Shown here piece after piece: positions 1-64,000 of a DNA stretch of 64,000 bases. Every line of letters begins with the position of its first letter. Within the stretch, counting starts at the first letter, position 1. The notes beneath the pieces were generated by a model. It made no database searches, was not told the origin of the DNA, and saw nothing but the letters and a program-made list of their open reading frames with translations. The stretch comes from Verrucomicrobiota bacterium. GTDB taxonomy: Bacteria; Verrucomicrobiota; Verrucomicrobiia; Limisphaerales; UBA9464. The position numbers were made by a program, and so were the translations under genes. Where the stretch lies: positions 1-64,000 of the forward strand of contig CANIZL010000013.1 in the NCBI GenBank assembly GCA_947471985.1. Reading direction: 5' to 3'.

Positions 1-58
1 ACGGACGAACTTTCGCGGAGACCTTGGCCCACCTCAGCGTCGCTACGCTCCGTGAATC

Positions 59-148
59 TGTCCGACCAAAATCGGAACCTTGTCCGGCGCCTTCCGTAAC
101 GCTGTCCGATCCAAATCGGAATGGGTGTCCGGATCGATCGGAATGCGC
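59..148. repeat. 22-bp palindromic tandem repeat, four degenerate units
   Basis: The hexamer TGTCCG recurs at 59, 81, 103 and 126 (steps 22, 22, 23). The better preserved units have the form TGTCCGATCCAAATCGGAA, in which TCCGAT pairs with ATCGGA around a short loop, so each unit can form a small hairpin. The array ends where recognisable HsdR homology begins and may mark a recombination junction (inference). Confidence 0.6.
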
Positions 149-840
149 AGCTCCACCTCCAGCCCGCGGTGGACCGCTTCAAGGCACTGGCGGACGAACC
201 CCGGCGCACCGAGTTCCGCGAGAAGCTGCGCGGCTACGTGAACATCTACTCCTTCATGAGCCAGATCATGCCCTATGCGGATTCGGCGCTGGAGAAACTC
301 TACAGCTATGGTCGCTACCTGCTGCCGCACCTGCCGGCCGATCAGGACACCGAGCGGGTGAATTTGGGTGACGAAGTCGAGCTTCAATTCTACCGCCTCG
401 AGCGGATCTACTCCGGGTCGATTTCCCTGCGCGAGGGCGAGCCGGAAGGCGTTAAGAGTCCCACCGATGTCGGCACGGGCAAGGCCAAGGACGAGAAGGT
501 GCCGCTGTCCGAGATCCTCAAGGTTCTCAACGACCGCTTTGGGACAAATTTCACCGAGGAAGATCGCCTCTTCTTCGAGCAAATCCGGGAGAAGGCCACT
601 TCCAACGATCAGATTGTCCAGCTTCGGCGGGCCAATCCCTTTGATAAATTCCAGCTGGGACTGCGGCAGCTCATTGAGGATTTGATGATTCAACGCATGG
701 CTGAAAACGACAAGATCGTCACCCGGTACATGGACGATAAAGCGTTCGGCGACGCCGCGTTTACCATACTCTCCAAGGCCATCTACGACTCAATTCCAGC
801 GGGCGATGCGGCCGGAATGCCCGGCGTACCGGCGCCCTGA
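121..840 (+). pseudogene. Type I restriction enzyme HsdR, C-terminal remnant
   Basis: The 239-residue frame matches the C-terminal helical region of type I restriction-modification motor subunits. Recognisable stretches are the YSFMSQIMPY segment near residue 45, a LEKLYSYGRYL segment just after it, and the late ALAF-like region with FDKFQLGL and YMDDKAF. HsdR is normally about 800-1100 residues, so the nuclease and helicase domains are absent. An in-frame TAA at 97-99 shows the frame does not simply continue from the left edge, and homology starts only after about 10 residues, immediately behind the palindromic tandem array. No hsdM or hsdS lies beside it. It is most likely a non-functional leftover of a restriction-modification locus, although expression of a short stand-alone protein cannot be excluded. 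Confidence 0.7.
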
Positions 841-1149
841 ACCGGTTCGATCAAACTGGGAATGCAGGGAAGTTCGCCGACGATTCGCCAAGCCACGATT
901 GACACCCCGACGGCGGGCGCCGCAAGATGGGATTGCCATCCGGGAGCGGGTCCCGATGAAACTATCACCGGCCTCGATGAGGGAATAGCTTCTGAAATGC
1001 CGGCGGAGCGCGAGGAACGCCGTCCGTCCGCCCCGGGTGGCAATGCGGTCTCTCGGAGACCCCGGCCCCGGCCGGCAGCAGGACCTAGAAATGCGGTGTC
1101 CCTTTCCATTGAATTGGACCGGGATTGGTGCGCCAGCAAGTGTGGTGGC
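841..1149. other. Intergenic stretch with one dispersed-repeat copy
   Basis: This 309-bp gap lies between the HsdR remnant and the next gene. The open frame of the downstream gene extends back through it, but the translation is low complexity and crosses a dispersed repeat (966-1042), so I treat it as non-coding. No promoter could be assigned. Confidence 0.5.
966..1042 (+). repeat. Dispersed repeat, copy A (about 78 bp)
   Basis: Copy A begins CACCGGCCTCGATGA and includes the shared core GGAGCGCGAGGAACGCCGTC. It is about 85-90% identical to 2641-2718 in the same orientation. The two copies lie about 1.7 kb apart in the accessory region and neither is inside a supported gene. Confidence 0.75.
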
Positions 1150-1704
1150 ATGGCAATTCCGGCCGCAGACTTTTGGACGCCTTGGTTCCCGGTTGGTGGA
1201 ATTTTGATCAGCCTTGCAGGATTTCTGCTAGGCCTCAAGAAATGGCGACAAGAGCAACCTCGAATCGTCGCCACGGTCGAGGCCATTGAGTCATTTCATT
1301 CAGACTGCGACTTCGAAAGTATCCACTTCGTTCTCAGAAATACGGGCGGCAAGCAAACCACCGTTGAAAAGATCACCCTGATCGAGCCAGCTCCGTGGTT
1401 TGCCGATGGCAAATGGGGATTGATGATGCGCCTAGTCCGCTGTGGAGTGACCGAATACAATATTGGCAGCCAACTGCGTGGGTCAAAGGCTTTACCATAC
1501 GTCCTCGAACCCAACGGAGTCTATAAGTGTCACTTCCAAATTGCAGACGAACCCGAAGCTGGCGTTCGGTTTAATCGATTATTGCTGAGCAACTTGGACG
1601 AGCAGATAACCAAGGGCCGATTGCGTTACGCCATTGTTTGCGCGCATCACAAGCGCCCGAAGGGGGGAAGAGTGAAGGTCGAGAAATCCTCCATCGATTA
1701 CTGA
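1150..1704 (+). CDS. Hypothetical membrane-anchored protein
   Basis: I do not recognise the family. From the ATG at 1150 the product is 184 residues with a single N-terminal hydrophobic segment (about residues 9-26, rich in G, I and L) followed by a basic KKWRQEQPR stretch. That pattern suggests one membrane anchor with the remaining roughly 155 residues in the cytoplasm. The soluble part is beta-rich in appearance (ESIHFVLRNTGGKQTTVEKITLIEP), resembling small immunoglobulin-like accessory domains. The frame extends upstream to 862, but that part is repeat-derived, so the later ATG was chosen. It stands alone between an HsdR remnant and a repeat-filled region. Its base composition is less GC-rich than the housekeeping genes, consistent with an accessory origin. 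Confidence 0.5.
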   Translation: MAIPAADFWTPWFPVGGILISLAGFLLGLKKWRQEQPRIVATVEAIESFHSDCDFESIHFVLRNTGGKQTTVEKITLIEPAPWFADGKWGLMMRLVRCGVTEYNIGSQLRGSKALPYVLEPNGVYKCHFQIADEPEAGVRFNRLLLSNLDEQITKGRLRYAIVCAHHKRPKGGRVKVEKSSIDY

Positions 1705-2004
1705 TCGAGCTTTGTTCACAAGCGCGTTTAGCCGGTGAATCATCCCTTGGTAGGTGGATCAATTAAAGTGGTGTCGCCGAATTTGCCTCGACCGCCGCAC
1801 CTACCGAATCGTCGAGAGCAGTTTTGGCTCAAGAAGCGGGCGTTGGGGCTTTGGTGAAGGATTCAGGGAATCGATCTCGCCCGGGATTACGGAGGGCGGT
1901 TCCAGCTTCAAGGCCCCCTATTGCTTCAAAAAATCTCTGGCCCTGTCCCATCGAACCCGGCCCCACCCCCCGGCGATGCGCGCCCCCCGCCCCCCCTCCT
2001 TCGA

Positions 2005-2179
2005 TGACACAAATCTGACACAAAATCCGGCCATTTCATGCCCTGACACATTCTGACACAAATTATGGTTTTGGACACAAGCTGACACAGAATCTGGCGT
2101 CACTCTCCGCTGCTTATTGCAACAATCACATTGAAAATACTGGTCTAAATGACACACTTACGCTGCCATGAATGACACA
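2005..2179. repeat. TGACACA repeat field
   Basis: TGACACA occurs at 2005, 2016, 2044, 2054, 2083, 2150 and 2173, with a GGACACA variant at 2073. The first six sites form three pairs with internal spacing of 10-11 bp, close to one helical turn. Paired, phased sites are typical of transposase-binding ends of DDE elements such as IS21-like or Tn7/Mu-like transposons. No transposase gene is present, so this is at most a solo end. Confidence 0.5.
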
Positions 2180-2228
2180 GAGATTGCAACCAGCGGCGAA
2201 GAGGTAGCCGGTGAGGAACCACACAATT

Positions 2229-2256
2229 TAGGTTCGAATCCATGTCGGCCAGCCAA
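2229..2256 (+). other. tRNA 3'-end-like fragment (possible att site)
   Basis: GGTTCGAATCC at 2231-2241 matches the T-loop and inner T-stem of tRNAs and is followed by sequence ending CCAGCCA. The outer T-stem and the acceptor 5' strand are not found at the expected distance, so this is not a complete tRNA. A 3' tRNA remnant is what integrases leave as an attachment site; that reading is inference. Confidence 0.35.
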
Positions 2257-2267
2257 CTCCCCTCGAA

Positions 2268-2402
2268 GTACCGCTGGTTTTCCACCGGCAACCTCCCCCG
2301 TAACGCTGGTTTTCAACCGGCGAGTCCTGGTGTAGCGCTGGTCGCCAAACCGGCCATCCCTCTCCGCCGCCCCCACTTGCCGACTGGAAAGTCAGCGCTA
2401 CA
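2268..2402 (-). repeat. Cluster of hairpin-3 units of the three-hairpin repeat
   Basis: Three inverted versions of the GCCGGTTGGAAAACCAGCG hairpin occur near 2268-2289, 2299-2322 and 2334-2356 (CGCTGGTTTTC...CGGC), and a forward-oriented variant lies near 2379-2402. The same hairpin is the third element of the full repeats at 29.4-32.3 kb. Here it occurs without hairpins 1 and 2. Confidence 0.55.
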
Positions 2403-2640
2403 AACACCCCCGGAAGAACTGGCCGCTCTGTTTCGGCATATCCGTGTTGCAGCCATAAAACAGGCGTGACGAAACTTCCTCGTCGGCTTTGCCCCTGTTT
2501 GCACGCCTTCAGCGTTTGGATCGTCGACCGGTCGTGTTCAGCTTCGGCGAAGTGGCCTGAAGTTGGAGGCATCGAGTTGAAAAGACCCGGCGCCCTCCGC
2601 ACGTGCGGCGTTCGACGAGAACATGGCGCACTGCGCCGCC

Positions 2641-2718
2641 CACCGGCCTCGATGAAGGAATAGGTTCGGGCATGCCGGTGGAGCGCGAGGAACGCCGTCC
2701 ATCCGCCCCCCGGTGGGC
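2641..2718 (+). repeat. Dispersed repeat, copy B (about 78 bp)
   Basis: This is the direct counterpart of 966-1042, with the shared core GGAGCGCGAGGAACGCCGTC at about 2679-2699. It lies just upstream of the 11-bp array that precedes the Fic gene. Confidence 0.75.
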
Positions 2719-2749
2719 CAGTCGGGAAAAATGGCCGAATAGACGGCCC

Positions 2750-2815
2750 GATACTTGACCGATACTTGACCGATACTTGACCGATACTTGACCGATACTT
2801 GACCGATACTTGACC
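2750..2815 (+). repeat. 11-bp tandem array, six perfect units
   Basis: GATACTTGACC is repeated six times without a mismatch and ends 18 bp before the ATG of the Fic gene. The 11-bp period is about one turn of B-DNA, so every unit presents the same face of the helix. Each unit contains a TTGACC (-35-like) hexamer. It may serve as an iteron-like operator or a length-variable promoter element; neither role is proven. Confidence 0.8.
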
Positions 2816-2833
2816 CATCGGCAAGCTGCCAAC

Positions 2834-3835
2834 ATGAGCTACCAGCCGCAATTCACCATCACCCCGGTGCTGCTAACGCGGGTAGAAAGCATCGCCGCAT
2901 TGCGGGAGCGCATCCAGGGTGCGGCGATCCAAGTGCCTTGGATTCCCGCGCTGCAAAAGGACACGCGGGCGCGCAACACGCACAGTTCCACCGCCATCGA
3001 GGGCAATCCGCTAACGCTGGCGGAAGTTCGTGCTCTGGAGGAGGGAACCAGCGTCAACGCGCCGCAGCGCGCACGGAGGGAGGTGCTGAATTATTTTGCC
3101 GCCCTCCGCCATGTTGAGAAACAGGCGGCCCGGAAGAGGTTGACTCACGAAGACATTTTCCGCCTGCATAACATTATCGCCGGCGACGTGATGGACCAGG
3201 GCGATGCCGGGCGTTACCGGTCGATGCGAGTCCGGGTGGGCCAGTTCGTGCCGCCGCCGCCAGAGGACGTGTCGGGGCTGATGTTCGAGTTGCTGGAGTG
3301 GTGGAATAAGGACGCGCCGGGTCTTTCGGCGGTTTTGAGTTCAGCCATCGTGCATCATCGCTTCGAGACGATCCATCCGTTTGCCGACGGCAACGGTCGG
3401 ACAGGCCGGGCGTTGGCACTGTGGGAACTGTACCGGCGCGGGTTTGATTCGCACCACATCTTCGCCGTGGACGAGTTCTACTGGGAGGATCGTCCGCGGT
3501 ACTACGCGGCACTGGATGCGGTGCGGCGTGAGGGCGACGACCTGACCTCGTGGCTGGAGTATTGCGCCGAGGGCCTAAGGCAAACGTTGGAACGGGTGTG
3601 GGAGCGAATGGGGCAACTCTCCGTTTCAACGGCGAAAGAGAAGGTCGTCCTCCGCCCGCGCCAGGAACAATTATTGAAGCTGCTCGGCAAGCGCGGGGGC
3701 ATGGCACCGTCAGAACTCTGGGCAGCGCTAAAGATTTCCAAGCAAGGAGCCATGGATTTGCTGCGACCGCTGGTCAAAGCGGGATTGGTCAAGCGCGTCG
3801 GCACTTCGAAAACCGGCCGCTACGTTTTGAGGTGA
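2834..3835 (+). CDS. Fic family protein with C-terminal winged helix
   Basis: The product is a probable Fic-domain nucleotidyl (AMP) transferase of 333 residues. The catalytic motif HPFADGNGRTGR lies at about 181-192, with the active-site His at 181. An inhibitory-helix motif of the [S/T]xxxE[G/N] type is visible at residues 52-57 (STAIEG), so the enzyme should be autoinhibited through an N-terminal helix as in class II Fic proteins. The last roughly 60 residues (QEQLLKLLGKRGGMAPSEL onwards) look like a winged helix-turn-helix. ATG 2834 was chosen over 2810 because residues from MSYQP match normal family starts and the earlier start would abut the 11-bp array. The target is unknown. The DNA-binding tail together with the array immediately upstream suggests autoregulation (inference). 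Confidence 0.88.
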   Translation: MSYQPQFTITPVLLTRVESIAALRERIQGAAIQVPWIPALQKDTRARNTHSSTAIEGNPLTLAEVRALEEGTSVNAPQRARREVLNYFAALRHVEKQAARKRLTHEDIFRLHNIIAGDVMDQGDAGRYRSMRVRVGQFVPPPPEDVSGLMFELLEWWNKDAPGLSAVLSSAIVHHRFETIHPFADGNGRTGRALALWELYRRGFDSHHIFAVDEFYWEDRPRYYAALDAVRREGDDLTSWLEYCAEGLRQTLERVWERMGQLSVSTAKEKVVLRPRQEQLLKLLGKRGGMAPSELWAALKISKQGAMDLLRPLVKAGLVKRVGTSKTGRYVLR

Positions 3836-3936
3836 AGGCCGCCATCGGCCCTGAACCTCGTCAGCCGCCTCCGCTTATCCCCAGCAGCCATTCCATCGAA
3901 GCTTCCCTCCAGCCGGTGATCCCATACCGTCGGGCC

Positions 3937-5406
3937 ATGGTTCGATCCTGGCTCTCGCACTCGTGGCTGCGGCACTGCCTCGTTTGGCTCGTCGCGCCCG
4001 CCCTCAGTGCGGCGGTGGCCACACGAAGCGAGCCTTCGCTCGACACCTTGCGGGCCGTCATCCCACCTGCATTACGGCCCGAACCCAACACCGTCCCCGA
4101 GGCCGGCAATGCAGCCCGGATCCTCGGCCCCTTGCTGGAACGGCGCTGGGAGCAATCCCCCGCCGTGAAGTCGGGTCTCCTGTCCCTGAGCACGTGGGAT
4201 AAAACCATTCCGGCGACCACCGAAGAATTGTCCCAGGCGCGGGCGTGGCTGGCGGAAAGTTGGGCGACGATCGAAGCCGCCCGGACCGCCGCCGCCGAAC
4301 CCGGGTGCCGTTTTCCCAGCGTCGCCCTCACGAACTCCGGCAATGCTCTGGTTCCGTTGACCCAACTGGGTACGGGCCTGCTCGCCGACGCCCGGGAACG
4401 GTGGCGTCGCGGGGCAAGGACTGAAGCGGTGCGGGAACTGAAAGACACACTGACTCTCAGCAGCCACATCACCGGCGGAGCGAACACGATCGTACAATAC
4501 CTGGTGGCGAGCCTGATTCGACGCCGCAGTCTCGACGCCCTTCGGGCCGTCGCCCGGAGTCCCGAGATGACGGCCACTGAGTTGAAGGCGCTCGACGACG
4601 TTCTGGCCCGGGGCAGCGGAGAAGTCGCGCCGTTTCGGGCCAGTCTGCGTCGGGAACTCTGGGATGCGGTGATCCCCGGCTGCCAGTTGGAAAATATCCT
4701 CCCCTTGCTGCGGCTCTGGGGAACCAATGACGTTATCTGGGCCGTTTATCCGGAAGACCTCCGACGGCCGCTCGAATTGATGCTGGATCCCAAGCTGCTG
4801 GCGAGCCATCCGCGGCCGTTCGACGCCGAGCGGTCGGCGAAGCAGTCGGTCGAGTATTGGACCGAAGTGGACCGTCGTGCGGCGGCGCCGTGGAATCCCG
4901 CGCCCCTGCCGGACGATTCGGAAACCGTGCGGGAGAAGTTCCTGGCCGATCTGGCCCCGCTGCTGGAGAAACTGGAAGATGAGGACCTGCCCTTGTCCGA
5001 CGACGCCGTCGCCCAAGCCGCCCCTTTGTTTGCCCAAGTTAAGGATCCGATGGGACGCTTTATGGAAAGCCTGCCCAACCTGACAGCCTCCGCCCATGCA
5101 CGGCCCTTTGAATTGGCGACCCGCTGGGACGCCACCCGGACAACGGTGGCGATTCGCCGCTGGGCGCTGGATCACAGGGGCGCCTTGCCCGACACGCTGC
5201 AGTCGCTTGTGACCGCCGGTCTGCTGCCCGAGCTGCCATTGGACCGTTTCTCCGGCGCGCCACTGCGCTACGCCCCGGCGCGCCAGCTTCTGTGGTCGGT
5301 CGGCAAGAACGGGCGGGATGATCAAGGCAAGAGTGGCACCCCGGGCGAAACCGGGAATGCTCCCGACGACCTGCTCTGGCCCGTCCAAGTCGGCCCCGCG
5401 CTGTAA
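3937..5406 (+). CDS. Secreted hypothetical protein with C-terminal SVGxNGxDD motif
   Basis: From the ATG at 3937 the product is 489 residues. The N-terminus (basic residues, then a CLVWLVAPALSAAVA stretch) looks like a signal peptide cleaved after an Ala. The middle is alpha-helical and not assignable. The last 90 residues follow a pattern common in Planctomycetes and Verrucomicrobia: an RRWALDHRGALPDTLQSLV segment, a PLDRFSGAPLRYAPA segment and then WSVGKNGRDDQG. This resembles the pseudopilin-like tail found on many PVC secreted proteins. The longer open frame back to 3550 overlaps the Fic gene and is rejected. It stands alone between the Fic gene and a convergent membrane-protein gene. Its function is unknown. 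Confidence 0.7.
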   Translation: MVRSWLSHSWLRHCLVWLVAPALSAAVATRSEPSLDTLRAVIPPALRPEPNTVPEAGNAARILGPLLERRWEQSPAVKSGLLSLSTWDKTIPATTEELSQARAWLAESWATIEAARTAAAEPGCRFPSVALTNSGNALVPLTQLGTGLLADARERWRRGARTEAVRELKDTLTLSSHITGGANTIVQYLVASLIRRRSLDALRAVARSPEMTATELKALDDVLARGSGEVAPFRASLRRELWDAVIPGCQLENILPLLRLWGTNDVIWAVYPEDLRRPLELMLDPKLLASHPRPFDAERSAKQSVEYWTEVDRRAAAPWNPAPLPDDSETVREKFLADLAPLLEKLEDEDLPLSDDAVAQAAPLFAQVKDPMGRFMESLPNLTASAHARPFELATRWDATRTTVAIRRWALDHRGALPDTLQSLVTAGLLPELPLDRFSGAPLRYAPARQLLWSVGKNGRDDQGKSGTPGETGNAPDDLLWPVQVGPAL

Positions 5407-5469
5407 AATTGATCGCGGCCGATGCGCGCGTCGTTACCAAATGTCGCGATGATCGATCAACTTTTCCAG

Positions 5470-5958
5470 CTAACGCCTCCTATTGCGTGGGCAATCCGAT
5501 AACTGCAGGAAGCTGCAGGCGCGCACGATCCATCGGAACATCGGCACGAACCAGAGCACGAGGAGCAGGACTGCCGCCACTTCAACACCCCGGTCGGCAG
5601 ACTCTCCCCAGCGATCCATCAGACGCAGAGAAATCGTCGATACCACGAGTTGAGTGCTGAAGCAGATGTTCAAGACCCGCCCTACCGGAGCGGTTCCTCG
5701 CAGCAGCGCGTTGAAGCCCCACACCGGAATGCAGGCGGCCAACAGGCCCCACAGCATGATTCCCGCGAAGGCCCAGTGCCACACCCAGGCCAGTGCCAAC
5801 CAAAAGCACTCATCCGGCGAGAATTTCAGCTCGCCTACCGCCACCGCGGCAATCGCGCCACCCACGACACAACACCCCACCACGCCCACTCCCGCCCACA
5901 GAACGCTTTGAAAGCCTTCCGCCATGGCCGACTCAGGATCCCAGCGTTGGGTACTCAT
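5470..5958 (-). CDS. Hypothetical integral membrane protein
   Basis: The product is 162 residues and strongly hydrophobic, with about four predicted membrane segments: VLWAGVGVVGCCVVGGAIAA, a Trp-rich LALAWVWHWAFAGIMLWGLL segment, a third weaker segment near NICFSTQLVVS, and VAAVLLLVLWFVPMF. No enzymatic motif or recognisable domain is visible. It converges with the secreted protein at 3937-5406, with 63 bp between the stops. Coding is supported by the membrane-protein pattern and lack of a better frame, but the family is not recognised. Confidence 0.5.
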   Translation of the reverse strand: MSTQRWDPESAMAEGFQSVLWAGVGVVGCCVVGGAIAAVAVGELKFSPDECFWLALAWVWHWAFAGIMLWGLLAACIPVWGFNALLRGTAPVGRVLNICFSTQLVVSTISLRLMDRWGESADRGVEVAAVLLLVLWFVPMFRWIVRACSFLQLSDCPRNRRR

Positions 5959-6024
5959 AGGTGGAAGTCAGACCGACCCACCTTTCCCCACTCACGGGAC
6001 TCGAGTCCCCAATCCGGCGACGCG

Positions 6025-7443
6025 TCACGCCACCAAGCCGCGGATCACTTCGCCCGAGACATCCGTGAGCCGGAAATCCCGGCCGGAATGACGATACGTC
6101 AGGCGTTCGTGATCGAATCCCAAAAGGTGCAGCATGGTGGCATGGAGATCGTGCACGCTGGTCCGATTCTCCGTCGCCCGGAACCCAAATTCATCCGTGG
6201 CCCCATAGGCCTGCCCGCCTTTCACGCCACCGCCCGCGAGCCACACACTGAAGCCATAATGATTGTGGTCGCGGCCCAGTTTCGACTTTCCGCCATCGCC
6301 CAATTCCACCGAGGGCGTGCGGCCAAATTCCCCGCCCCAAAGAATCAATGTGTCCTCAAATAATCCCCGTTGCTTGAGATCGGTCATTAACGCCGCGATG
6401 GGTCCATCGATATCGGCGGAGTGTTGACGAATACTGGACTCAAGGTTGTCGTGATGATCCCAGGGCTGCCCCGCCCCATGCCAGAGTTGAACAAAACGAA
6501 CACCGCGCTCCAGCAAACGACGGGCGATCAGCGTTTGACGGCCATGCACATGATCGCCATAGGCCGCCCGGATATAGGCGGGCTCGCGGGAGATATCGAA
6601 GGCATCCGAAGCCTCCAATTGCATGCGGAAGGCGAGTTCGAAGGATTCAATCCGGGCTTCCAGTCGCGGGTCGTGACCGTGAGCTTGCAGATGGGCGGCG
6701 TTCAGTTCCGCCAGAAGGTCGAGTTGCCGACGTTGGGTGGGTGCATCCGCGTGCGGGCTGCGGATGTGTTCGATGAGCTTGCCAATTTCCCGGTGCTGCG
6801 GATCGACAAACGTACCCTGCAACACACCGGGCAAAAACGCCGAACGCCAGTTCTCGGAATCCTTCACCGGCATGCCGCCGGGACACATCGACACAAAGCC
6901 CGGCAGGTTCTGGTTCTCGCTGCCCAGACCGTAGAGCGTCCACGAGCCGAACGAGGGACGCACCTGCACGCTGTCGCCCGTGTTCATCAACATGAGCGAC
7001 GGCTCATGGTTGGGCACCTGCGCGTACATCGAGCGGATGACCGCCAGATCGTCCGCATGCGCCGCGGTCTTGGCAAAGAGGTCGCTGATCTCCAATCCGC
7101 TCCGGCCATAACGCCGAAAGGCAAACGGGGACGGAAAGGCCGCGCCGGTCTTACGTTCGGTGCGCAGGTATTCGCCCGGAATCGCCTGCCCCGCGTAACG
7201 GGCCAGTTGCGGCTTGGGATCGAAGGTGTCGACGTGGGACGGTCCGCCATTGAGGAAGAAATGAATCACCCGCCGCGCCCGCGGCGCAAAGTGCGGGGCC
7301 CGCGCGATCAGGGGCGACGCCGGCGACGCGGCGGTCGCTGTTCCCACTCCGGCCTGCGCCTGTTCGAGCGCGGCGAGCGAAACGCCGCCCAGCCCCATAC
7401 CCGCGAGGCGCAGAAAATCACGGCGATTGAAAGCGGGGTTCAT
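6025..7443 (-). CDS. DUF1501 (sulfatase-fold) Tat-exported protein
   Basis: The product has 472 residues. It begins with a twin-arginine-type signal (NRRDFLRLAGMGLGG), so export of a folded protein by Tat is expected. The body carries DUF1501 hallmarks: VIHFFLNGGPSHVDTFDPKP near residue 60, RYGRSGLEISDLF, the WHGAGQPWDHHDN segment, WGGEFGRTP and a DHNHYGFSVWLAGGGVKGG segment near the C-terminus. DUF1501 belongs to the alkaline-phosphatase/sulfatase-like fold, but no substrate is established. It lies 68 bp downstream of the DUF1549/DUF1553 gene on the same strand, the standard PVC arrangement, so the two are probably co-transcribed and work together at the cell surface or periplasm. A second DUF1501 protein is at 40106-41590. 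Confidence 0.93.
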   Translation of the reverse strand: MNPAFNRRDFLRLAGMGLGGVSLAALEQAQAGVGTATAASPASPLIARAPHFAPRARRVIHFFLNGGPSHVDTFDPKPQLARYAGQAIPGEYLRTERKTGAAFPSPFAFRRYGRSGLEISDLFAKTAAHADDLAVIRSMYAQVPNHEPSLMLMNTGDSVQVRPSFGSWTLYGLGSENQNLPGFVSMCPGGMPVKDSENWRSAFLPGVLQGTFVDPQHREIGKLIEHIRSPHADAPTQRRQLDLLAELNAAHLQAHGHDPRLEARIESFELAFRMQLEASDAFDISREPAYIRAAYGDHVHGRQTLIARRLLERGVRFVQLWHGAGQPWDHHDNLESSIRQHSADIDGPIAALMTDLKQRGLFEDTLILWGGEFGRTPSVELGDGGKSKLGRDHNHYGFSVWLAGGGVKGGQAYGATDEFGFRATENRTSVHDLHATMLHLLGFDHERLTYRHSGRDFRLTDVSGEVIRGLVA

Positions 7444-7511
7444 GTTGGGCCAGTGGTTTCGCCGGTGGGAATATCAGAGCTCATTGTTCGCGTTTTCTCC
7501 GGCAATTCGGT

Positions 7512-10505
7512 TCAATCGGCAAACGCGAACTCGTTCGTTAGCAGCAGGACCTGGGCGTATTGCGCCCACGGGGAAAGCGGCTCGGTCATCAATCGCGGTC
7601 CGGCAAATCCCGCTTGGGCTTCCCAACGTTCCGCCCCGGACACGATCACTGGCGCCCACAGGAACTGATCAAATCCCAGCCCGCCCCCGATATCCACCAC
7701 GAAATCAATCGCCTCACCCGCGTGCACCGACACTTCTGGCACCGCGAATCCAACCGTCGCATGGTGGACGTTGGCAGACTTGAGGAGGCCTTGGCGACTG
7801 GACACGACGAAGGCCCGAATGCCATCGCCCTCCGTGGGCGCGTGCGTGAGCGAGCCCTCGATGGCGAGGGTCATGGCCCGCGGCGCAATCCATCGCCGCA
7901 CACACGCGTGGGCGCGATCATTGCCCGGATGTCCGCCCTCCGCCGTGAGCATCGCCCAGCCGGACTCGCCCCCGGGCAACGTTGCGGCGCCCTGCCACGC
8001 CGTGCCGGTGAAGTGCGCGAGCGGCGTGAATGTCCGCAATCGTCCCGCCGAAGCGTCGTACTCGCCCCAGCCGTAATGCCACGGCAACGGCGCGCCCACC
8101 GCCGCATCCGGCGCGGCCGCGCGCTCCGCCGCCGCAATGAAGCGCAAGCCCGCCGCCAACTCCGCGGCCGTGGGATCGCGTTGGAGCACGAGCTGATGCA
8201 GTCCCCGCAGTCGCGCCGCGTCCTTCAAGTCCGCTGTCCGTTGCGCCAGCACCCGTGCGCGTTGGGCGGCGAAGGGGCCGTTCAGAAAGTAAAGGCCCTG
8301 CTGGGGCACAGTGGTTTCATGACGCACCGCCACGTGGAGATCCGGATTCGCAAAATCAAAGGTGCGCAGGACGCCGGGCAGAAACTGCCGGTCCACCAGG
8401 GCATAGACCGTTCGTCGGCGATTCGCCGCCTCCAACAATTCGCCCGGCTGTCCGCCCATGGCGAGATCCACTTCCCCGCTCGCTGTCAGCATCGCGTCGC
8501 GCACTTGTTCGAACTCCAGTCGACGACCGGGAAACGTCGACAGCAGGCGGTTATCCGGATCCGTCGCCGGCGGCGGACGATGCGCCGTTTGGTAGACCGC
8601 ACTGTTCAGGATGAGCCGATGTAGTGCCTTAAGACTCCACCCTTCCGCCATGAACCGCGCGGCCAGCCAATCCAGCAACTCGGGATGCGTCGGCGGCGCG
8701 GCCCGCAAACCGAAGTCGCTCGCGGTCGTCACCAGGCCCACTCCGAAATGATGTTGCCACACCCGATTCACCGCCACGCGCGCCGTCAGCGGATTCTTTG
8801 GATCCACGATGGCCCGGGCGAGTTCCAATCGACCGCTGCCCTGCACGAAGGGCTTCCGTCCCGCGCCGGACAGAATGCCAAGAAATTGCCGGGGCACCTC
8901 AGCCCCGGGTTGCGAGGGACTGCCCCGACGGAAGATGCACGGATTCGGCTCGGTCGGGCGATCCCGCAAAATCACCGCCGCCGGCAGACCCAGTTCGATC
9001 CAGCGCCGATCGACATCACCTTGAAGTTTCCACAACTCCTCGGAAAACCGCGTGGGCAGAAAGTATTCCAGATTGACCAGGCCGCAGTCGGGAACGGTCG
9101 TGGGCGATTGCGGGTCGTGCAGAAAGGCCTGGAGTTCCGTCAGCGCCGGATCCTGGGTCTCGTCCGTCCGTGCCGTCACCAAGCCCGCGGTGGAATTGGT
9201 GCCCGCGGCCGAAGCCGGCGGTAGTGCGGCACGAAAAACCTCGCCATAAATCGCCGGAACGTCCCGCATGCCCTTCAGCGGCCGACGAAACGCGGCCGCC
9301 ACGCGGGAATTGATCCGCTGTTCGCGGAACAATTGATCCAGCACTTCCCGCGCCCGGGCGGTGAACGACGGACCATCCGCCGGCGACAGTTCCGCCAAGC
9401 GATGCCACGGCGCGAAAATCGGCTGCGGCGTCGAGCGGGTCTGGCGCAGGAAATCCCGCCAGCGCCGCACGGACTGGGGAATGATGTCGTCCGGTCCCAA
9501 AATCTGTTCGAAGCCTTCCTCCGGGTAATTCTGCAACTCGAGCTGAGCCATCAGATAATCCGCCACCCGCTGCTGCAATCGCCCGTTGGCCTCGCGCCGT
9601 CGCTCCGCGCTTTTCTCCCGATACGCCCGCAGACGTTTTTCCGTTTCCGGATCGTCGGTCGACGCCAACGCCACCGACTGATCATCCGCCCCGTGAAACA
9701 CTCCGTAGAGCGAATAGTAATCGGCCGTGGGAATGGGATCGTATTTGTGATCGTGACACCGGGCGCAGGCCACCGTGAGCCCCAGCGTGGTGCGCGTGAC
9801 CACGTCGATCCGATCGTCGATGATGTCATGGGTCACCCCGAGAAAGCGCCGGCCCAGCGTGATGAACCCCATGGCCGCCAGATCGGGCGAGGACTCCGGC
9901 ACCAGTTGATCGGCGGCGATCTGGAGCTTTAGGAATTCATCGTACGGTCGATCGCGATTGAATGACTGGATGACCCAATCCCGGTACGCCTGGGCCTGCA
10001 CAAAACGCCGTTCCTCGCGGCCGTAAACATAGCCCTTGGTATCGGAAAACCGCGCCACATCGAGCCAGTGACGTCCCCAACGTTCGCCATAATGCGGACT
10101 GGCCAGCAGACGTTCAATCCAACGAGACACCGCCTCTGCGCCGCCGGACTGCACGTCCGCGGTGAACGCGGCGACGTCCTCCGGACTGGGCGGCAACCCC
10201 GTGAGATCAAAACTCATCCGGCGCAGCAGCGTCCGCGCATCGGCCGCCGGTGCGGGCTCAATCCCGGCCGCGTCCAATCGGGACAGGATAAAGCGGTCCA
10301 GATCGGTCCGGGCCCAGGCCGGATGCCGCACCCGCGGCGGCGTGGCCACGCGCAGGGGCTGGAAAGCCCAATGTTGATCCGCATCCGGCGGCGGCTGCAC
10401 TGCGGCCCGAGCCGGCCCCAGCGCCAGAAACAGCCACGCCAAAACGCCGCAAACACCCCCGACCGCCCGGGTTCGGCGAGGTGAGATTTTGGCAAAAGGA
10501 TCCAT
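7512..10505 (-). CDS. DUF1549/DUF1553 (PSD1-type) secreted protein
   Basis: From the ATG at 10505 the product is 997 residues with a signal peptide (GVCGVLAWLFLALGPARA). The N-terminal half is DUF1549: the DRFILSRLDAAGIEP segment, RRMSFDLTGLPP, and HYGERWGRHWLDVARFSDTKG, followed by a CARCH haem-like motif in VACARCHDHKYDPIP. The C-terminal half is DUF1553: AVNRVWQHHFGVGLV, PELLDWLAARFMAEGWSLKALHRLIL and RRLEFEQVRDAML. About 170 further residues form a beta-rich tail. A separate planctomycete cytochrome domain at the N-terminus, frequent in this family, is missing. These proteins are abundant in PVC bacteria; roles in polysaccharide or sulfated-substrate use are proposed but unproven. The upstream extension to 10637 is rejected in favour of the start that exposes the signal peptide. 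Confidence 0.92.
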   Translation of the reverse strand: MDPFAKISPRRTRAVGGVCGVLAWLFLALGPARAAVQPPPDADQHWAFQPLRVATPPRVRHPAWARTDLDRFILSRLDAAGIEPAPAADARTLLRRMSFDLTGLPPSPEDVAAFTADVQSGGAEAVSRWIERLLASPHYGERWGRHWLDVARFSDTKGYVYGREERRFVQAQAYRDWVIQSFNRDRPYDEFLKLQIAADQLVPESSPDLAAMGFITLGRRFLGVTHDIIDDRIDVVTRTTLGLTVACARCHDHKYDPIPTADYYSLYGVFHGADDQSVALASTDDPETEKRLRAYREKSAERRREANGRLQQRVADYLMAQLELQNYPEEGFEQILGPDDIIPQSVRRWRDFLRQTRSTPQPIFAPWHRLAELSPADGPSFTARAREVLDQLFREQRINSRVAAAFRRPLKGMRDVPAIYGEVFRAALPPASAAGTNSTAGLVTARTDETQDPALTELQAFLHDPQSPTTVPDCGLVNLEYFLPTRFSEELWKLQGDVDRRWIELGLPAAVILRDRPTEPNPCIFRRGSPSQPGAEVPRQFLGILSGAGRKPFVQGSGRLELARAIVDPKNPLTARVAVNRVWQHHFGVGLVTTASDFGLRAAPPTHPELLDWLAARFMAEGWSLKALHRLILNSAVYQTAHRPPPATDPDNRLLSTFPGRRLEFEQVRDAMLTASGEVDLAMGGQPGELLEAANRRRTVYALVDRQFLPGVLRTFDFANPDLHVAVRHETTVPQQGLYFLNGPFAAQRARVLAQRTADLKDAARLRGLHQLVLQRDPTAAELAAGLRFIAAAERAAAPDAAVGAPLPWHYGWGEYDASAGRLRTFTPLAHFTGTAWQGAATLPGGESGWAMLTAEGGHPGNDRAHACVRRWIAPRAMTLAIEGSLTHAPTEGDGIRAFVVSSRQGLLKSANVHHATVGFAVPEVSVHAGEAIDFVVDIGGGLGFDQFLWAPVIVSGAERWEAQAGFAGPRLMTEPLSPWAQYAQVLLLTNEFAFAD

Positions 10506-10771
10506 GATATCGGGAACCCCTCGAACTGAGCGCATCAACGCGACACGCGTCAACCGGCGGCGCGGGGGAAATCGCAGCGCAATGTCGATGCACGGGGTAA
10601 TTTCAACGCCCATTCGGCTCGCGCGTTCGTTCGGCAAAGCGGCAGAGGACTGCCGCAGTCCAAAACCTTGCGGAAATGACCAGACGCTTCACCCGTCGCG
10701 ATAGCGTCGTGTACGGCGGTCTTCACCCAGCTCAAGTTGACAGGATCACTTTGTACTTCAAAGTAACCGCC
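10506..10771. promoter_or_regulatory. Divergent intergenic control region
   Basis: This 266-bp region separates the minus-strand DUF1553 gene from the plus-strand membrane-protein gene. It contains a perfect 7-bp hairpin, GCGGCAG-AGGA-CTGCCGC at 10639-10656, and a TTGACA hexamer at 10737-10742 directly upstream of the ACTTTG operator. Promoters for both directions are expected here, but only the plus-strand -35-like element can be pointed to. Confidence 0.5.
10748..10764. promoter_or_regulatory. Operator 1: ACTTTG-N5-CAAAGT
   Basis: ACTTTGTACTTCAAAGT has perfect 6-bp half-sites around a 5-bp spacer. It lies 6 bp after a TTGACA hexamer and 7 bp before the ATG at 10772, so a bound protein would block RNA polymerase. 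The same inverted repeat recurs at 11789-11805, and a small winged-helix regulator is encoded between the two sites, making it the obvious candidate ligand. Confidence 0.7.
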
Positions 10772-11428
10772 ATGGAACCGGCACAAGCCGCGGCTGAATT
10801 GGCCACGATCCGCACGCTGATGGAACGAGCGGCGCTTTACCGGCGGGCCTTGGCGCCGATGACCCTGACCGTCGGCGCCATCGGCACGGCCGCCGGTGGC
10901 CTGGGCCTGCTGTGGTCGGTCAATTCACCGATTGGCTTTGCGACCCTCTGGGTTCTCGCGGCCGGTGCCGCCCTGCTCGCCGCCTTCTTGGTGGTTCGAC
11001 GTCAGTCCCTGCAGGCGGCCGAACCGCTGTGGACGCCGCCCACCCGCCGCGTCTTCGCCGCGCTCGCCCCGGCCCTCTGCCTCGGCGGTGCCCTGGCCCT
11101 TTCGGAGGCGCTCAATCCCGCCAACGCCCTAGTGTCCCCGCTGGGCCTCGCCGTGGCGTGGATCGGCATCTACGGACTCGGCCTCAACGCCGCCGGTTTT
11201 TTCATGACCCGCGGCATTCGTTGGTTTGGCTTCGCCTTTGTGGCCCTGGCCGGGCTGTTGACCCTCGCCATTCCACTGCGACAGCCCACCGGCAATACCC
11301 TCGCCCAAGCCCATGGACTCATGATCGTGACCTTCGGCTTCGGCCACCTGGCCTACGGGATTTACCTGCGCCTCACCGAACGCCCGAGCGCGCCGCCGAT
11401 CGACGCCACCCCTCGCCGCCGCTCGTGA
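10772..11428 (+). CDS. Six-TM hypothetical membrane protein
   Basis: From the ATG at 10772 the product is 218 residues. A short cytoplasmic N-terminus (LATIRTLMERAALYRRAL) is followed by about six membrane segments, beginning TLTVGAIGTAAGGLGLLWSV and ending MIVTFGFGHLAYGIYL. No catalytic motif is visible. Small membrane proteins of this kind, with an N-terminal helix of the form 'xIRxLMERAxxYR', are often coupled to a winged-helix regulator, and that is the case here: its TGA overlaps the GTG start of the next gene. ATG 10772 was preferred to 10676 because the earlier start would place the promoter and operator inside the gene. The pair is expected to be repressed through the ACTTTG operator (inference). 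Confidence 0.7.
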   Translation: MEPAQAAAELATIRTLMERAALYRRALAPMTLTVGAIGTAAGGLGLLWSVNSPIGFATLWVLAAGAALLAAFLVVRRQSLQAAEPLWTPPTRRVFAALAPALCLGGALALSEALNPANALVSPLGLAVAWIGIYGLGLNAAGFFMTRGIRWFGFAFVALAGLLTLAIPLRQPTGNTLAQAHGLMIVTFGFGHLAYGIYLRLTERPSAPPIDATPRRRS

Positions 11429-11739
11429 ACCCCGGGGTCATCCTCCAGCTCGACAAGGTCATCCATGAAAAGGGACGGCTCGCCATCATGTCCCTGCTCG
11501 CGGCCACCCCGGAACTCTCCTTCACCGAACTGCGCGATACCCTGCAAATGACCGACGGCAACATTGTCACCCACATCCGCACCCTGCAGGAGGCGGGTTT
11601 CGTGGCCGTGACCAAACAGTTCCGCGACAGCCGCCCCCTGACCACCTGCCAGCTCACCGCCGCCGGCCGAACCGCCTTCGCCGAGCACATCGCGCTGCTG
11701 GAACAAATCGTCCGCCAAAACCGGCCCCAAAGCCGGTAA
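11425..11739 (+). CDS. Small winged-helix transcriptional regulator
   Basis: The product has 104 residues starting at GTG 11425, whose GTGA overlaps the upstream stop, so translation is probably coupled. It is one winged helix-turn-helix domain: helix LDKVIHEKGRLAIMSLLA, then SFTELRDTLQMTDGNIVTHIRTLQEAGFV (recognition helix around NIVTHIRTL), then a wing KQFRDSRPLTTCQLTAAGRTAF. This is the HTH_34/PadR-MarR-like class of compact dimeric repressors. No ligand domain is present, so the signal may reach it through the membrane protein encoded just upstream. The ACTTTG-N5-CAAAGT repeats before its operon and after its own stop are likely binding sites (inference). Confidence 0.82.
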   Translation: MNPGVILQLDKVIHEKGRLAIMSLLAATPELSFTELRDTLQMTDGNIVTHIRTLQEAGFVAVTKQFRDSRPLTTCQLTAAGRTAFAEHIALLEQIVRQNRPQSR

Positions 11740-11788
11740 CCTCCCCCAACCCGCCCAGGCCCACCCCGAGAACCCCTTTTGGTTATTA

Positions 11789-11805
11789 ACTTTGCGTTTC
11801 AAAGT
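11789..11805. promoter_or_regulatory. Operator 2: ACTTTG-N5-CAAAGT
   Basis: ACTTTGCGTTTCAAAGT has half-sites identical to operator 1 and the same 5-bp spacer. It lies 50 bp after the regulator stop and 27 bp before the ATG of ispH, inside a short AT-rich patch. This suggests that ispH and the DUF1361 gene behind it may be controlled by the same regulator (inference). Confidence 0.68.
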
Positions 11806-11831
11806 CCCATGAATTCAATCCACTTCCGTTC

Positions 11832-12701
11832 ATGAAGATCCTGCGCGCTGACCATCTCGGCATGTGCTTTGGCGTCCGCGACGCCATCGCCCTCACCCAG
11901 CAACACGCGGCCCAGGGGCCGGTCACCGTATTGGGCGATCTCGTCCATAACGAAACCGTGCTGGCCGACCTCCGACGTCGGGGAATCCAGATTCGTCAGG
12001 ATCCCTCCGAGGTCGCCACCCGCCACGTCATCATCACTGCCCACGGCGCCTCGGCGCAGCGCATTGAGTCCGTCCGGGCGCTGGGCTTTCAAGTAACCGA
12101 AGCCACGTGTCCGCTCGTCCATCGCGCCCACCAGGCCCTCGCCGGATTGGTACAACAGGGATTCCATCCGGTCGTCATCGGCCAGCGCGGCCATGTGGAA
12201 GTTCGTGGCCTCGTGGAGGACCATCCGGGTTGCGACGTCGTCCTCACGGAAGCGGACGTGCTCAATCTACCCTTCCAGGCGCGGCTGGGCATCGTCAGCC
12301 AAACGACGCAACCCGTCGCCCGCGTTCGCGAATTGGTGGCGCAGATCCGCGCCCGTTTTCCCGCCGCCGAGGTCCGTTGGATCGATACCGTGTGCCGGCC
12401 CACCAAGGAGCGACAAAGTGCGGCCGAGGAACTGGCCGCCCGTTGCGAGGTCGTCATCGTCGTGGGCGGGGCGCTGAGCAACAACACCCGCGAACTCGCC
12501 GCCACCTGTCGGCGTTTCTGCCCAAGGGTGCACCAAATCCAGAGTGCCGACGACCTGCGGCGCGAATGGGTTGCCGATGCCCAAGTGGTCGGGCTGACGG
12601 CGGGGACATCGACGCCGGACGAAACCATCGAAGCCGTCTACAACGCGTTACTGAACCTGGCTTCCTACGAATCACGCCCGATCTGGGAGGTCGCCGCATG
12701 A
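11832..12701 (+). CDS. ispH: 4-hydroxy-3-methylbut-2-enyl diphosphate reductase
   Basis: IspH is the last enzyme of the MEP pathway and reduces HMBPP to IPP and DMAPP with a 4Fe-4S cluster in the cytoplasm. At 289 residues it has the usual length. The three cluster-binding cysteines are visible at C12 (GMCFGV), C93 (ATCPLV) and C188 (DTVCRPTKERQ). The substrate-binding residues H39 (VHNETV), H71 (AHGAS) and the catalytic Glu at about E123 (GHVEVRG) are also present. The downstream DUF1361 gene overlaps by 4 bp (ATGA), suggesting one transcript. The ACTTTG operator lies just upstream of the start. Confidence 0.96.
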   Translation: MKILRADHLGMCFGVRDAIALTQQHAAQGPVTVLGDLVHNETVLADLRRRGIQIRQDPSEVATRHVIITAHGASAQRIESVRALGFQVTEATCPLVHRAHQALAGLVQQGFHPVVIGQRGHVEVRGLVEDHPGCDVVLTEADVLNLPFQARLGIVSQTTQPVARVRELVAQIRARFPAAEVRWIDTVCRPTKERQSAAEELAARCEVVIVVGGALSNNTRELAATCRRFCPRVHQIQSADDLRREWVADAQVVGLTAGTSTPDETIEAVYNALLNLASYESRPIWEVAA

Positions 12702-13402
12702 AAGCGCCCCTCTGGCTCGAGAGCCTGCGGCAACACCGTTTCCCAGCCTTCGCGGCGGCCTCGTTGCTCGGACTGATCCTGCTGGGTCTGCGCACCTACC
12801 TCGCACACCGCGGCGCCTATCTCTTTTACGTTTGGAATCTGTTCCTGGCCTGGCTGCCGCTGATCTTTGCCGTCCAGGCCGCCCACGCTTCGCGAGCCCA
12901 ACGTCCGGTCCGGGCCATCGTGGCGGGGCTCTTGTGGCTCCTCTTTCTCCCCAATGCGCCGTATCTAATCACGGACATCGTGCATTGGAGTCCTCGTCTG
13001 CCCATCCCGCTGTGGTTCGATCTGCTGCTCTGTGTCCACTTCGCCTGGTTGGGGCTGGCGCTGGGATTCACGTCACTGCAGTTGTTGGAGGCGGAGGTCA
13101 TCCGGCGTCGGGGTGTCGTTTGGGGGCGTTGTTTTGCCCTCGTCTGCCTGAGCCTCACCAGCTTCGGCATCTATCTCGGACGGTTCCGCCGCTGGAACAG
13201 TTGGGACATCGTGCGGGCGCCGGGATCGCTTTTCGGGGACATCTCCGTCCGCGTCCTGGATCCATTCAACCACCGCGGCACGTGGGCCTTCACGATCGTC
13301 TGCGGCCTGTTTCTATTTTCCGCGTACTGGGTTTTGGCAGCGATGACCCAAGCACGGAACGAGCCGGCCCGGATCCACCCAGCCACCGGACCAAAAGCAT
13401 AA
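12698..13402 (+). CDS. DUF1361 integral membrane protein
   Basis: The product has 234 residues with about six membrane helices. Family signatures include YLFYVWNLFLAWLPL near residue 45, LLFLPNAPYLITDIVHW, a conserved SLTSFGIYLGRFRRWNSWDI segment and a closing FTIVCGLFLFSAYWVL helix. These match DUF1361, a family with no assigned biochemical role. The start overlaps the ispH stop (ATGA), so it is translationally coupled to ispH. The frame continues upstream to 12107 only because of GC-rich absence of stops. It converges with clpX, 26 bp between the two stops, with no terminator hairpin recognised. Confidence 0.88.
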   Translation: MKAPLWLESLRQHRFPAFAAASLLGLILLGLRTYLAHRGAYLFYVWNLFLAWLPLIFAVQAAHASRAQRPVRAIVAGLLWLLFLPNAPYLITDIVHWSPRLPIPLWFDLLLCVHFAWLGLALGFTSLQLLEAEVIRRRGVVWGRCFALVCLSLTSFGIYLGRFRRWNSWDIVRAPGSLFGDISVRVLDPFNHRGTWAFTIVCGLFLFSAYWVLAAMTQARNEPARIHPATGPKA

Positions 13403-13428
13403 AACCGGTCCCGACGTCGGAGTCCGGA

Positions 13429-14691
13429 TCACGCCGCAGCGCGGTCCTCGCGACGGACCAGCAAGGGCTTGGATTCGCCGCGTACGACCGCCTCGGTGAT
13501 CTTCACTTCCACCACGTCGCCGCTGGCGGGAAGTTCGAACATCACATCGCGCATCAGTTTTTCCACCAACGCCCGCAGGGCGCGCGCACCCGTGCCTTTG
13601 GTAACTGCCTGAACCGCCAATTCCCGCACCGCTTCCGGGGTGAATTCCAGCCGCGCACCGTCAAAGGACAACAACCGCGCAAATTGCTTGGTCAGCGCAT
13701 TCTTCGGCTCGGTGAGGATCTTCACCAACGCCGCCTCATCCAATTCGTCGAGCACGGTCACCACCGGCAGACGACCGATGAATTCCGGGATAAAACCAAA
13801 ACTGACCAGGTCCTCGGGTTCGACCCGTTTGAGAATCTCCTGGGTGCTCAAGGCCGCCGCCGCGACCGCGGCTTCCTGTTGGGAAAAGCCCATCACCCGA
13901 CGCCCGGCCCGGCGTTGGATCAGTTTGTCGAGTCCCACGAACGCCCCGCCGCAAATGAAGAGGATGTGGGTGGTATCGACCTTGATGTACTCCTGCTGCG
14001 GATGCTTGCGTCCGCCCTGCGGCGGCACGTTGCAGACCGTTCCTTCCAGCAGCTTGAGCAACCCCTGCTGCACCCCCTCGCCGGAAACATCGCGGGTCAC
14101 CGAAACGTTTTCCGTCCGGCGCGAAATCTTGTCGACCTCGTCGAGGTAAACGATGCCCACCTGGGCCTTCTTGACGTCGAAATCACAGCTCTGCAGCAAA
14201 CGCAGGATGATGTTCTCGACGTCCTCGCCGACGTAACCCGCCTCGGTGATCGAGGTCGCATCCGCAATCGCGAACGGCACGTCCAGCAATCGAGCCAGGC
14301 TCCGCGCGAGCAGCGTCTTGCCGGAACCGGTGGGACCGATCAGCAGGATGTTGGATTTGTCCAGCTCGACATCCTCGTCCTCCGCCGCCCCGAGTCCCTG
14401 CGTCAGGATGCGCTTGTAGTGGTTGTACACGGCGACGCTGAGCGAACGCTTGGCGTCCTCCTGCCCGATGACGAACTGATCCAGGTGTGCCTTGATCTCC
14501 GCGGGCTTGGGGCAGTTGAGCGTGGTGCGGAGCTTCTCGGTGTCCTTCTTGAGTTCGCGCGCCAGCACGCCCTGGCAGACCGTCACGCACTGGTCGCAAA
14601 TAAACACGCCGGGACCGGCGATCAGCTTTTTGACCTCGGCCTTCGACTTACCGCAGAAGCTGCACAATGTGAGCTGGGTGGGGCGTGCCAT
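13429..14691 (-). CDS. clpX: ATP-dependent Clp protease ATP-binding subunit ClpX
   Basis: ClpX is the AAA+ unfoldase that feeds substrates to ClpP in the cytoplasm. It is 420 residues, the normal length. The N-terminal zinc domain has C10, C13, C32 and C35. Walker A is GPTGSGKT at 119-126, the GYVG pore loop lies at about 152-155, and Walker B is VYLDEVDK at 181-188. The arginine-finger region and the GTGARALR sensor-2 motif are near the C-terminus. clpP and tig, which often precede clpX, are not adjacent. A 148-bp, relatively AT-rich gap separates its start from exoD and probably holds its promoter, so it appears to be transcribed alone. Confidence 0.97.
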
Positions 14692-14839
14692 GAATACTGG
14701 GTATCAGATGACAGAATTCGCAGGGACTGGCAACCGTGGATCGCGGAAGTTGCGCATTCAAAACCACATCAAAGCCCTTAATCTGCCAAAAAACTAAAGA
14801 AATACCTCAACCTAAAGCTGATATTAACACGTACTGAAG
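14692..14839. promoter_or_regulatory. AT-rich leader region upstream of clpX
   Basis: This 148-bp gap is visibly richer in A and T than its surroundings, including an AAAAAACTAAAGAAATACC stretch on the plus strand. It lies between the stop of exoD and the start of clpX, both minus-strand genes, so a clpX promoter is expected here. No single -35/-10 pair is convincing. Confidence 0.35.
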
Positions 14840-15544
14840 CTATCCACCCGCACGGAAGAAGTGCCGGATGCGTTGAAAGATCTCCACGAAGAGTGCCGCT
14901 TGTAACCACACCATCAGGCCGAGATACAACGTTGCCGCCACGACACTCAGGTACGCCCACCAGATCGTGGTGCCGTCCTCCTCCGCCATGCTGGCGGCCA
15001 GCAGGATGATCGCCACGCCAGGGACGAGATTCGAGCAGGGAATCGTCGGCGGCAGCGGCAAAGCCAAAAGGAAGGCGCCCCAGAAGATCAACGCGGCATT
15101 GAAACGACGCGACGCCGTTGACGCAACCCACACCGATGGCCGCGGATGAATCCCCCGTTCCAGCCAGCGCAATGCCCTGGAGCCCGCCCCGACCATCCGC
15201 ACCAGAACCCGGCCCTGGACGCGCCGATTACCCAGAAACGCCGGCAGCACCGCCGCCCGGCCCAACATCATTTGGCTGGAGAGATAAAGGATCACCACCC
15301 CAAAGATGATGCTCAGCCCGGGCAATCCCACCGGGGCCAAAAAGGGCAAATTCAGCAGGATGATCAAGGCCAGCGGCCCGCGGCTCTCCAAGCTCAGCAA
15401 CAATTCATTCAGGGTCCGGTCCTCCACCGAACCGCCGGTGAACATCCGCTCCAAAACCGCCGACAACGGCTCCACCAAGTGGGGTTCTTCACTTCCCTCC
15501 GAGCCGACCGCCTCCGTTCGGGGTGACAAATCCGGGGCACTCAC
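14840..15544 (-). CDS. ExoD family membrane protein
   Basis: The product has 234 residues and matches ExoD, named for exopolysaccharide synthesis in rhizobia. The N-terminal part has a conserved LLSLESRGPLALIILLNLPFLAPVGLPGLS segment. Later come a WLERGIHPRPS segment, FNAALIFWGAFLLALPLPPTIPCSNLVPGVAIILLAASMAEEDG and a closing hydrophobic helix. About four to five membrane segments are expected in the inner membrane. Its molecular role is unsettled. The ATG overlaps the terC stop by 4 bp, so the two form a two-gene operon. The closing codon is TAG. Confidence 0.88.
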   Translation of the reverse strand: MSAPDLSPRTEAVGSEGSEEPHLVEPLSAVLERMFTGGSVEDRTLNELLLSLESRGPLALIILLNLPFLAPVGLPGLSIIFGVVILYLSSQMMLGRAAVLPAFLGNRRVQGRVLVRMVGAGSRALRWLERGIHPRPSVWVASTASRRFNAALIFWGAFLLALPLPPTIPCSNLVPGVAIILLAASMAEEDGTTIWWAYLSVVAATLYLGLMVWLQAALFVEIFQRIRHFFRAGG

Positions 15545-16530
15545 GATCCAGGGGGGCGCGGTCTCTGCTCCGACCAGGCGACATACAGGGACGCGGCCAC
15601 CGAGACGGCAATGATGCCCACCACCGCCGACAACGACACGGCCGTGAGATGTTCGCCGAGCTGTTCCTTAAGCCAGGACTCGGCGAGCATCTTGAGGCCA
15701 ATCAGCACCAGCACCAACGCCAGTCCCGTCTTGAGATAGCGGAAATAACCCATCGCACTCGCCAGCACGAAGTACAGCGAGCGCAGGCCGAGGATGGCAA
15801 ACACGTTCGACGTGAAGATCAGAAAGGGTTTCTCGGTAATCCCAAAAATCGCCGGAATGCTGTCGACGGCGAAGATCACGTCCGTGGTCTCCACGACCAG
15901 CAGGACCAGCGCCAGCGGGGTCAACCGCCAGCGACCTTGTTCCTTCACCAGGAAGTGTTCGCCATCAAAACGGTCCGTCACAGGCAGGCATCGTCGGGCC
16001 AGTCGCACCACCCAGTTTTGGGAAAGATCTTCCGCCCCGCCAGCGTCCCCCTCCCCGGACGTCCGCAACATCCGCCCGCCGGTCCACACCAGAAAGGCTC
16101 CGAGGCCATACAACAGCCAGTGAAACCGCCGGATCAACTCACTACCGCCGTAAATCATGCCGCCGCGCAGGATCAACGCGCCGAGGATGCCCCAAAACAG
16201 GACGCGATGCTGCCAGGCCCGGGGTACCTTGAAGTACGTGAAGATCAGCGCGATGACGAAGACGTTGTCCATCGAGAGCGACAACTCGACAACATAGCCC
16301 GTCAGAAACGTTCCCGAATCCTCCGCTTCCCACCCCGGTACCAGGCGCGGCGCCAACACCAGACCAAACGTCAGCGCCGTGATCACCCAGGTCCCGGTCC
16401 AGGTGAGCGCCTCGCGAAACGACGTCTCGCGGCCATGACGGTGCAGCAGCCCGAGATCGATGGCGAGTGCCACCACCACGAAGCCGCAAAACCATAACCA
16501 ATAACCGAGAGGAATCCCTGCCGCTGCCAC
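15541..16530 (-). CDS. TerC family integral membrane protein
   Basis: The product has about 329 residues with eight or more membrane helices and TerC/Alx hallmarks. It starts with YWLWFCGFVVVALAIDLGLLHRH, then ELSLSMDNVFVIALIF and later VVETTDVIFAVDSIPAIFGIT, the two acidic, Asn/Ser-rich helices that likely bind metal ions. TerC proteins are linked to tellurite resistance, and Alx relatives to manganese export. I chose GTG 16530 because AGGGTGG lies 5 bp upstream; GTG 16539 is possible. The longer frame to an ATG at 16722 would add an atypical Arg-rich leader and overlap the divergent ychF promoter region. It is coupled to exoD downstream. Confidence 0.85.
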   Translation of the reverse strand: MAAAGIPLGYWLWFCGFVVVALAIDLGLLHRHGRETSFREALTWTGTWVITALTFGLVLAPRLVPGWEAEDSGTFLTGYVVELSLSMDNVFVIALIFTYFKVPRAWQHRVLFWGILGALILRGGMIYGGSELIRRFHWLLYGLGAFLVWTGGRMLRTSGEGDAGGAEDLSQNWVVRLARRCLPVTDRFDGEHFLVKEQGRWRLTPLALVLLVVETTDVIFAVDSIPAIFGITEKPFLIFTSNVFAILGLRSLYFVLASAMGYFRYLKTGLALVLVLIGLKMLAESWLKEQLGEHLTAVSLSAVVGIIAVSVAASLYVAWSEQRPRPPGS

Positions 16531-16736
16531 GCGGGCCACCCTAGGGGGCAATGCCCTTTTGGCCAGCCTCCATCCGAGTTCCCCACACACACGGTTCCCG
16601 CTCGCGCGCCCGCACCCCGGATCCACCGCCGGTCGAATCCGCCCCGAGGGGTGCCGTTGTGTGTGGCCCCCCGACACGAGGAAGGCCGACGACATCCTTG
16701 CCGCCCGCCTCCGGACCGCCATGCTGGCCGTCCTTT

Positions 16737-17840
16737 ATGCTGAAAGCTGGCATCGTGGGCCTGCCGAATGTCGGCAAATCCACCCTTTTTAACGCCGTCA
16801 CCCGCACCCGCAAGGCGCAGGCGGCCAACTACCCCTTTTGTACCATCGACCCGAACGTCGGCATCGTCACGGTGCCCGATGAACGCCTCGGCGTGCTGCA
16901 AAAGATCGCCAAAACCAACGTCATCATCCCGGCGGCGATCGAATTCGTCGACATCGCCGGCCTGGTAAAAGGTGCCGCTTCCGGGGAGGGACTCGGCAAC
17001 AAGTTCCTGAGCCACATCCGCGAAGTCGATGCCGTGGTGCAGGTCGTGCGCTGCTTCGAAGATGCCGACATCCATCACGTCGCCGGCAACGTGGATCCCG
17101 TCCGGGACATCGAAACCATCACCACCGAACTCGTCCTGGCCGATCTGGAAGGGGTCACCAAGCGCCTGGAGAAGGTGGCCAAGGACGCCAAGCGCGGGGA
17201 CAAGGAAGCCCTCGCCGAGCAGGCCGTGCTGGTGAAACTCAAGCCGCACCTCGATGCCGGCAAGCCCGCCATTACCTGCGAACTGACGCCCGAGGACCGG
17301 GTGGTCGCGCGCGCCTTCTGGTTGATGACCGACAAACGCACGATTTTCGCGTGCAACGTCAAGGAGTCGGACCTCGCCACCGCGGAGACCAATCCCTTCG
17401 TGCTGAAAGTCCGCGAATACGCCCAGAACCACTTCGGCTGCGAAGCCGTGGTCATCAGCGCCCAGATCGAAAGCGATCTCGTGGACCTCACCGAAGAGGA
17501 AGCCAAAGCCTTCCTGCTCGAACTCGGCGTCAAGGAATCCGGCGTCGGCGCCCTCATCCGCGGCACCTATCATCTGCTGGGCCTCCGCACCTATTTCACG
17601 GCCGGTGAAAAGGAAGTCCGCGCCTGGACCATTCATGCCGGCGACACCGCTCCCAAGGCGGCCGGTGTGATCCATTCCGATTTCGAACGCGGGTTCATCA
17701 AAGCGGAAACCGTCGCGTACAAGGACCTGGTTTCCTGTGGTTCCGTCGCGGCCGCCCGGGAAAAGGGTCTGTACCGCATGGAAGGCAAAGAGTACGTGGT
17801 GGCCGACGGGGACGTGCTGCTCTTCAAGTTCAACGTCTGA
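16737..17840 (+). CDS. ychF: Redox-regulated ATPase/GTPase YchF
   Basis: YchF (OLA1 family) is an Obg-related P-loop protein that binds ATP and associates with ribosomes. It is 367 residues, standard length. G1 is GLPNVGKS near residue 7; the [14 protein letters not shown] switch I segment, [22 protein letters not shown] (G3 and switch II) and a TGS domain at the end ([26 protein letters not shown]) are all clear. The atypical NxxE motif in place of NKxD in this family fits the NVKESD segment. ATG 16737 gives the canonical [11 protein letters not shown] start; earlier codons in frame are rejected. It is divergent from terC and followed by a strong terminator. Confidence 0.97.
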
Positions 17841-17874
17841 GCCGCAGTTGCTGACCCGCTCAACGTCTTTCCCC

Positions 17875-17905
17875 ACGCCGCCCTGCGAGGCGGCGTTTTT
17901 CTTTT
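17875..17905 (+). terminator. Intrinsic terminator after ychF
   Basis: A perfect 8-bp GC-rich stem (ACGCCGCC at 17875-17882 with GGCGGCGT at 17889-17896) and a 6-base loop are followed by a T-rich run, TTTTTCTTTT. It begins 35 bp after the ychF stop, so ychF is probably monocistronic. Confidence 0.9.
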
Positions 17906-17997
17906 ATGCCGAGCCCCGATTCTGAACCCGGCACCGGCCGCACCGCGCCTGCGGCGTCGCCCGAAACCAATTCGTCTCCGGCGCGGTCTTCTTCACT

Positions 17998-19557
17998 GTG
18001 AAACTCCTGCGTTGGTGTTGCATCGTCAGTTGCGCCGGGTGGCTGGCCCACGCGGTCGGCCCGGCCGCCGATAAAAATGCTACGGACTTCTTCGGCCTCA
18101 CCAACGTCTGGTCCCTCCACCTGAAACTGTCGGCCGCCGACTGGGATCACCTCAATCCGACGGAACCCGCACGCGGCGATCGCCCGGATCGCCCGGATCG
18201 CCCGGATCGCCCGGATCGCCCGGATAGGCCCGAGGGACCCGGCCGCCCGCCCCGTCCCGAATTTGCCCCCGGAGATCGCCCGCCACCGGGAGGCCGCCCC
18301 GGCGGACGACCACCCGGGCCGCCCGGACCACCCCATCGGGAGTTCCCGTGGTCCACCGCCACCGTGGAATTCGGACCCGAGGTCTTCACCAACGTGTCCG
18401 TGCGTTTCAAGGGCAACAGTTCCTTCAACGGCTCCCGCAATTCCCTCAAGAAACCATTCAAGCTGGATTTCGATCGACAGGTCCCCGGACGGACCTTTTT
18501 CGGGCTGGAGGAATTGCTCCTCAACAACAACGTCAACGAACTCGCCCACCTCCGCGAGCCCCTCGCCTACGACGCCTTCCGCCGCGCCGATCTGCCGGCC
18601 CCACGCACCGCCTTCGTCCAGGTCCACCTCACGGTCACCGGCCAATTCGAAAATCGCTATCTCGGGCTCTACACCGCCGTGGAACCGGTCGAAGGCGATT
18701 TCCTGAAACACACGTTCGCCACCCGGCATGGCCTCCTGGTCAAACCGGAGGGAATTCGCGGTTTGGAATATTTCGGTGAGGACTGGCACGCCTACACCAA
18801 TCGGTACGAGGTCAAAAGCAAGCTCTCGAGTGCGAGCGCCCGGCGCTTGGTCGAGTTGACCCGCTTCGTGCAACAGGCCAACGAGGCTGAGTTCGACGCG
18901 CACCTCGACGACTACCTCGACGTGGAATCCACCCTGCGCTTTGTCGCGCTCAACGCGCTCCTGGCCAATTTGGATTCCTTCCTCGGCAACGGTCACAACT
19001 ACTATCTGTTTCTGTCCGATAAAGCGCGACCGGCCCGTTTCATTCCGTGGGATCTCAACGAGGCCTTCGGTGGACATCCGATGGCGGGCGATTCCCGGGC
19101 GCAGGCGGAATTCAGCGTGCTCCAGCCAACCCCGCCGGGGAATCGTTTCGTGGGACGCCTGCTTGCCCAACCCGCGCGAGCCGCGCGCTACCGGGAAATT
19201 TGCGCCAACCTGCTGACCAACGCCTTCAACGCCCCGCGGCTGATCGCCGACGCCGAACGCATTCGCCAAGCCACGGCCGAGAGCCTCGCCCGCGAGCCCC
19301 GCCAACCGGGACGCCGCGGCGGCCCTGGATTCGGTCCGCCTGAAGAACGACCCGAGGGCGCCCGACCGCCCACCGACCTGCCCGCGAATCGTCCCGCTCC
19401 CAATGACCCCATGCGTCGCGGCCGCGAGTTGCCGATCGCCGAATGGATTCAAGTGCGCGACGCCAACGTGCGGGCCGAACTCGCCGGCCAACGAACCAGT
19501 CCATCGCCGACCCTGGGACACTTCCCCGGCGGTCCGCCACCGCCGCGCCCGGAATAG
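17998..19557 (+). CDS. CotH kinase family secreted protein
   Basis: The product has 519 residues from a GTG start, with a signal peptide (LLRWCCIVSCAGWLAHA). CotH-family features are FTNVSVRFKGNSSFNGSRNSLKKPFKLDFD, the EELLLNNNVNELAHLREPLAYDAFRRADLPAPRTAFV segment, YLGLYTAVEPV, and the late NGHNYYLFLSDKARPARFIPWDLNEAFGG region. CotH of spore coats is an atypical protein kinase; whether this secreted relative is active is unknown. An insert after residue 60 is low complexity, with DRP repeated six times from a 9-bp DNA tandem (18178-18222), then a Pro/Gly-rich stretch. The C-terminus is also Pro/Arg-rich. It ends in TAG and stands alone before the VWA/OmpA cassette. Confidence 0.88.
   Translation: MKLLRWCCIVSCAGWLAHAVGPAADKNATDFFGLTNVWSLHLKLSAADWDHLNPTEPARGDRPDRPDRPDRPDRPDRPEGPGRPPRPEFAPGDRPPPGGRPGGRPPGPPGPPHREFPWSTATVEFGPEVFTNVSVRFKGNSSFNGSRNSLKKPFKLDFDRQVPGRTFFGLEELLLNNNVNELAHLREPLAYDAFRRADLPAPRTAFVQVHLTVTGQFENRYLGLYTAVEPVEGDFLKHTFATRHGLLVKPEGIRGLEYFGEDWHAYTNRYEVKSKLSSASARRLVELTRFVQQANEAEFDAHLDDYLDVESTLRFVALNALLANLDSFLGNGHNYYLFLSDKARPARFIPWDLNEAFGGHPMAGDSRAQAEFSVLQPTPPGNRFVGRLLAQPARAARYREICANLLTNAFNAPRLIADAERIRQATAESLAREPRQPGRRGGPGFGPPEERPEGARPPTDLPANRPAPNDPMRRGRELPIAEWIQVRDANVRAELAGQRTSPSPTLGHFPGGPPPPRPE
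18178..18222 (+). repeat. 9-bp tandem repeat inside the CotH gene
   Basis: GATCGCCCG is repeated five times perfectly, with a partial sixth unit, encoding the Asp-Arg-Pro tripeptide. The unit length is a multiple of three, so copy-number change would alter linker length without shifting the frame. Confidence 0.9.
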
Positions 19558-19711
19558 AATCGTCGCCGCGCCCCCGATCTCCTCCGCTTCCGCGCCTCCA
19601 CCAACCCGCGCGGGCGCCCGATATATCAAAGCGGCGCGGAGATCGCATGGAATCCACAAGCCATCGTCCAATCGTCGGCCCGGACTCGGTTCCATAGCGT
19701 TTTCGCGTCCG

Positions 19712-21436
19712 ATGAATGCCTTTACGCTTGTGAAGTTGGGTCGCCGGATCCGTCTCCGCGACATCCTCCCCCCGCCCTTCGTCCGCTGCCTTCTGGGCTT
19801 CCTCACCCTCAACGCGAGCACCGCGTTGTTCGGTCAGGAACCCTCCTTCCGCGAACGGGTCGGCCCCGGCGAAGTCGGCGTCGTCGCACCCGGCGATACG
19901 GTGTCGGTCCCTTATATCACGTGGGGCGCCGACCTCGTGACCTTCCAGGCCAACGGCGGACTCACCACCCGACCCGGCTCCATTTTCGCCCGGCACGGAC
20001 TCAATCTGCGATTGACCCCGGGTGACGATTTCATCCAGCAAGTGCGCGACTATCGCGCCGGTCGATCCCCTTTCCTGCGCGGCACCGTTCACATGATCGG
20101 CCTGGCCAGCGAGGTGCTGGGTTCCGATCCCCGCACGAAGGGCGTGGCCCTTCTCCAGCTCTCGTGGTCGGCCGGCGATCACCTGGTGGCGCGCGCGCCG
20201 TTGCGCACGGTCGCGGATCTGCGCGGACGCACGATTGCCCTCCAATCGGGCGGTCCCCATGTGGGTCTGTTGGACGACATCCTCCGCTCGGCCCGCCTCA
20301 CCTGGGACGACGTGAAAATCGTCTGGACGCGCGATCTCACCGGATCCGCGGAAACTCCGGCCGAACTCCTGCGCCAACGGAGTGAAATCGACGCCGCGTT
20401 CGCGATCTCGCCCGACATGGCGGGGCTCACCGGTGGTCTGCGGACCACGGGTTCCGGCGCCGAAGGCACGGTCCGTGGAGCCCACGTCCTGGTGTCCACC
20501 GCGGAGCTGAGCCGGTCGATTGCCGACATCTACGTGGTCCGTCGCGACTACTACGACACCCACAAGGAGCAGGTGACCCAATTCGTCGTGGGTTACCTCC
20601 AGGCCGCCGAGGAGGTCCAAGCGCGGCGACAGGGACGCGACACCAATGCCCTTGCCGGCCAGCGCGCGCTGCTGCTGCAAGCGCAGGAAATCTACGGCAA
20701 AACCGCACTGCCCACGCTGGCGGACGCCGCGGGTCTGCTGGCCGATGCGACGCTGGTCGGCTACCCCGGCAACGTCGCCTTTTTCACCGAAGCCGGCAAT
20801 CTCTCGGGCTTTGCCGCCCTGCAAAAATCCGCGCTCGATCTCGCCACCAGTCGGGGGTACGCACGGGAGCGCATGGGGTTGTTTCCCAGTGGACTCGATT
20901 ACACCGCCCCGGCGTTCAAAAACTTTCTGAAGCACACCGAGGCCGGCCGCACCGGACGCTTCCGCGCCGAAGCCGTGCGGGAGGAAATCGAGGCGCTCAG
21001 CGCCGGCGGCGCGCTGGATGATCGCACGATTCTCAGCTTTACGATTCACTTCGAACCCAATCAGAACGCGTTCTCCGCCGAAAACTATGGCGCGGAGTTC
21101 CGCCGGGTGGTGGAATTGGCCGACAAATACGGCAACGCCGTCGTGGCGATCCGCGGTCATGCCGATCCGACCAAGACGCTGCTGGATCTGGTTAAATCCG
21201 GACTGACGAAGGGCGTGTTGAAACGCACCGGGGCGCCGGGCAATTACAGCTACTCGTTAAATGGCGAACCACTGGATCTGCGTGCCACGGCGAAGTGGAC
21301 CCAGTTGATCAACGACGGCGCCTTCGACGGTGTGGCGGAAACGAATCCGCGGGAAACGCTGCAAGCCGCACTCAATCTCAGTCGCCAACGCGCCGAAGCC
21401 GTGCGCGAAAGCATCGTGGGCTACGCCAAAGCCTAG
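19712..21436 (+). CDS. Substrate-binding protein/OmpA fusion, amber-interrupted
   Basis: The annotated frame gives 574 residues and ends at TAG 21434-21436. The N-terminus carries a signal-like segment (FVRCLLGFLTLNASTALFG). The first two thirds resemble an NMT1/TauT-type ABC-transporter substrate-binding protein: TFQANGGLTTRPGSIFARHGLNLRL, GRTIALQSGGPHVGLLDDILRSARL and YVVRRDYYDTHKEQVTQFV. The last part is an OmpA-like peptidoglycan-binding domain (FTIHFEPNQNAF, AIRGHADPTKT and ALNLSRQRAEAVRESI) split by an insertion of about 60 residues. The sequence past the TAG continues in the same frame for 55 codons and supplies the missing end of that domain, so the full gene should run to 21604. It heads a cassette with a VWA protein and a second binding-protein/OmpA fusion. 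Confidence 0.85.
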   Translation: MNAFTLVKLGRRIRLRDILPPPFVRCLLGFLTLNASTALFGQEPSFRERVGPGEVGVVAPGDTVSVPYITWGADLVTFQANGGLTTRPGSIFARHGLNLRLTPGDDFIQQVRDYRAGRSPFLRGTVHMIGLASEVLGSDPRTKGVALLQLSWSAGDHLVARAPLRTVADLRGRTIALQSGGPHVGLLDDILRSARLTWDDVKIVWTRDLTGSAETPAELLRQRSEIDAAFAISPDMAGLTGGLRTTGSGAEGTVRGAHVLVSTAELSRSIADIYVVRRDYYDTHKEQVTQFVVGYLQAAEEVQARRQGRDTNALAGQRALLLQAQEIYGKTALPTLADAAGLLADATLVGYPGNVAFFTEAGNLSGFAALQKSALDLATSRGYARERMGLFPSGLDYTAPAFKNFLKHTEAGRTGRFRAEAVREEIEALSAGGALDDRTILSFTIHFEPNQNAFSAENYGAEFRRVVELADKYGNAVVAIRGHADPTKTLLDLVKSGLTKGVLKRTGAPGNYSYSLNGEPLDLRATAKWTQLINDGAFDGVAETNPRETLQAALNLSRQRAEAVRESIVGYAKA

Positions 21437-21604
21437 GGTCTCAACCTCGACAAAACCCAAATCCAACCCGTAGGCGTCGGCATCCGCGAACCCTTCATCG
21501 CCAAGCCGACGAACCCGGATGAAGCCCGCCAAAACATGCGCGTGGAATTCCGACTGGTGCGGGTGACCGCGGAAACGACCAAGGCCGGGGAATTCGATTT
21601 CTAA
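21437..21604 (+). pseudogene. In-frame 3' continuation of the SBP-OmpA gene
   Basis: Reading on from the TAG in the same frame gives GLNLDKTQIQPVGVGIREPF and then an NMRVEFRLVRV segment before TAA 21602-21604. This is the normal close of an OmpA-like domain: the GxD..xI..xGxG loop, then the NxRVEFR strand. One substitution, for example AAG, GAG or CAG to TAG, would explain the interruption. TAG is an ordinary terminal stop elsewhere in the window (rnhC, the LTA-synthase-like gene, the CotH gene and exoD), so genome-wide reassignment is unlikely. Confidence 0.8.
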
Positions 21605-21718
21605 CGCCCCGCCGGGTCCGGCGAGGCGCCGGGCCTCCCAACGTAACACCCCTTCGGCTCACCGCGCCGAAGTGCCCACCACATGCGTCCGCCTTGGTCC
21701 GAATCGTCCCGCCCTGCC

Positions 21719-22603
21719 ATGACTCCCCACGATCCCTCTGTGAAGACTCGATTCCGTCAGCACCTCCGCAGCGCCAGCGAGCGACTTCTCCGACCGCTAA
21801 AACGGGTCCGCGGAGGGATCGTTTGGGGCGCCGCGCTCCTCACGCTCTCCGTTCTGGCCCAGGCACCGGAGAGTGCCCGGGATCACGTGGTGATCGTCCT
21901 CGATGCCTCCGGCTCAATGGCGGGACGGATCCAGCCGGAGACTCCCGTGGACCGCATGACCGCCGCCAAAGTGGCCCTGCTCAAAGTGACGCAGAAACTC
22001 TCTACCAACACCCACATCGGTCTCCTCGTGTTCAGCGATCCCCGTTTGAAAGACGATTGGGTTTATCCGCTCGGTCCTTTGAACCTGGCACGCCTGCGGG
22101 AGGCGATCCGGCAACCCCAGCCCGGGGCCGGAACCCCTCTGGGTGCTTACCTCAAGAAAGGGGCCGACCGGCTGTTACAGGCCCGGGAGGAACACCACGG
22201 TTACGGCACCTATCGATTGCTGGTTGTTACCGACGGCGAAGCGCAGGACGCCGATCTTGTCGAACGTTACACCCCGGAAATCACCCGCCGGGGCCTCACC
22301 CTGGACGTGATCGGTGTGGCCATGGCTCAACGCCATACGTTGGCCCGCCTGGCCAGTAGTTATCGCCCCGCCAACGATTCCGCCGCCCTGGATCGGGCCG
22401 TGTCCGAAGTGCTCGCCGAGGGTGGGAATGCGCCCGGATCCCCCGCCATTCCCGCGGCGGATTTCGAACTCCTGCGCGCTCTCCCCGTGGGGTTGGCGAC
22501 TGCCGCCGTGGAGGCCCTGTCGCAGGTGGAGAACACCCCAATCGGGGACCGACGCACCGGCTCAATACCCCCGGACGGCGCCCGCCCTCGCCGCCAGCCG
22601 TGA
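21719..22603 (+). CDS. Secreted von Willebrand factor A protein
   Basis: From the ATG at 21719 the product is 294 residues. A basic N-terminus and WGAALLTLSVLAQA form a likely signal peptide. The VWA domain has the MIDAS motif DASGS in VVIVLDASGSMAGR, a conserved Thr in GAGTPLGAYL and an Asp in LLVVTDGEAQD, so metal-dependent protein binding is expected in the periplasm. The final roughly 60 residues look disordered. It follows the binding-protein/OmpA gene by 114 bp (after its full 3' end), and its TGA overlaps a GTG start codon of the next frame. A start at 21683 is also possible. Confidence 0.85.
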   Translation: MTPHDPSVKTRFRQHLRSASERLLRPLKRVRGGIVWGAALLTLSVLAQAPESARDHVVIVLDASGSMAGRIQPETPVDRMTAAKVALLKVTQKLSTNTHIGLLVFSDPRLKDDWVYPLGPLNLARLREAIRQPQPGAGTPLGAYLKKGADRLLQAREEHHGYGTYRLLVVTDGEAQDADLVERYTPEITRRGLTLDVIGVAMAQRHTLARLASSYRPANDSAALDRAVSEVLAEGGNAPGSPAIPAADFELLRALPVGLATAAVEALSQVENTPIGDRRTGSIPPDGARPRRQP

Positions 22604-22665
22604 ATCGCCCGCCGCGTGAAGCCTTCGCTGCACCCGCATTTTCTCTCCCATCGGAATCCCTTGTT

Positions 22666-23961
22666 ATGAGCGCTTCATCCGCCGGCCGTGCCCGGGGTTA
22701 TTTGATTGCCTCCGCCTTGTGGCTGGTGATCGTCGCCGTGCTGGCGCTGGCGTATCGGGGATGGGTGCAGCCCCGACGGCACCAAAATCTCACCGCCGCC
22801 ACCAGTGCCCGGCAGCCGTACCTTCAGGAGATCGCCGTGGGCGGCGACCACTTCAGTGGCTACGCCCTGCTCCGTTCCCCCGCGTTTCGCGCGGACCTGC
22901 AACGGGAAGGGCTGCGCTTGCGGTGGGTCGAAGATTCCGGCGACGTCGCCGCCCGACTGGAATCGCTGCGCACCGGTGAACTCCATCTGGCGGCAATGTC
23001 CCTCGATGCCCTGCTGACTCTCGGAGCCCGCGTCGGCTTCCCCGGCGCGATTGTTCTGGTCCTCGACATCCGCGCGGAAGGAGGGCCTGTACCCGACGTC
23101 CTAATCGCCCGCCGGGAGTTTCTCCGGGATCAGCCGGAGCGGGTCCAAGCCGTACTCGCGGCGGAAGCCCGTGCGCTTTGGCAGTATCGTCACCCACCCG
23201 CAGGCCTGCGGCAGCTGGTGCGGGAGGATGCACAGAACCACGGAACCGCCCTGACCGAGGACCAGGCCGAGAAAATCGCCGCCGGAATTCAGTGGCAAAA
23301 CGTCCAGGAAAACTACGCCTTCTTCCAGCTCCTTCCTTCCGTCGAGCGTGCCGGATTGCCGGGACTGGAAGAACTCATCGCCGATCGCACCGAGGGATTG
23401 ATGCGCACCCAAAACCTCACCGCGGATCCCCTCGCCGGCCGACGCCATTCCCTCTACTACGACCGCCCCCTCGCCGCCCTGCAAACGGCGCGCTTTCATC
23501 CGGGCCGACCCGCCGATCGTCCGCGCCCCGAGGGTGCGGCCGCAGCGTCACCACTCAGCGGCCGCAGCGAACCCGAAGCCACCGCCTTGCGCGAGGAGGA
23601 ATGGCAACAACTCCGCCCACTGGCGGAACTCCGCACCGAACCGATCGTTTTCTCCCGAGGTTCGGCCGAGCTTTCGATCGAAGGCCAGCAAACCGCCGCG
23701 GAGTGCCTGCGCAAGTTGCAGCAATTTCCCGAAGCCTATTTACGGGTTCGCGGCCACGCCCGCCCGGACGGCGATCCCGAAGCAAATCGGACACTGGCGC
23801 AAGCACGGGCCGACGCCGTGGTACACGCCCTGATCGCCGCCGGCCTCGACCCGCGCCGGGTCCATGCCGAAGTGGACGTGCCCCGCCCCAGCGGAAGCCC
23901 CAGTGCCACGATCGGCGAAGCCCAAGCGGTCAGCTTTAGCGCGGGCCAGGTACCGTATTGA
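22666..23961 (+). CDS. Shortened substrate-binding protein/OmpA fusion
   Basis: The product has 431 residues from ATG 22666 (or 453 from the GTG at 22600, which overlaps the VWA stop). One N-terminal membrane segment (GYLIASALWLVIVAVLALAY) anchors it. Residues 60-250 resemble the NMT1-like binding fold of the gene two upstream (GDHFSGYALLRSPAF, RWVEDSGDVAARLESLRTGELHLAAMSLDALL), but the central lobe is much shorter, apparently deleted around LVLDIRAEGGPVPDVLIARR. The C-terminal 110 residues are an OmpA-like domain (FSRGSAELSIEGQ, YLRVRGHARPDGDPEANRTLAQARADAVVHAL). The protein therefore probably links the inner membrane to peptidoglycan. Together with the VWA gene it forms a three-gene envelope cassette of unknown purpose. 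Confidence 0.78.
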   Translation: MSASSAGRARGYLIASALWLVIVAVLALAYRGWVQPRRHQNLTAATSARQPYLQEIAVGGDHFSGYALLRSPAFRADLQREGLRLRWVEDSGDVAARLESLRTGELHLAAMSLDALLTLGARVGFPGAIVLVLDIRAEGGPVPDVLIARREFLRDQPERVQAVLAAEARALWQYRHPPAGLRQLVREDAQNHGTALTEDQAEKIAAGIQWQNVQENYAFFQLLPSVERAGLPGLEELIADRTEGLMRTQNLTADPLAGRRHSLYYDRPLAALQTARFHPGRPADRPRPEGAAAASPLSGRSEPEATALREEEWQQLRPLAELRTEPIVFSRGSAELSIEGQQTAAECLRKLQQFPEAYLRVRGHARPDGDPEANRTLAQARADAVVHALIAAGLDPRRVHAEVDVPRPSGSPSATIGEAQAVSFSAGQVPY

Positions 23962-24035
23962 CGGCCCCAGGTTCGTCCTGCCGATCCTGCGGGTTCCCCG
24001 TGCGAGTCGCCGCGGCGTCTGTCAGGATTCCGGGC

Positions 24036-24662
24036 ATGCCGCCGCTGCAATCCTGGTTTCCGACACAGATTTATCAAAGCCGCCTGCTCCGTCAGGCGTC
24101 CGCCAGCCAACAGTTCAACCGCGAACTGCTGAAGGAATGTCATCAGTATCGCGACTTCGATGACGCGGGCCGGAAGTGGTCGGCGAAGAATTATCCCGGC
24201 GGCTACACCTCCTACGGCTCCCTCGACAAACTCCATCGCATCAGCAGCACCTTCGGCGATCTCGAGCGCCATCTGCAACGCCACGCCCGGAGCTTCGCGC
24301 AGGCTCTGGATTGGGATCTGGGCGCCGGACAGCTGATTCTGACGGATTGCTGGATCAATATCATGCCGCGGCAAACGGCCCACAGCATGCATCTGCATCC
24401 CAATTCCGTGATCAGCGGCACTTACTACGTGGCCACGCCCCGCGGATGTGCCGGCTTGAAATTTGAGGATCCGCGCCTGAGCAAATTCATGGCGGCCCCG
24501 CCGCGCACCGCGACCGCCCGGCGGGAAAATCAATTGTACATCACCTACCCCGCCGCCGCCGGATCCATCATCCTCTTCGAGAGCTGGCTCCGACACGAGG
24601 TCCCGGCCAATCCCGTCGCCGCCGAACGCATCAGCATCAGTTTTAATTTCGCCTGGGATTGA
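24036..24662 (+). CDS. TIGR02466-type putative 2OG-Fe(II) oxygenase
   Basis: The product has 208 residues from ATG 24036. It matches the TIGR02466 family of small putative 2-oxoglutarate/iron oxygenases: WFPTQIYQSRL at the N-terminus, the metal-site region AHSMHLHPNSVISGTYYVATP near residue 112, FEDPRL, YITYPAAAGSIILFESWLRHEV and the closing ERISISFNFAWD, where the second His (RHEV) and Arg (ERIS) would bind iron and 2-oxoglutarate. Substrates are unknown; family members often hydroxylate amino acids or small molecules. It lies between the OmpA cassette and priA with no overlap on either side. The upstream extension to 23958 is rejected because family homology begins at WFPTQI. Confidence 0.85.
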   Translation: MPPLQSWFPTQIYQSRLLRQASASQQFNRELLKECHQYRDFDDAGRKWSAKNYPGGYTSYGSLDKLHRISSTFGDLERHLQRHARSFAQALDWDLGAGQLILTDCWINIMPRQTAHSMHLHPNSVISGTYYVATPRGCAGLKFEDPRLSKFMAAPPRTATARRENQLYITYPAAAGSIILFESWLRHEVPANPVAAERISISFNFAWD

Positions 24663-24759
24663 GGTCCCGAAACGGGAATTCCCGGCCCCGGGTTGGAGCC
24701 GCCCCGGAAAACCCCGGATCCCCCCCGCCTGGCACGTGCCCCGCACCGCGGAGCCTGCC

Positions 24760-27006
24760 ATGCTCCCGCAAATGGTCGCCCGGGTCACATTGGAAATCGC
24801 ACTGCGCAAGGAGTTCGATTATTCCATTCCCGAGGACCTCGCGGGCCGCGTCGAGATCGGCTCGCGTGTGAAAGTGCCCTTCGGTTCGCGCTTGGTGCTG
24901 GGTGTCGTGACCGGCCTGCCCGATTCCTCACCGCACACGAATCTCAAACCCCTCGCCGACGTCATCGGCGCCCAGGGTCTGGTGACCCCCAAGGTGCTGG
25001 CCTTGGCCCGGTGGATGGCGGAGTACTATTGCTGTCCGGTCGAAACGGCCCTGAAAAGCGTGCTGCCGGATGCCGTGCGAAAGGAGGAAGCCGGGTGGCG
25101 CGAACGACTCCACGTCCACTATCTCCCGCCCACCGGTGAACTGCCCAAGCTGACCAAGCGGCAGGAAGCCATCTGGCGCATTCTCGAGGAATGGCGCGAA
25201 CTGCCCCTGCAGGAACTGCTCCGACTGGGCGAGACCACCGCCGATACCGTGCGGCGACTCGAAGACAAGGGCCTGGTCCGCATCGGATCCCAGATCGACG
25301 AACGCGATCCCTACGCCCGCGAACTCATCGTCCCGACGCAATCGCTCACGCTGAATCCCGATCAGTTAAACGCCTTCGAGCAAATCACGCGATCCCTCGC
25401 CACGGTCGCGCCCGGCGGCGAAAACCCGCCGTTTCTGCTGCACGGCGTCACGGGTTCCGGCAAGACCGAGGTGTACCTTCAGGCCATCGACCACTGCCTC
25501 ACGCTCGGCCGCGGAGCCATTGTGCTGGTGCCCGAAATCTCCCTCACGCCACAGACCGTCGAACGTTTCAAGGCCCGTTTCAGCACCGGTCCCCGCGCCA
25601 CGCTGGTGGCCGTGTTGCATTCCCACTTGTCCACCGGGGAGCGGCACGACGAATGGCATAAGATCCGCCAGGGCCGCGCCCGCATCGTCATCGGCGCCCG
25701 CTCCGCCATTTTCGCCCCGGTCGATCCGCTCGGACTCATCATCGTCGATGAGGAACACGAGCATTCCTACAAACAGGAGGAGGCGCCGCGCTACCACGCC
25801 CGCGATGTCGCGGTGGTTCGGGGACAGCGCGAAGGCGCAGTGATCGTGCTGGGCTCGGCCACTCCCTCGCTGGAGAGCTATCACAACGCGCGCCGGAAAA
25901 AGTATCGCCTGCTGGAACTGCACACTCGGGCCACGGAACAAAAGATGCCGATCGTGCGCGTGATCGATCTCCGGCTCGAATCGCGAAAAACCAAGAGCGG
26001 TGCCGTCGCCATCTTCACGCCCGAACTCAAGGAGGCCATCACCCAACGCCTGGAGCGCCGGGAGCAGACCATTCTCTTTTTGAACCGCCGCGGCTACAGC
26101 ACCTCGCTGCAGTGCCCCAAGTGCGGGTACGTTGCCGGGTGCCCCAATTGCAGCGTGGCGCTCACGTTTCATCGCGCGGAGCAACGCCTGCTCTGTCACG
26201 TGTGCGGCTATCAGGAGGCCGTGCCGAAGCAGTGTCCGGCTCCCGAATGCCGCAATCCCGCCATCCGGTTCTCCGGCCTGGGCACCGAAAAGGTGGAGGA
26301 AACCCTCACCCGCCTGTTCCCCCACGCGCGGATCGCCCGCATGGATCGCGACACGTTGAAGCGGAAGGATGATTACCGGCGCATTCTCACGGATTTCCGG
26401 ACGGGCAAGCTCGACATCCTGGTGGGCACCCAGATGATCGCGAAGGGACTCCATTTTCCCAACGTCACCTTGGTGGGCGTCTTGTACGCGGATCTCAGCC
26501 TGCACATGCCGGATTTCCGCGCCGGGGAACGGACCTTCCAATTGCTCACGCAAGTCAGTGGGCGGGCCGGCCGCGGAGATGTCGAAGGCGAAGTCTTTGT
26601 CCAAAGCTTCACGCCGTTTCATCCGGCCATCCAGTACGCGCGCCGACACGATTTCCTCGGGTTTTACGATCAGGAAATCGAGTTCCGCGAACAGCTTAAG
26701 TATCCTCCGCTGGCGCGGGTGGCCCTGCTGACCTTGAAGGGGCGCAATGAGGACAAGGTGAAGTTCACCGCGGATGCCCTGCGCAAGGAATTGGATCGAC
26801 GCCTCAGTGCCTGGCGGGATCTGGTCATCGCCGGCCCGGCACCGGCACCGCTCTTGCGGGCGGAATCCTACTACCGCCACCAAATCATGTTGCGAACCAA
26901 AGCCATGGCGCGGCTGAGCCTCGAATTGACAGCCCTTCAGACCGGCTTTCCCCTGCCCGACGACCTGACACTGACCGTCGACGTGGACCCGGTGAATCTC
27001 GTCTGA
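24760..27006 (+). CDS. priA: Primosomal protein N' (PriA helicase)
   Basis: PriA is a 3'-to-5' DNA helicase that restarts stalled replication forks. It has 748 residues from ATG 24760, chosen because GGAG stands 6 bp upstream. The N-terminal DNA-binding domain starts VTLEIALRKEFDYSIPEDL. Walker A is GVTGSGKTE near residue 230, the DEEH box (VDEEHEHSYKQ) lies near 330, and the zinc-binding insert begins at about 451 with CPKCGYVAGCPNCS and continues with CHVCGY. Motifs V-VI (LDILVGTQMIAKGLHFP, QVSGRAGRGDVEG) complete the helicase core. It converges with the lipid kinase gene, only 6 bp apart. Confidence 0.97.
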   Translation: MLPQMVARVTLEIALRKEFDYSIPEDLAGRVEIGSRVKVPFGSRLVLGVVTGLPDSSPHTNLKPLADVIGAQGLVTPKVLALARWMAEYYCCPVETALKSVLPDAVRKEEAGWRERLHVHYLPPTGELPKLTKRQEAIWRILEEWRELPLQELLRLGETTADTVRRLEDKGLVRIGSQIDERDPYARELIVPTQSLTLNPDQLNAFEQITRSLATVAPGGENPPFLLHGVTGSGKTEVYLQAIDHCLTLGRGAIVLVPEISLTPQTVERFKARFSTGPRATLVAVLHSHLSTGERHDEWHKIRQGRARIVIGARSAIFAPVDPLGLIIVDEEHEHSYKQEEAPRYHARDVAVVRGQREGAVIVLGSATPSLESYHNARRKKYRLLELHTRATEQKMPIVRVIDLRLESRKTKSGAVAIFTPELKEAITQRLERREQTILFLNRRGYSTSLQCPKCGYVAGCPNCSVALTFHRAEQRLLCHVCGYQEAVPKQCPAPECRNPAIRFSGLGTEKVEETLTRLFPHARIARMDRDTLKRKDDYRRILTDFRTGKLDILVGTQMIAKGLHFPNVTLVGVLYADLSLHMPDFRAGERTFQLLTQVSGRAGRGDVEGEVFVQSFTPFHPAIQYARRHDFLGFYDQEIEFREQLKYPPLARVALLTLKGRNEDKVKFTADALRKELDRRLSAWRDLVIAGPAPAPLLRAESYYRHQIMLRTKAMARLSLELTALQTGFPLPDDLTLTVDVDPVNLV

Positions 27007-27012
27007 GCGAAG

Positions 27013-27954
27013 TTACGGCGTGATGACCCGCAGCCCGCGGGCATCGAGGGTGAACCGGGCGGGCAAATGCCCCATGTTATCGCCTTCCACGTGGAACGGT
27101 ATTCCCGAACCGGTGGTGGGGGCGGTGGCGGCCGCGGCGCGCAGCACGATTTCCTTGCCCTGCCAGTGGACCAGGCCGGAGGCGGCGCCGAAGCGGCCGC
27201 GGGCGAGCGCGGCGAATTGCCCGGGGAAACGCCACGGAGAAACCCGCTCCACCATCGCCAGATCCAGCTGTCCGTCGTTCAACTGCGCCTGGGGAAACAC
27301 CACCCAACGCCCACCGTAGAAGCGTCCATTGCCGATCAGCGCGAGTTGACCGCTCACTTTTCGGCCGTCGACCTCCGCCTCGACTACGGGCAGCGGCCCG
27401 AACAGCGCCTGCAATCCCGCCCAAACATAAGCCAGCGGTCCGACTTTTTTCTTCAGTTCCCAACTCACCCGCTCGAGCGCGAGGGAATCCAGACCGGCCC
27501 CGCCCATCTGCACGAACCAGCGTCGCATCGGCACCGCCACCGGGGTCCCGCCCGAATACTCCACCAACCCCAAATCCACCCGCCGTTCGCCACCCCGCAG
27601 GAGCAATTGCCAGCCGGCCTCAAAATCACCCGGCACCTGCAACTCCTTCGCGAAAACGTTCACCGTGCCCAAGGGCAGAATTCCCAGGCGGGTGCGTTGG
27701 GGACCGTCCGGGACTTGGGCGAGTCCATTGACGACTTCATTGACGGTCCCATCGCCCCCGGCGGCCACGAGCGTCGTGCACCCGTGCTCCACCGCTTCGC
27801 GGGCCTGCGTCACGGCGTCGCCGGCGCTGCGCGTGGGCCGGAGCACCACAACGACACCGGCGACCTGCGCCGCCCGCATCGCGATATTCAAACGGGCCCG
27901 GAACGCCGCGGCCTTGTCGCCGCGGGCAGTCGGATTGAAGACGATGGCAATCAC
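27013..27954 (-). CDS. Diacylglycerol kinase-like lipid kinase
   Basis: The product belongs to the YegS/BmrU/DgkB lipid kinase family, which phosphorylates lipids such as diacylglycerol at the inner membrane. From GTG 27954 it is about 313 residues and starts VIAIVFNPTARGDKA, the usual family start; a GTG at 27996 would add 14 atypical residues. The nucleotide-binding motif AAGGDGTVNEVVNGL lies near residue 66, then LGILPLGTVNVFAKEL. Later the family's GNGRFYGGRWVVFPQAQLNDGQLDL segment and a DGDN-like VEGDN motif are visible. It is downstream of the lipoprotein gene on the same strand. Confidence 0.88.
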   Translation of the reverse strand: MIAIVFNPTARGDKAAAFRARLNIAMRAAQVAGVVVVLRPTRSAGDAVTQAREAVEHGCTTLVAAGGDGTVNEVVNGLAQVPDGPQRTRLGILPLGTVNVFAKELQVPGDFEAGWQLLLRGGERRVDLGLVEYSGGTPVAVPMRRWFVQMGGAGLDSLALERVSWELKKKVGPLAYVWAGLQALFGPLPVVEAEVDGRKVSGQLALIGNGRFYGGRWVVFPQAQLNDGQLDLAMVERVSPWRFPGQFAALARGRFGAASGLVHWQGKEIVLRAAAATAPTTGSGIPFHVEGDNMGHLPARFTLDARGLRVITP

Positions 27955-28042
27955 GCCGAAAAACGGCCCACGATGGGGGCCGCAATTGGGGCCCACAGTG
28001 AAGCCGCGATGGGGACCGGGCCGCCCGCCCAGAGGGCCACGC

Positions 28043-28438
28043 TCACTTGGAGCCCGGAACCACCAGGCGATACTCGGGCGACCAATCGCTGTTGGTCACG
28101 ACCGCGCGCCCCAAGCCGGGGTACCAGAAATCGAACTTGTACTTGTAGGGCACGTACGCCTTGCCCGGCGGCAGCGGCACCGCGGCCTCCCAACGATCCG
28201 CCGTGCGCGGCACGCGGGACATCGGATACAGCTTCGCGTCCACCATGACGTAGGCGCTCACCTTGGCCGACGTCGATCCGCGGCGCGGGGATTCCCACTC
28301 CACCTCGAAGGGATAAATGCTGTCCGGCTGCGGCGGAACCGCCCGGGGGGTGAGGTTGGTGACGTCGGTGCTGCAACCGGACAGGAGGCCCAGCAGGCCC
28401 AGGCCGACCGCGGCGCAGAAAACTTGAGAACGCTTCAC
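28043..28438 (-). CDS. Hypothetical lipoprotein
   Basis: From GTG 28438 the product is 131 residues with a lipoprotein signal (VFCAAVGLGLLGLLSGC), the lipidated Cys being C22, so it should be anchored in a membrane on the periplasmic side. The mature part is beta-rich (FEVEWESPRRGSTSAKVSAYVMVDAKLYPM) and aromatic near the end (YVPYKYKFDFWYPGLGR), resembling small immunoglobulin-like domains. No catalytic motif is visible. The longer frame to 28576 lacks a signal peptide at its start and overlaps the downstream terminator region. It is upstream of the lipid kinase on the same strand, about 90 bp apart. Confidence 0.65.
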   Translation of the reverse strand: MKRSQVFCAAVGLGLLGLLSGCSTDVTNLTPRAVPPQPDSIYPFEVEWESPRRGSTSAKVSAYVMVDAKLYPMSRVPRTADRWEAAVPLPPGKAYVPYKYKFDFWYPGLGRAVVTNSDWSPEYRLVVPGSK

Positions 28439-28591
28439 GGGAGTAGCCTGCGCGATTTTCCCCCGGGTTGGCAAGGCGCGGCACAGGATTCGCACGGCTT
28501 CCTGCCGCCCGAGCCCGGGTGCAGACAGCACCTCGCGAAGCACCCCGCGACCGAGCCGCACGGGCGCAAACTCCAACGGGCCCCAAAAAAC

Positions 28592-28627
28592 ACCACAGGG
28601 ACGGATCCCGGAGAGATCCGTCCCTGT
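28592..28627 (-). terminator. Intrinsic terminator after the peroxiredoxin gene
   Basis: A perfect 13-bp inverted repeat (ACAGGGACGGATC at 28595-28607 with its complement at 28615-28627) encloses a 7-base loop. On the minus strand it follows the peroxiredoxin stop by about 25 bp and is followed by GGTGTTTTTTGG, a T-rich tract. Confidence 0.88.
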
Positions 28628-28652
28628 TTAAATCAATCTGAGCGCTGGCGAC

Positions 28653-29288
28653 TCAGCGATTCGGCTGCGGGGTGTAGCGCAGATACGGCTTCACGCGCCG
28701 GATGCCCTTCGGGAACAATGTCACCGCTTCTTCATCCTTCACCGCGGGTGTGATGATGCAATCCTCGCCCGCCTTCCAATCCGCCGGCGTCGCCACGCGG
28801 AATTTGGACGTCAGCTGCAGTGAATCGATCACGCGCAACAGCTCGATGAAATTGCGGCCCGTCGACGCCGGATACGTGAGCGTGAGTTTAATCTTCTTGT
28901 CGGGCCCGATGATGAACACGGAGCGCACCGTCGCTTTGTCATCCGCGTTCGGATGGATCATGTCATAGAGGGTCGCGACATTGCGATCCGGATCCGCGAT
29001 GATGGGGAAATTGACCGTCGTGTGCTGGGTTTCGTTGATATCGCCCACCCAGCCCTGATGGGATTCCAGGGTATCGACGCTGACCGCGGCGACCTTGACG
29101 TTGCGTTGGGCGAATTCGTCACGGAGCCGCGCGGTGGCGCCCAGCTCGGTGGTGCAGACCGGGGTGTAATCCGCCGGGTGGGAGAAGAGGATGCCCCAGG
29201 AATTCCCCAACCATTCGTGGAACCGGAAGGTCCCCTCGGTGGTGGCTGCGGTGAAATCGGGCGCGATGTCGCCAAGTCGAAGTGCCAT
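28653..29288 (-). CDS. Peroxiredoxin, 1-Cys (Prx6) type
   Basis: Peroxiredoxins reduce peroxides through a reactive cysteine. The product is 211 residues, which fits the Prx6/AhpC-like long form. The peroxidatic Cys is in the signature HPADYTPVCTTELG near residue 45, preceded by LGDIAPDFTAATTEG. Downstream it has the SVDTLESHQGWVGDI and FPIIADPDRNVATLYDMI segments and the long C-terminal arm DWKAGEDCIITPAVKDEEA typical of Prx6. A Cys in that arm (EDCII) is where some members have a second cysteine, so 1-Cys chemistry is probable rather than certain. It is monocistronic, with a strong terminator behind it. Confidence 0.95.
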   Translation of the reverse strand: MALRLGDIAPDFTAATTEGTFRFHEWLGNSWGILFSHPADYTPVCTTELGATARLRDEFAQRNVKVAAVSVDTLESHQGWVGDINETQHTTVNFPIIADPDRNVATLYDMIHPNADDKATVRSVFIIGPDKKIKLTLTYPASTGRNFIELLRVIDSLQLTSKFRVATPADWKAGEDCIITPAVKDEEAVTLFPKGIRRVKPYLRYTPQPNR

Positions 29289-29392
29289 ATTTCTTTAATC
29301 CTCCCGGGACAACTTGCCGCGGGAGACGCTCAGGATATCCCCCCGCGCGCCGGAGGCAATGGCGGGCACCCACGCCGTACCGATTGCGCACG

Positions 29393-29427
29393 TTCGTGGT
29401 TCGTGGTTCGTGGTTCGTGGTTCGTGG
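29393..29427 (+). repeat. TTCGTGG tandem repeat, five units
   Basis: TTCGTGG is repeated five times exactly, then decays as TTCGG. It directly adjoins the start of three-hairpin copy 1, which begins GGAGTTCCGG. The GTTCGGAGT-like entry of the other copies may be a shortened version of the same edge. Confidence 0.9.
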
Positions 29428-29430
29428 TTC

Positions 29431-29615
29431 GGAGTTCCGGATTTATCCGGCGGAGCTTGCGACCGGTCGAGCGCGTCGGAGGTCCCATCGCCCATCCGGC
29501 ATGTGCCCACGTTTCCGCCTGAAGGCGGGACTCCGTACCGGCGAAAGGCAAATTCCACGGCTATTTCCCCTTCTGTTCCGGAACCCCAACTCGCCGGTTG
29601 AAAAACCAGCGTTAC
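29431..29615 (+). repeat. Three-hairpin repeat, copy 1
   Basis: Hairpin 1 is CCGGATTTATCCGG at 29437-29450, hairpin 2 is CCGCCTGAAGGCGG at 29515-29528, and hairpin 3 starts at 29592 (CGCCGGTTGAAAAACCAGCG). The hairpin starts are 78 and 77 bp apart, as in the other copies. The sequence between hairpins is partly conserved as well (CTTGCGACCGGTCGAGCG, GGGACTCCGTACC). Confidence 0.88.
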
Positions 29616-29706
29616 CGATACTGCGCGTCCAACCTCCTCAAGCCGCCCACAAACACCCTTGGTTACTCCCGCCTCGCCCGCTTGCTTCCGCCGTCACCGT
29701 GCACCA

Positions 29707-29722
29707 ACATGTAATTGCATGT
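29707..29722. promoter_or_regulatory. Palindromic operator-like site before the TA pair
   Basis: ACATGTAATTGCATGT has 5-bp half-sites around 6 bp, and CATG recurs again just before 29733, giving three CATG boxes 10-11 bp apart. It lies 25 bp upstream of the antitoxin ATG at 29748. Antitoxins of the Phd type usually repress their own operon through such sites (inference here). Confidence 0.5.
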
Positions 29723-29747
29723 TTAAAGCATGGGAAAAACCGATACC

Positions 29748-30038
29748 ATGATTCACCTCTCCGACATTCATTCGCTGACCGATTTTCAGCGCGACGCGAA
29801 GACCCATCTCAAGCAACTCAAGAAATCGGGCCGGCCGAGTGTCCTGACGGTCAACGGCAAAGCGGCCGTGGTCATCCAGGACGCGGCGGCCTACCAGTCG
29901 ATGCTCGATTTGCTCGACCGCGCTGAGGCGATTGCCGGTATCCAGCGCGGATTGGACTCCCTCCATCGTGAAGAAGGTGAACCCGCATCCTCAGTTTTTG
30001 ACCGAATTCAAGCCAAGCACCGCATTACCGCGCCATGA
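29748..30038 (+). CDS. Type II antitoxin, Phd/YefM family
   Basis: The product has 96 residues from ATG 29748 (an ATG at 29730 is in frame and would overlap the palindromic operator-like region). The N-terminal half is a Phd/YefM DNA-binding fold: SDIHSLTDFQRDAKTHLKQLKKSGRPSVLTVNGKAAVVIQDAAAY. The C-terminal half (LLDRAEAIAGIQRGLDSLHREEGEPASSVFDRI) is the toxin-neutralising tail. The toxin gene follows with a 4-bp ATGA overlap. The pair lies between three-hairpin repeat copies 1 and 2, which suggests it arrived with or within a mobile segment. Confidence 0.88.
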   Translation: MIHLSDIHSLTDFQRDAKTHLKQLKKSGRPSVLTVNGKAAVVIQDAAAYQSMLDLLDRAEAIAGIQRGLDSLHREEGEPASSVFDRIQAKHRITAP

Positions 30039-30358
30039 CCCGCTGGCCGGTCGTCATTCAGCCCCCCGCCGCGGCTGAAATCGAGGCCGCCTACGTGTGG
30101 ATTGCCGAAAGCAATCCCGCTGCCGCGGCGACCTGGCTTTTCGGCCTAAGAGCAGCGATCCAGGGCCTGAGTAAATTGCCCGAGCGCTGTCCGTTGGCCC
30201 CGGAAAACTCAGCGTTTAAGGAGGAGATTCGCGAACTCATCTACGGCAAACGGAGCGGACGCTACCGGATATTTTTCACCATCCGGGCCACGACCGTTCA
30301 CGTCCTCCACGTCCGCCACGGGGCCCGTGACCAACTGAAACCCGGGTCCGAAGAGTGA
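30035..30358 (+). CDS. Type II toxin, RelE/ParE family
   Basis: The product has 107 residues with the ParE/RelE fold pattern: IQPPAAAEIEAAYVWIAESNPAAAATW, LSKLPERCPLAPEN, then the beta-strand core IRELIYGKRSGRYRIFFTIRATTVHVLHVRHGARDQL. The GRYRIFF strand and the closing VRHGARD basic motif match members that either cleave mRNA on ribosomes (RelE) or poison gyrase (ParE); sequence alone does not decide which. Its ATG overlaps the antitoxin stop, so translation is coupled and the complex can repress the operon. Confidence 0.87.
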   Translation: MTRWPVVIQPPAAAEIEAAYVWIAESNPAAAATWLFGLRAAIQGLSKLPERCPLAPENSAFKEEIRELIYGKRSGRYRIFFTIRATTVHVLHVRHGARDQLKPGSEE

Positions 30359-30457
30359 CCGGGAATCCAATTCCGACTTTGAATTCCTGATCCGCCCCCT
30401 GAAGGATCGGATTCCAAGGGCCAACCACCGCCCCATCCAGCGCGTGACGGGTCCCCC

Positions 30458-30647
30458 GGTTCGGAATCCCGGATTTATCCGGCACGGCTCTCGCCCGGTC
30501 GCGCACGTTAGGTGTTCCCCCGCCGATCCATCCAGTGCAAACCCAACCGCCTGAAGGCGGGACTCCGCACCGAAGGCTCGGGACTTCCCGATCTATTTCC
30601 CCAGATCTGACGGAACCCTGACTCGCCGGTTGGAAAACCAGTGGTAC
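30458..30647 (+). repeat. Three-hairpin repeat, copy 2
   Basis: Hairpin 1 is at 30469-30482, hairpin 2 at 30547-30560 and hairpin 3 from 30624 (CGCCGGTTGGAAAACCAG). The hairpin-to-hairpin distances are 78 and 77 bp, identical to copy 1, although the sequence between hairpins has drifted more than in the other copies. Confidence 0.88.
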
Positions 30648-30680
30648 AGGGGCGGCGCATTCCAAGTTCGGAGTTCCCAG

Positions 30681-30794
30681 GTTCGGAGTACCGGATTTAT
30701 CCGGCGGGGCTTGCGACCGGTCGAGAGCGTCGGAAGTCCCATCGCCCATCCGGCAAGCGCACAAGTTTTCGCCTGAAGGCGGGACTCCGCACCC
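30681..30794 (+). repeat. Three-hairpin repeat, copy 3 (truncated)
   Basis: Hairpin 1 is at 30691-30704 and hairpin 2 at 30770-30781, about 78 bp apart. Hairpin 3 is missing because the stop codon of the minus-strand gene follows at 30798. Confidence 0.82.
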
Positions 30795-30797
30795 AAC

Positions 30798-31748
30798 TCA
30801 GCGGCAGGGAATCGTCAATTCCGGCCCGGTCGCATTCAATTGAAGGGGTTCGAGGCGATCCAGGATCAGCGCCGCCTCGTCCCCCAGTTCCGACGCCCAC
30901 CGCTGCTGAAAAATGGCGCGATACGATCGCAGCACTTCCTTCATTTCCGCGGACTCTTCCGCCGCCGACGCCTGATAACTCGCGGAAAGACTGACCCCAT
31001 TCCGGTCCGGTGACGTTTTGAGGGCCTTCACCGCCGCCGCAGAATGTCTCGCGTCATCCGCCATCACACCCTCCAAATAGCTTTTCAATCCCACATAAAC
31101 ACAACCATCCATGAACAATTGCCCCCGTAACGGATTGGCCTCGGTGTGGGCGAAGGATTGAAGGATATTCGAGTAGCCCGCGGTTCCGGAACTCAACAGC
31201 TGGGAATAGCGTTCGTACAAAGGATCGTCGGGGGCGAGGGCCTCCGCGTCCGCGGTTGGCGGCGGACTTGAAGAATTCTCCTTGGGCGCGGCACTCAATT
31301 GCTCAAAAGCCTCCCCCGCACCCTCGCACTTCAAATCCGAAAAACGCGCGGCATAGGCATAATCATTCAGAAACAGCTTCTGTTGCAATCCGTCCAAGCG
31401 TTTGCGGCCATTACTGCCAGATTTGAACTTTTCCTTCTCGCGCTCGATCCAGCCAAAGGTATCCCTCGCCAAAGACAGTTTGGCGTTTTCCAGGATATTT
31501 TCCGAACTGGTCCCCACAGCCCTCGGCGGCCGATTTCCCGGCGGGCGAGTTTGCGATTTGACCGGCAGTTGGGCTGGCCCGGATCCCGGCGCAGAAGTCG
31601 GGCGGTCCTCGGGACGCTGAGCCGACTCCGAACGGCGCGAAAATTGAACCTTCGTAACCAACAAAGCCAAAAGCAGGGCCAAAAACGCCACCGTTATCAG
31701 GATGAGTCTTGGAGATTTCACATTAACGGCTTCCGGCTTCTTCGACAC
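30798..31748 (-). CDS. Hypothetical single-pass membrane protein
   Basis: From GTG 31748 (preceded by GAGGG at 9 bp) the product is 316 residues; an ATG at 31808 would add 20. There is one N-terminal membrane segment (LILITVAFLALLLALLV) and then a Pro/Ser/Arg-rich linker of about 45 residues. The C-terminal 230 residues look soluble and mostly helical (ENAKLSLARDTFGWIEREKEKF and later EMKEVLRSYRAIFQQRWASELGDEAALILDRLEPL). I do not recognise the family. It is an orphan between two clusters of three-hairpin repeats, in an accessory patch with the toxin-antitoxin pair. Confidence 0.55.
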   Translation of the reverse strand: MSKKPEAVNVKSPRLILITVAFLALLLALLVTKVQFSRRSESAQRPEDRPTSAPGSGPAQLPVKSQTRPPGNRPPRAVGTSSENILENAKLSLARDTFGWIEREKEKFKSGSNGRKRLDGLQQKLFLNDYAYAARFSDLKCEGAGEAFEQLSAAPKENSSSPPPTADAEALAPDDPLYERYSQLLSSGTAGYSNILQSFAHTEANPLRGQLFMDGCVYVGLKSYLEGVMADDARHSAAAVKALKTSPDRNGVSLSASYQASAAEESAEMKEVLRSYRAIFQQRWASELGDEAALILDRLEPLQLNATGPELTIPCR

Positions 31749-31932
31749 AGCATTGCACCCTCTTTTCTGTCCCGCCTTCGGGGGTGACCCAGGACATTTG
31801 CCATCCACTCATGAAGGCATTTGGGGGCGACGATGGGGCGGCATTCGGGTCTCGGAAATCACGAGAGGAAGGCTACCTTCCGCGTCCATTTTCACGCAAG
31901 TGATTTCATTTCCGTCACCAACGCCAAGCCCA

Positions 31933-32123
31933 GGTTCGGATTCCCGGATTTATCCGGCGGAGCTTGCGGCGGGTCGAGCGGGTGAGGAGTCCCTTCGCTC
32001 GTCCTGCAGGTGCACACCCCACCGCCTAAAGGCGGAACTCCGTACCAGCGGGTGGCAATTTCCCGATCTATTTTCCACGCTGTCCCGAAACCCCGACTCG
32101 CCGGTTGGAAAACCAGCGGTACA
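31933..32123 (+). repeat. Three-hairpin repeat, copy 4
   Basis: Hairpin 1 is at 31944-31957, hairpin 2 at 32022-32035 (CCGCCTAAAGGCGG, with a loop change that keeps the stem) and hairpin 3 from 32099. The distances are 78 and 77 bp. The loop variation with an intact stem suggests the structure, not only the sequence, is maintained. Confidence 0.88.
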
Positions 32124-32140
32124 GGCATGGCGCCTGCCGG

Positions 32141-32344
32141 GTTCGGAGTGCCCGGTTTGGAGTACCGGATTTATCCGGCGGGGCTTGCGACCGGTCGAGC
32201 GAGTGAGGAGTCCCTTCGCTCGTCCTGCTGGTGCACACGTCTCCGCCTGAAGGCGGGACTCCGTACCAGCGGCTCGCGCCTCCCGATATATTTCCCACGC
32301 TGTCCCGAAACCCCGACTCGCCGATTGGAAAACCAGCGGTACAG
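32141..32344 (+). repeat. Three-hairpin repeat, copy 5
   Basis: Hairpin 1 is at 32165-32178, hairpin 2 at 32243-32256 and hairpin 3 from 32319, with distances of 78 and 76 bp. It follows copy 4 after only 17 bp in the same orientation and ends about 45 bp before the stop of the efflux permease gene. Confidence 0.88.
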
Positions 32345-32388
32345 GATTCGCGGGCCGCGAGTCCGTGGGTCGCCCTCCCCCTTCCCGC

Positions 32389-33702
32389 CTACTCGTGCCG
32401 CAGGGCTTCGACCGGGTCCATCTTCGCGGCGCGGAGGGCGGGATAGAGGCCGAAAATCACCCCGACCAAGGCCGAAATCGTAAAGGCCGCCACCGGCGAG
32501 CCCCACGTAATGATCGTCTTCATCTCCGCCACCCGCGACACCACAAAGGGTATCGTCACCCCCAACGCCACCCCGAGCAGGCCCCCCACGCCGGAGAGAA
32601 TCACCGCCTCAACGAGGAATTGCGTCGTTATGTCCTGCCGCTTCGCGCCCAGCGCGCGTCGGATGCCGATCTCCCGGGTCCGTTCCGTCACGTTGGCCAG
32701 CATGATGTTCATAATGCCGATGCCGCCCACCAGCAGCGAAATGGCCGCAATGGAGCCCAGCACGAGACTGAAGATCCGCTTGGTGCGTTCCGCCTTCTTC
32801 AACAACTCCAGCGGCACCACCACGTCATAATCCTTCTTCTTGTGGTTCTTCGACAACAGATCCCGCACCACATCCGAGACCGGCACCACATCCTCCGGCT
32901 TCGCGACCTTCACGGTGATCTCATGCAATTCGATCCGCTGCGCTTCAAAGGAACCCTGACGTCGATTCGCCAGCACTTCGCCGTACCGACGCCGGGCGGT
33001 CTCCAGCGGGATGAACATCCGGTCCGCCGCGGGCGAGGAACCGCCCGAGCTGGCGTCCCCGCTGTGCTCCGCGCCCGCCCCGGCCGCCTTGGTGCGCGCC
33101 TCCATGACACCCACCACCCGATAGTAATGCTGGCCCACCCGCACGTCCCGGCCCACGGGTTCGTGCAACGGAAACAGGCGTCGCGCCATCTCTGCGCCCA
33201 AGACACAGACGTTCTCTGCGGCGTCCATTTCGGTGTTGGTGAAGAAGCGGCCGCGGGCGACCTGATGGTTCCGCGTGCGGGGATAATTCGGGAACGTCCC
33301 CACCACTTCCGCATCCACACGGGTCGAAATGTTCCAGACATATTCCCGCATCACCCGCGCCGGCAGCACGAGTTCCACCGAGGGAATCGTCTTCTCGATC
33401 CGGCGGACGTCCTCGTGGGTGAGTCCATAGCTCAGGATATAATTCTCGCGCCGCCCCTGGACCTTTTCCTCCTCAGGCGGTTTGACACTGCGCAGCAGAA
33501 TATTCTGCGAACCCAGACTCTTAATTTCCTCCTGCGCGGCGTAGGAGGCGCCCTCCCCAATCGCCAACATCGCGATCACGGAACAGACGCCGAAGACAAT
33601 GCCCAGCATCGTCAGAAACGACCGCAGCCGGTGCAGCCAAAGCGAGCGCAGCCCCAATCGAACGGAGCGCTTGAGCCGGGTGAGCATTAGGGAACGCTTC
33701 AT
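32389..33702 (-). CDS. MacB-type ABC transporter permease
   Basis: The product has 437 residues with the MacB/FtsX layout: an N-terminal membrane helix (RSFLTMLGIVFGVCSVIAMLAIG), a periplasmic MacB_PCD domain of about 230 residues (including GTFPNYPRTRNHQVARGRFFT and VCVLGAEMARRLF), and a C-terminal set of three helices starting LVLGSIAAISLLVGGIGIMNIMLANVTERTREIGIRRALGAK, the FtsX signature. It ends the four-gene operon and its ATG overlaps the ATPase stop by 4 bp. With the separate ATPase it should form the inner-membrane motor of a tripartite exporter, for antibiotics, lipids or lipoproteins; the substrate cannot be read from sequence. Confidence 0.93.
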   Translation of the reverse strand: MKRSLMLTRLKRSVRLGLRSLWLHRLRSFLTMLGIVFGVCSVIAMLAIGEGASYAAQEEIKSLGSQNILLRSVKPPEEEKVQGRRENYILSYGLTHEDVRRIEKTIPSVELVLPARVMREYVWNISTRVDAEVVGTFPNYPRTRNHQVARGRFFTNTEMDAAENVCVLGAEMARRLFPLHEPVGRDVRVGQHYYRVVGVMEARTKAAGAGAEHSGDASSGGSSPAADRMFIPLETARRRYGEVLANRRQGSFEAQRIELHEITVKVAKPEDVVPVSDVVRDLLSKNHKKKDYDVVVPLELLKKAERTKRIFSLVLGSIAAISLLVGGIGIMNIMLANVTERTREIGIRRALGAKRQDITTQFLVEAVILSGVGGLLGVALGVTIPFVVSRVAEMKTIITWGSPVAAFTISALVGVIFGLYPALRAAKMDPVEALRHE

Positions 33703-34385
33703 CGGCGTTGATCGGTTTCCAGCAGGCCGTCGCGCAAACGGATGATCCGATGCGCTCGCTCACCCACTGCCGGATCGTGGGTCACCATGATCAGCGTGCG
33801 GCCTTGCGCCACGAGTTCATCAAACAGCGCGAGAATCTCCCGTCCGGACGTCGAATCGAGATTGCCGGTGGCCTCGTCCGCGAGGATCAAACGCGGATCG
33901 TTCGCGAGGGCCCGCGCGATGGCAACCCGTTGCTGCTGGCCACCGGAGAGTTCCATCGGTTTATGCCCCAGCCGATGCCCCAGGCCCACGCGGGCCGCCA
34001 GACGCTGGGCGATCTCCCGGGATTCCCCTTCCTCCCGGCCCTGATAGAACAAGGGCACCTCTATGTTCTCCAGCACCGTGAGCTGTTGGATCAGGTTATA
34101 ACTTTGAAAAATGAAGCCCAGTCGCGTGCCCCGGATCGTCGACAACGCGTCATCGTCCATGCTGCTGACGTCATCGCCCGCCAGCCGGTACGTCCCCGAA
34201 GACGGCCGATCCAGGCACCCCAACAGATTCAACAACGTGGATTTGCCACAGCCGGACGGTCCCATGATGGCCACATACTCGCCGGCGGCGATCTCAAAAC
34301 TGACCCCGCGCAAGGCGTAGACCATCTCGTCGCCCATGCGGTAGGAGCGGTGGACCTGGTCTAGCTGGACAATCGGTACAGGCAT
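33699..34385 (-). CDS. MacB/LolD-type ABC transporter ATPase
   Basis: The product has 228 residues. Walker A is GPSGCGKST near residue 42, the ABC signature is LSGGQQQR, and Walker B is LILADEATGNLD followed by the H-loop MVTHD. The YRMGDEMVYALRGVSFEIAAGEYVAIMG start and the LIQQLTVLENIEVPLFYQG Q-loop region place it in the LolD/MacB subfamily. It hydrolyses ATP to drive the permease encoded by the overlapping downstream gene. The adaptor gene lies 21 bp upstream on the same strand. Confidence 0.95.
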   Translation of the reverse strand: MPVPIVQLDQVHRSYRMGDEMVYALRGVSFEIAAGEYVAIMGPSGCGKSTLLNLLGCLDRPSSGTYRLAGDDVSSMDDDALSTIRGTRLGFIFQSYNLIQQLTVLENIEVPLFYQGREEGESREIAQRLAARVGLGHRLGHKPMELSGGQQQRVAIARALANDPRLILADEATGNLDSTSGREILALFDELVAQGRTLIMVTHDPAVGERAHRIIRLRDGLLETDQRR

Positions 34386-34406
34386 GGCGCGCGGAGAATC
34401 GTCGGT

Positions 34407-36146
34407 TCAGGCGCCGGCTTTGGGAGCCGCCGCGGCGGCCGGTGCCGCCTTCACCGGGGCCGCCTTGGGATCCTTGCTCGAATCCGATCCCTCGTTCTCA
34501 CTCTTCTTTTCGGAATCGGGCGCCCGCAGCAACACCACCTCGCCCGCGCTGATGCCGCTCTTAATCTCAATGAATTCGTCGTTGAATTCACCCACCACCA
34601 CGGGTTTGGCCACCGGCTTCGCGCCGGGGGTATACACCACCTGTTTACCGTCGACCACGCTCACCGCCTGCAGCGGGATATAGACACAATCGGATATCTG
34701 CCGGACCAGGATCTCCACCTTGGTGCTCATCCCCGGCTTCAACCACTCGCGCGTGCCCTGCACATCGACACTGCATTGATAAACATTCATGTCCGGACTC
34801 ATCCAGCGATTCCGTGAATCCGGCAGGACACCGACCTTGCTCACCTGGCCAGTCAGTTTGTCCTCGGGCTGCGCCTCGGCCGTGATCCGGGCGGTCAGGC
34901 CCTTCTTCATCTTTTTGATGTGCGTCTCGTTGATCTGGAGTTTGACGCCCACTTTGGTGGTATCCGGGATGGTGATGATCACCTGCCGCTCGAACACCTG
35001 ACTGCCAACGCGGATGGGATCGCGGCCGCCCCAATACATGCCGTCATCGCCGCCACCATACGCGACCAGTCCGGAACGGGTGGCCGTGATCACGCACTTG
35101 CGAATGGTCTCCTTGATCTCGTTCAGGTTGTCGCGCTCGATCTGATGCCGACCCTCCGCACCGCGGAGTTTGGCCTCGGCCTGGGCGAGTTTGGAAACTG
35201 CCTCCTTGCGCGAACGTTCCAGCAAACGGATGGCTTTCTCAAACTTGCCCACGAGTTCCTCGGCCATTTTCGGGAACTCATATTTAATGAACAGATCCTT
35301 GGAAGTCTCGGCGGAATCCAACTTGAGTCGTCCCTGATCCGCAGCGGTCTGATCCGACTCCAATTCCGTCTTGGTCACGAAGCCCTTTTCAAACAGCCGC
35401 TTCGTGCCCGCCAGTTTGGACTGGGCCGTCGACAACGCCGTCCGGCTGGTGAACACCTCGTCCTCGCGCTTCCGCAATTCCTGCTTGGCCATGCCATCCC
35501 CCAGCAGCTCGGTCTTGGCATATTTGGAATAATCAATCACCGGCGCGACCAGTTCCGGCACCGCCACGGGACTGCCATTGGTGCCGCCGGAGCGCTGCAG
35601 CGCGGCCATCGGTTGATTCGTCCGCTCACGGAGCCCCAGTTTATCCACCAATTCCCGCATGATGCGATCGCCCAGATATTTTTCTGCATCCATATAGGCG
35701 AACTTGGAGTCCTGTTCCGCCGCCTTGACGTCCACCCGGTTCTGGTTGCTCTGAATCTCGAATCCCTGCTGGGCTTCGGTCAGCGCGGACACAGTGGATT
35801 GAAACGTGATGTCCTGATTGACCGCATTCTGCTGCAGTTTGGAAGCGTCGAGTTCGACCAGCACCTTGTTGGTCCGGACATCCTCGTCGGTCACGAAATA
35901 GCCCTCATCCACCAGCTTGAGGATCTTGACCTGTTCGCCCCGCACTTCGCAGCGGATTTCCTGCTTTTCCAACGCCTCAATGGTACCGCTGGCCAGGACG
36001 GTGATATCCAACGCACCACGCCGGGCCGTGAACGTACTCCCGTTGCTGGTGACGCCGGACGGGCGCAGCCACAGGAAAAGCAGCAGCGCGGTAGCCAGGA
36101 CTCCGACCACGGTCAGCCGGGGGTAGTCTCGAAAGATGCGTATCAT
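34407..36146 (-). CDS. HlyD/MacA-type periplasmic adaptor
   Basis: The product has 579 residues, longer than most MacA proteins (about 370). An N-terminal membrane anchor (LTVVGVLATALLLFLWL) leads into the barrel-sandwich half ALDITVLASGTIEALEKQEIRCEVRG. A long coiled-coil hairpin of about 250 residues follows (for example LSTAQSKLAGTKRLFEKGFVTKTELE and KLAQAEAKLRGAEGRHQIERDN), then the second lipoyl half and a beta-barrel (VGVKLQINETHIKKMKKGLTARITAEAQPEDKL). A Lys/Ala/Pro-rich tail ends the protein. The extra hairpin length suggests a longer reach across the periplasm. Its ATG overlaps the TolC gene stop by 4 bp. Confidence 0.92.
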   Translation of the reverse strand: MIRIFRDYPRLTVVGVLATALLLFLWLRPSGVTSNGSTFTARRGALDITVLASGTIEALEKQEIRCEVRGEQVKILKLVDEGYFVTDEDVRTNKVLVELDASKLQQNAVNQDITFQSTVSALTEAQQGFEIQSNQNRVDVKAAEQDSKFAYMDAEKYLGDRIMRELVDKLGLRERTNQPMAALQRSGGTNGSPVAVPELVAPVIDYSKYAKTELLGDGMAKQELRKREDEVFTSRTALSTAQSKLAGTKRLFEKGFVTKTELESDQTAADQGRLKLDSAETSKDLFIKYEFPKMAEELVGKFEKAIRLLERSRKEAVSKLAQAEAKLRGAEGRHQIERDNLNEIKETIRKCVITATRSGLVAYGGGDDGMYWGGRDPIRVGSQVFERQVIITIPDTTKVGVKLQINETHIKKMKKGLTARITAEAQPEDKLTGQVSKVGVLPDSRNRWMSPDMNVYQCSVDVQGTREWLKPGMSTKVEILVRQISDCVYIPLQAVSVVDGKQVVYTPGAKPVAKPVVVGEFNDEFIEIKSGISAGEVVLLRAPDSEKKSENEGSDSSKDPKAAPVKAAPAAAAAPKAGA

Positions 36147-37954
36147 GGTTTGGAGGCAGGCGAAGTCGCCGGTGGGACCGCAGGAGAATTGGTGGAAGAA
36201 CCCGGCGGGACAGTTTCGGGGCCCGGAGTTTCCCAGGAGCCGTTATCGCGGATCCACAAGAGGCCCATATCCCGCCAATACCGCAGCCGCGCGAGGGTAT
36301 GGGAAACCACCGCCGTGGTGCGGCCGTTGCGGGCGTTATTCAGATCCGCCTGGGCATCCAGCAGATCGCGCGGTTGGCCGCGTCCGAGTTCCATGCGGAG
36401 GGATTGTTCCTCCACGCGACGCTCGGCCAGGGTCACCGCCAGTTCGGCGTTGGTGAAATTGCGTCGAGCCTGTTCCAGCGCCCGCCAATCGGTGGCGATC
36501 TGCAGGCGCACATTGTCTTCCGCCAGTGCCCGCTCGCGGTCGGCGCGGGCGGCCGCGATCAGCCCGCGGCGGTAGGAATTGCGCTGGGCTTTGCGGTCGA
36601 GCCCGAGATCCACATTCAGGCCCGCGTCCCACTGATAATTCCGCGGGGTGGGCACGGCCAGGCCCTGCTGGGTGTTGTCCGAGAAACCGGCGCCGGCGGT
36701 GGCATCGATCTGCGGCAGCAAATTGCGCTTCTCGATGGGGACCTTCCGGTGGGCATCCTCGGTGCGCTCCCGGCTGGTGAGCAGATCCAGACGGAATTTC
36801 CGCGCCACCTCCAGCGCCTCGTTCACCGGCACACCGGCCTCGGCGATCTTCAGGTTGGCCAGATCCTGATCCGCCAGCACCAGCAACGTGGCGACCGGCA
36901 CCCCGAGGGTGATCTTGAACCGATCCAACGCCTCGAAATAGGCCCGAATGGATTCGCTCCAACGCGTCTCGGAGGCGAGTTCCGCCTGGCGAAGTTGATC
37001 CAGGCCGGCGAGCGGACGCTGTCCCTCGGTGGTAAAGGCCCGTTCCCGGCCCACGTTCTGACGTTGCCGCTGGAGATCCAGGAAGGAATTCCGGGCGGCG
37101 TCCCGGGCCGCGAGCACCCCGTAATAGGCGGTGGCGGTCTGGACGGCGAAGTCCTGGCGGTACTGGGCAAATTCCCGCAGGGCATAGAGCAGATTGCGCT
37201 CGGCCTGCGTGAGGTTTTCCATGGTCGCCTTATATCCCGCGCCGCGCAGCAGCGGCTGGGTGATGCGGGCGCCCAGGGAACTGCGATCATTCTGCCGGGC
37301 ATTGATATTGCCGCCGCTCAGGTAGCGAAAGAACGAGGTGGAAAAATCCGTGGTCAACCGTGCCCCGGTGGCCAGCAACCACCCGGCGCCCAAGGCCACG
37401 CGGCCGGTCACCAATTGGCTGGCACTCCGCACCGCCGTCTTGTCCTCACCCGTGATCGGATCCTTGCCCGCGCGGGTTTCCGCCGAGGACTCCTCCATTG
37501 TGCCCCCGGCGTTCCCGGAGAAGATCGGCCGGTACAGGTGCCGGGTCAGCGACAGGTCAAGCGATTCGAGAAAGAGCAGTTCCTTGCGGGTTTGATACTC
37601 GCGGCTTTGGCGGACGGCGAGATCCAGTGCCGTCTCCAAATCGAGGACCCGTGCGTTTTTCTCCACCGCACCCTCGGTCCCGAGGAAATCCGGCGCCGGC
37701 GGGGCGACGGGCAGCGTGGCAATATCCACCACGGGCCGGGGCTCGATGGTAAACTGCGGATCCATGTTCCGCACCTGACCGGTCTTCCCCCGCAGAATGC
37801 GCATGGACTCCCGATCCGCACTTCGCCGATGCTGCTCGGCCGTGCAGCCCGCCGCCACGGCAGCGACCACCACGGCCAACAGCAGGGAGGACGAAACCCG
37901 CCGCCCGTGGGAATTCGGGGGTGCGGCTGAACAATTCTTGCTGAAGCTCCTCAC
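36143..37954 (-). CDS. TolC-family outer membrane efflux protein
   Basis: The product has 603 residues. The N-terminus carries a lipoprotein-type signal (SSSLLLAVVVAAVAAGC), so the protein is probably a lipid-anchored outer-membrane channel like NodT/OprM relatives. The body has the duplicated TolC helical repeats: DLETALDLAVRQSREYQTRKELL, later ATMENLTQAERNLLYALREFAQYRQDFAVQTATAYYGVLAARD and EVARKFRLDLLTSRERTEDAHRKV, and a closing DLLDAQADLNNARNGRTTAVVSHTLARLRYWRDMGLL. It is the first gene of a four-gene minus-strand operon (channel, adaptor, ATPase, permease), all tightly spaced, forming one tripartite export system. Confidence 0.92.
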   Translation of the reverse strand: MRSFSKNCSAAPPNSHGRRVSSSLLLAVVVAAVAAGCTAEQHRRSADRESMRILRGKTGQVRNMDPQFTIEPRPVVDIATLPVAPPAPDFLGTEGAVEKNARVLDLETALDLAVRQSREYQTRKELLFLESLDLSLTRHLYRPIFSGNAGGTMEESSAETRAGKDPITGEDKTAVRSASQLVTGRVALGAGWLLATGARLTTDFSTSFFRYLSGGNINARQNDRSSLGARITQPLLRGAGYKATMENLTQAERNLLYALREFAQYRQDFAVQTATAYYGVLAARDAARNSFLDLQRQRQNVGRERAFTTEGQRPLAGLDQLRQAELASETRWSESIRAYFEALDRFKITLGVPVATLLVLADQDLANLKIAEAGVPVNEALEVARKFRLDLLTSRERTEDAHRKVPIEKRNLLPQIDATAGAGFSDNTQQGLAVPTPRNYQWDAGLNVDLGLDRKAQRNSYRRGLIAAARADRERALAEDNVRLQIATDWRALEQARRNFTNAELAVTLAERRVEEQSLRMELGRGQPRDLLDAQADLNNARNGRTTAVVSHTLARLRYWRDMGLLWIRDNGSWETPGPETVPPGSSTNSPAVPPATSPASKP

Positions 37955-38121
37955 AAATCAGGAAAACCGTTGGAACAGAAACTGATGGACACGTTCAAGG
38001 AAAGAACGTCACGAACGAAGGAAAGTTTGTCGGCGACCGGTCTTTTTCTGCTCCGGCACGTTTTTGGGCGGGTTGGCGCGGATCCGTTGCGATCATCCCG
38101 GACCACCTTAGGATCCCCACA

Positions 38122-40068
38122 ATGATGTCTAACCGTTGGCGAAACGGACGCACCGCACTCGTCGGTGCTCATTTCGCCTGCTTCATCCTGGCGGCGTTCC
38201 TGCTTCGGCTGGCCCTCGCGGTGTTCCTCGGGCCCGGTCGCAAGGCCACCGGCCTCGACTACGCGCTCGCCTTCCTCATCGGTCTGCATCTCGACGTGGT
38301 CGCCACCCTGTGCGTCCTCACCCTCCCCGTCGCCCTCATCGTCGCCATTTCTCCCCGTCGCTGGGCGGGTCGAACTTTTCGCCGCGTCTGGTTTGGCTTG
38401 GGGGTGCTGATCTGGCTCGGACTCGTCTTTCTCCACATTTCGGAAGGCTTTTTCTTCGAGGAATACCAGTCCCGCTTCAATCCCGTGGCGATCGATTACC
38501 TCATCTATCCCCACGAAGTGTTCGTAAACATCTGGGAGGCCTATCCGGTGCCGCTGGTCGTGGGTCTGTGTCTCGCCCTGGCATTTGGCATCATGTGGGG
38601 CATCAGCCGCTTCATCCGCCGCCGCGAACTGACCACCGAACCGCGGCGTTGGGGGCTGCTCGGCGGATGGATCGCCGCGACCCTGATCGGACTCCTGAGC
38701 CTGCGCTTGTACGACGCCAATTTCAGCCGGGAACGGGCGTTGAACGAAATCTCCCACAACACGTTTCTTTCCGCCTACACCGCCGTCGCCACCCGCAATC
38801 TGGACTACCTGCACTTCTATCCGTCCATGGACCGGACGGCCGCGTATCAAACCGTGCGGACCGCCCTCGCCCGTCCGGGGATCGAATTCACGGGGCCGCC
38901 GGACAGCGTGGTGCGACACGTGAGCGGCGACACCAATCGGCCGCGCTTGAACCTCGTCATCCTGTTGGAGGAAAGTCTCGGCTCCGAATTCTTCGGCTGC
39001 CTCGGCCGGACCAACGCCTCGCTCACGCCGCGGCTCGATGAACTCATCACCCGGGAAGGGCTGCTCTTCGACAACATTTACGCCGACGGCAACCGCACCA
39101 TCCGCGGCTACGAGGCCGTGTACGCCAGCTTCCCGCCGCTTCCGGGGGATTCCATCGTGGCGCGGGATCGCACCGAGGACGTGGAGACCTTGGGCACACT
39201 GCTGGGACGCGACGGTTATGACACCACGTTCCTCTATGCCGGACGCGGATTGTTCGACGGCACCGGCCCGTTCGCGAAGCGCAATGGTTTCCGCAATTTT
39301 CTGGAGTTGAAGGATTTCGAAAAACCCGTATTCACGACGGTCTGGGGCGTTTGCAACGAGGACCTATACGACCGGGTGCTGGTGGAAGCGCGTCAGAAAC
39401 ACGCGGCCGGACAGGCGTTCTTCATCACATCGATGTCTGTGTCCAACCACAAGCCATTCACCTACCCGGCCGGACGCATCGCCGAGGATCCCCTCGAGCG
39501 GACCCGCAACAACGTCGTAAAGTATTCCGACTATGCGCTGGGCCGATTCTTCGAGCAGGCCCGGAAGGAACCGTTCTGGACCAATACCATCTTCTGTGTG
39601 GCCGGCGATCATGGGGCGCGGGTCTATGGCAGTCAGACCATTCCCATTCGCAGTTACGAAGTGCCGTTCATGGTCTTCGGTCCGGCCGTGGTACCGGAAC
39701 CGCGCCGGGTCAACAAATTGGGCTGCCAATTGGACATCGGCCCCACGCTGCTGGGACTGATCGGCCGGCCGTACGACACGACCTTCTTCGGCCAGGATCT
39801 GCTGCGTCAACCGGAGGCCAGGAGCCGGGTGCTGCTGCACCACAATCGCTCGGTCGGCATCTATCGCGATCAACACCTGGTGATCTTCAGTCTGAACAAG
39901 AAGATCGAGTATTTCCGGGGGAATCCGAAGGTCGAGCAGATGCGACGGGTGGACGCGCCGGACGCTGTGGCGGAAGCGCTGGTCCACGAAGCGACCGCGA
40001 TGTTCCAAGTCGGCGACGATCTCTACATGAACCGGCGCTACCGTGTGCCGGTGCCGCCGGTGAAGTAG
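38122..40068 (+). CDS. LTA synthase family (sulfatase-fold) membrane protein
   Basis: The product has 648 residues. Five N-terminal membrane helices (FACFILAAFLLRLALAVFL to RWGLLGGWIAATLIGLLSL) carry an extracytoplasmic sulfatase-fold domain. Typical motifs are LNLVILLEESLGSEFFG (metal-binding Glu), DNIYADGNRTIRGYEAVYASFPP with the probable catalytic Thr in GNRTIRG, SMSVSNHKPFTYP and VAGDHGARVYGS. The family transfers phosphoglycerol or phosphoethanolamine-type groups onto glycans or lipids; in diderms the relatives include MdoB/OpgB. It is divergent from the efflux operon, converges with the DUF1501 gene and ends in TAG. Confidence 0.9.
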   Translation: MMSNRWRNGRTALVGAHFACFILAAFLLRLALAVFLGPGRKATGLDYALAFLIGLHLDVVATLCVLTLPVALIVAISPRRWAGRTFRRVWFGLGVLIWLGLVFLHISEGFFFEEYQSRFNPVAIDYLIYPHEVFVNIWEAYPVPLVVGLCLALAFGIMWGISRFIRRRELTTEPRRWGLLGGWIAATLIGLLSLRLYDANFSRERALNEISHNTFLSAYTAVATRNLDYLHFYPSMDRTAAYQTVRTALARPGIEFTGPPDSVVRHVSGDTNRPRLNLVILLEESLGSEFFGCLGRTNASLTPRLDELITREGLLFDNIYADGNRTIRGYEAVYASFPPLPGDSIVARDRTEDVETLGTLLGRDGYDTTFLYAGRGLFDGTGPFAKRNGFRNFLELKDFEKPVFTTVWGVCNEDLYDRVLVEARQKHAAGQAFFITSMSVSNHKPFTYPAGRIAEDPLERTRNNVVKYSDYALGRFFEQARKEPFWTNTIFCVAGDHGARVYGSQTIPIRSYEVPFMVFGPAVVPEPRRVNKLGCQLDIGPTLLGLIGRPYDTTFFGQDLLRQPEARSRVLLHHNRSVGIYRDQHLVIFSLNKKIEYFRGNPKVEQMRRVDAPDAVAEALVHEATAMFQVGDDLYMNRRYRVPVPPVK

Positions 40069-40105
40069 CCCGCGGGCCACTCCTGACCGCCCGGTGCCGC
40101 CGCGG

Positions 40106-41590
40106 TCAAGCGATGATCTCGTTCACGACCTTGCCGTACAAATCCGTCAGCCGGTAATCGCGGCCGGCGTGCCGGTAGGTGAACTGCTCGTGATCGAAGC
40201 CCAGCAGCGCCATAATGGTGGCGTGCAGGTCGTGGATGTGCATCGGCTTCTCCGCCGCCGCAAAGCCGAATTCATCGGTCGCACCGTACACCGTGCCGCC
40301 CTTCACGCCGCCGCCGGCCATCCAGACAGTAAAGCCGTGGTTGTTGTGATCGCGGCCATTCTGTTTTCCGGCATTGGCCCCGGGCGTGGGTAATTCCACC
40401 GTCGGGGTACGGCCGAATTCTCCGCCCCAGATCACCAGCGTTTCATCCAACAGCCCGCGCTGTTTCAAATCCTTCAAAAGAGCCCCGACCGCCGGATCCG
40501 TCTCGCCGGCCAGGCGCCGGTGATTGTCCTCGATGTCGTCGTGGTTGTCCCACGGTTGTCCGGCCCCGGTCCACACTTGTACGAAGCGCACGCCCCGTTC
40601 GATCAAGCGCCGGGCGATCAACATCTGCCGCCCCTGGGTATTTTCCCCGTACGCGCGCCGCACACTCTCGGGTTCGAGCGTGACATCAAACGCGTCGGCG
40701 GCGTCCATTTGCATCCGGTAGGCGAGTTCGAAACTCTGGATGCGGGCCTCCAGCTGGGCATCCGCACGCCGCGCCCGCTGATGCTTCTCGTTTAACGCCT
40801 GCAACAGATCCAACTGCCGCCGCTGCTCGGGGAGCGATTGGTAGTGGTTGGTGATATTTTCAATCAACCGATCCAACTGCGTGTGCTGGGAATCGATGTA
40901 GGTGCCCTGATAAACGCCGGGCAGAAACCCGCCCTGCCAGTTCTGCGACTCCTGAATCGGATACCCACCCGGACACAGCACAATGAAGCCGGGAAGATTC
41001 TGATTCTCGCTGCCCAACCCATAGGTCACCCAGGAACCCATGCTGGGTCGCACGAGACGGGCTTCCCCGCAATTCATCAGCAACAAGGACGGCTCGTGAT
41101 TCGGCACATCCGCCTTGGCGGAACGGATCACGCAAATGTCGTCGATCGACTCCGCCGTCTTGGCGAACAACTCCGAAACCTCAATCCCGCTCCGACCGTA
41201 CCGCTTAAATTTGAAGGGCGATCGATACGCCGCGCCGGTGCGCCGCTCGGTCGCGTGATGGATCGGGATCTCCTTGCCATGCCATTTATCCAGCAGGGGC
41301 TTGGGATCGAAAGTATCGACGTGCGACGGGCCGCCGTTCATGAACAGATGAATCACCCGCTTGGCCTTGCCAAAACCCGGCTGACCAAAACCCAACGGGG
41401 CCTTCGGCTGGAGCGGGTTCGTGAATCCACCATCCGCCCGCGCCGCCGGCGCCAGCCCCAGCGAGCCCATCAGGCCGGCGAGACCGATGGCGCCCATGCC
41501 CATGCCGCACTGATTCAGGAACTGCCGACGCGTCAGAGCGAGATGCTCCGGAGTGGGGGCGTGGTGACTCATACGATTCATGACCGACAC
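40106..41590 (-). CDS. DUF1501 (sulfatase-fold) protein, orphan
   Basis: The product has 494 residues and is close in layout to the DUF1501 protein at 6025-7443. The N-terminus (TRRQFLNQCGMGMGAIGLAGLMGSLGL) is a Tat-type signal. Shared motifs are RVIHLFMNGGPSHVDTFDPKP, RYGRSGIEVSELFAKTAES, VQVWTGAGQPWDNHDDIEDNHR, IWGGEFGRTPTVE and DHNNHGFTVWMAGGGVKGG. Unlike the first copy it has no DUF1549/DUF1553 partner here; the neighbour on the same strand is a GT39-like gene 75 bp upstream. Separation from the usual partner may mean the partner lies elsewhere in the genome. Confidence 0.92.
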   Translation of the reverse strand: MSVMNRMSHHAPTPEHLALTRRQFLNQCGMGMGAIGLAGLMGSLGLAPAARADGGFTNPLQPKAPLGFGQPGFGKAKRVIHLFMNGGPSHVDTFDPKPLLDKWHGKEIPIHHATERRTGAAYRSPFKFKRYGRSGIEVSELFAKTAESIDDICVIRSAKADVPNHEPSLLLMNCGEARLVRPSMGSWVTYGLGSENQNLPGFIVLCPGGYPIQESQNWQGGFLPGVYQGTYIDSQHTQLDRLIENITNHYQSLPEQRRQLDLLQALNEKHQRARRADAQLEARIQSFELAYRMQMDAADAFDVTLEPESVRRAYGENTQGRQMLIARRLIERGVRFVQVWTGAGQPWDNHDDIEDNHRRLAGETDPAVGALLKDLKQRGLLDETLVIWGGEFGRTPTVELPTPGANAGKQNGRDHNNHGFTVWMAGGGVKGGTVYGATDEFGFAAAEKPMHIHDLHATIMALLGFDHEQFTYRHAGRDYRLTDLYGKVVNEIIA

Positions 41591-41665
41591 TGGACGATGC
41601 GATGGGTCTCCGGATTCGGGAAGAGTTTTTCTCGCCCACGCAGCAGAAAGCTCCGCGCGCCCGGG

Positions 41666-43645
41666 TCAGGGCCGATCCCATTCGATGAGATAAACCACGT
41701 CGACCGGCGGCTTGCCGTCGGGCCCGGGCCGATTCCGGGCGATATCGTCCAGGCTGGGCGGCCGGGGCGATTCCCGCCGGGCCAGGATCTCCGCCTCCGT
41801 CAGTCCCACCAGCGCCACGACCTTCCCGCCATTTTGCCGGGCCCAGTCCAGACCATCGCGGGCGCCCTTCACCATCGCGCCCAAATCATCCTGCACCACG
41901 AACCGCAAGCCCTTCGCCCGCAACACCGCGAGATCCGACCCCGATCGGACGTGCTGCACCTGCCGGGCTCCAGGGCCAAACGCATAGGGCTGCCAGAGTG
42001 CGGTCTCCCCGGGCGATACCGCGGCCAAGCCGATCAACCGCTCGAATTTCAATTGCGGCAGCAGCGGATCAAAGCGCCGATGAACCCGTTGTTGAGTGGC
42101 CTGTTTGGTGGCCCAACGCTGCCAGAAAACCGCCCCCTGCCCCCGCTCCGCCAACCACTCCGTCACCACCAGCGGTGGCAGGAGTGGTCGCTGACGCGAA
42201 ACCAGCACCGTCAGCACGGCCGACAACGAAACCGCCGTCGCACCCCAGCGCCATCCGGGCCGGCGCAGAATGCCGCCCCAACCCGGCGCCAGCAGGAATG
42301 GCACCAGCAGGAACGGATAATACGGCGCGAGATACCGGGCGAGCTGCACCGTGCCGGTTTGCGAAAGCAGCAGCAGCAGCAGCGGCCAGATCAAGCGCCG
42401 CGTCCAAACCACCACCGGCCGGTCCGTGGGACATCCCGGCGGCCGTGCGCGACGGGCCCGCCACCAGCCCCACAGCCACAATGCAGCAAAAGGCAATCCC
42501 AATCCGGCCCAGGTCTCGCTGATGGAGCGCGGCAGATTGCCGAAATCTTCGAACCCGACGACGTACGGCGCGAGCCCACCCGTGGCGAGACCCCGCAGAG
42601 CGCCGTTCCACGCGTCCGCCCCGGGGAGTACTGGTGGCGCGAGCGTCTGGAGCACGGCGAACACCGAATTGGCCGCCAGCGCGACCAGGTGGTTTTGGGG
42701 AATCCAAATCTGTTCCGCCCGCGACCACCCCATCCAGTGCCCCGTGTGCGCCAGATTCATCAGGGTCACCGGCACAAACGAAACCGCCGTGGCGATTAAC
42801 GCGACACTCACGGCCAGCACCGGACGACGCAGCAGCAACCGCACTGAAAGCAGTGCTGGTACAAACCAAAGCAGTCCCAGCGGCAGATTGCTCTGCTTCA
42901 CGTTGCTGAACAAACCCGCGGCCACGATCGACCACAGCAGCGACCGGAGATCGCCAAACCGCTGCGCCCGCAACGCCAGCACGACCGCCAGCAGCAAATA
43001 CGGCGTGCTGATGGCATCGTTCGCCGCACTTCCGGCCTGAAAACAGTAGATCCAGGCGGTGGGCAACAGCCACATGGCCCACCACGCCGTCCGGGCCGGC
43101 ACGCCGAGTTCCCGGAAGACGGCCCACGCCGCACCCGGCAGCAGGAGAAAGCCGGCCAGATTCGGCAAAAACAGGCAACGATCCGATCCCGTCCAGGCCA
43201 CGAGCGGCGTCCAAAGCCATTCCAACCCGGGCGCCACATAGTTCAAGCGACCCTCCACCGAGGCGATGAAATGCCAGCGCTGTTCCGCCAGCCAATGGAG
43301 CACGCGCGGAATGCGATACCACTGGGTATCCCAATTGGTGGGCTCGTAGAGTGCGCCGCCGAGGCCACCCGCGATCGCCAGTACCAGGAACCATCGGGCC
43401 GGTCCGCGCCGAAAGCGCCAGAGGCGACCACCAAACCGCCGCGGCGACCGGCCCGCCCCCAGCACTTCGCTGCGCCACATCACCCCGCCCAAGGCCAAGC
43501 CCAATGCGGCCCAGACCAGCCACCCAAGGCCATTCGACTGCCGCAGCGCGGACAGCCCCAACGTGCCCACTCCCGCCCAGGCCCCCAGCCCCAACCAGAT
43601 CCGCCACGCGAGCGGAATGCGGGGTGGGAGGTGTTGCGTATTCAT
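41666..43645 (-). CDS. GT39-like integral membrane glycosyltransferase
   Basis: The product has 659 residues and about ten to twelve membrane helices. It resembles GT-C (family 39/ArnT-like) transferases that take sugars from polyprenyl phosphates. The first periplasmic loop has an acidic motif in PTNWDTQWYRIPRVLHWLAEQRWHF, with the Asp that is catalytic in the family, and a LNYVAPGLEWLWTPL segment follows. The final roughly 180 residues form a periplasmic domain (VHRRFDPLLPQLKFERL, VVALVGLTEAEILARRE). The start is fixed by MNTQHLPPRIPLAWRIWLGLGAW. It lies between the orphan DUF1501 gene and the CRTAC1 gene, all minus strand, but no overlap ties it to either. Confidence 0.78.
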   Translation of the reverse strand: MNTQHLPPRIPLAWRIWLGLGAWAGVGTLGLSALRQSNGLGWLVWAALGLALGGVMWRSEVLGAGRSPRRFGGRLWRFRRGPARWFLVLAIAGGLGGALYEPTNWDTQWYRIPRVLHWLAEQRWHFIASVEGRLNYVAPGLEWLWTPLVAWTGSDRCLFLPNLAGFLLLPGAAWAVFRELGVPARTAWWAMWLLPTAWIYCFQAGSAANDAISTPYLLLAVVLALRAQRFGDLRSLLWSIVAAGLFSNVKQSNLPLGLLWFVPALLSVRLLLRRPVLAVSVALIATAVSFVPVTLMNLAHTGHWMGWSRAEQIWIPQNHLVALAANSVFAVLQTLAPPVLPGADAWNGALRGLATGGLAPYVVGFEDFGNLPRSISETWAGLGLPFAALWLWGWWRARRARPPGCPTDRPVVVWTRRLIWPLLLLLLSQTGTVQLARYLAPYYPFLLVPFLLAPGWGGILRRPGWRWGATAVSLSAVLTVLVSRQRPLLPPLVVTEWLAERGQGAVFWQRWATKQATQQRVHRRFDPLLPQLKFERLIGLAAVSPGETALWQPYAFGPGARQVQHVRSGSDLAVLRAKGLRFVVQDDLGAMVKGARDGLDWARQNGGKVVALVGLTEAEILARRESPRPPSLDDIARNRPGPDGKPPVDVVYLIEWDRP

Positions 43646-43728
43646 CGGCGCGTCGCGGGATTCAATCCAGAATGGTCCGCTGGATTAAACCCGAGGACTC
43701 CGCCGGCACAAAGAATTCCCGGCCCGGA

Positions 43729-45606
43729 TCACGGCGCCTGTTCGATCGTTGTCAGTTTGCCCGCCACCACGCCGGTCACGGTTTGGGTGCGGCCGTTGGG
43801 CCAGGTGATCTCCACCGAATCGATCGCCGTCGCCGCGCCCAGCCCAAAGGTCACCGGCAATTCGCTGGCACTCAGATAACTGCGGGCCGTCGCCACCTGA
43901 CGCCATTGGGTTTGTCCCTTCGCCACCAATTTCACCAACGCGCCCTGCGCATCCCGGGAAGCGCCGTGCCCCACCAACCGCAACCGAACCCAGTTCGACG
44001 TTCCCTTCTGGTCATTGCGCAAGAGCATCGGGGACCCGCCCAACGAGGTCACCACCACGTCCAAATCGCCATCGCCATCGAGATCGCCGTAGGCGCTGCC
44101 GCGACCGACGATCGGCCGGAAAAGGTCACCGGCGGACGGATCCGCCGGCACCGGGAGAAATCCCGCATCACCCGCGTTCCAGTACAATTGGGCCGCCTGT
44201 TCATATTTCTGCCCGTGTTGCAGCCGGGCGATTTCCGCTTCCAGGTGACCATTGACGCTCATCAGGTCCATCCGCCCATCCAGATCGTAATCGAAAAAGA
44301 AAACGCCGAACTTCAAGGGATCCCGACTCGGCCCGCCCACGCCCCACGAAATCGCCTCGTCCGCGAACAAGGGCAGTTCCGGGGTCGAAGCCGCCTGCTG
44401 GACGTAAAGCGCCGTCATTTCATTGGCGAAATTGCCGATGGCAAAACCCAAGCGGCCGTCCTTGGTGAAGCGCGCGGAATCAATTCCCATCGCGCCGCGC
44501 GTATTGCCGTAGCTATCAAACGCCAGGGCACTCGCCGCGCCCACTTCACGGAACGTGCCGTCGTGGCGATTGAGGAAGACGAAATTCTGCACGGTATCGT
44601 TGGCCACCACCAGATCCGGCCAGCCATCGCCATTCACGTCGACGACCGCCACGCCCAGACTCTTGGCCGCCGGCACACCGGTCGCCGGGTTCTTCACCTG
44701 CACGCCACTCGCCTCGCTGACGTCCACAAAACGGCCGCCGCCTTCGTTGCGATAAAGATGCGGAAATGCGCCCTGGAAATTCATTGGCGGACCGTACGCC
44801 CGGGCCTGGCCGTCGATCTTGTAGCCCACTTCAGCGTCGATCTCCCGCGACCACCGAACGTAGTTGGCCACGTACAAATCGAGATCCCCGTCCCGATCAA
44901 AATCCACCCAGACCGCCGCCGTGGACCAATCGCGAGGATCCCCCGCCACCCCGGCCTGCGCCGTCACGTTGGTAAAATGACCGCCGCCCAGATTGCGGAA
45001 CAATCGCACCCCACCCACTCCGGTAATCAGCACATCGACCGCACCATCATTGTCGAAATCACCCGTCGCCACGCCCATCCCGTAAAAGGATTGCTCCAGC
45101 CCGCTGCCGGCGGTGACATCCGTGAACTTCCAATTTCCCGCCACCGTGTCATTGCGATACAGCGCCACGCCGGACGGCGGAACCGTCGCGCCGGTCGGAC
45201 TCTTCCATGGCCAGAACGACGAATTCACGAAGAGCAGATCCTGATCGCCATCCCCGTCAAAATCCAACAGAGCCACCCCGCCGCCCATGGTTTCGGGCAA
45301 CAACTTCTCACCGGTCGCACCGGTCTCGTGCCGGAAGCGAATGCCCGCCGCGGCCGCCACATCCGTAAACGCAACCTGGGGCGCCGAGACCTTCACCGTC
45401 GATCCGGCAGCCCGCGGCTGACTCAAGGCCGTGACCTGAGAGACGGCCGCCTCGCGTCGCGGACGCAACCCCCACCAAGCCCCGCCACCCAGGATGGCCA
45501 GGGCGCCGATCAACAGCAGCGAAACACGCAGGCCGCGACCAATGGCCGCTTCATCGCCCAGCTCCAACTCCTCATCCCCATCGGGTGGTGGTGGTACCTT
45601 GCTCAT
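43729..45606 (-). CDS. CRTAC1 family FG-GAP/ASPIC protein
   Basis: From ATG 45606 the product is 625 residues with one N-terminal membrane segment (VSLLLIGALAILGGGAWWGL). It then has six or more calcium-binding FG-GAP/VCBS blades: DFDGDGDQDLLFVN, DFDNDGAVDVLITG, DFDRDGDLDLYVAN, DVNGDGWPDLVVAN, DYDLDGRMDLMSVNG and DLDGDGDLDVVV, probably folding as a beta-propeller outside the cytoplasm. An ASPIC/UnbV domain (VRLRLVGHGASRDAQGALVKLVA to SVEITWPNGRTQTVTGV) closes it. The frame from 45684 is longer but lacks support. The gene sits 26 bp downstream of the five-haem cytochrome gene, an arrangement that recurs in PVC bacteria and suggests a joint extracellular function. Confidence 0.92.
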   Translation of the reverse strand: MSKVPPPPDGDEELELGDEAAIGRGLRVSLLLIGALAILGGGAWWGLRPRREAAVSQVTALSQPRAAGSTVKVSAPQVAFTDVAAAAGIRFRHETGATGEKLLPETMGGGVALLDFDGDGDQDLLFVNSSFWPWKSPTGATVPPSGVALYRNDTVAGNWKFTDVTAGSGLEQSFYGMGVATGDFDNDGAVDVLITGVGGVRLFRNLGGGHFTNVTAQAGVAGDPRDWSTAAVWVDFDRDGDLDLYVANYVRWSREIDAEVGYKIDGQARAYGPPMNFQGAFPHLYRNEGGGRFVDVSEASGVQVKNPATGVPAAKSLGVAVVDVNGDGWPDLVVANDTVQNFVFLNRHDGTFREVGAASALAFDSYGNTRGAMGIDSARFTKDGRLGFAIGNFANEMTALYVQQAASTPELPLFADEAISWGVGGPSRDPLKFGVFFFDYDLDGRMDLMSVNGHLEAEIARLQHGQKYEQAAQLYWNAGDAGFLPVPADPSAGDLFRPIVGRGSAYGDLDGDGDLDVVVTSLGGSPMLLRNDQKGTSNWVRLRLVGHGASRDAQGALVKLVAKGQTQWRQVATARSYLSASELPVTFGLGAATAIDSVEITWPNGRTQTVTGVVAGKLTTIEQAP

Positions 45607-45632
45607 GACGTCACAATTAGCACGGAATCGAA

Positions 45633-48536
45633 TTATCGTTGGGAAAGCGGACGCTCCACGCCGCGCCCGGCGGGTAGCTCCCACGCGCCCGGGCGTTGCA
45701 GATCATAGATCACAATGGCCTGGGCGGCGTGGTCGGCGGCGGGATCGTGGCGGCGGGCGACAGCCACTGCGCGGTCGCGGGCGTTGTCGTCCGGACGGTA
45801 GCGCTCATGCAATTCCCGGTGCTCCGCCGCCTTTTCCTTCTCACCCAACTGCGCGTACAACAGCCCCAGATTGTAGTGCGCCGTGACGTTCTCGGGATCC
45901 AGCACCAGCGTCCGCTGAAACCGGGCCAACGCCGCCCGCAGAAACTCCTGCTGCCGCGCCGGATCCGCCCGCTCCATCTTCGCGCGTTCGAACAGGGTCT
46001 GGCCCAGTTCGTTGATCACCTCGTAGTCGCGACTGAAATCGAAACCCCGCTTCTCCAACTCGGGATAATGATCCTCGAGGATGCTGGTGAATTCGCGAAT
46101 GGCTTCGTCGAGGTAGCCGTTTTGCTTGTTCACCAGGCCGTTCAGCCAGGCGATGGTCCAGCGGTTCCCAGCCAGCTTGAACCGATTGGTATCGTTGGCC
46201 CGCTGCAGCGCGCCCACGGCGTCATTGAGCCGGCCCTCCTTGAAGAAGACCCGCGCCAGATTCAGCGGACCGTCCGCGCGCCCCAGCTTTTCCACTTCCC
46301 CAAAAGCCTGCGCCGCCTGCACCAATTCGCCCTTCTCACTCCCCTTGTCGCCCTTCATGAACAGCCCGATGCCGTAGTCATTCCAGCGCTGCCATACCGG
46401 GATTCCATTGGTCTGCGACGGCAGGGCCGCCATTTCCGCCGCCGTCATGCCTTCCACCGGCAGAATCACCGAATCCGTGGAAATGAGGGTCACCGGCAGG
46501 TCATTGGTGAGCTGGAACGGCGCGCCATTCGTGTAACCGCGGCCGTAAACGTAGTTGTAGAAGATCGTATCGAACTTCCGGTACTTGAGATTCACCGTCA
46601 CGCGAAGCGGGCCTCGTTGATCGGCCGGCACTGTGAACTGTCCGTGCACCACCGCCGCTGCCCCGGGCGGAATCTGATTGTTGTACAACGGGGTGAAAAT
46701 GTCCTGCGCATTGCGCCGATCCACCCGCTGCCCATCGCGATTGAGCATGTAGACATTCACGAAGTGCGACCACGGATCCACTTCGCCGTGCGGTCCCATG
46801 CCGCCCATCCGCCCCACCACGCCGCCGTCGGCATCCCGCACCGCGGCGTCCACCCACAATTCATTGGAATCCACCGTCCCCTGGGTGAGGGGATGCCCCA
46901 CCTTCAACGTGCGCACGACGGTCTCAATGAGGTAGGTCTGTCCGCGTTTGAGCACCGGAATTTGCGGACGCAGCGGCGCCGTGAGCGGGCTGTCGATCTG
47001 CCCGCCCGCTTTGACCCCGAAGATATCGACCCGCGCCACGTTGGTCAGGTAGGTCTGGTGCCGGGCAACGGTGGCCGGGGAGCCGGTGACCTGAGCCAGG
47101 GCGGTATTGGCCGCCGGGAACAGATGATCGTGCACCATGCGGGCCGTATTGGTCCCGTAACGTTTGGCGGAGAAGTCGTCGGAAACCTCCAACGGCATGT
47201 GGCATTCCGCGCAATTCAACTTCGCCTGATCGGGGTAATAAAAACTCCGCGCATTCACCCCGGAAACGCCGCTCAGCAGGTACGAGTCGTAGTGGTTCTG
47301 GCCCCGCAGGAAGTCCTTATACTGGGTTACTTCCCGCGGCAGGCTGACCTTGTGGCAGGTGCCGCAGAATTCCGCCGTCTTGTGGAGCGGCTTCAGGAAG
47401 GTCTGTTTGTGGAAGGCCGGCCGGGCCTTGACCATCTGCTTATTGAGCCAGTAACCGAGCGAATTGGTCGGGGCAAAGGCCCACGGGTAATGCACCGGCT
47501 CTTCAATCGTGTAGTTGGCGTTGCCGATGGGGCCCGTCCGACCCCCTTCGAGCGCGGTGATCGAATGACAGGCCACGCAGGTGATGCCGGCCCGGGCGGT
47601 CGGATGATTGGTCATGTCAAACGCCGGATCATCGAAGGCCCCGGAGAAAAACGGCGCGGGATCGTGACACCCGGCACACCAGCGCGAGGCCTGGACATTG
47701 CCATCGCGCTTCAACGAGACCTGCCGGGTTTCATTGACGCTGAAGAGGTAGAACGGGTTGTTGAACGAGCTAAACCGATGGGCGGAATGGACCCAGGAAT
47801 CGTACGCCGCCGGATGGCATTCCAGGCAGTACTCATTGTTCAGCAACGCGGGCGCGGAAATGAAATTGCCATCGGCCGTGCGGGCGCTGCTCGGATGAAA
47901 ATACTTCGCCCCGGTCTTGGGCGCCCGGACGTTCCAGCGCCGCGGATCGTGCCGGTGCAATCCGATCATGCCCGCCACCACCACGACCACCGCGGCGGAC
48001 CACGTGACGCCGTAGCGCCAGCGAATGCGCGGTCCCGAAAGCCGGTGCAGGATGTAGAGCCACACACAGGCCAGCGGCGTGATCACGTGCAGCCAGTACA
48101 ACACCAGGCGCAGCGCCGGATCGCGCAACTCGAAGCCGCCCAACCGCATCAGGGCAAACCCCGTGAACAGCAATACCAGCGCCGCCGTAAACAGCGCAAA
48201 CCCCACGTAAACAGCCTGTCGATTCTTCCGTTCGTGGGTGTTCTTCCAGTGGATCAACCCAAAGATGATCACCGGCAGCGTGATCAGCACCCCGAGCACC
48301 AGGTGCGCGAGGAACATCAACTGGTAGAAGTAGTTCTCGTACGACACCCCCTGATGCCGCTCCAGCCAGTTGAGGAAGGTGATGGCGGTCAGGTAGAACG
48401 AATTGGCTCCCAGGATGGCGAAGAGACCAAAGATTCCGTTCAACAACACGCGCAGGCGCGGCCCCACGGCGCGGACGTACCGGCGTTTTTCAGCCGAACC
48501 ATCCCCCGACGGGGTGGAGAGAGGCGCAGAGCTCAT
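45633..48536 (-). CDS. Membrane multihaem cytochrome c with TPR tail
   Basis: The product has 967 residues from ATG 48536 (or 973 from 48554). Five N-terminal membrane helices (VLLNGIFGLFAILGANSFYL to WSAAVVVVVAGMIGL) are His-containing and may bind haem b or dock quinol partners. The periplasmic part has five CxxCH motifs: CLECH, CAGCH, CVACH, CGTCH and CAECH. A beta-rich domain follows, then a TPR-like C-terminus (VQAAQAFGEVEKLGRADGPLNLARVFFKEGRLNDAVGALQRAND and LDPENVTAHYNLGLLYAQLGEKEKAAEHRELHERY). It probably moves electrons from the membrane to an external partner, perhaps the CRTAC1 protein encoded 26 bp downstream. Confidence 0.9.
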   Translation of the reverse strand: MSSAPLSTPSGDGSAEKRRYVRAVGPRLRVLLNGIFGLFAILGANSFYLTAITFLNWLERHQGVSYENYFYQLMFLAHLVLGVLITLPVIIFGLIHWKNTHERKNRQAVYVGFALFTAALVLLFTGFALMRLGGFELRDPALRLVLYWLHVITPLACVWLYILHRLSGPRIRWRYGVTWSAAVVVVVAGMIGLHRHDPRRWNVRAPKTGAKYFHPSSARTADGNFISAPALLNNEYCLECHPAAYDSWVHSAHRFSSFNNPFYLFSVNETRQVSLKRDGNVQASRWCAGCHDPAPFFSGAFDDPAFDMTNHPTARAGITCVACHSITALEGGRTGPIGNANYTIEEPVHYPWAFAPTNSLGYWLNKQMVKARPAFHKQTFLKPLHKTAEFCGTCHKVSLPREVTQYKDFLRGQNHYDSYLLSGVSGVNARSFYYPDQAKLNCAECHMPLEVSDDFSAKRYGTNTARMVHDHLFPAANTALAQVTGSPATVARHQTYLTNVARVDIFGVKAGGQIDSPLTAPLRPQIPVLKRGQTYLIETVVRTLKVGHPLTQGTVDSNELWVDAAVRDADGGVVGRMGGMGPHGEVDPWSHFVNVYMLNRDGQRVDRRNAQDIFTPLYNNQIPPGAAAVVHGQFTVPADQRGPLRVTVNLKYRKFDTIFYNYVYGRGYTNGAPFQLTNDLPVTLISTDSVILPVEGMTAAEMAALPSQTNGIPVWQRWNDYGIGLFMKGDKGSEKGELVQAAQAFGEVEKLGRADGPLNLARVFFKEGRLNDAVGALQRANDTNRFKLAGNRWTIAWLNGLVNKQNGYLDEAIREFTSILEDHYPELEKRGFDFSRDYEVINELGQTLFERAKMERADPARQQEFLRAALARFQRTLVLDPENVTAHYNLGLLYAQLGEKEKAAEHRELHERYRPDDNARDRAVAVARRHDPAADHAAQAIVIYDLQRPGAWELPAGRGVERPLSQR

Positions 48537-48653
48537 GCGATGATTTGACGGCAACGTGGCGCAAATCCGATTGAGACAAGCCGGCCGGGGTCAACCGCGG
48601 GATATCGGTGGCGAGCCGCCTTGGCGCCCCCCCGATAGCCCCGCTGCGCCCGC

Positions 48654-50357
48654 CTACCGGCGCTTGGTGGTCCGGCCCGGCTTGACGTTGGAGCGGTTCT
48701 TCCCCTTGCGCAGACGCGGGGCCAGTTCGGCCGCCGCCGCAGTCGGGCGTTTGACGCGCGGGGGCGGCTGGGTCGCCTTGCGCTGCGCCTCCCGTCCGTG
48801 CCGCAGATTACGGTCCGTCGCAAACGGCTGCCGCTTGAACTTGCGCAACGGCTGAATCGTTTTCGGCCGGGCCTTCGGCACCACCACCACCGGACAGCCT
48901 TCGTACCCGAACTTCGCCCGCATCTCGCCGGCGAGGTATTTCATGTACTGATCGTTGAACAGCTCGTCCCGGTTCACGAACAGCAGGAAGGTCGGGGGCG
49001 CCGATTTCACCTGCGTGGCATAGTAGAACTTGAGCCGATGCCCCTGATCGCTCACCGGCTGACGCCGCTCCACGGCGTCGTTCAGGGTGCGATTGAGAAT
49101 GCCGGTGGGAATCTTCTGCCGCAGCTGCGACGCCACGTAGCGCACCGCTTCCAGCAGCCGGTCGAGTTGGAATCCTTCCTTCGCCGAAGTGAAAATAACC
49201 GGGGCGTAATCGAGAAAAAACAGCTTCTCCTGCACCCACGCACCGAAGTCCGACAAAGTGGTCAGGCGCTTCTCCCGGTCCATCCGGTGACGCGTCTTCT
49301 CTTCCCGCACCACCATCTCGGCCTCCCGCGCCTTGCGCACGCTTTCGGCCACGAGATCCCACTTGTTCACCACGACAATGCACGAGCGCTTCTGCTCGAC
49401 GATGATGTCCGCCAGCTTTTTGTCCTGCTCGGTGATTCCCTCCAAAGCGTCGAGGACGAGCACCGTGATGTCGCTCCGCGCAATCGCGTCCTCGGTGCGC
49501 TTCACGGAGAAAAACTCAACGGAGTCCGCCACCCGCCGCGCCTTCCGCACGCCGGCGGTGTCGATCAACAGGTACTTCTGTCGCACGCCTTCCGTATCGA
49601 CTTCAAACGGCACATCCACCGCGTCACGCGTGGTGCCCGGAATGGGACTGACAATCACCCGCTGCGAACCGGTCAGGGCGTTGATCAAGGACGACTTGCC
49701 CACGTTGGGCCGGCCGACGATGGCCAGTCGGATGGCGTATTTGGGATCCTGCATCCGGTTCCGGATGAGGGGATTCTCGGGCTTTTCCTTGGCCGGAGCG
49801 TCCGGGTCCACCGGAACTTCTTCGACTTCGACCGCGACCGGGGCATCGTGCGGCGGCAGATAGGCCAGCGCGGCGTCCATCAATTCCTCGATGCCGTAAC
49901 CATGGATGGCCGTCACCGGAAACAACCGCTCGTAGCCCAGGGCCGAAAACTCGGCGGTGCCGGGAGTGGCGCGGTCCGTATCGACCTTGTTGATCACCAC
50001 CAGAACCGGCTTATGCGCCAGCCGCAGTTTCGACGCCACCTCGACGTCCAGCGGCACGATGCCTTCCTGCACATTGACCACCAGCAGAATGACATCCGCG
50101 GCCTCGATCGCGAGATCCACCTGTTCCAGCGCGGCCGCCTGGATCACATCCTCGGCTTTTTCGCGTCGCAACAAGCCGATACCCCCGGTATCGACCACCG
50201 TAAAAGGGCGCCCGTGCCATTCCACTTCCGCCATCACGCGATCCCGGGTCACCCCCGGCAAATCGTGCACAATGGCAATACGCCGTCCCGCAATGCGATT
50301 AAACAAAGCGGATTTGCCCACATTCGGGCGTCCTACGATGGCAATAAGGCCAGACAT
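48654..50357 (-). CDS. der: Ribosome biogenesis GTPase Der (EngA)
   Basis: Der is a tandem GTPase needed for 50S subunit assembly. The first G domain starts [16 protein letters not shown] near residue 5, with GVTRDR and VVNKVD-type motifs. The second starts [15 protein letters not shown] near residue 213, with GTTRDA and NKWDL. The KH-like domain follows with [30 protein letters not shown]. At 567 residues it is longer than usual (about 440-500): an acidic linker before the second G domain ([20 protein letters not shown]) and a very basic C-terminal tail of about 70 residues ([20 protein letters not shown] onwards) account for the excess. It is divergent from leuS. Confidence 0.96.
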
Positions 50358-50519
50358 GGACCCACTCTCGCTGACAGCCGCCCGGGAGCCACATCAATTC
50401 GCGGTCGTCCGGGGGGAACCCCGCGCAACGGCTCCCGAACGGCAACCGGATCCGGACCGCTGCGGACGTCAGGTTCCATTGCCCTGCGCGCCGCGATACC
50501 CCATCGTCCCCGCTCATTT

Positions 50520-53264
<2,745 letters not shown>

Positions 53265-53307
53265 ACATGGCATCGGCCTGTCACAGTGACGATCAACCGG
53301 CGCGGGC

Positions 53308-53463
53308 ATGACGCGTCAGGAGCGCTGGGTATTATGGGTGATCCTGCTGCTGATCTTCGGCGGCTTGATCGCCCGTGCCTGGTGGCGGGTCCAGCCTCCG
53401 GCCAGTCTGCCCGCCGTGCCCGCCAGTGCCGATCCCGGTTCCGCCCGCCCCGTGCAACCCTGA
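53308..53463 (+). CDS. Small single-pass membrane protein (51 aa)
   Basis: This 51-codon gene was found by reading the gap after leuS. It begins MTRQERWVLWVILLLIFGGL, a short basic N-terminus and one membrane helix, and continues with ARAWWRVQPP and an Ala/Pro-rich tail ending in Pro-Val-Gln-Pro before TGA. The start is 43 bp after leuS and the stop is 40 bp before the Minf_1886-type gene, all on the plus strand, so it is probably in the same operon. Its function is unknown; such short proteins are often modulators of envelope processes. Confidence 0.5.
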   Translation: MTRQERWVLWVILLLIFGGLIARAWWRVQPPASLPAVPASADPGSARPVQP

Positions 53464-53503
53464 AATTCGTCGACGTCCCCTCGATCTCCTTTAGACCGAC
53501 GCT

Positions 53504-53884
53504 ATGACCGAGTTCGAACAAGCTCTGGAAGCCATCCTGGCCAAGGACCCCCGCTACTCGCGGGAAGCCTACCTGTTCCTGCGCGAGGCCCTGGAACATC
53601 TGCGGGCGGAAATGCTCCGCTCGGGGGGTAACGCGCGGCATGTCAGCGGCCAGGAATTGCTGGAAAACCTCAAGCAACTGGCCCTGACCCAGTTTGGCCC
53701 GATGGCTTGGACGGTCCTCGACGACTGGGGCGTCCGCTCCTGCCCCGACTGGGGGGAGATCGTGTTTAATTTGATCGACGAAAAGGTGCTCACGAAAACC
53801 GCCAACGATTCGAAGGCCGATTTCCAGGGCAACTACGATTTCCACGAAACGTTCCGCCGCCCGTTCCAGCGGTCAGGACGCTGA
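53504..53884 (+). CDS. Minf_1886 (TIGR04138) family protein
   Basis: The product has 126 residues with the lineage-restricted Minf_1886 pattern: FEQALEAILAKDPRYSREAYLFLREALEHLRAEMLR, HVSGQELLENLKQLALTQFGPMAWTVLDDWGVRSCPDWGEIVFNLIDEKVL and a FQGNYDFHETF close. The family is known from Verrucomicrobia and Planctomycetes and has no assigned function; it looks like a small helical cytoplasmic protein. It supports the taxonomic placement of the window. It lies downstream of leuS and a 51-aa gene and converges with the PQQ-dehydrogenase-like gene, 12 bp between stops. Confidence 0.9.
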   Translation: MTEFEQALEAILAKDPRYSREAYLFLREALEHLRAEMLRSGGNARHVSGQELLENLKQLALTQFGPMAWTVLDDWGVRSCPDWGEIVFNLIDEKVLTKTANDSKADFQGNYDFHETFRRPFQRSGR

Positions 53885-53896
53885 AACGCCGGCCGG

Positions 53897-56842
53897 TCAC
53901 TTCCGATCCCGGCGCAGGTAGGCCAGCAGATCCGCTGCTTCTGGCGCGGTCAGCGACGCCAGCAGACCGTCCGGCATCGCGCTCTGGCTGGACTTCTCCA
54001 GTTTCAACACGGTGCTGCACAAAACGGTTTGATCGCCCGCCTCGGTGCGGAAGACGATCTCCCGGTCATCGGACCGCAGCACAAAACCATTCAGGCTCGT
54101 GCCATCCTTCAATTCCAGCAGGTGCAGCGCAAACTCCGGCGCAATGGCCAGGCTAGGCTGGAGGATATGCATCAGCAGCGTCGGAGCGTCGTACTTCTGT
54201 CCGATGAGGGTCAGTTCGGGTCCGAAATTGCGACCCTGTCCTTCGCTAACATGGCAGCGGGCACAATTGGGTCCCGTCTCGCTGCGGAATAGCGTGCGCC
54301 CGCGAACCACATCGCCGGTAATCCCGAGCACCAACGCCGGATCGACCGGTTCACCGAGGGTCGGGCGGATTTGATCGGGTCGCAGCAGATGCTGGAAAAG
54401 ATCGCGAGCCGAAGAATTCGGATGATTCAAGGCGCCCGCAATCACGTCTTCTCGCAGCGCACCCGGAGGCAATCCGCGGTTGAGCAGTGCGAGGGCGACC
54501 GCCGTGTTGGTAAGGGACGCCCGAATGGCGGTCGCCCGGAACGCACCGGCCGGCTGGGCCAGCAACGCCGTCACCGTGGCGGCGATACTCTGGGTGCTGT
54601 TGTTTTTGGCGGCGACGGCGGCCGCTTCGGCGGGCGGCGGTACCGTTTGCAGCCAGTCCCGCAACACGGCCAACCCGGCCTCATCCCGCAGTCGCGCGCC
54701 GAGGGCGGGCATGTGACCGCCACCGGCCGTGCTCGCCCGATAAAACAGGACGCTGCGCCACGGATCCTGCGGCGCCAGAATGCGTCCTTCCGGCAGGCCA
54801 AAGGTGCCCCGCAGGGGTTTCAAATCGAGGATGCGGAGTTCCTCCAACTTCAACTCGGCATTGAAATAAGCCAGCACAGCACCGCCCGCCCCAAAGCGAT
54901 GGCAGTGGGCACAATTGACGTTCAACCAACTGCGCGCCCGCACGTCCAGCGGAGCCGAGACATCGGCGGGGTCACAGAGCGTCGCCACCGGCTTCTCCGG
55001 AGCACGCGTTTCGCGGAGCAATCCCGCGCCCACCAACCGCGCCAATTCGTTCGTCGCCGTCCCGTTCAGCGGCTTGCCCGCCAACGCATCCCAGCCAAAC
55101 GCCAGCGTGGTGCCCGGCCAAAAATTGTGGCACCGCAAACACTCCGCCCGGCTGTGAAATCGCCAGACCTGTTCCCGCACCCCGCCCGGCGCCGCGGCAT
55201 CCTGCACGCGCAGGGTCACCGATTCCCCGGCGGCCGGCACCAACTCCGCGTCCGTCTGGGCTTCGTTCCAGCGATACGTATACGCTTGCCAGCTTTCGCC
55301 GTCCTGATGCAACACCTGCGTTTCCAGGTGACGACGACTGCCGGGATTGCCGGCGATCATCTCGAGCGAAAGCGTCTTGGCCACCACCGCGTTCGAAGGA
55401 AACGCCCACGACACCTCGGACCACGGATGCCCGCGATCCGTGGTGATGATCGAGTTTCCGGGCAAGCCCACCCAGCGTCGCGACGTCGCGTGATCCGCCC
55501 ATTGGGTGGCCACCGGACGGTACTCCTCCACACCCGCCGCCGGCACCTGGCGCGCCAGATCCAAAAACAGGCCGGTCTCACTCAAACGCCGCGGAAATCC
55601 CACGGTCGCCGGGCGGACTTCGTTGCGCACGAGACGGTAAATGCCGGAATCCGGACGTCCTTCCCGATGATCAAGCACCAGCATTTCGCCGTCCGCCGCC
55701 GACGTGAAGTTCACAACCTTCAGCGTGGTGTCGCAGATTTCCCGTTGATCGAGCAGCCGGGTTCCGTCGTGGTGCAGCGCCCAGATTTTGCCGGTTTCCC
55801 AATCGCCGTAAACATACGCGCCGCGCAGTTCCGCCAACTGTTTACCCTCATAAAAGGTGCCGCCGGTAATACTGGCCGCCTCACTATGGGGATGCGCCAT
55901 GACCGGCGCGGAAATGGGCGTCGGCGGGTCGATCTCCGGATAAATCAACTGCGGGCCTTCCATACGACTCCAGCCGCCGTTGTAGCCGGCCGTCACGCGA
56001 TGAATGGTTTCCCACAATTCCCAACCGACATCGCCAACCCACAACGCGCCGTCCGGCGCAAAACTGGTCCGCCACGGATTGCGAAATCCATACGCCCAGA
56101 CTTCCGGCCGCGCGCCGGGGCGATTGCGAAAGGGATTATCCTGCGGCGCCGAATAGTTCTTTCCGTCTGCCGGATGATCGACATCAATCCGCAAAATCGA
56201 ACTCATCAAATCGCTGATATCCTGCCCGGTGCGCAGCGGATCCGGGGGCGCCGGCGATTCACTGTCGCCCGTGCTGATGTACAGCATGCCGTCCGGGCCG
56301 AACTTCAGGGAACTCCCGCTGTGTCCCCCGCCCCGCCAATGAATGATCGGCAACTCCGAGGCCAGATCGAGCCGGGGCGGCGTGGTCGTGTCCACCCGGA
56401 AGCGGCTGACCCGCGTCCCGTCCGGAGTCGCGTCCTCCGTCTGATAGGCGATGTAGAGGAAATGGTTCGTGGCGAACCCGGGGTGAAAGGCAAAACCCAG
56501 TGATTGCTTGAAGGGCCGCGCCTGGCCATCGCCGGTTTTCGACAGATCCCCCATCGCATCCGCCGAGGCGGGATCGGCCTGGTTGCAGAACGAAAGCATA
56601 GGGCCGTTGTGCCCCAGCACAAAATAGCGTCCGAGGCTCGGTTCCCAGACCAGGTCAACCGGCTCCGGGAACCCCAGTCGCGGGAATACCCGTTCCACCC
56701 GGCACGGCGCGGGCGGCTCCGGCGAACCTTGAATCTGGGAATTGACCCACGGCGTGCGCGTCGCGGCCAGACCCAAAACGCTGCAGCACCCCAGCACCAC
56801 GGACCGGAGACCCGTCCGATTCCACCACTGTTTTCGCTTCAT
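53897..56842 (-). CDS. PQQ-dependent sugar dehydrogenase-like/cytochrome c protein
   Basis: From ATG 56842 (ATGA overlap with the amidohydrolase stop) the product is 981 residues with a signal peptide (SVVLGCCSVLGLAA). The N-terminal 420 residues are a soluble glucose dehydrogenase-type beta-propeller (FPRLGFPEPVDLVWEP, HPGFATNHFLYIAY, GGGHSGSSLKFGPDGMLYISTGD, YGFRNPWRTSFAPDGALWVGDVG). The rest holds three c-type haem sites, CLRCH, CAHCH and CARCH, the last in a GPNCARCHVSEGQGRNFGPELTLIG module that PVC proteins share. It should oxidise a sugar or related alcohol in the periplasm and pass electrons to its haems; substrate and PQQ use are inference. The frame to 56974 is rejected. Confidence 0.9.
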   Translation of the reverse strand: MKRKQWWNRTGLRSVVLGCCSVLGLAATRTPWVNSQIQGSPEPPAPCRVERVFPRLGFPEPVDLVWEPSLGRYFVLGHNGPMLSFCNQADPASADAMGDLSKTGDGQARPFKQSLGFAFHPGFATNHFLYIAYQTEDATPDGTRVSRFRVDTTTPPRLDLASELPIIHWRGGGHSGSSLKFGPDGMLYISTGDSESPAPPDPLRTGQDISDLMSSILRIDVDHPADGKNYSAPQDNPFRNRPGARPEVWAYGFRNPWRTSFAPDGALWVGDVGWELWETIHRVTAGYNGGWSRMEGPQLIYPEIDPPTPISAPVMAHPHSEAASITGGTFYEGKQLAELRGAYVYGDWETGKIWALHHDGTRLLDQREICDTTLKVVNFTSAADGEMLVLDHREGRPDSGIYRLVRNEVRPATVGFPRRLSETGLFLDLARQVPAAGVEEYRPVATQWADHATSRRWVGLPGNSIITTDRGHPWSEVSWAFPSNAVVAKTLSLEMIAGNPGSRRHLETQVLHQDGESWQAYTYRWNEAQTDAELVPAAGESVTLRVQDAAAPGGVREQVWRFHSRAECLRCHNFWPGTTLAFGWDALAGKPLNGTATNELARLVGAGLLRETRAPEKPVATLCDPADVSAPLDVRARSWLNVNCAHCHRFGAGGAVLAYFNAELKLEELRILDLKPLRGTFGLPEGRILAPQDPWRSVLFYRASTAGGGHMPALGARLRDEAGLAVLRDWLQTVPPPAEAAAVAAKNNSTQSIAATVTALLAQPAGAFRATAIRASLTNTAVALALLNRGLPPGALREDVIAGALNHPNSSARDLFQHLLRPDQIRPTLGEPVDPALVLGITGDVVRGRTLFRSETGPNCARCHVSEGQGRNFGPELTLIGQKYDAPTLLMHILQPSLAIAPEFALHLLELKDGTSLNGFVLRSDDREIVFRTEAGDQTVLCSTVLKLEKSSQSAMPDGLLASLTAPEAADLLAYLRRDRK

Positions 56843-57777
56843 GCGAGCTTCAATTGATACGCTTTTTGCGCGTTGCGACGGAAGCATCGGTCTTCCGCGC
56901 CGTGCGCTTGAAAATAATCGCGGGCAATGCCCACCACCGTGGCGAGCGACGCAAATCGCGCACTGACCGGCCAATTCGAACCAAACACCAATCGGTCCAG
57001 CCCAAAGGCATCCTTCATCACGTCAAACGTGGGTCGGTAAAAGTCGGCATCCCGCGGGGCCGTGCCGTCGGTCTTGCCCGTGCCTTCCACGTACCCGCTG
57101 AATTTCATGTAGACCTGCGGATGCCGGGCCACCGCTTCGATGCCCTTGCGCCACCCGGGATCCGGAGTCCGGCCGTCGATGCGCACGTTGGCGGAGTGAT
57201 CGATCACCAGGCGCAATTGCGGCACGCGGCGGGCAAATTCGTCGATCAAACCGAGCTGTTCCGGCCCGATCAACACGTCCGCCGTGAGCCCGCGTTCGGC
57301 CAGGGCCTGACAATCCCGCATGAATCCCGCGTCCTCCAGGCGCGCCGGACCGTCCCAAGTGCCGATCCGAATGCCCCGGAACCGCCGATCCACCGCGTCA
57401 CGGGCCAGCAGGTCCGCGAACCCCGGACGCCCCGGCTTCAAATGTCCGACGAGGCCGATCAGAAACGGTGAGCGAGTGGCGAGATCGAGCACCCACCGAT
57501 TATCCTGCTCCCACGCGCTCGCCTCGACGACCAGCGTGCCCGTGATCCCGAGGGGACGAGCCAGCGCTTCGTACTCCGCCGGCAGTATCGATCGATACAA
57601 AAAGGCATCATTGGCCGCCGGCCACGGCACGCCCGCCGGCCGGGTCGGATCGTAGAAATGGGTGTGGGTATCGAGGATCCCCACCCCGCGGTTCGGATGG
57701 GATTGGACACAACCGGCTGCGAGCGTCGCGCCGGTGGCCGCCAACGTCCGCCCGAGAAAATGCCGCCGAGAGATCAT
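56839..57777 (-). CDS. Amidohydrolase family (TIM-barrel) hydrolase
   Basis: The product has 312 residues. Its N-terminus combines a Tat-like motif (SRRHFLGRTLAATGATLAAGC) with a lipobox-type Cys, so it is exported and possibly lipidated. The body is an amidohydrolase-2 barrel: the metal site HTH in GILDTHTHFYDP, VVEASAWEQDNRWVL, GHLKPGRPGF, a His in VIDHSANVRID, and the closing Asp/Asn region RLVFGSNWPVS. Relatives hydrolyse lactones or cyclic carboxylates (for example L-fuconolactonase-like enzymes). Translational coupling (ATGA) to the downstream sugar-dehydrogenase-like gene fits a pathway in which the oxidised sugar lactone is opened by this enzyme (inference). Confidence 0.9.
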   Translation of the reverse strand: MISRRHFLGRTLAATGATLAAGCVQSHPNRGVGILDTHTHFYDPTRPAGVPWPAANDAFLYRSILPAEYEALARPLGITGTLVVEASAWEQDNRWVLDLATRSPFLIGLVGHLKPGRPGFADLLARDAVDRRFRGIRIGTWDGPARLEDAGFMRDCQALAERGLTADVLIGPEQLGLIDEFARRVPQLRLVIDHSANVRIDGRTPDPGWRKGIEAVARHPQVYMKFSGYVEGTGKTDGTAPRDADFYRPTFDVMKDAFGLDRLVFGSNWPVSARFASLATVVGIARDYFQAHGAEDRCFRRNAQKAYQLKLA

Positions 57778-58143
57778 CCCGGGAGTTAGTCACGTGCCCG
57801 GCTCCGGCGGAAGTGTGTCTGGGAAAAAATTTCCGGTCCTTTCAACGAAGCACGCGGAGTCACAGTGGGGTCACGCGGAGACGCGGAGGAAGAGAGAAAA
57901 ACGCAGCCATTGTGCCCTCTTCTCCACTCCGCGCCTCCGCGTGCAAAAACCCCATCCCCGCCCACTCTTCAGGAGACTCATGCGACGACACAACAACGCT
58001 GAAAAATGGAGCAAAACGCAGCCTTCGAGCCTTCTTCTCCTCTCCGCGCCTCCGCGCCTCCGCGTGCCAAAAATCCCCTCCCCCTTCGCGTGCCACCCCA
58101 CGACACACTTGCCGAACCGCCCGCCGCCCCGTGAGGTTGGCCC
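57778..58143. other. Intergenic region with palindromic and direct repeats
   Basis: This 366-bp gap between divergent genes holds a large imperfect palindrome (57872-57943) and a second copy of its right half (58015-58067). Small frames across it are repeat-derived. Promoters for both neighbours are expected but not identifiable. Confidence 0.55.
57872..58067. repeat. Purine-rich inverted repeat with duplicated right arm
   Basis: The left arm CACGCGGAGACGCGGAGG at 57872-57889 (purine-rich through AAGAG) pairs imperfectly with CTCCGCGCCTCCGCGTG at 57927-57943. The right half, from AACGCAGCC through CTCTTCTCC to CCTCCGCGTGC, recurs directly at 58015-58067. The same element is thus present as one full inverted copy and one extra half, resembling a solo miniature element. 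Confidence 0.65.
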
Positions 58144-58449
58144 ATGCTGATCGTTCAGGTGCACGTCCAGGTTCTTCCCGAAGCGGTGACCGCCTTCATC
58201 GAGGCCACGCACGCCAACGCCCGTGCGTCGCTGACCGAGCCAGGCATTGCCCGCTTCGATGTCCTCCAGCAATCCGACGACCCCACCCGCTTCCTCCTCA
58301 TCGAAGCCTATCGCGACGACGACGCCCCCGCCCGGCACAAGGCGACGACGCACTACACGGTGTGGCGCGACACCGTGGCGCCGCTGATGGCGCAACCCCG
58401 CACCAGCGTGAAATATCACGACATCCATTACCCGGATTCCGCCCGCTAA
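58144..58449 (+). CDS. Antibiotic biosynthesis monooxygenase-domain protein
   Basis: The product has 101 residues of the ABM/YgiN/LsrG dimeric ferredoxin-like fold: [71 protein letters not shown]. The conserved pieces are the [11 protein letters not shown] strand, FLLIEAYRD and the His in RHKATTHY. Members act on quinones or signal molecules or degrade autoinducers; nothing here decides the substrate. rnhC begins 10 bp downstream on the same strand, so they may share a transcript. Confidence 0.88.
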
Positions 58450-58459
58450 CCTCCGCCTC

Positions 58460-59416
58460 ATGACCAGTTACACCGCCAAATTGACCGAAGCCCAGGCCAC
58501 CGCCCTGGAAGCACTGGTCCGCGATGGCAGTTACGAATTGCGGGAAGTGCCCTACGCCCGATTCAGCGGAGCGCGGAAGGATCACAACGTCACCTATTAC
58601 ACCTCCGGCAAACTCGTCGTCCAGGGCAAGGGCACGCGGGAGTTTGTCGAGTTCGTCCTCGAGCCGCAGATCCTCGGTGCCGCCAAATTGGGGTACGAAA
58701 CCGTCTTGGATCCCACCCTGATCGATCCCCGAATCGGCGTGGATGAATCCGGCAAGGGCGACTTCTTCGGCCCGCTCTGTGTGGCCGCCGTGTATGTGAA
58801 CGAACGCGTGCTGGAATCGTGGAAGACCGCCGGGGTCCGGGATTCCAAGAGCGTTTCCAGCGACGCCCAAATCGGGAAGCTCGCGAGGGTGATCCGCGAA
58901 ACCCCGGGCTGCGTGGTCGATGTGATCACCATCGGCAACGAAGCCTACAACCGCATGCACGCGGACAACGGATCGGTCAACCGCGTGCTCGCCTGGGGCC
59001 ACGCCCGGGTCATCGAGAATCTCCTGAGCCAGGGCCCGCGACTGAACCCGCCCCCCGTCCGGGCCATCAGCGATCAATTCGCGGCCGACAAAAGCACCGT
59101 GGAGCGGGCCTTGATGAAGCTGGGCAAAAACCTGACCCTCGAACAACGCCACAAAGCGGAAGCCGATATGGCCGTGGCGGCCGCGTCGATCGTTGCCCGC
59201 CACGAATTCGTCAGCCGCCTGGCGTCGCTGGAAAAAACCTACGGAGTGCCGCTGCCCAAAGGCGCCTCGCCGGCCGTGGAAGCCGCCGCGCGAACCTTTG
59301 TGGAGCGCCACGGAGCGGACGCGCTGCCGAAGGTGGCCAAGATGCATTTCCGCACCAGCTACCGCGTCCTCGGCCTCCCCGAACCCGCCAAAGTGGAGTG
59401 GACCCGCCGGGGATAG
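58460..59416 (+). CDS. rnhC: Ribonuclease HIII
   Basis: RNase HIII cleaves the RNA strand of RNA-DNA hybrids. At 318 residues it has the family's N-terminal substrate-binding extension (TBP-like, residues 1-85) before the catalytic core. The core starts IGVDESGKGDFFGPLCVAAV, with catalytic Asp95 and Glu96, where the GK after ESG marks HIII rather than HII. Further acidic residues lie in VRDSKSVS and the AISDQFAAD segment, and AEADMAVAAASIVARHEFV matches the family. It ends in TAG and converges with hprK; a single hairpin of the repeat family lies between them. Confidence 0.95.
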   Translation: MTSYTAKLTEAQATALEALVRDGSYELREVPYARFSGARKDHNVTYYTSGKLVVQGKGTREFVEFVLEPQILGAAKLGYETVLDPTLIDPRIGVDESGKGDFFGPLCVAAVYVNERVLESWKTAGVRDSKSVSSDAQIGKLARVIRETPGCVVDVITIGNEAYNRMHADNGSVNRVLAWGHARVIENLLSQGPRLNPPPVRAISDQFAADKSTVERALMKLGKNLTLEQRHKAEADMAVAAASIVARHEFVSRLASLEKTYGVPLPKGASPAVEAAARTFVERHGADALPKVAKMHFRTSYRVLGLPEPAKVEWTRRG

Positions 59417-59429
59417 AAATCCCGCCCGG

Positions 59430-59443
59430 CCGGATAAATCCGG
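59430..59443. repeat. Solitary hairpin 1 of the three-hairpin repeat
   Basis: CCGGATAAATCCGG, the inverse form of hairpin 1, lies 13 bp after rnhC and is followed by GGGACTCCGAGCC. Hairpins 2 and 3 are absent. Sitting between two convergent genes (rnhC and hprK), it could act as a weak bidirectional terminator. Confidence 0.6.
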
Positions 59444-59489
59444 GACTCCGAGCCTGGGGCTCCCGTCCGGAGACCGCCCCGCCCCGGAA

Positions 59490-60446
59490 CTAACTCTCCC
59501 GCGCTTTTCGGGCTTTCATCGCTAGGGACTGCCGGGCGGACAGGGTTTCGGCGGGATTCAAGCCGGTGAAACGGACCTTGGCGTGCAGGGCGGCTACTTC
59601 GATCAGTCGGGCCAGGTCGCGACCCGGTCGGACCGGCAGTTCCATGTACGGTATCTTCTGCCCGAGCAGTTCCGTGTACCGTTGTTCCAGACCGAGGCGC
59701 TCGACTTCCACAATGCCGTCCCAGGGCATCAGGCGGACCACCAGGTCCACCCGCTTTTCCAAGCGGATCGCCGCCACACCGAACGTCGCCGCCACGTCAA
59801 TGATCCCAATGCCCCGGACCTCCATCAGGTTGCGGGTCACTTCGCCGCTGTAGCCGTAGACTTCGTCGCCGTCCTGCAGGCGCAGCTTGGTGATGTCGTC
59901 CGCCACCAGCGAGTAGCCCCGCTCCAGCAGGCCCAGCACGGCTTCGCTCTTGCCAATGCCGCTCTCGCCCTGAATCACGACCCCGATTCCCTGGATGTCC
60001 GCCATGCAGCCGTGGCACGAACCACGCGGGGCAAACAGTTCATCCAAGGCTAGCGTCGCCAGGTTGATGAAGTTCATGGTGACCAGGCCCGTGCGGAACA
60101 ACGGCACCCCGGCCGCCTCCGCTTCCTGCAGAAATTCCGGGCTGGTGCGCAGGCGACGGCACACGACGGCACAGGGAATGTGAGTCCGGAAGAATTCACG
60201 ACAGCGCTGTTCCCGCAGCGGTGTCTCCAGGGAGCGCAGGTAGGCCGTCTCGACATTACCAATCACCTGCACCCGCTTCGGGGCGAAATACCGGTCAAAG
60301 CCCGCCAGCTTCAGTCCGGGCCGATTCACCGTGGGTTCGCGGATAATCCGACCGAAACCCTTTTGCCCCGTCAACGGTCGCAATCCCAACTCCGCACCAT
60401 GCGAATTAAAAAATTCGCCCACCGTGATCGTTTTGCCCTCGGACAT
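59490..60446 (-). CDS. hprK: HPr kinase/phosphorylase
   Basis: HprK phosphorylates a serine on HPr and, in reverse, removes it, linking sugar status to carbon control. From ATG 60446 it has 318 residues, normal length. The Walker A is GESGIGKS at about 160-167, the catalytic-region His precedes it in HGCMADIQGIGVVIQ (about 145), and the HprK signature EVRGIGIIDVAATFG follows. The N-terminal domain (TVGEFFNSHGAELGLRPLTGQKGF) is intact. No ptsH or ptsI is in this window. The frame extends to 60770 but would overlap lipA. The 121 bp between the two divergent starts should hold both promoters. Confidence 0.95.
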   Translation of the reverse strand: MSEGKTITVGEFFNSHGAELGLRPLTGQKGFGRIIREPTVNRPGLKLAGFDRYFAPKRVQVIGNVETAYLRSLETPLREQRCREFFRTHIPCAVVCRRLRTSPEFLQEAEAAGVPLFRTGLVTMNFINLATLALDELFAPRGSCHGCMADIQGIGVVIQGESGIGKSEAVLGLLERGYSLVADDITKLRLQDGDEVYGYSGEVTRNLMEVRGIGIIDVAATFGVAAIRLEKRVDLVVRLMPWDGIVEVERLGLEQRYTELLGQKIPYMELPVRPGRDLARLIEVAALHAKVRFTGLNPAETLSARQSLAMKARKARES

Positions 60447-60567
60447 CCCACCAACGGAGCACGCCCGGCCGGTCCCGGCCAGTCCCCGTTGCGGGGTCCC
60501 GCTCGGCCGCCCGGAAGGTGCGAGGACGAGTTGCCCGCGCCCGGCATGCCCCCCAAGATGCGGGCGG

Positions 60568-61500
60568 ATGAGTTCGTGTTCCTCGTCAATCTCGCCGTCC
60601 CGCGGTGGCACCGCAGCGGCCGCGTCCATCCCGCTCACCCCGGGATCACGTCCGCGCCTGCCCGAGTGGCTCAAGGTCCAACTGCCCACGTCCAGCGCCT
60701 TCACCCGCACCCGCACGTTGCTGGAGGATCTGAAACTCCACACGGTGTGCGAAAGCGCCCGGTGTCCCAATCATTGGGAATGCTGGAGCAAGGGCACGGC
60801 CACCTTCATGATCGCCGGCGATCGCTGCACCCGCGCGTGCGGTTTCTGCGCCGTCAGCACCGCCCGGCCACTGGCACTCGAGGACGATGAACCCCGTCGG
60901 GTCGCCGAAGCCACCCGGCGTCTGGCCCTCCGCCACGTCGTCATCACCGCGGTGGCGCGCGACGATCTCGCCGATGGCGGGGCCGCCCATTTCCAACGCA
61001 CCATCGAGGCCGTACGCGAACTCAATCCCGGCATCACCATCGAGGTGTTGACCCCGGATTTCCTGGATCGTGATTTCGCCCTCGACCTAGTCGTCGCGGC
61101 CCGTCCCCACATTTTCAATCACAACGTCGAGACCGTCCGCCGCCTCACCCCGTCGGTTCGCCATCGGGCGACGTACGACCGTTCCCTCACCGTCCTGCGC
61201 AAGGTGAAGGATCGCTTGGAACAGGCGGTGCACACCAAATCCGGGCTCATGCTCGGCCTGGGCGAAACCGAGGCCGAAGTGCTCGAAACCATGCGCGATC
61301 TGCGCGCGCACCGGGTCGATAACCTCACGCTGGGGCAATATCTCCAGCCGACCCTCAAGCATTTGCCCGTGCTGGAATTCATCCACCCGGATCAATTCGC
61401 CCGTTTGAAGCGCGAGGGTGAAGCGATGGGGTTCGCGCACGTCGCCAGCGGGCCGCTGGTCCGCAGTTCGTATCACGCGGATGAATTCATCCCGCACTGA
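60568..61500 (+). CDS. lipA: Lipoyl synthase
   Basis: LipA is a radical-SAM enzyme that inserts two sulfurs into octanoyl groups on E2 and GcvH proteins. From ATG 60568 the product is 310 residues. The auxiliary cluster Cys set is CESARCPNHWEC and the SAM cluster motif is CTRACGFC. VTAVARDDLADGGAAHF, VETVRRLTPSVRHRATYDRSL, KSGLMLGLGE and the late LGQYLQPTLKHLPV are family motifs, and the closing RSSYHADEF matches LipA ends. Divergent from hprK; the MBL-fold gene follows 57 bp later on the same strand. Confidence 0.95.
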   Translation: MSSCSSSISPSRGGTAAAASIPLTPGSRPRLPEWLKVQLPTSSAFTRTRTLLEDLKLHTVCESARCPNHWECWSKGTATFMIAGDRCTRACGFCAVSTARPLALEDDEPRRVAEATRRLALRHVVITAVARDDLADGGAAHFQRTIEAVRELNPGITIEVLTPDFLDRDFALDLVVAARPHIFNHNVETVRRLTPSVRHRATYDRSLTVLRKVKDRLEQAVHTKSGLMLGLGETEAEVLETMRDLRAHRVDNLTLGQYLQPTLKHLPVLEFIHPDQFARLKREGEAMGFAHVASGPLVRSSYHADEFIPH

Positions 61501-61557
61501 CGCGGACGGTCGGCGCCCAATCCGAAATCAACCCGCCCCCGCGGGCTTCCGCCAGTA

Positions 61558-62154
61558 ATGACCGCCCAACCGGGCCCGGACCAACCCATCGCAGGCGTCT
61601 TCCGGTGGAATGTCTACTCGCCGGAACACAAGGTCGATTTGACCGCCCTCGTCGTCGAGTCGCCCGCCGGGTGGGTGATTTTCGACCCAATTCCGCCGGT
61701 CCTGACCGACTGGGAGGCGCAGTTCCCCAGGCAACGTCCCACGGCCCTGGTCGTGACCAACGCCAACCACGCCCGCGCCGGCGCCGAAGCGCGAGCCCGC
61801 TGGTCCTGCCCAATCTACGGACCCGCCGAACTCGGCGACGAACTCCCCCTCACGCGCACGGTCGTTCCCCCGGAATGTCCCCTACCCGGTTGGGAAACCT
61901 TTTCCTTGATTGGCGGGGCACCCGGGGAAACCGCCTGGATCCTGCCGGCGCGGTCCCTGGTAATTTTCGGCGACGCCGTCGTCAACCTCCCCACCCGCGG
62001 CCTGGAACTGCTGCCTGACAAATACTGCACTGATCCCGCGCAACTACGCACGCAACTGCGACTCCTGCTCGCCCGGGATTTTGCCCGGGCGCTCTTCGCC
62101 CACGGCACGCCTCTCGTGACCGACGCCACCGCGCGGCTCAGAGCGCTCTTGTAA
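61558..62154 (+). CDS. MBL-fold protein lacking the metal-binding motif
   Basis: The product has 198 residues and follows the metallo-beta-lactamase fold (VDLTALVVESPAGWVIFDPIPPVLTDWE, then ALVVTNANHARAGAEARARWSCPIYGPAEL, WILPARSLVIFGDAVV and ALFAHGTPLVTDA). The usual HxHxDH signature is reduced to NANHARAG: only one His of the motif remains, and the Asp is missing. The later His in FAHGTP and the Asp in FGDAVV are kept. It is therefore probably not a normal two-metal hydrolase. It lies between lipA and the lolC/E gene on the same strand, 57 bp after lipA and 30 bp before the next gene. Confidence 0.8.
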   Translation: MTAQPGPDQPIAGVFRWNVYSPEHKVDLTALVVESPAGWVIFDPIPPVLTDWEAQFPRQRPTALVVTNANHARAGAEARARWSCPIYGPAELGDELPLTRTVVPPECPLPGWETFSLIGGAPGETAWILPARSLVIFGDAVVNLPTRGLELLPDKYCTDPAQLRTQLRLLLARDFARALFAHGTPLVTDATARLRALL

Positions 62155-62184
62155 CCGCCACGCTCACTCGCCATCGTCCCCGCC

Positions 62185-63468
62185 GTGCTGCGACTGCCCT
62201 TCGAGCTGGGTTTGGCTCTGCGTTATCTCCGTCCCAAACGAACGTTTGTTTCGGTGATCACCCTGCTGTGCATCCTCGGCGTCACCCTCGGCGTGGCTGT
62301 TTTGATCATCGTCATCGCCGTGATGACCGGCTTCGATCGGGAATTGCGGCAGAAGCTCGTGGGCTTCAATTCGCACCTCAAGATCGTCATGCCCGGCGCG
62401 CCGCTGGAAAATGCGGAGGGCGTCATGCAGAAAATCCGGGGGCAGCCCCACATCAAAGGCGTGGCTCCGTTTGTACTCGGCCAGGCCCTCATCCGCACCC
62501 AGCCCGATCCGCGTCACGCCAACCCGCAACCCTACGCGCCTTTCGTTCGGGGCATGGATCCGGACCTCGAGGGTCAGGTGAGCACCCTCACGAACCGCAT
62601 CATTGAGGGCCAATTCGATGTCAGTCGCAATGGTCTGCTCGTGGGGGCAACCCTCGCGGAGGATCTCGGCCTGCAGGTGGGCGATAGCGTCGCCGTCTTC
62701 TCCACCCACGCGATGGAGGAGATGATGAAGAGTCTCAATTCCAAGAATCCGCAGATTTCGAATCCGGAGAATTACACGGTGCGCGGCATCTACCGCATCG
62801 GGCATTATCAGGTCGATCAAATGTTCATCGGCGTTTCCCTCGCCAACGCCCAGGACCTCTTCGCCCTCGGCAACTCCGTGAGCGGCATCAGTGTAATGTT
62901 GGACGATCTCAGCGAAGCCACCACCCACGCCGTTCAAGCGCACTTGGAGCAGCAGCTCGGCGCTCCGTACCGGGTGGTGAGCTGGATGGACGAAAACGCC
63001 GTCATCCTCGGGGCCATCGAGGACGAAAAATCCGCGATGCTGGTCATTCTGTTCTTTGTGATGATCGTGGCGGCCTTTTGCATCGTGTGTTCCCAAATCG
63101 CCTTCGTGGTGCGCAAGACGCGCGAGATCGGGATTCTAAAGGGCTTGGGGGCGACCACCGGCCAGGTAGTGGCGGTGTTCTTTCTCCAAAGTTTCGCCGT
63201 GGGCTGCATCGGCGTGGTATCCGGCTGGCTGGCAGGGCTGGGAGGCGTGGCCATTCGCAACGAATTCCTGCGGGGCATGCGCTGGGTCACGGGACGCGAC
63301 CTGTTCAGCGCCGCGGTTTATAATTTCGACGGCCTGCCCGCCTACGTACAGGCGCACGACGTGCTCCTGATTTGCGGCGTTTCCCTCGTCATGTGCCTGA
63401 TCGCCGGCGTCGTACCCGCCCTGATCGTAGCCACCATGCGGCCCGTGGAAGCCTTGCGGAATGAATAA
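62185..63468 (+). CDS. Lipoprotein-releasing ABC transporter permease (LolC/E)
   Basis: LolC/E with LolD extracts lipoproteins from the inner membrane for delivery to the outer membrane. The product is 427 residues from GTG 62185. The first membrane helix is VITLLCILGVTLGVAVLIIVIAVMTGFD, followed by a periplasmic domain, then three helices starting SAMLVILFFVMIVAAFCIVCSQIAFVVRKTREIGILKGLGATTGQVVAVF and ending [25 protein letters not shown], the family close. Only one permease is encoded here, so it may be a LolF-like homodimer or pair with a gene elsewhere. The stop overlaps the lolD start by 8 bp. Confidence 0.95.
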   Translation: MLRLPFELGLALRYLRPKRTFVSVITLLCILGVTLGVAVLIIVIAVMTGFDRELRQKLVGFNSHLKIVMPGAPLENAEGVMQKIRGQPHIKGVAPFVLGQALIRTQPDPRHANPQPYAPFVRGMDPDLEGQVSTLTNRIIEGQFDVSRNGLLVGATLAEDLGLQVGDSVAVFSTHAMEEMMKSLNSKNPQISNPENYTVRGIYRIGHYQVDQMFIGVSLANAQDLFALGNSVSGISVMLDDLSEATTHAVQAHLEQQLGAPYRVVSWMDENAVILGAIEDEKSAMLVILFFVMIVAAFCIVCSQIAFVVRKTREIGILKGLGATTGQVVAVFFLQSFAVGCIGVVSGWLAGLGGVAIRNEFLRGMRWVTGRDLFSAAVYNFDGLPAYVQAHDVLLICGVSLVMCLIAGVVPALIVATMRPVEALRNE

Positions 63469-64000
63469 CCCCTCCTCCTCCGTCGCGGATGGCGCCCCGC
63501 TGCTCGTCGCCACCGGCCTCAAAAAAACCTACACCGTCGGCTCCCGCCGACTCGAGGTGCTACGGGGTGTGGATCTCACCGTCCACCGCGGCGAATTCGC
63601 CGCCCTGCGCGGCTCCAGTGGCGCGGGCAAAAGCACCCTGCTCCATCTGCTCGGCGGTCTCGACGCCGCCGACGAAGGCCGGATCGTCTTCGGCACCGAA
63701 ACCCTCAGCGGCCGCGGCCTTTCCGAACTCGCCGCCTTCCGCAATCGGCACGTGGGGTTCGTCTTTCAGGCCTATTTCCTGATGCCCGATCTCAGCGCGT
63801 TGGAAAACGTCGCGATGCCCGCCCGCATGGCCCGCGTCGACGCCGCCACCGCCGAAGCCCGGGCCGAATCCCTGCTCCGCAGCGTCGGCCTCGGCGATCG
63901 CATGCGTCATCTGCCGAACCAATTGTCCGGAGGGGAACAACAGCGCGTGGCGATCGCCCGCTGTCTGGTCAACGATCCGCAATTGATTCTCGCCGACGAA
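63461..64000 (+). CDS. LolD-type ABC transporter ATPase (partial, cut at window edge)
   Basis: The frame starts at ATG 63461, inside the last codons of the upstream permease gene (ATGAATAA, 8-bp overlap), and runs to the right edge with no stop. The 180 visible residues hold [23 protein letters not shown], Walker [10 protein letters not shown], the Q-loop region [24 protein letters not shown], the signature LSGGEQQR and Walker B LILADE. The layout matches LolD. Together with the permease it forms the lipoprotein-sorting ATPase complex. The D-loop and H-loop lie beyond the window. Confidence 0.95.

Follow-up and report, generated by a model that had tools for sequence, protein, structure and literature searches.

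In-frame stop codons have been surveyed across bacteria under the requirement that orthologous stops occur in at least two species, and many of them were argued to belong to genes on which purifying selection still acts (PMC7918605). When we searched the literature for premature stops in metagenome-assembled genomes (MAGs), nothing on the point emerged. Here we analyze an in-frame TAG in a gene that fuses a substrate-binding protein (SBP) to an OmpA-like domain, in a 64,000-nucleotide stretch of a Verrucomicrobiota draft genome (the window, to which unlabelled positions refer), and ask how this locus compares with described cases.

Results

The first-pass annotation had placed a TAG at 21434-21436 in frame inside the OmpA domain of the fusion and reported an open frame of 55 codons beyond it, ending in TAA at 21602-21604, that would supply the missing end of the domain. 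The reading frame bears this out: it starts at ATG 19712, meets the TAG in the same frame, and continues through 55 sense codons to the TAA, for a whole gene span of 19712-21604. We likewise accept the proposal that one substitution accounts for the stop. The features discussed below are as follows.

19712..21436, plus strand: interrupted gene, 574 amino acids, with a signal-peptide-like start, an SsuA/NMT1-like binding domain and the start of an OmpA-like domain
21434..21436, plus strand: in-frame TAG, where every intact ortholog encodes Lys, Gln, Arg or Glu
21437..21604, plus strand: conserved tail of 55 codons that completes the OmpA-like domain, with its TAA, from the ortholog alignment
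21683..22603, plus strand: VWA-domain protein, operon gene 2, without a C-terminal membrane anchor (Pfam VWA and alignment)
22600..23961, plus strand: second fusion of the binding-protein/OmpA type, short of about 102 residues near 23082/23083 (Pfam OmpA and alignment)

The signal-peptide-like start of the interrupted frame was judged by eye, and its binding domain matches Pfam NMT1 (E=4e-5) and NCBIfam SsuA_fam (E=1.6e-9, below the cut-off of that family). Read only to the TAG, the frame matches Pfam OmpA at E=0.046 (profile positions 47-65); read across it, the match improves to E=0.00083 and 20.1 bits (profile 47-96 of 98), a score below the curated cut-off of 27.2. By eye, about 60 residues separate the GHADP and NLSRxRAEAV motifs of the domain, a longer spacing than usual. 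Because a random 55-codon frame would be open with P of about 0.38 at the base composition of the window, openness alone is uninformative, and we identify the tail as the real C-terminus by homology: its alignment with the C-termini of intact orthologs needs no gaps and shows 73-76% identity to the nearest. It is not a separate gene, as its first 33 codons contain no start codon. The observation of an in-frame TAG with a true conserved protein end behind it is therefore confirmed. The fusion gene is single-copy in the assembly (6.38 Mb, 180 contigs), and we rejected the idea that a paralog supplies its function, having found none in the source genome.

A predicted structure of the read-through frame, used only for the order of its elements (mean pLDDT 68, tail mostly below 50), places the TAG at the end of a long helix (model residues 504-532), with two strands after it. 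The Asp of GHADP and the Arg of NLSRxRAEAV, which we take to be the diaminopimelate contacts, both lie upstream of the TAG. The truncated form would thus keep its presumed peptidoglycan contacts but not the final strands of the OmpA fold, and a misfolded or unstable product is likely because the sheet would be incomplete.

Searches of 58 close relatives, 320 same-order genomes and the genome_contigs collection yielded about 39 distinct near-full-length orthologs, with duplicates between collections set aside by eye. Most appear to come from Verrucomicrobiota-type MAGs, and the more distant ones from MAGs labelled Kiritimatiellales, Lentisphaerae, Planctomycetales, Sumerlaeia and Deltaproteobacteria. 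The annotation had proposed comparing the homologous codon in relatives, and this codon proves to be sense in every intact ortholog, although variable in kind (Lys 31, Gln 12, Arg 5 and Glu 1 across 49 aligned rows). No near-full-length ortholog carries an internal stop, either in the 320 same-order genomes or at 20 further loci from several phyla, and the TAG is private to one genome among the relatives found. A decaying 3' end in relatives, which the annotation had named as the mark of simple pseudogenization, is contradicted by the intact relatives, in every one of which, across several phyla, the tail is conserved to its last residues. Within the genomes compared, none of which belongs to the genus of the source, the change to TAG can be dated no more closely than to after divergence from the genus of G003 (70% identity).

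The source genome's own tail has not decayed either. Nonsynonymous differences are as low downstream of the TAG as upstream, or lower. At highly conserved columns the tail shows 2 mismatches in 31 (29 kept), against 28 in 260 upstream (p=0.75), and the tail-to-upstream ratio of amino-acid differences is 0.81 for the source genome and 0.92 for other pairs; neither comparison reveals relaxed constraint downstream of the TAG. We found no second lesion inside the gene, across which purifying selection is still visible overall. The undecayed tail implies that the TAG is recent, or is a consensus or strain artefact absent from the organism, or is read through; through most of the history of the lineage, the frame across it was thus under normal selection.

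The interrupted gene is, in relatives, the first of a contiguous series: SBP-OmpA, VWA, SBP-OmpA2, a small gene, a PspA-like gene, an SBP lipoprotein, a permease, an ATPase and an AAA gene. The fifth product is a weakly PspA/IM30-like coiled-coil protein, and the transport genes encode an ABC permease and an ABC ATPase. This nine-gene order is conserved across several phyla (window 19712-23961; L102-L106, L037, L048, L049), and a limited literature search found no description of it. In the source genome the series is split: contig C13 carries genes 1-3, and contig C84 carries genes 4-8, which there adjoin genes unrelated to them. On C84 (L113, 1-4299, minus strand) genes 4-8 run as gene 4, PspA-like, lipoprotein, permease and ATPase, the last as a 198-residue frame (25-621) near the contig end, only about 114 residues of which show homology. 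The gap of about 102 residues in gene 3, seen by comparison with five complete orthologs, is in frame and falls within the binding domain. The VWA protein (window 21683-22603; L103 3387-4271) lacks a membrane-anchor-like C-terminus in the two family members that retain the system, and this C-terminus is present in four other relatives.

Retention of the system in the family is sparse: the PspA-like gene occurs in 2 of 50 family genomes, the source genome and G003, and the SBP-OmpA gene, sought in 34 other family genomes, occurs in G003 only. Terminal-branch ratios of the source genome to G003, limited by small alignments and, for the permease, by one too short for use, are 3.0 for SBP-OmpA2, 2.7 for gene 4 and 3.2 for the PspA-like gene, compared with about 1.8 for the interrupted gene, 1.5 for VWA, 1.4 for the lipoprotein and 1.3 for the PriA and ClpX controls. 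At conserved columns the interrupted gene has 28 mismatches in 260, versus 13 in 254 and 17 in 258 in its nearest orthologs (p=0.02 and 0.12). The rate excess of the interrupted gene is modest, and the excess is uneven across the operon. Taken with the lesions beyond the TAG, namely the gene 3 deletion, the split operon and absence from most of the family, the system looks to be under relaxed selection and disappearing from the family.

TAG otherwise behaves as a normal stop codon in this genome. The release factor 1 gene prfA is intact and scores above its curated cut-off; no tRNA with a CUA anticodon was found among 42 tRNAs, in an assembly about 96% complete, so one may be missed; and TAG terminates 81 of 484 well-supported genes (17%) in 864 kb of the source genome. 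On these three observations recoding is unlikely, and we reject genome-wide reassignment of UAG. The RNA downstream of the TAG folds slightly better than its shuffles (z = -1.8), an unremarkable value that gives no support to a readthrough-promoting structure. In a scan for base rate and coding potential over the same 864 kb (577 genes), no gene but the fusion combined homology support with a coding-like continuation beyond its stop that lacked an early start codon. Such an interruption is rare in the source genome and beyond chance, and the assembly is not error-rich, because no other homology-supported interruption was seen in the 864 kb.

Several further candidates were rejected. A TAG in the PriA gene of G003 does not make a second family case, as the PriA alignment is stop-free and the codon belongs to a short overhang that precedes the start of the match. 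Two weak candidates from codon statistics, C1:42695-44330 (TGA) and C2:4950-7803 (TAG), lack family support across the stop. A CotH-family gene (L133 2696-5542; G000:C1:42696-45542) continues in frame after a TGA for about 400 open, weakly coding-like codons without an early start, and its second part has no family match.

Discussion

We consider it probable that the TAG is a real, recent and private nonsense mutation in a dispensable system that was already damaged. It would have arisen in this lineage alone and have struck the gene at the head of an envelope binding-protein/ABC-transport operon, one that the family appears to be losing. Termination at the TAG would yield a 574-residue protein without the last strands of its OmpA-like domain, which would then probably be unable to fold or to hold peptidoglycan properly, leaving a gene most likely non-functional or strongly reduced in function. 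Loss of function is the leading reading because the system is absent from 48 of 50 family genomes, the operon is split and gene 3 carries a deletion. We infer that the organism truly carries this base, that the product is unstable and that selection on the system is relaxed. Against the preferred reading, the tail is undecayed and the gene as a whole still shows purifying selection, nothing within the gene shows lasting inactivation, a consensus base error or minority allele would look identical, and gene 1 has only a modest rate excess, with the lipoprotein gene (1.4) near the controls. We regard the observation as genuine and the biology behind it as ordinary.

The annotation had listed a nonsense mutation, a sequencing error and readthrough that makes two forms, which was the right list, although the two-form proposal has gained no positive support. 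The main rival, unlikely on balance yet to be taken seriously, is that the organism or most of its population carries a sense codon and that base-calling, polishing or strain mixing introduced the TAG. Such an artefact would fit a tail and remaining frame conserved as in a working gene, a stop unique among all orthologs and a draft of 180 contigs; 864 kb of the same genome free of other homology-supported interruptions speaks against it, and an error would leave the independent damage to the operon, the gene 3 deletion and the split, unexplained. Much less probable is a tolerated truncation, in which a stable, shorter binding protein does without firm peptidoglycan anchoring, the stop being neutral or an advantage. 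The TAG does come after both the binding domain and the Asp and Arg residues presumed to make the contacts, but the tail that would be dispensed with is kept to its end by every relative in several phyla, the stop would remove strands of the domain's sheet (in a low-confidence region of the predicted structure), and if the truncation had been settled for long the tail would be decaying, of which we see no sign.

Readthrough yielding a short form and one with a complete peptidoglycan-binding domain is more improbable again. The conserved tail favors it, as does the published argument that purifying selection still acts on the genes that hold many bacterial in-frame stops (PMC7918605); a conserved tail behind a stop is, however, also expected when a nonsense mutation is young or when the consensus is in error. 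The stop is conserved in no relative, none of the 42 tRNAs has a CUA anticodon, release factor 1 is intact, TAG is a common normal terminator, and no marked structure follows it. It is thus highly doubtful that UAG would be decoded at a useful level, so that one gene gave both a short unanchored and a long peptidoglycan-anchored binding protein, and as a decoding event the locus matters only if readthrough is shown. Under the preferred reading of a recent nonsense mutation, the locus offers a small snapshot of a multi-gene envelope system that one bacterial family seems to be in the early stages of losing.

Set beside known systems, the fusion resembles SsuA/NMT1-type substrate-binding proteins and the OmpA-like domains of Pal, YiaD and OmpA, which it joins in one chain with weak but specific profile matches, and it differs from the named subfamilies of either kind in scoring under the curated NCBIfam cut-offs; as far as tested, the fusion and its operon are uncharacterized. 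The open frame across the TAG recalls UAG reassignment and natural amber suppression, as in pyrrolysine decoding or amber suppressor tRNAs, from which the source genome departs in its intact release factor 1, its 17% of genes ending in TAG and the CUA-anticodon tRNA that was not found. Unlike the stops surveyed in at least two species, the fusion-gene TAG occurs in one genome only, and it is most like the recent nonsense alleles and nascent pseudogenes discussed with them (PMC7918605), with which it shares a single in-frame stop, a tail under purifying selection and short evolutionary persistence.

What the first reader, a model, noticed from the sequence alone, without database searches (positions are those of the whole stretch)
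29431..32344. Five copies of a three-hairpin repeat with near-constant 76-79 bp spacing
Each full copy carries CCGGATTTATCCGG, then CCGCCT(G/A)AAGGCGG, then CGCCGGTTGGAAAACCAGCG. The starts of hairpins 1 and 2 are 78-79 bp apart in all five copies and hairpins 2 and 3 are 76-77 bp apart in the four that keep hairpin 3, although the intervening sequence drifts. Loop changes occur with the stem intact (copy 4). All five point the same way and surround a toxin-antitoxin pair and an orphan gene. The regular geometry suggests a structural unit, possibly an RNA or a protein scaffold site, or a non-autonomous mobile element. Incomplete versions occur at 2268-2402 and 59430-59443.
Basis: seen in the sequence. 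Interest (0 to 1): 0.72.

Follow-up and report, generated by a model that had tools for sequence, protein, structure and literature searches.

The report
Clustered REP palindromes forming REPIN arrays
The regular three-hairpin repeats are clusters of small palindromic DNA elements of a known kind (REPs and REPINs), probably spread by a dedicated transposase that sits beside the same palindromes in related bacteria but was not found in this genome.

Summary
In detail: five co-oriented copies, h1-h2 starts 78 bp apart in 5 of 5, h2-h3 starts 76-77 bp apart in 4 of 4. Reading both strands changes the interpretation. h1 and h2 are one family in opposite orientation (GTTCGGAGTnCC + palindrome, tags outward). 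h3 belongs to a second tagged family. These are REP palindromes: h1-h2 is an inverted REP doublet (REPIN), h1-h2-h3 a mixed tandem array.

The doublet occurs in 16 of 195 genomes of the order (138 copies; backward-pattern control 0). Stem positions that the search left free are complementary in 704 of 724 cells (shuffles: mean 480, maximum 509). A clade of RAYT-type transposases has this REP within 130 bp of the gene at 14 of 14 loci, against 0 of 66 other Y1-transposase loci. Tags (GGAG, GTAG, GGTG, AGAG) go with the transposase clade.

Against: this genome, and 12 of the 16 doublet-bearing genomes, show no close member of that clade, and movement itself was not shown. RNA-gene, CRISPR and recent-duplication-only readings are not supported. 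Verdict: a new family of a known kind; the tag switching is its most interesting side.

The parts
29426..29450 (+). copy 1, h1: type-A REP, tag left
29515..29539 (-). copy 1, h2: type-A REP, tag right; h1-h2 is the doublet (REPIN)
29590..29615 (-). copy 1, h3: type-B REP (GTAA tag)
30458..30482 (+). copy 2, h1: type-A REP
30547..30571 (-). copy 2, h2: type-A REP
30622..30647 (-). copy 2, h3: type-B REP
30680..30704 (+). copy 3, h1: type-A REP, in tandem with copy 2
30769..30793 (-). copy 3, h2: type-A REP; h3 absent
31933..31957 (+). copy 4, h1: type-A REP (tag GGAT)
32022..32046 (-). copy 4, h2: type-A REP, loop variant
32097..32122 (-). copy 4, h3: type-B REP
32154..32178 (+). copy 5, h1: type-A REP, in tandem with copy 4
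32243..32267 (-). copy 5, h2: type-A REP
32317..32342 (-). copy 5, h3: type-B REP
59430..59450 (-). lone type-A REP
2268..2402 (.). cluster of type-B REPs (h3 family), not an incomplete unit
29730..30358 (+). Phd/YefM antitoxin and ParE toxin genes lying between copies 1 and 2; bystanders
30798..31808 (-). 336-aa orphan gene between copies 3 and 4; no family hit; bystander

Best explanation
Each copy is a cluster of REP palindromes. h1 and h2 form a REPIN: two REPs in inverted orientation with outward tags (GTTCGGAG...), whose outer arms can pair so that single-stranded DNA folds with a hairpin at each end. h3 is a REP of a second family. The doublet is a non-autonomous element recognised by tag plus hairpin by an HUH single-strand transposase (RAYT, TnpA-REP) and copied or moved on single-stranded DNA; hence the two ends stay intact at a set distance while the filler drifts. 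The window cluster arose by insertion between genes, followed by tandem duplication of h1-h2-h3 modules. Shown: REP anatomy, doublet geometry in many genomes, complementary stems, copy numbers, RAYT association and tag differences between RAYT clades. Inferred: mobilisation itself, the order of events, and that this genome's copies are orphans (RAYT lost, or missing from a fragmented assembly).
For: h1 and h2 are one family inverted. Doublet in 16 of 195 genomes of the order, this one included, 138 copies, backward-pattern control 0. 181 distinct doublets: free stem positions Watson-Crick in 704 of 724 cells, shuffles mean 480, maximum 509; on 47 distinct 20-mers 75 of 94, shuffles mean 41, maximum 54. 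Conservation starts at G(-3)T(-2); further out no position exceeds 0.18 bits. RAYT gene found between two doublets, 10 bp from each; NCBIfam REP_Tyr_transpos 5.1e-19; profile finds PDB 4er8, TnpA-REP, at 1.3e-7. Type-A REP within 130 bp of the gene at 14 of 14 clade loci (13 of 13 without the seed locus), exact-consensus sites at 0 of 66 other Y1 loci. Tags group on the RAYT tree. Type B has 141 sites in this genome, control 0, with two complementary stem versions. REPs more conserved than spacers.
Against: No clade RAYT in this genome (0 at E<=1e-10; 0 at E<=0.001 with a profile), and 12 of the 16 doublet-bearing genomes have no match of 48% identity or more. The RAYT scores below the curated cut-offs (68.6 of 80 bits; Pfam 22.3 of 23). 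The consensus for the 14-against-66 count was widened after seeing the clade loci, though it was applied alike to the controls; with 2 mismatches allowed, 3 control loci had single or double chance-like sites. Presence/absence seen once, with ragged edges. The consensus fold of ten own-genome copies has 1 covarying pair of 31. No experiment on movement.
Confidence: 0.86

Rival explanations
1. A structured RNA (regulatory or small RNA) transcribed from each copy, with hairpins held at fixed spacing.
For: Stable local hairpins; copy 5 folds better than all 200 shuffles (z -3.0); stems are complementary in many genomes.
Against: No Rfam match. z-scores of the other four copies are -0.81, 0.73, -1.57 and -1.82. 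Contexts differ: copy 1 between divergent genes, copies 2-3 between convergent genes, copies 4-5 between the 5' end of the orphan and the 3' end of an ABC permease gene. The single REPs also occur alone and in other arrangements.
Confidence: 0.04
2. Domesticated REP cluster kept for a cellular role (binding site for a nucleoid or topoisomerase protein, mRNA end protection or transcription termination), no longer mobile here.
For: No cognate RAYT found in this genome while REP cores remain conserved. Such roles are reported for REPs elsewhere (introduction of PMC8266576; passages of PMC6006769).
Against: Gene contexts are not consistent, and no binding or expression data exist. A repeat-flanked gene is easily lost from a 180-contig assembly; one array runs to a contig end on C145. 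Not exclusive of the best explanation.
Confidence: 0.07
3. Recent local duplication only: one accidental sequence copied five times, the constant spacing being mere inheritance.
For: Copies are homologous along their whole length; tandem pairs 2-3 and 4-5 share the same order and a tag-like insertion of about 15 bp in the linker.
Against: Doublets of the same kind with unrelated or weakly related spacers and similar lengths occur in 15 other genomes of the order, with complementary stems. Local duplication explains the cluster, not the unit.
Confidence: 0.02
4. CRISPR-like array or integron-like cassette array around the toxin-antitoxin pair and orphan gene.
For: Regularly spaced repeats flank two gene cassettes.
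Against: Spacers are homologous, not unique. The single REPs and doublets occur without cassettes at other places. No cas or integrase gene was looked for in particular.
Confidence: 0.01

Closest known systems
REPINs and mixed GI-GIII tandem REP arrays of Pseudomonas fluorescens SBW25 (PMC3116915, passages read)
   Same: Inverted REP doublets with set distance (71 and 110 bp there; 104 bp from tag to tag here), conserved ends and less conserved filler, compensatory changes, clusters beside a RAYT gene, and evenly spaced tandem arrays that mix two REP classes (112 and 72 bp steps there; 78, 77 and about 66 bp here).
   Different: Other palindrome and tag; three REPs per unit with an inverted doublet inside; cognate RAYT not found in the same genome; no excision reads available.
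GTAG-tagged REP superfamily, including Opitutus terrae (PMC3733652, sections 5 and 14 and passages read)
   Same: Short tagged stem-loops, head-head dimers with conserved spacers, trimers and hybrid dimers of different families; known in a verrucomicrobium; tags already known to drift (GTGG in most O. terrae GTAG-20).
   Different: Type A carries GGAG (or GGTG, AGAG) in most loci seen here; GTAG only in two genomes. Figure 1 with the published consensus sequences was not readable, so identity with one of its 24 families cannot be ruled out.
TnpA-REP / RAYT subclasses (PMC6006769, passages read; PMC8266576, introduction read)
   Same: HUH + single Tyr; NHYH motif and a proline-rich N-terminus as described for subclass 2.8; genes flanked by REPs.
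   Different: Y motif Y[VI]H[NH]NP here against YIHYNP given for 2.8; subclass membership was not tested, no reference sequences at hand.

Membership tests
REP (repetitive extragenic palindrome) | Short palindrome with a conserved tetranucleotide at its 5' foot | tested here: met
   Type A GGAG + 2 nt + palindrome; type B GTA(C/A/G) + palindrome. The tag is not the canonical GT[AG]G for type A.
REP (repetitive extragenic palindrome) | Many dispersed copies, between genes | tested here: met
   141 type-B sites in this genome; about 26-28 type-A sites, a modest number; the five window copies lie between genes. Intergenic location was not tested genome-wide.
REP (repetitive extragenic palindrome) | Associated RAYT gene (REPtron) | tested here: met
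   Type A: 14 of 14 clade loci in relatives, 0 of 66 controls; not in this genome. Type B: one truncated RAYT-like frame next to two doublets, in 1 place among 27 loci scanned.
REPIN | Two REPs in inverted orientation at a preferred distance | tested here: met
   16 of 195 genomes, control 0; of 181 distinct doublets 61 are 80-90 bp, 109 are 98-106 bp, 11 others, within the 80-110 bp that the search allows.
REPIN | Doublet can fold into a hairpin or clover in single-stranded DNA | tested here: inconclusive
   Arms pair in the predicted folds of several copies, but only 1 of 5 is clearly better than shuffles; own-genome covariation 1 of 31 pairs.
REPIN | Excision or transposition intermediates | not testable with these tools
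   Needs reads; only one presence/absence case was seen.
RAYT / TnpA-REP (the transposase in relatives) | HUH motif, catalytic Tyr, Y1 fold | tested here: met
   NHYH and Y-x-H-x-N-P invariant in 8 aligned members; NCBIfam 5.1e-19 and Pfam 1.6e-4, both under the curated cut-off; PDB 4er8 at 1.3e-7. The predicted structure was poor, mean pLDDT 55.
Rfam RNA families | Covariance-model match | tested here: not met
   0 matches at gathering score over the window, 0 at E<=1 over 29300-32450.
CRISPR array | Identical repeats with unique spacers | tested here: not met
   Spacers are homologous between copies.

The most novel reading that the evidence does not exclude
A RAYT lineage in Verrucomicrobiota and perhaps neighbouring phyla whose REPs have changed the usual guide tetranucleotide several times (GTAG, GGAG, GGTG, AGAG) on much the same palindrome, with the transposase co-evolving, and whose doublets keep two preferred lengths (about 85 and about 102 bp). 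It would be a natural series for reading how these enzymes choose tag and spacing; the mixed A-A-B arrays here would be a second-order product in which two REP systems are amplified together.
Probability: 0.5. Interest if true: 0.55.

Novelty: new member of a known kind. Interest (0 to 1): 0.42.

Why it matters
It moves a puzzling three-hairpin unit into a class with a known logic and points to its likely transposase. Because tags differ between transposase clades while the palindrome stays much the same, the family offers matched enzyme/target pairs for testing how RAYTs recognise their targets. It also extends REPIN-type doublets to many uncultured Verrucomicrobiota and, by DNA pattern alone, to records labelled Planctomycetota, Sumerlaeota, Acidobacteria and Chloroflexaceae.

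Tried and rejected
RNA gene: Rfam empty, ARAGORN empty, own-genome consensus fold with 1 covarying pair of 31. This genome's own Y1 transposases as the cognate: no type-A or convincing type-B site in the 20 loci fetched of 26 matches. Empty site at the window locus: of 38 genomes searched 21 had the peroxiredoxin; upstream stretches of 9 relatives hold none of the window's neighbouring genes apart from one distant ABC ATPase match. Whole unit in relatives: not found in 57 other genomes at E<=0.001; 6 of them had matches of 24-45 nt, most to the h2 REP, one (G037) to spacer sequence (three of the ten printed loci were not centred on the match). Type-B transposase: one truncated case only. Structure of the RAYT: low confidence, so no fold search was run. 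Doublet lengths outside 80-110 bp were not searched for; only 22 such or non-exact pairs turned up in passing.

Papers: searches. For REP with Verrucomicrobia (4 papers) only PMC3733652 was relevant; (5,282 papers, 20 listed) only PMC3733652 and PMC6006769. Six versions of the palindrome as text hit one unrelated AFM paper. That this family is not in print rests on these searches; figures and most subscription papers are not held.
Full report
OBSERVATION. The five copies are real and co-oriented. h1 and h2 start 78 bp apart in 5 of 5, h2 and h3 77, 77, 77 and 76 bp apart in the 4 copies that keep h3. Pattern scans with up to 3 mismatches gave 6, 5 and 4 sites with at most 0.03 expected. The repeat finder gives one family of five 127-nt copies, and fuller units in three or four of them.

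READING BOTH STRANDS. h1 with its left flank is GGTTCGGAGTnCCGGATTTATCCGG; the reverse complement of h2 with its right flank is GGTACGGAGTCCCGCCTTCAGGCGG. They are one kind of object facing each other, tags outward. The reverse complement of h3 is TGTACCGCTGGTTTTCCAACCGGCGAGTC, a second kind. Type-B members in this genome carry GTAC, GTAA or GTAG tags and two stem versions, GGTT..AACC and GACT..AGTC. A tag at the 5' foot of a palindrome, in dimers and clusters, is how REPs are described in PMC8266576 (introduction) and PMC3733652 (sections 5 and 14 and passages).

OWN GENOME. Type A: 118 sites at up to 2 mismatches, 59 for the backward control, so the 2-mismatch sites are mostly noise; 21 sites have 0 and 7 have 1 mismatch, two of the latter (C49, C105) looking like chance. 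Type B: 141 sites at up to 3 mismatches, control 0. The unit search gave 48 matches at E<=10; compound copies outside the window lie on C43, C25, C145, C159, C104, and separate h2-type REPs on C34. The order h1-h2-h3-h1-h2 is seen at both tandem pairs of the window (with a last h3 in copy 5) and on C43; on C159 it is h2-h3-h1-h2, the first h1 being lost. In 12 own-genome units pairwise identity is 0.89 (h1), 0.91 (h2), 0.89 (h3), 0.72 and 0.61 (the two spacers). Type-B REPs form other regular arrays, with steps such as 63, 77/162, 91, 190-199 and 209-219 bp.

OTHER GENOMES. Of 58 related genomes (this one included) 7 match the unit at E<=0.001, the other six with 24-45 nt only. The doublet pattern occurs in 16 of 195 genomes of the order, 138 copies, backward control 0 in each genome listed. 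Among 181 distinct doublets the free stem positions are Watson-Crick in 704 of 724 cells (CG 501, GC 190, AT 10, TA 3) against a shuffled mean of 480 and maximum of 509; on 47 distinct 20-mers, 75 of 94 against 41 and 54. Lengths: 61 of 181 are 80-90 bp, 109 are 98-106 bp, 11 fall elsewhere; the search itself allows only 80-110. Of 42 tail-to-tail neighbours in the fetched records 28 have gaps of 20-39 nt, that is, doublets in tandem.

TRANSPOSASE. A Pfam Y1_Tnp search in 10 of the 15 other doublet-bearing genomes gave a weak hit lying between two doublets in G096. The 206-aa gene is 10 bp from a type-A REP on each side. It matches NCBIfam REP_Tyr_transpos at 5.1e-19 (68.6 bits, cut-off 80) and Pfam Y1_Tnp at 1.6e-4 (22.3 bits, cut-off 23); a profile of eight members finds PDB 4er8, TnpA-REP, at 1.3e-7. 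Over 195 genomes the protein matched 61 at E<=1e-10; the close clade (48% identity or more) is 14 loci in 13 genomes, three of them broken or fragmentary. All 14 have a type-A REP within 130 bp of the gene, one mismatch allowed, and at least one exact-consensus site in the locus; none of 66 other Y1 loci has an exact-consensus site. The consensus had been widened after a look at the clade loci. Without the seed locus the count is 13 of 13. Tags: GGAG at 5 loci, GTAG at 2, GGTG at 5, AGAG at 1, and GGAG with a changed stem at 1. On a tree of 12 rows the four GGTG rows group (93/97, drawn open by the tool) and the two GTAG rows group (97/93) inside the GGAG rows. Nine of the 13 clade genomes are not among the 16, as expected where the tag is not GGAG.

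WINDOW GENES. Copy 1 lies upstream of a peroxiredoxin gene and of the Phd/YefM-ParE pair, copies 2-3 between the ends of ParE and the orphan, copies 4-5 between the start of the orphan and the end of a MacB/FtsX-type ABC permease gene. No shared regulatory context appears.

AGAINST. This genome has no clade RAYT, and 12 of 16 doublet-bearing genomes have none at 48% identity. Repeat-flanked genes are easily lost from short-read assemblies and one array runs to a contig end (C145), but that is an argument, not proof. One doublet of G070 is absent from the matching place in its congener G113 (about 394 against 126 nt between alignable flanks), with ragged edges. The window's own neighbourhood is not kept in 9 relatives. 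Movement was not shown.

KNOWN KIND AND NOVELTY. The nearest precedent is P. fluorescens SBW25, with REPINs at set distances, RAYT-adjacent clusters and evenly spaced mixed GI-GIII arrays (PMC3116915, passages). GTAG REPs are reported as abundant in the verrucomicrobium O. terrae (PMC3733652). I file the finding as a new family of a known kind; the switching of the tag with the transposase clade is the part worth following.

Noticed in passing
own genome, loci L035-L045, L048, L050 (13 loci; e.g. L037:1459-2427): A multi-copy RAYT-like gene (322 aa where complete; N-terminal 90 aa 91% identical or more between copies, some cut by contig ends, one with a stop) flanked by another repeat of the form GTGCCAGG(C/T)TCnCT, found 1-5 times per locus at 13 of 13 loci against 1 of 7 comparison loci. 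RAYTs are usually single-copy, so this looks like an active element of its own.
   Followed up: partly
L120 (C123), L121 (C24), L122 (C107), L125 (C29), L126 (C67), own genome: Type-B REPs form several other regular arrays with repeated steps of 63, 77/162, 91, 190-199 and 209-219 bp.
   Followed up: partly
L409:732-1207 (genome G177): The last 119 codons of a RAYT-like frame run into a type-B REP: its TAA stop overlaps the GTAA tag, followed by two 60-bp inverted type-B doublets.
   Followed up: partly
window 29390-29434: GTTCGTG repeated about five times, running straight into the GTTCGGAG tag of copy 1; similar tag-like extra pieces (GTTCGGAGT..CC) sit in the linkers before copies 3 and 5. 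Perhaps slippage or partial re-insertion at the tag.
   Followed up: no
L211 (genome G181), about 1216 and 1931: Another GTAG-tagged palindrome (GTAGCCGTGGCTTT..AAGCCA(C/T)GG) on both sides of a Y1 transposase hit.
   Followed up: no
L245 (genome G070), 1-1320: The clade RAYT here is surrounded by 14 type-A sites (up to 2 mismatches), several with a CGCG..CGCG stem, another compensatory stem version.
   Followed up: no
window 30798-31808: 336-aa orphan gene between copies 3 and 4 without Pfam or NCBIfam hit at E<=0.01.
   Followed up: no
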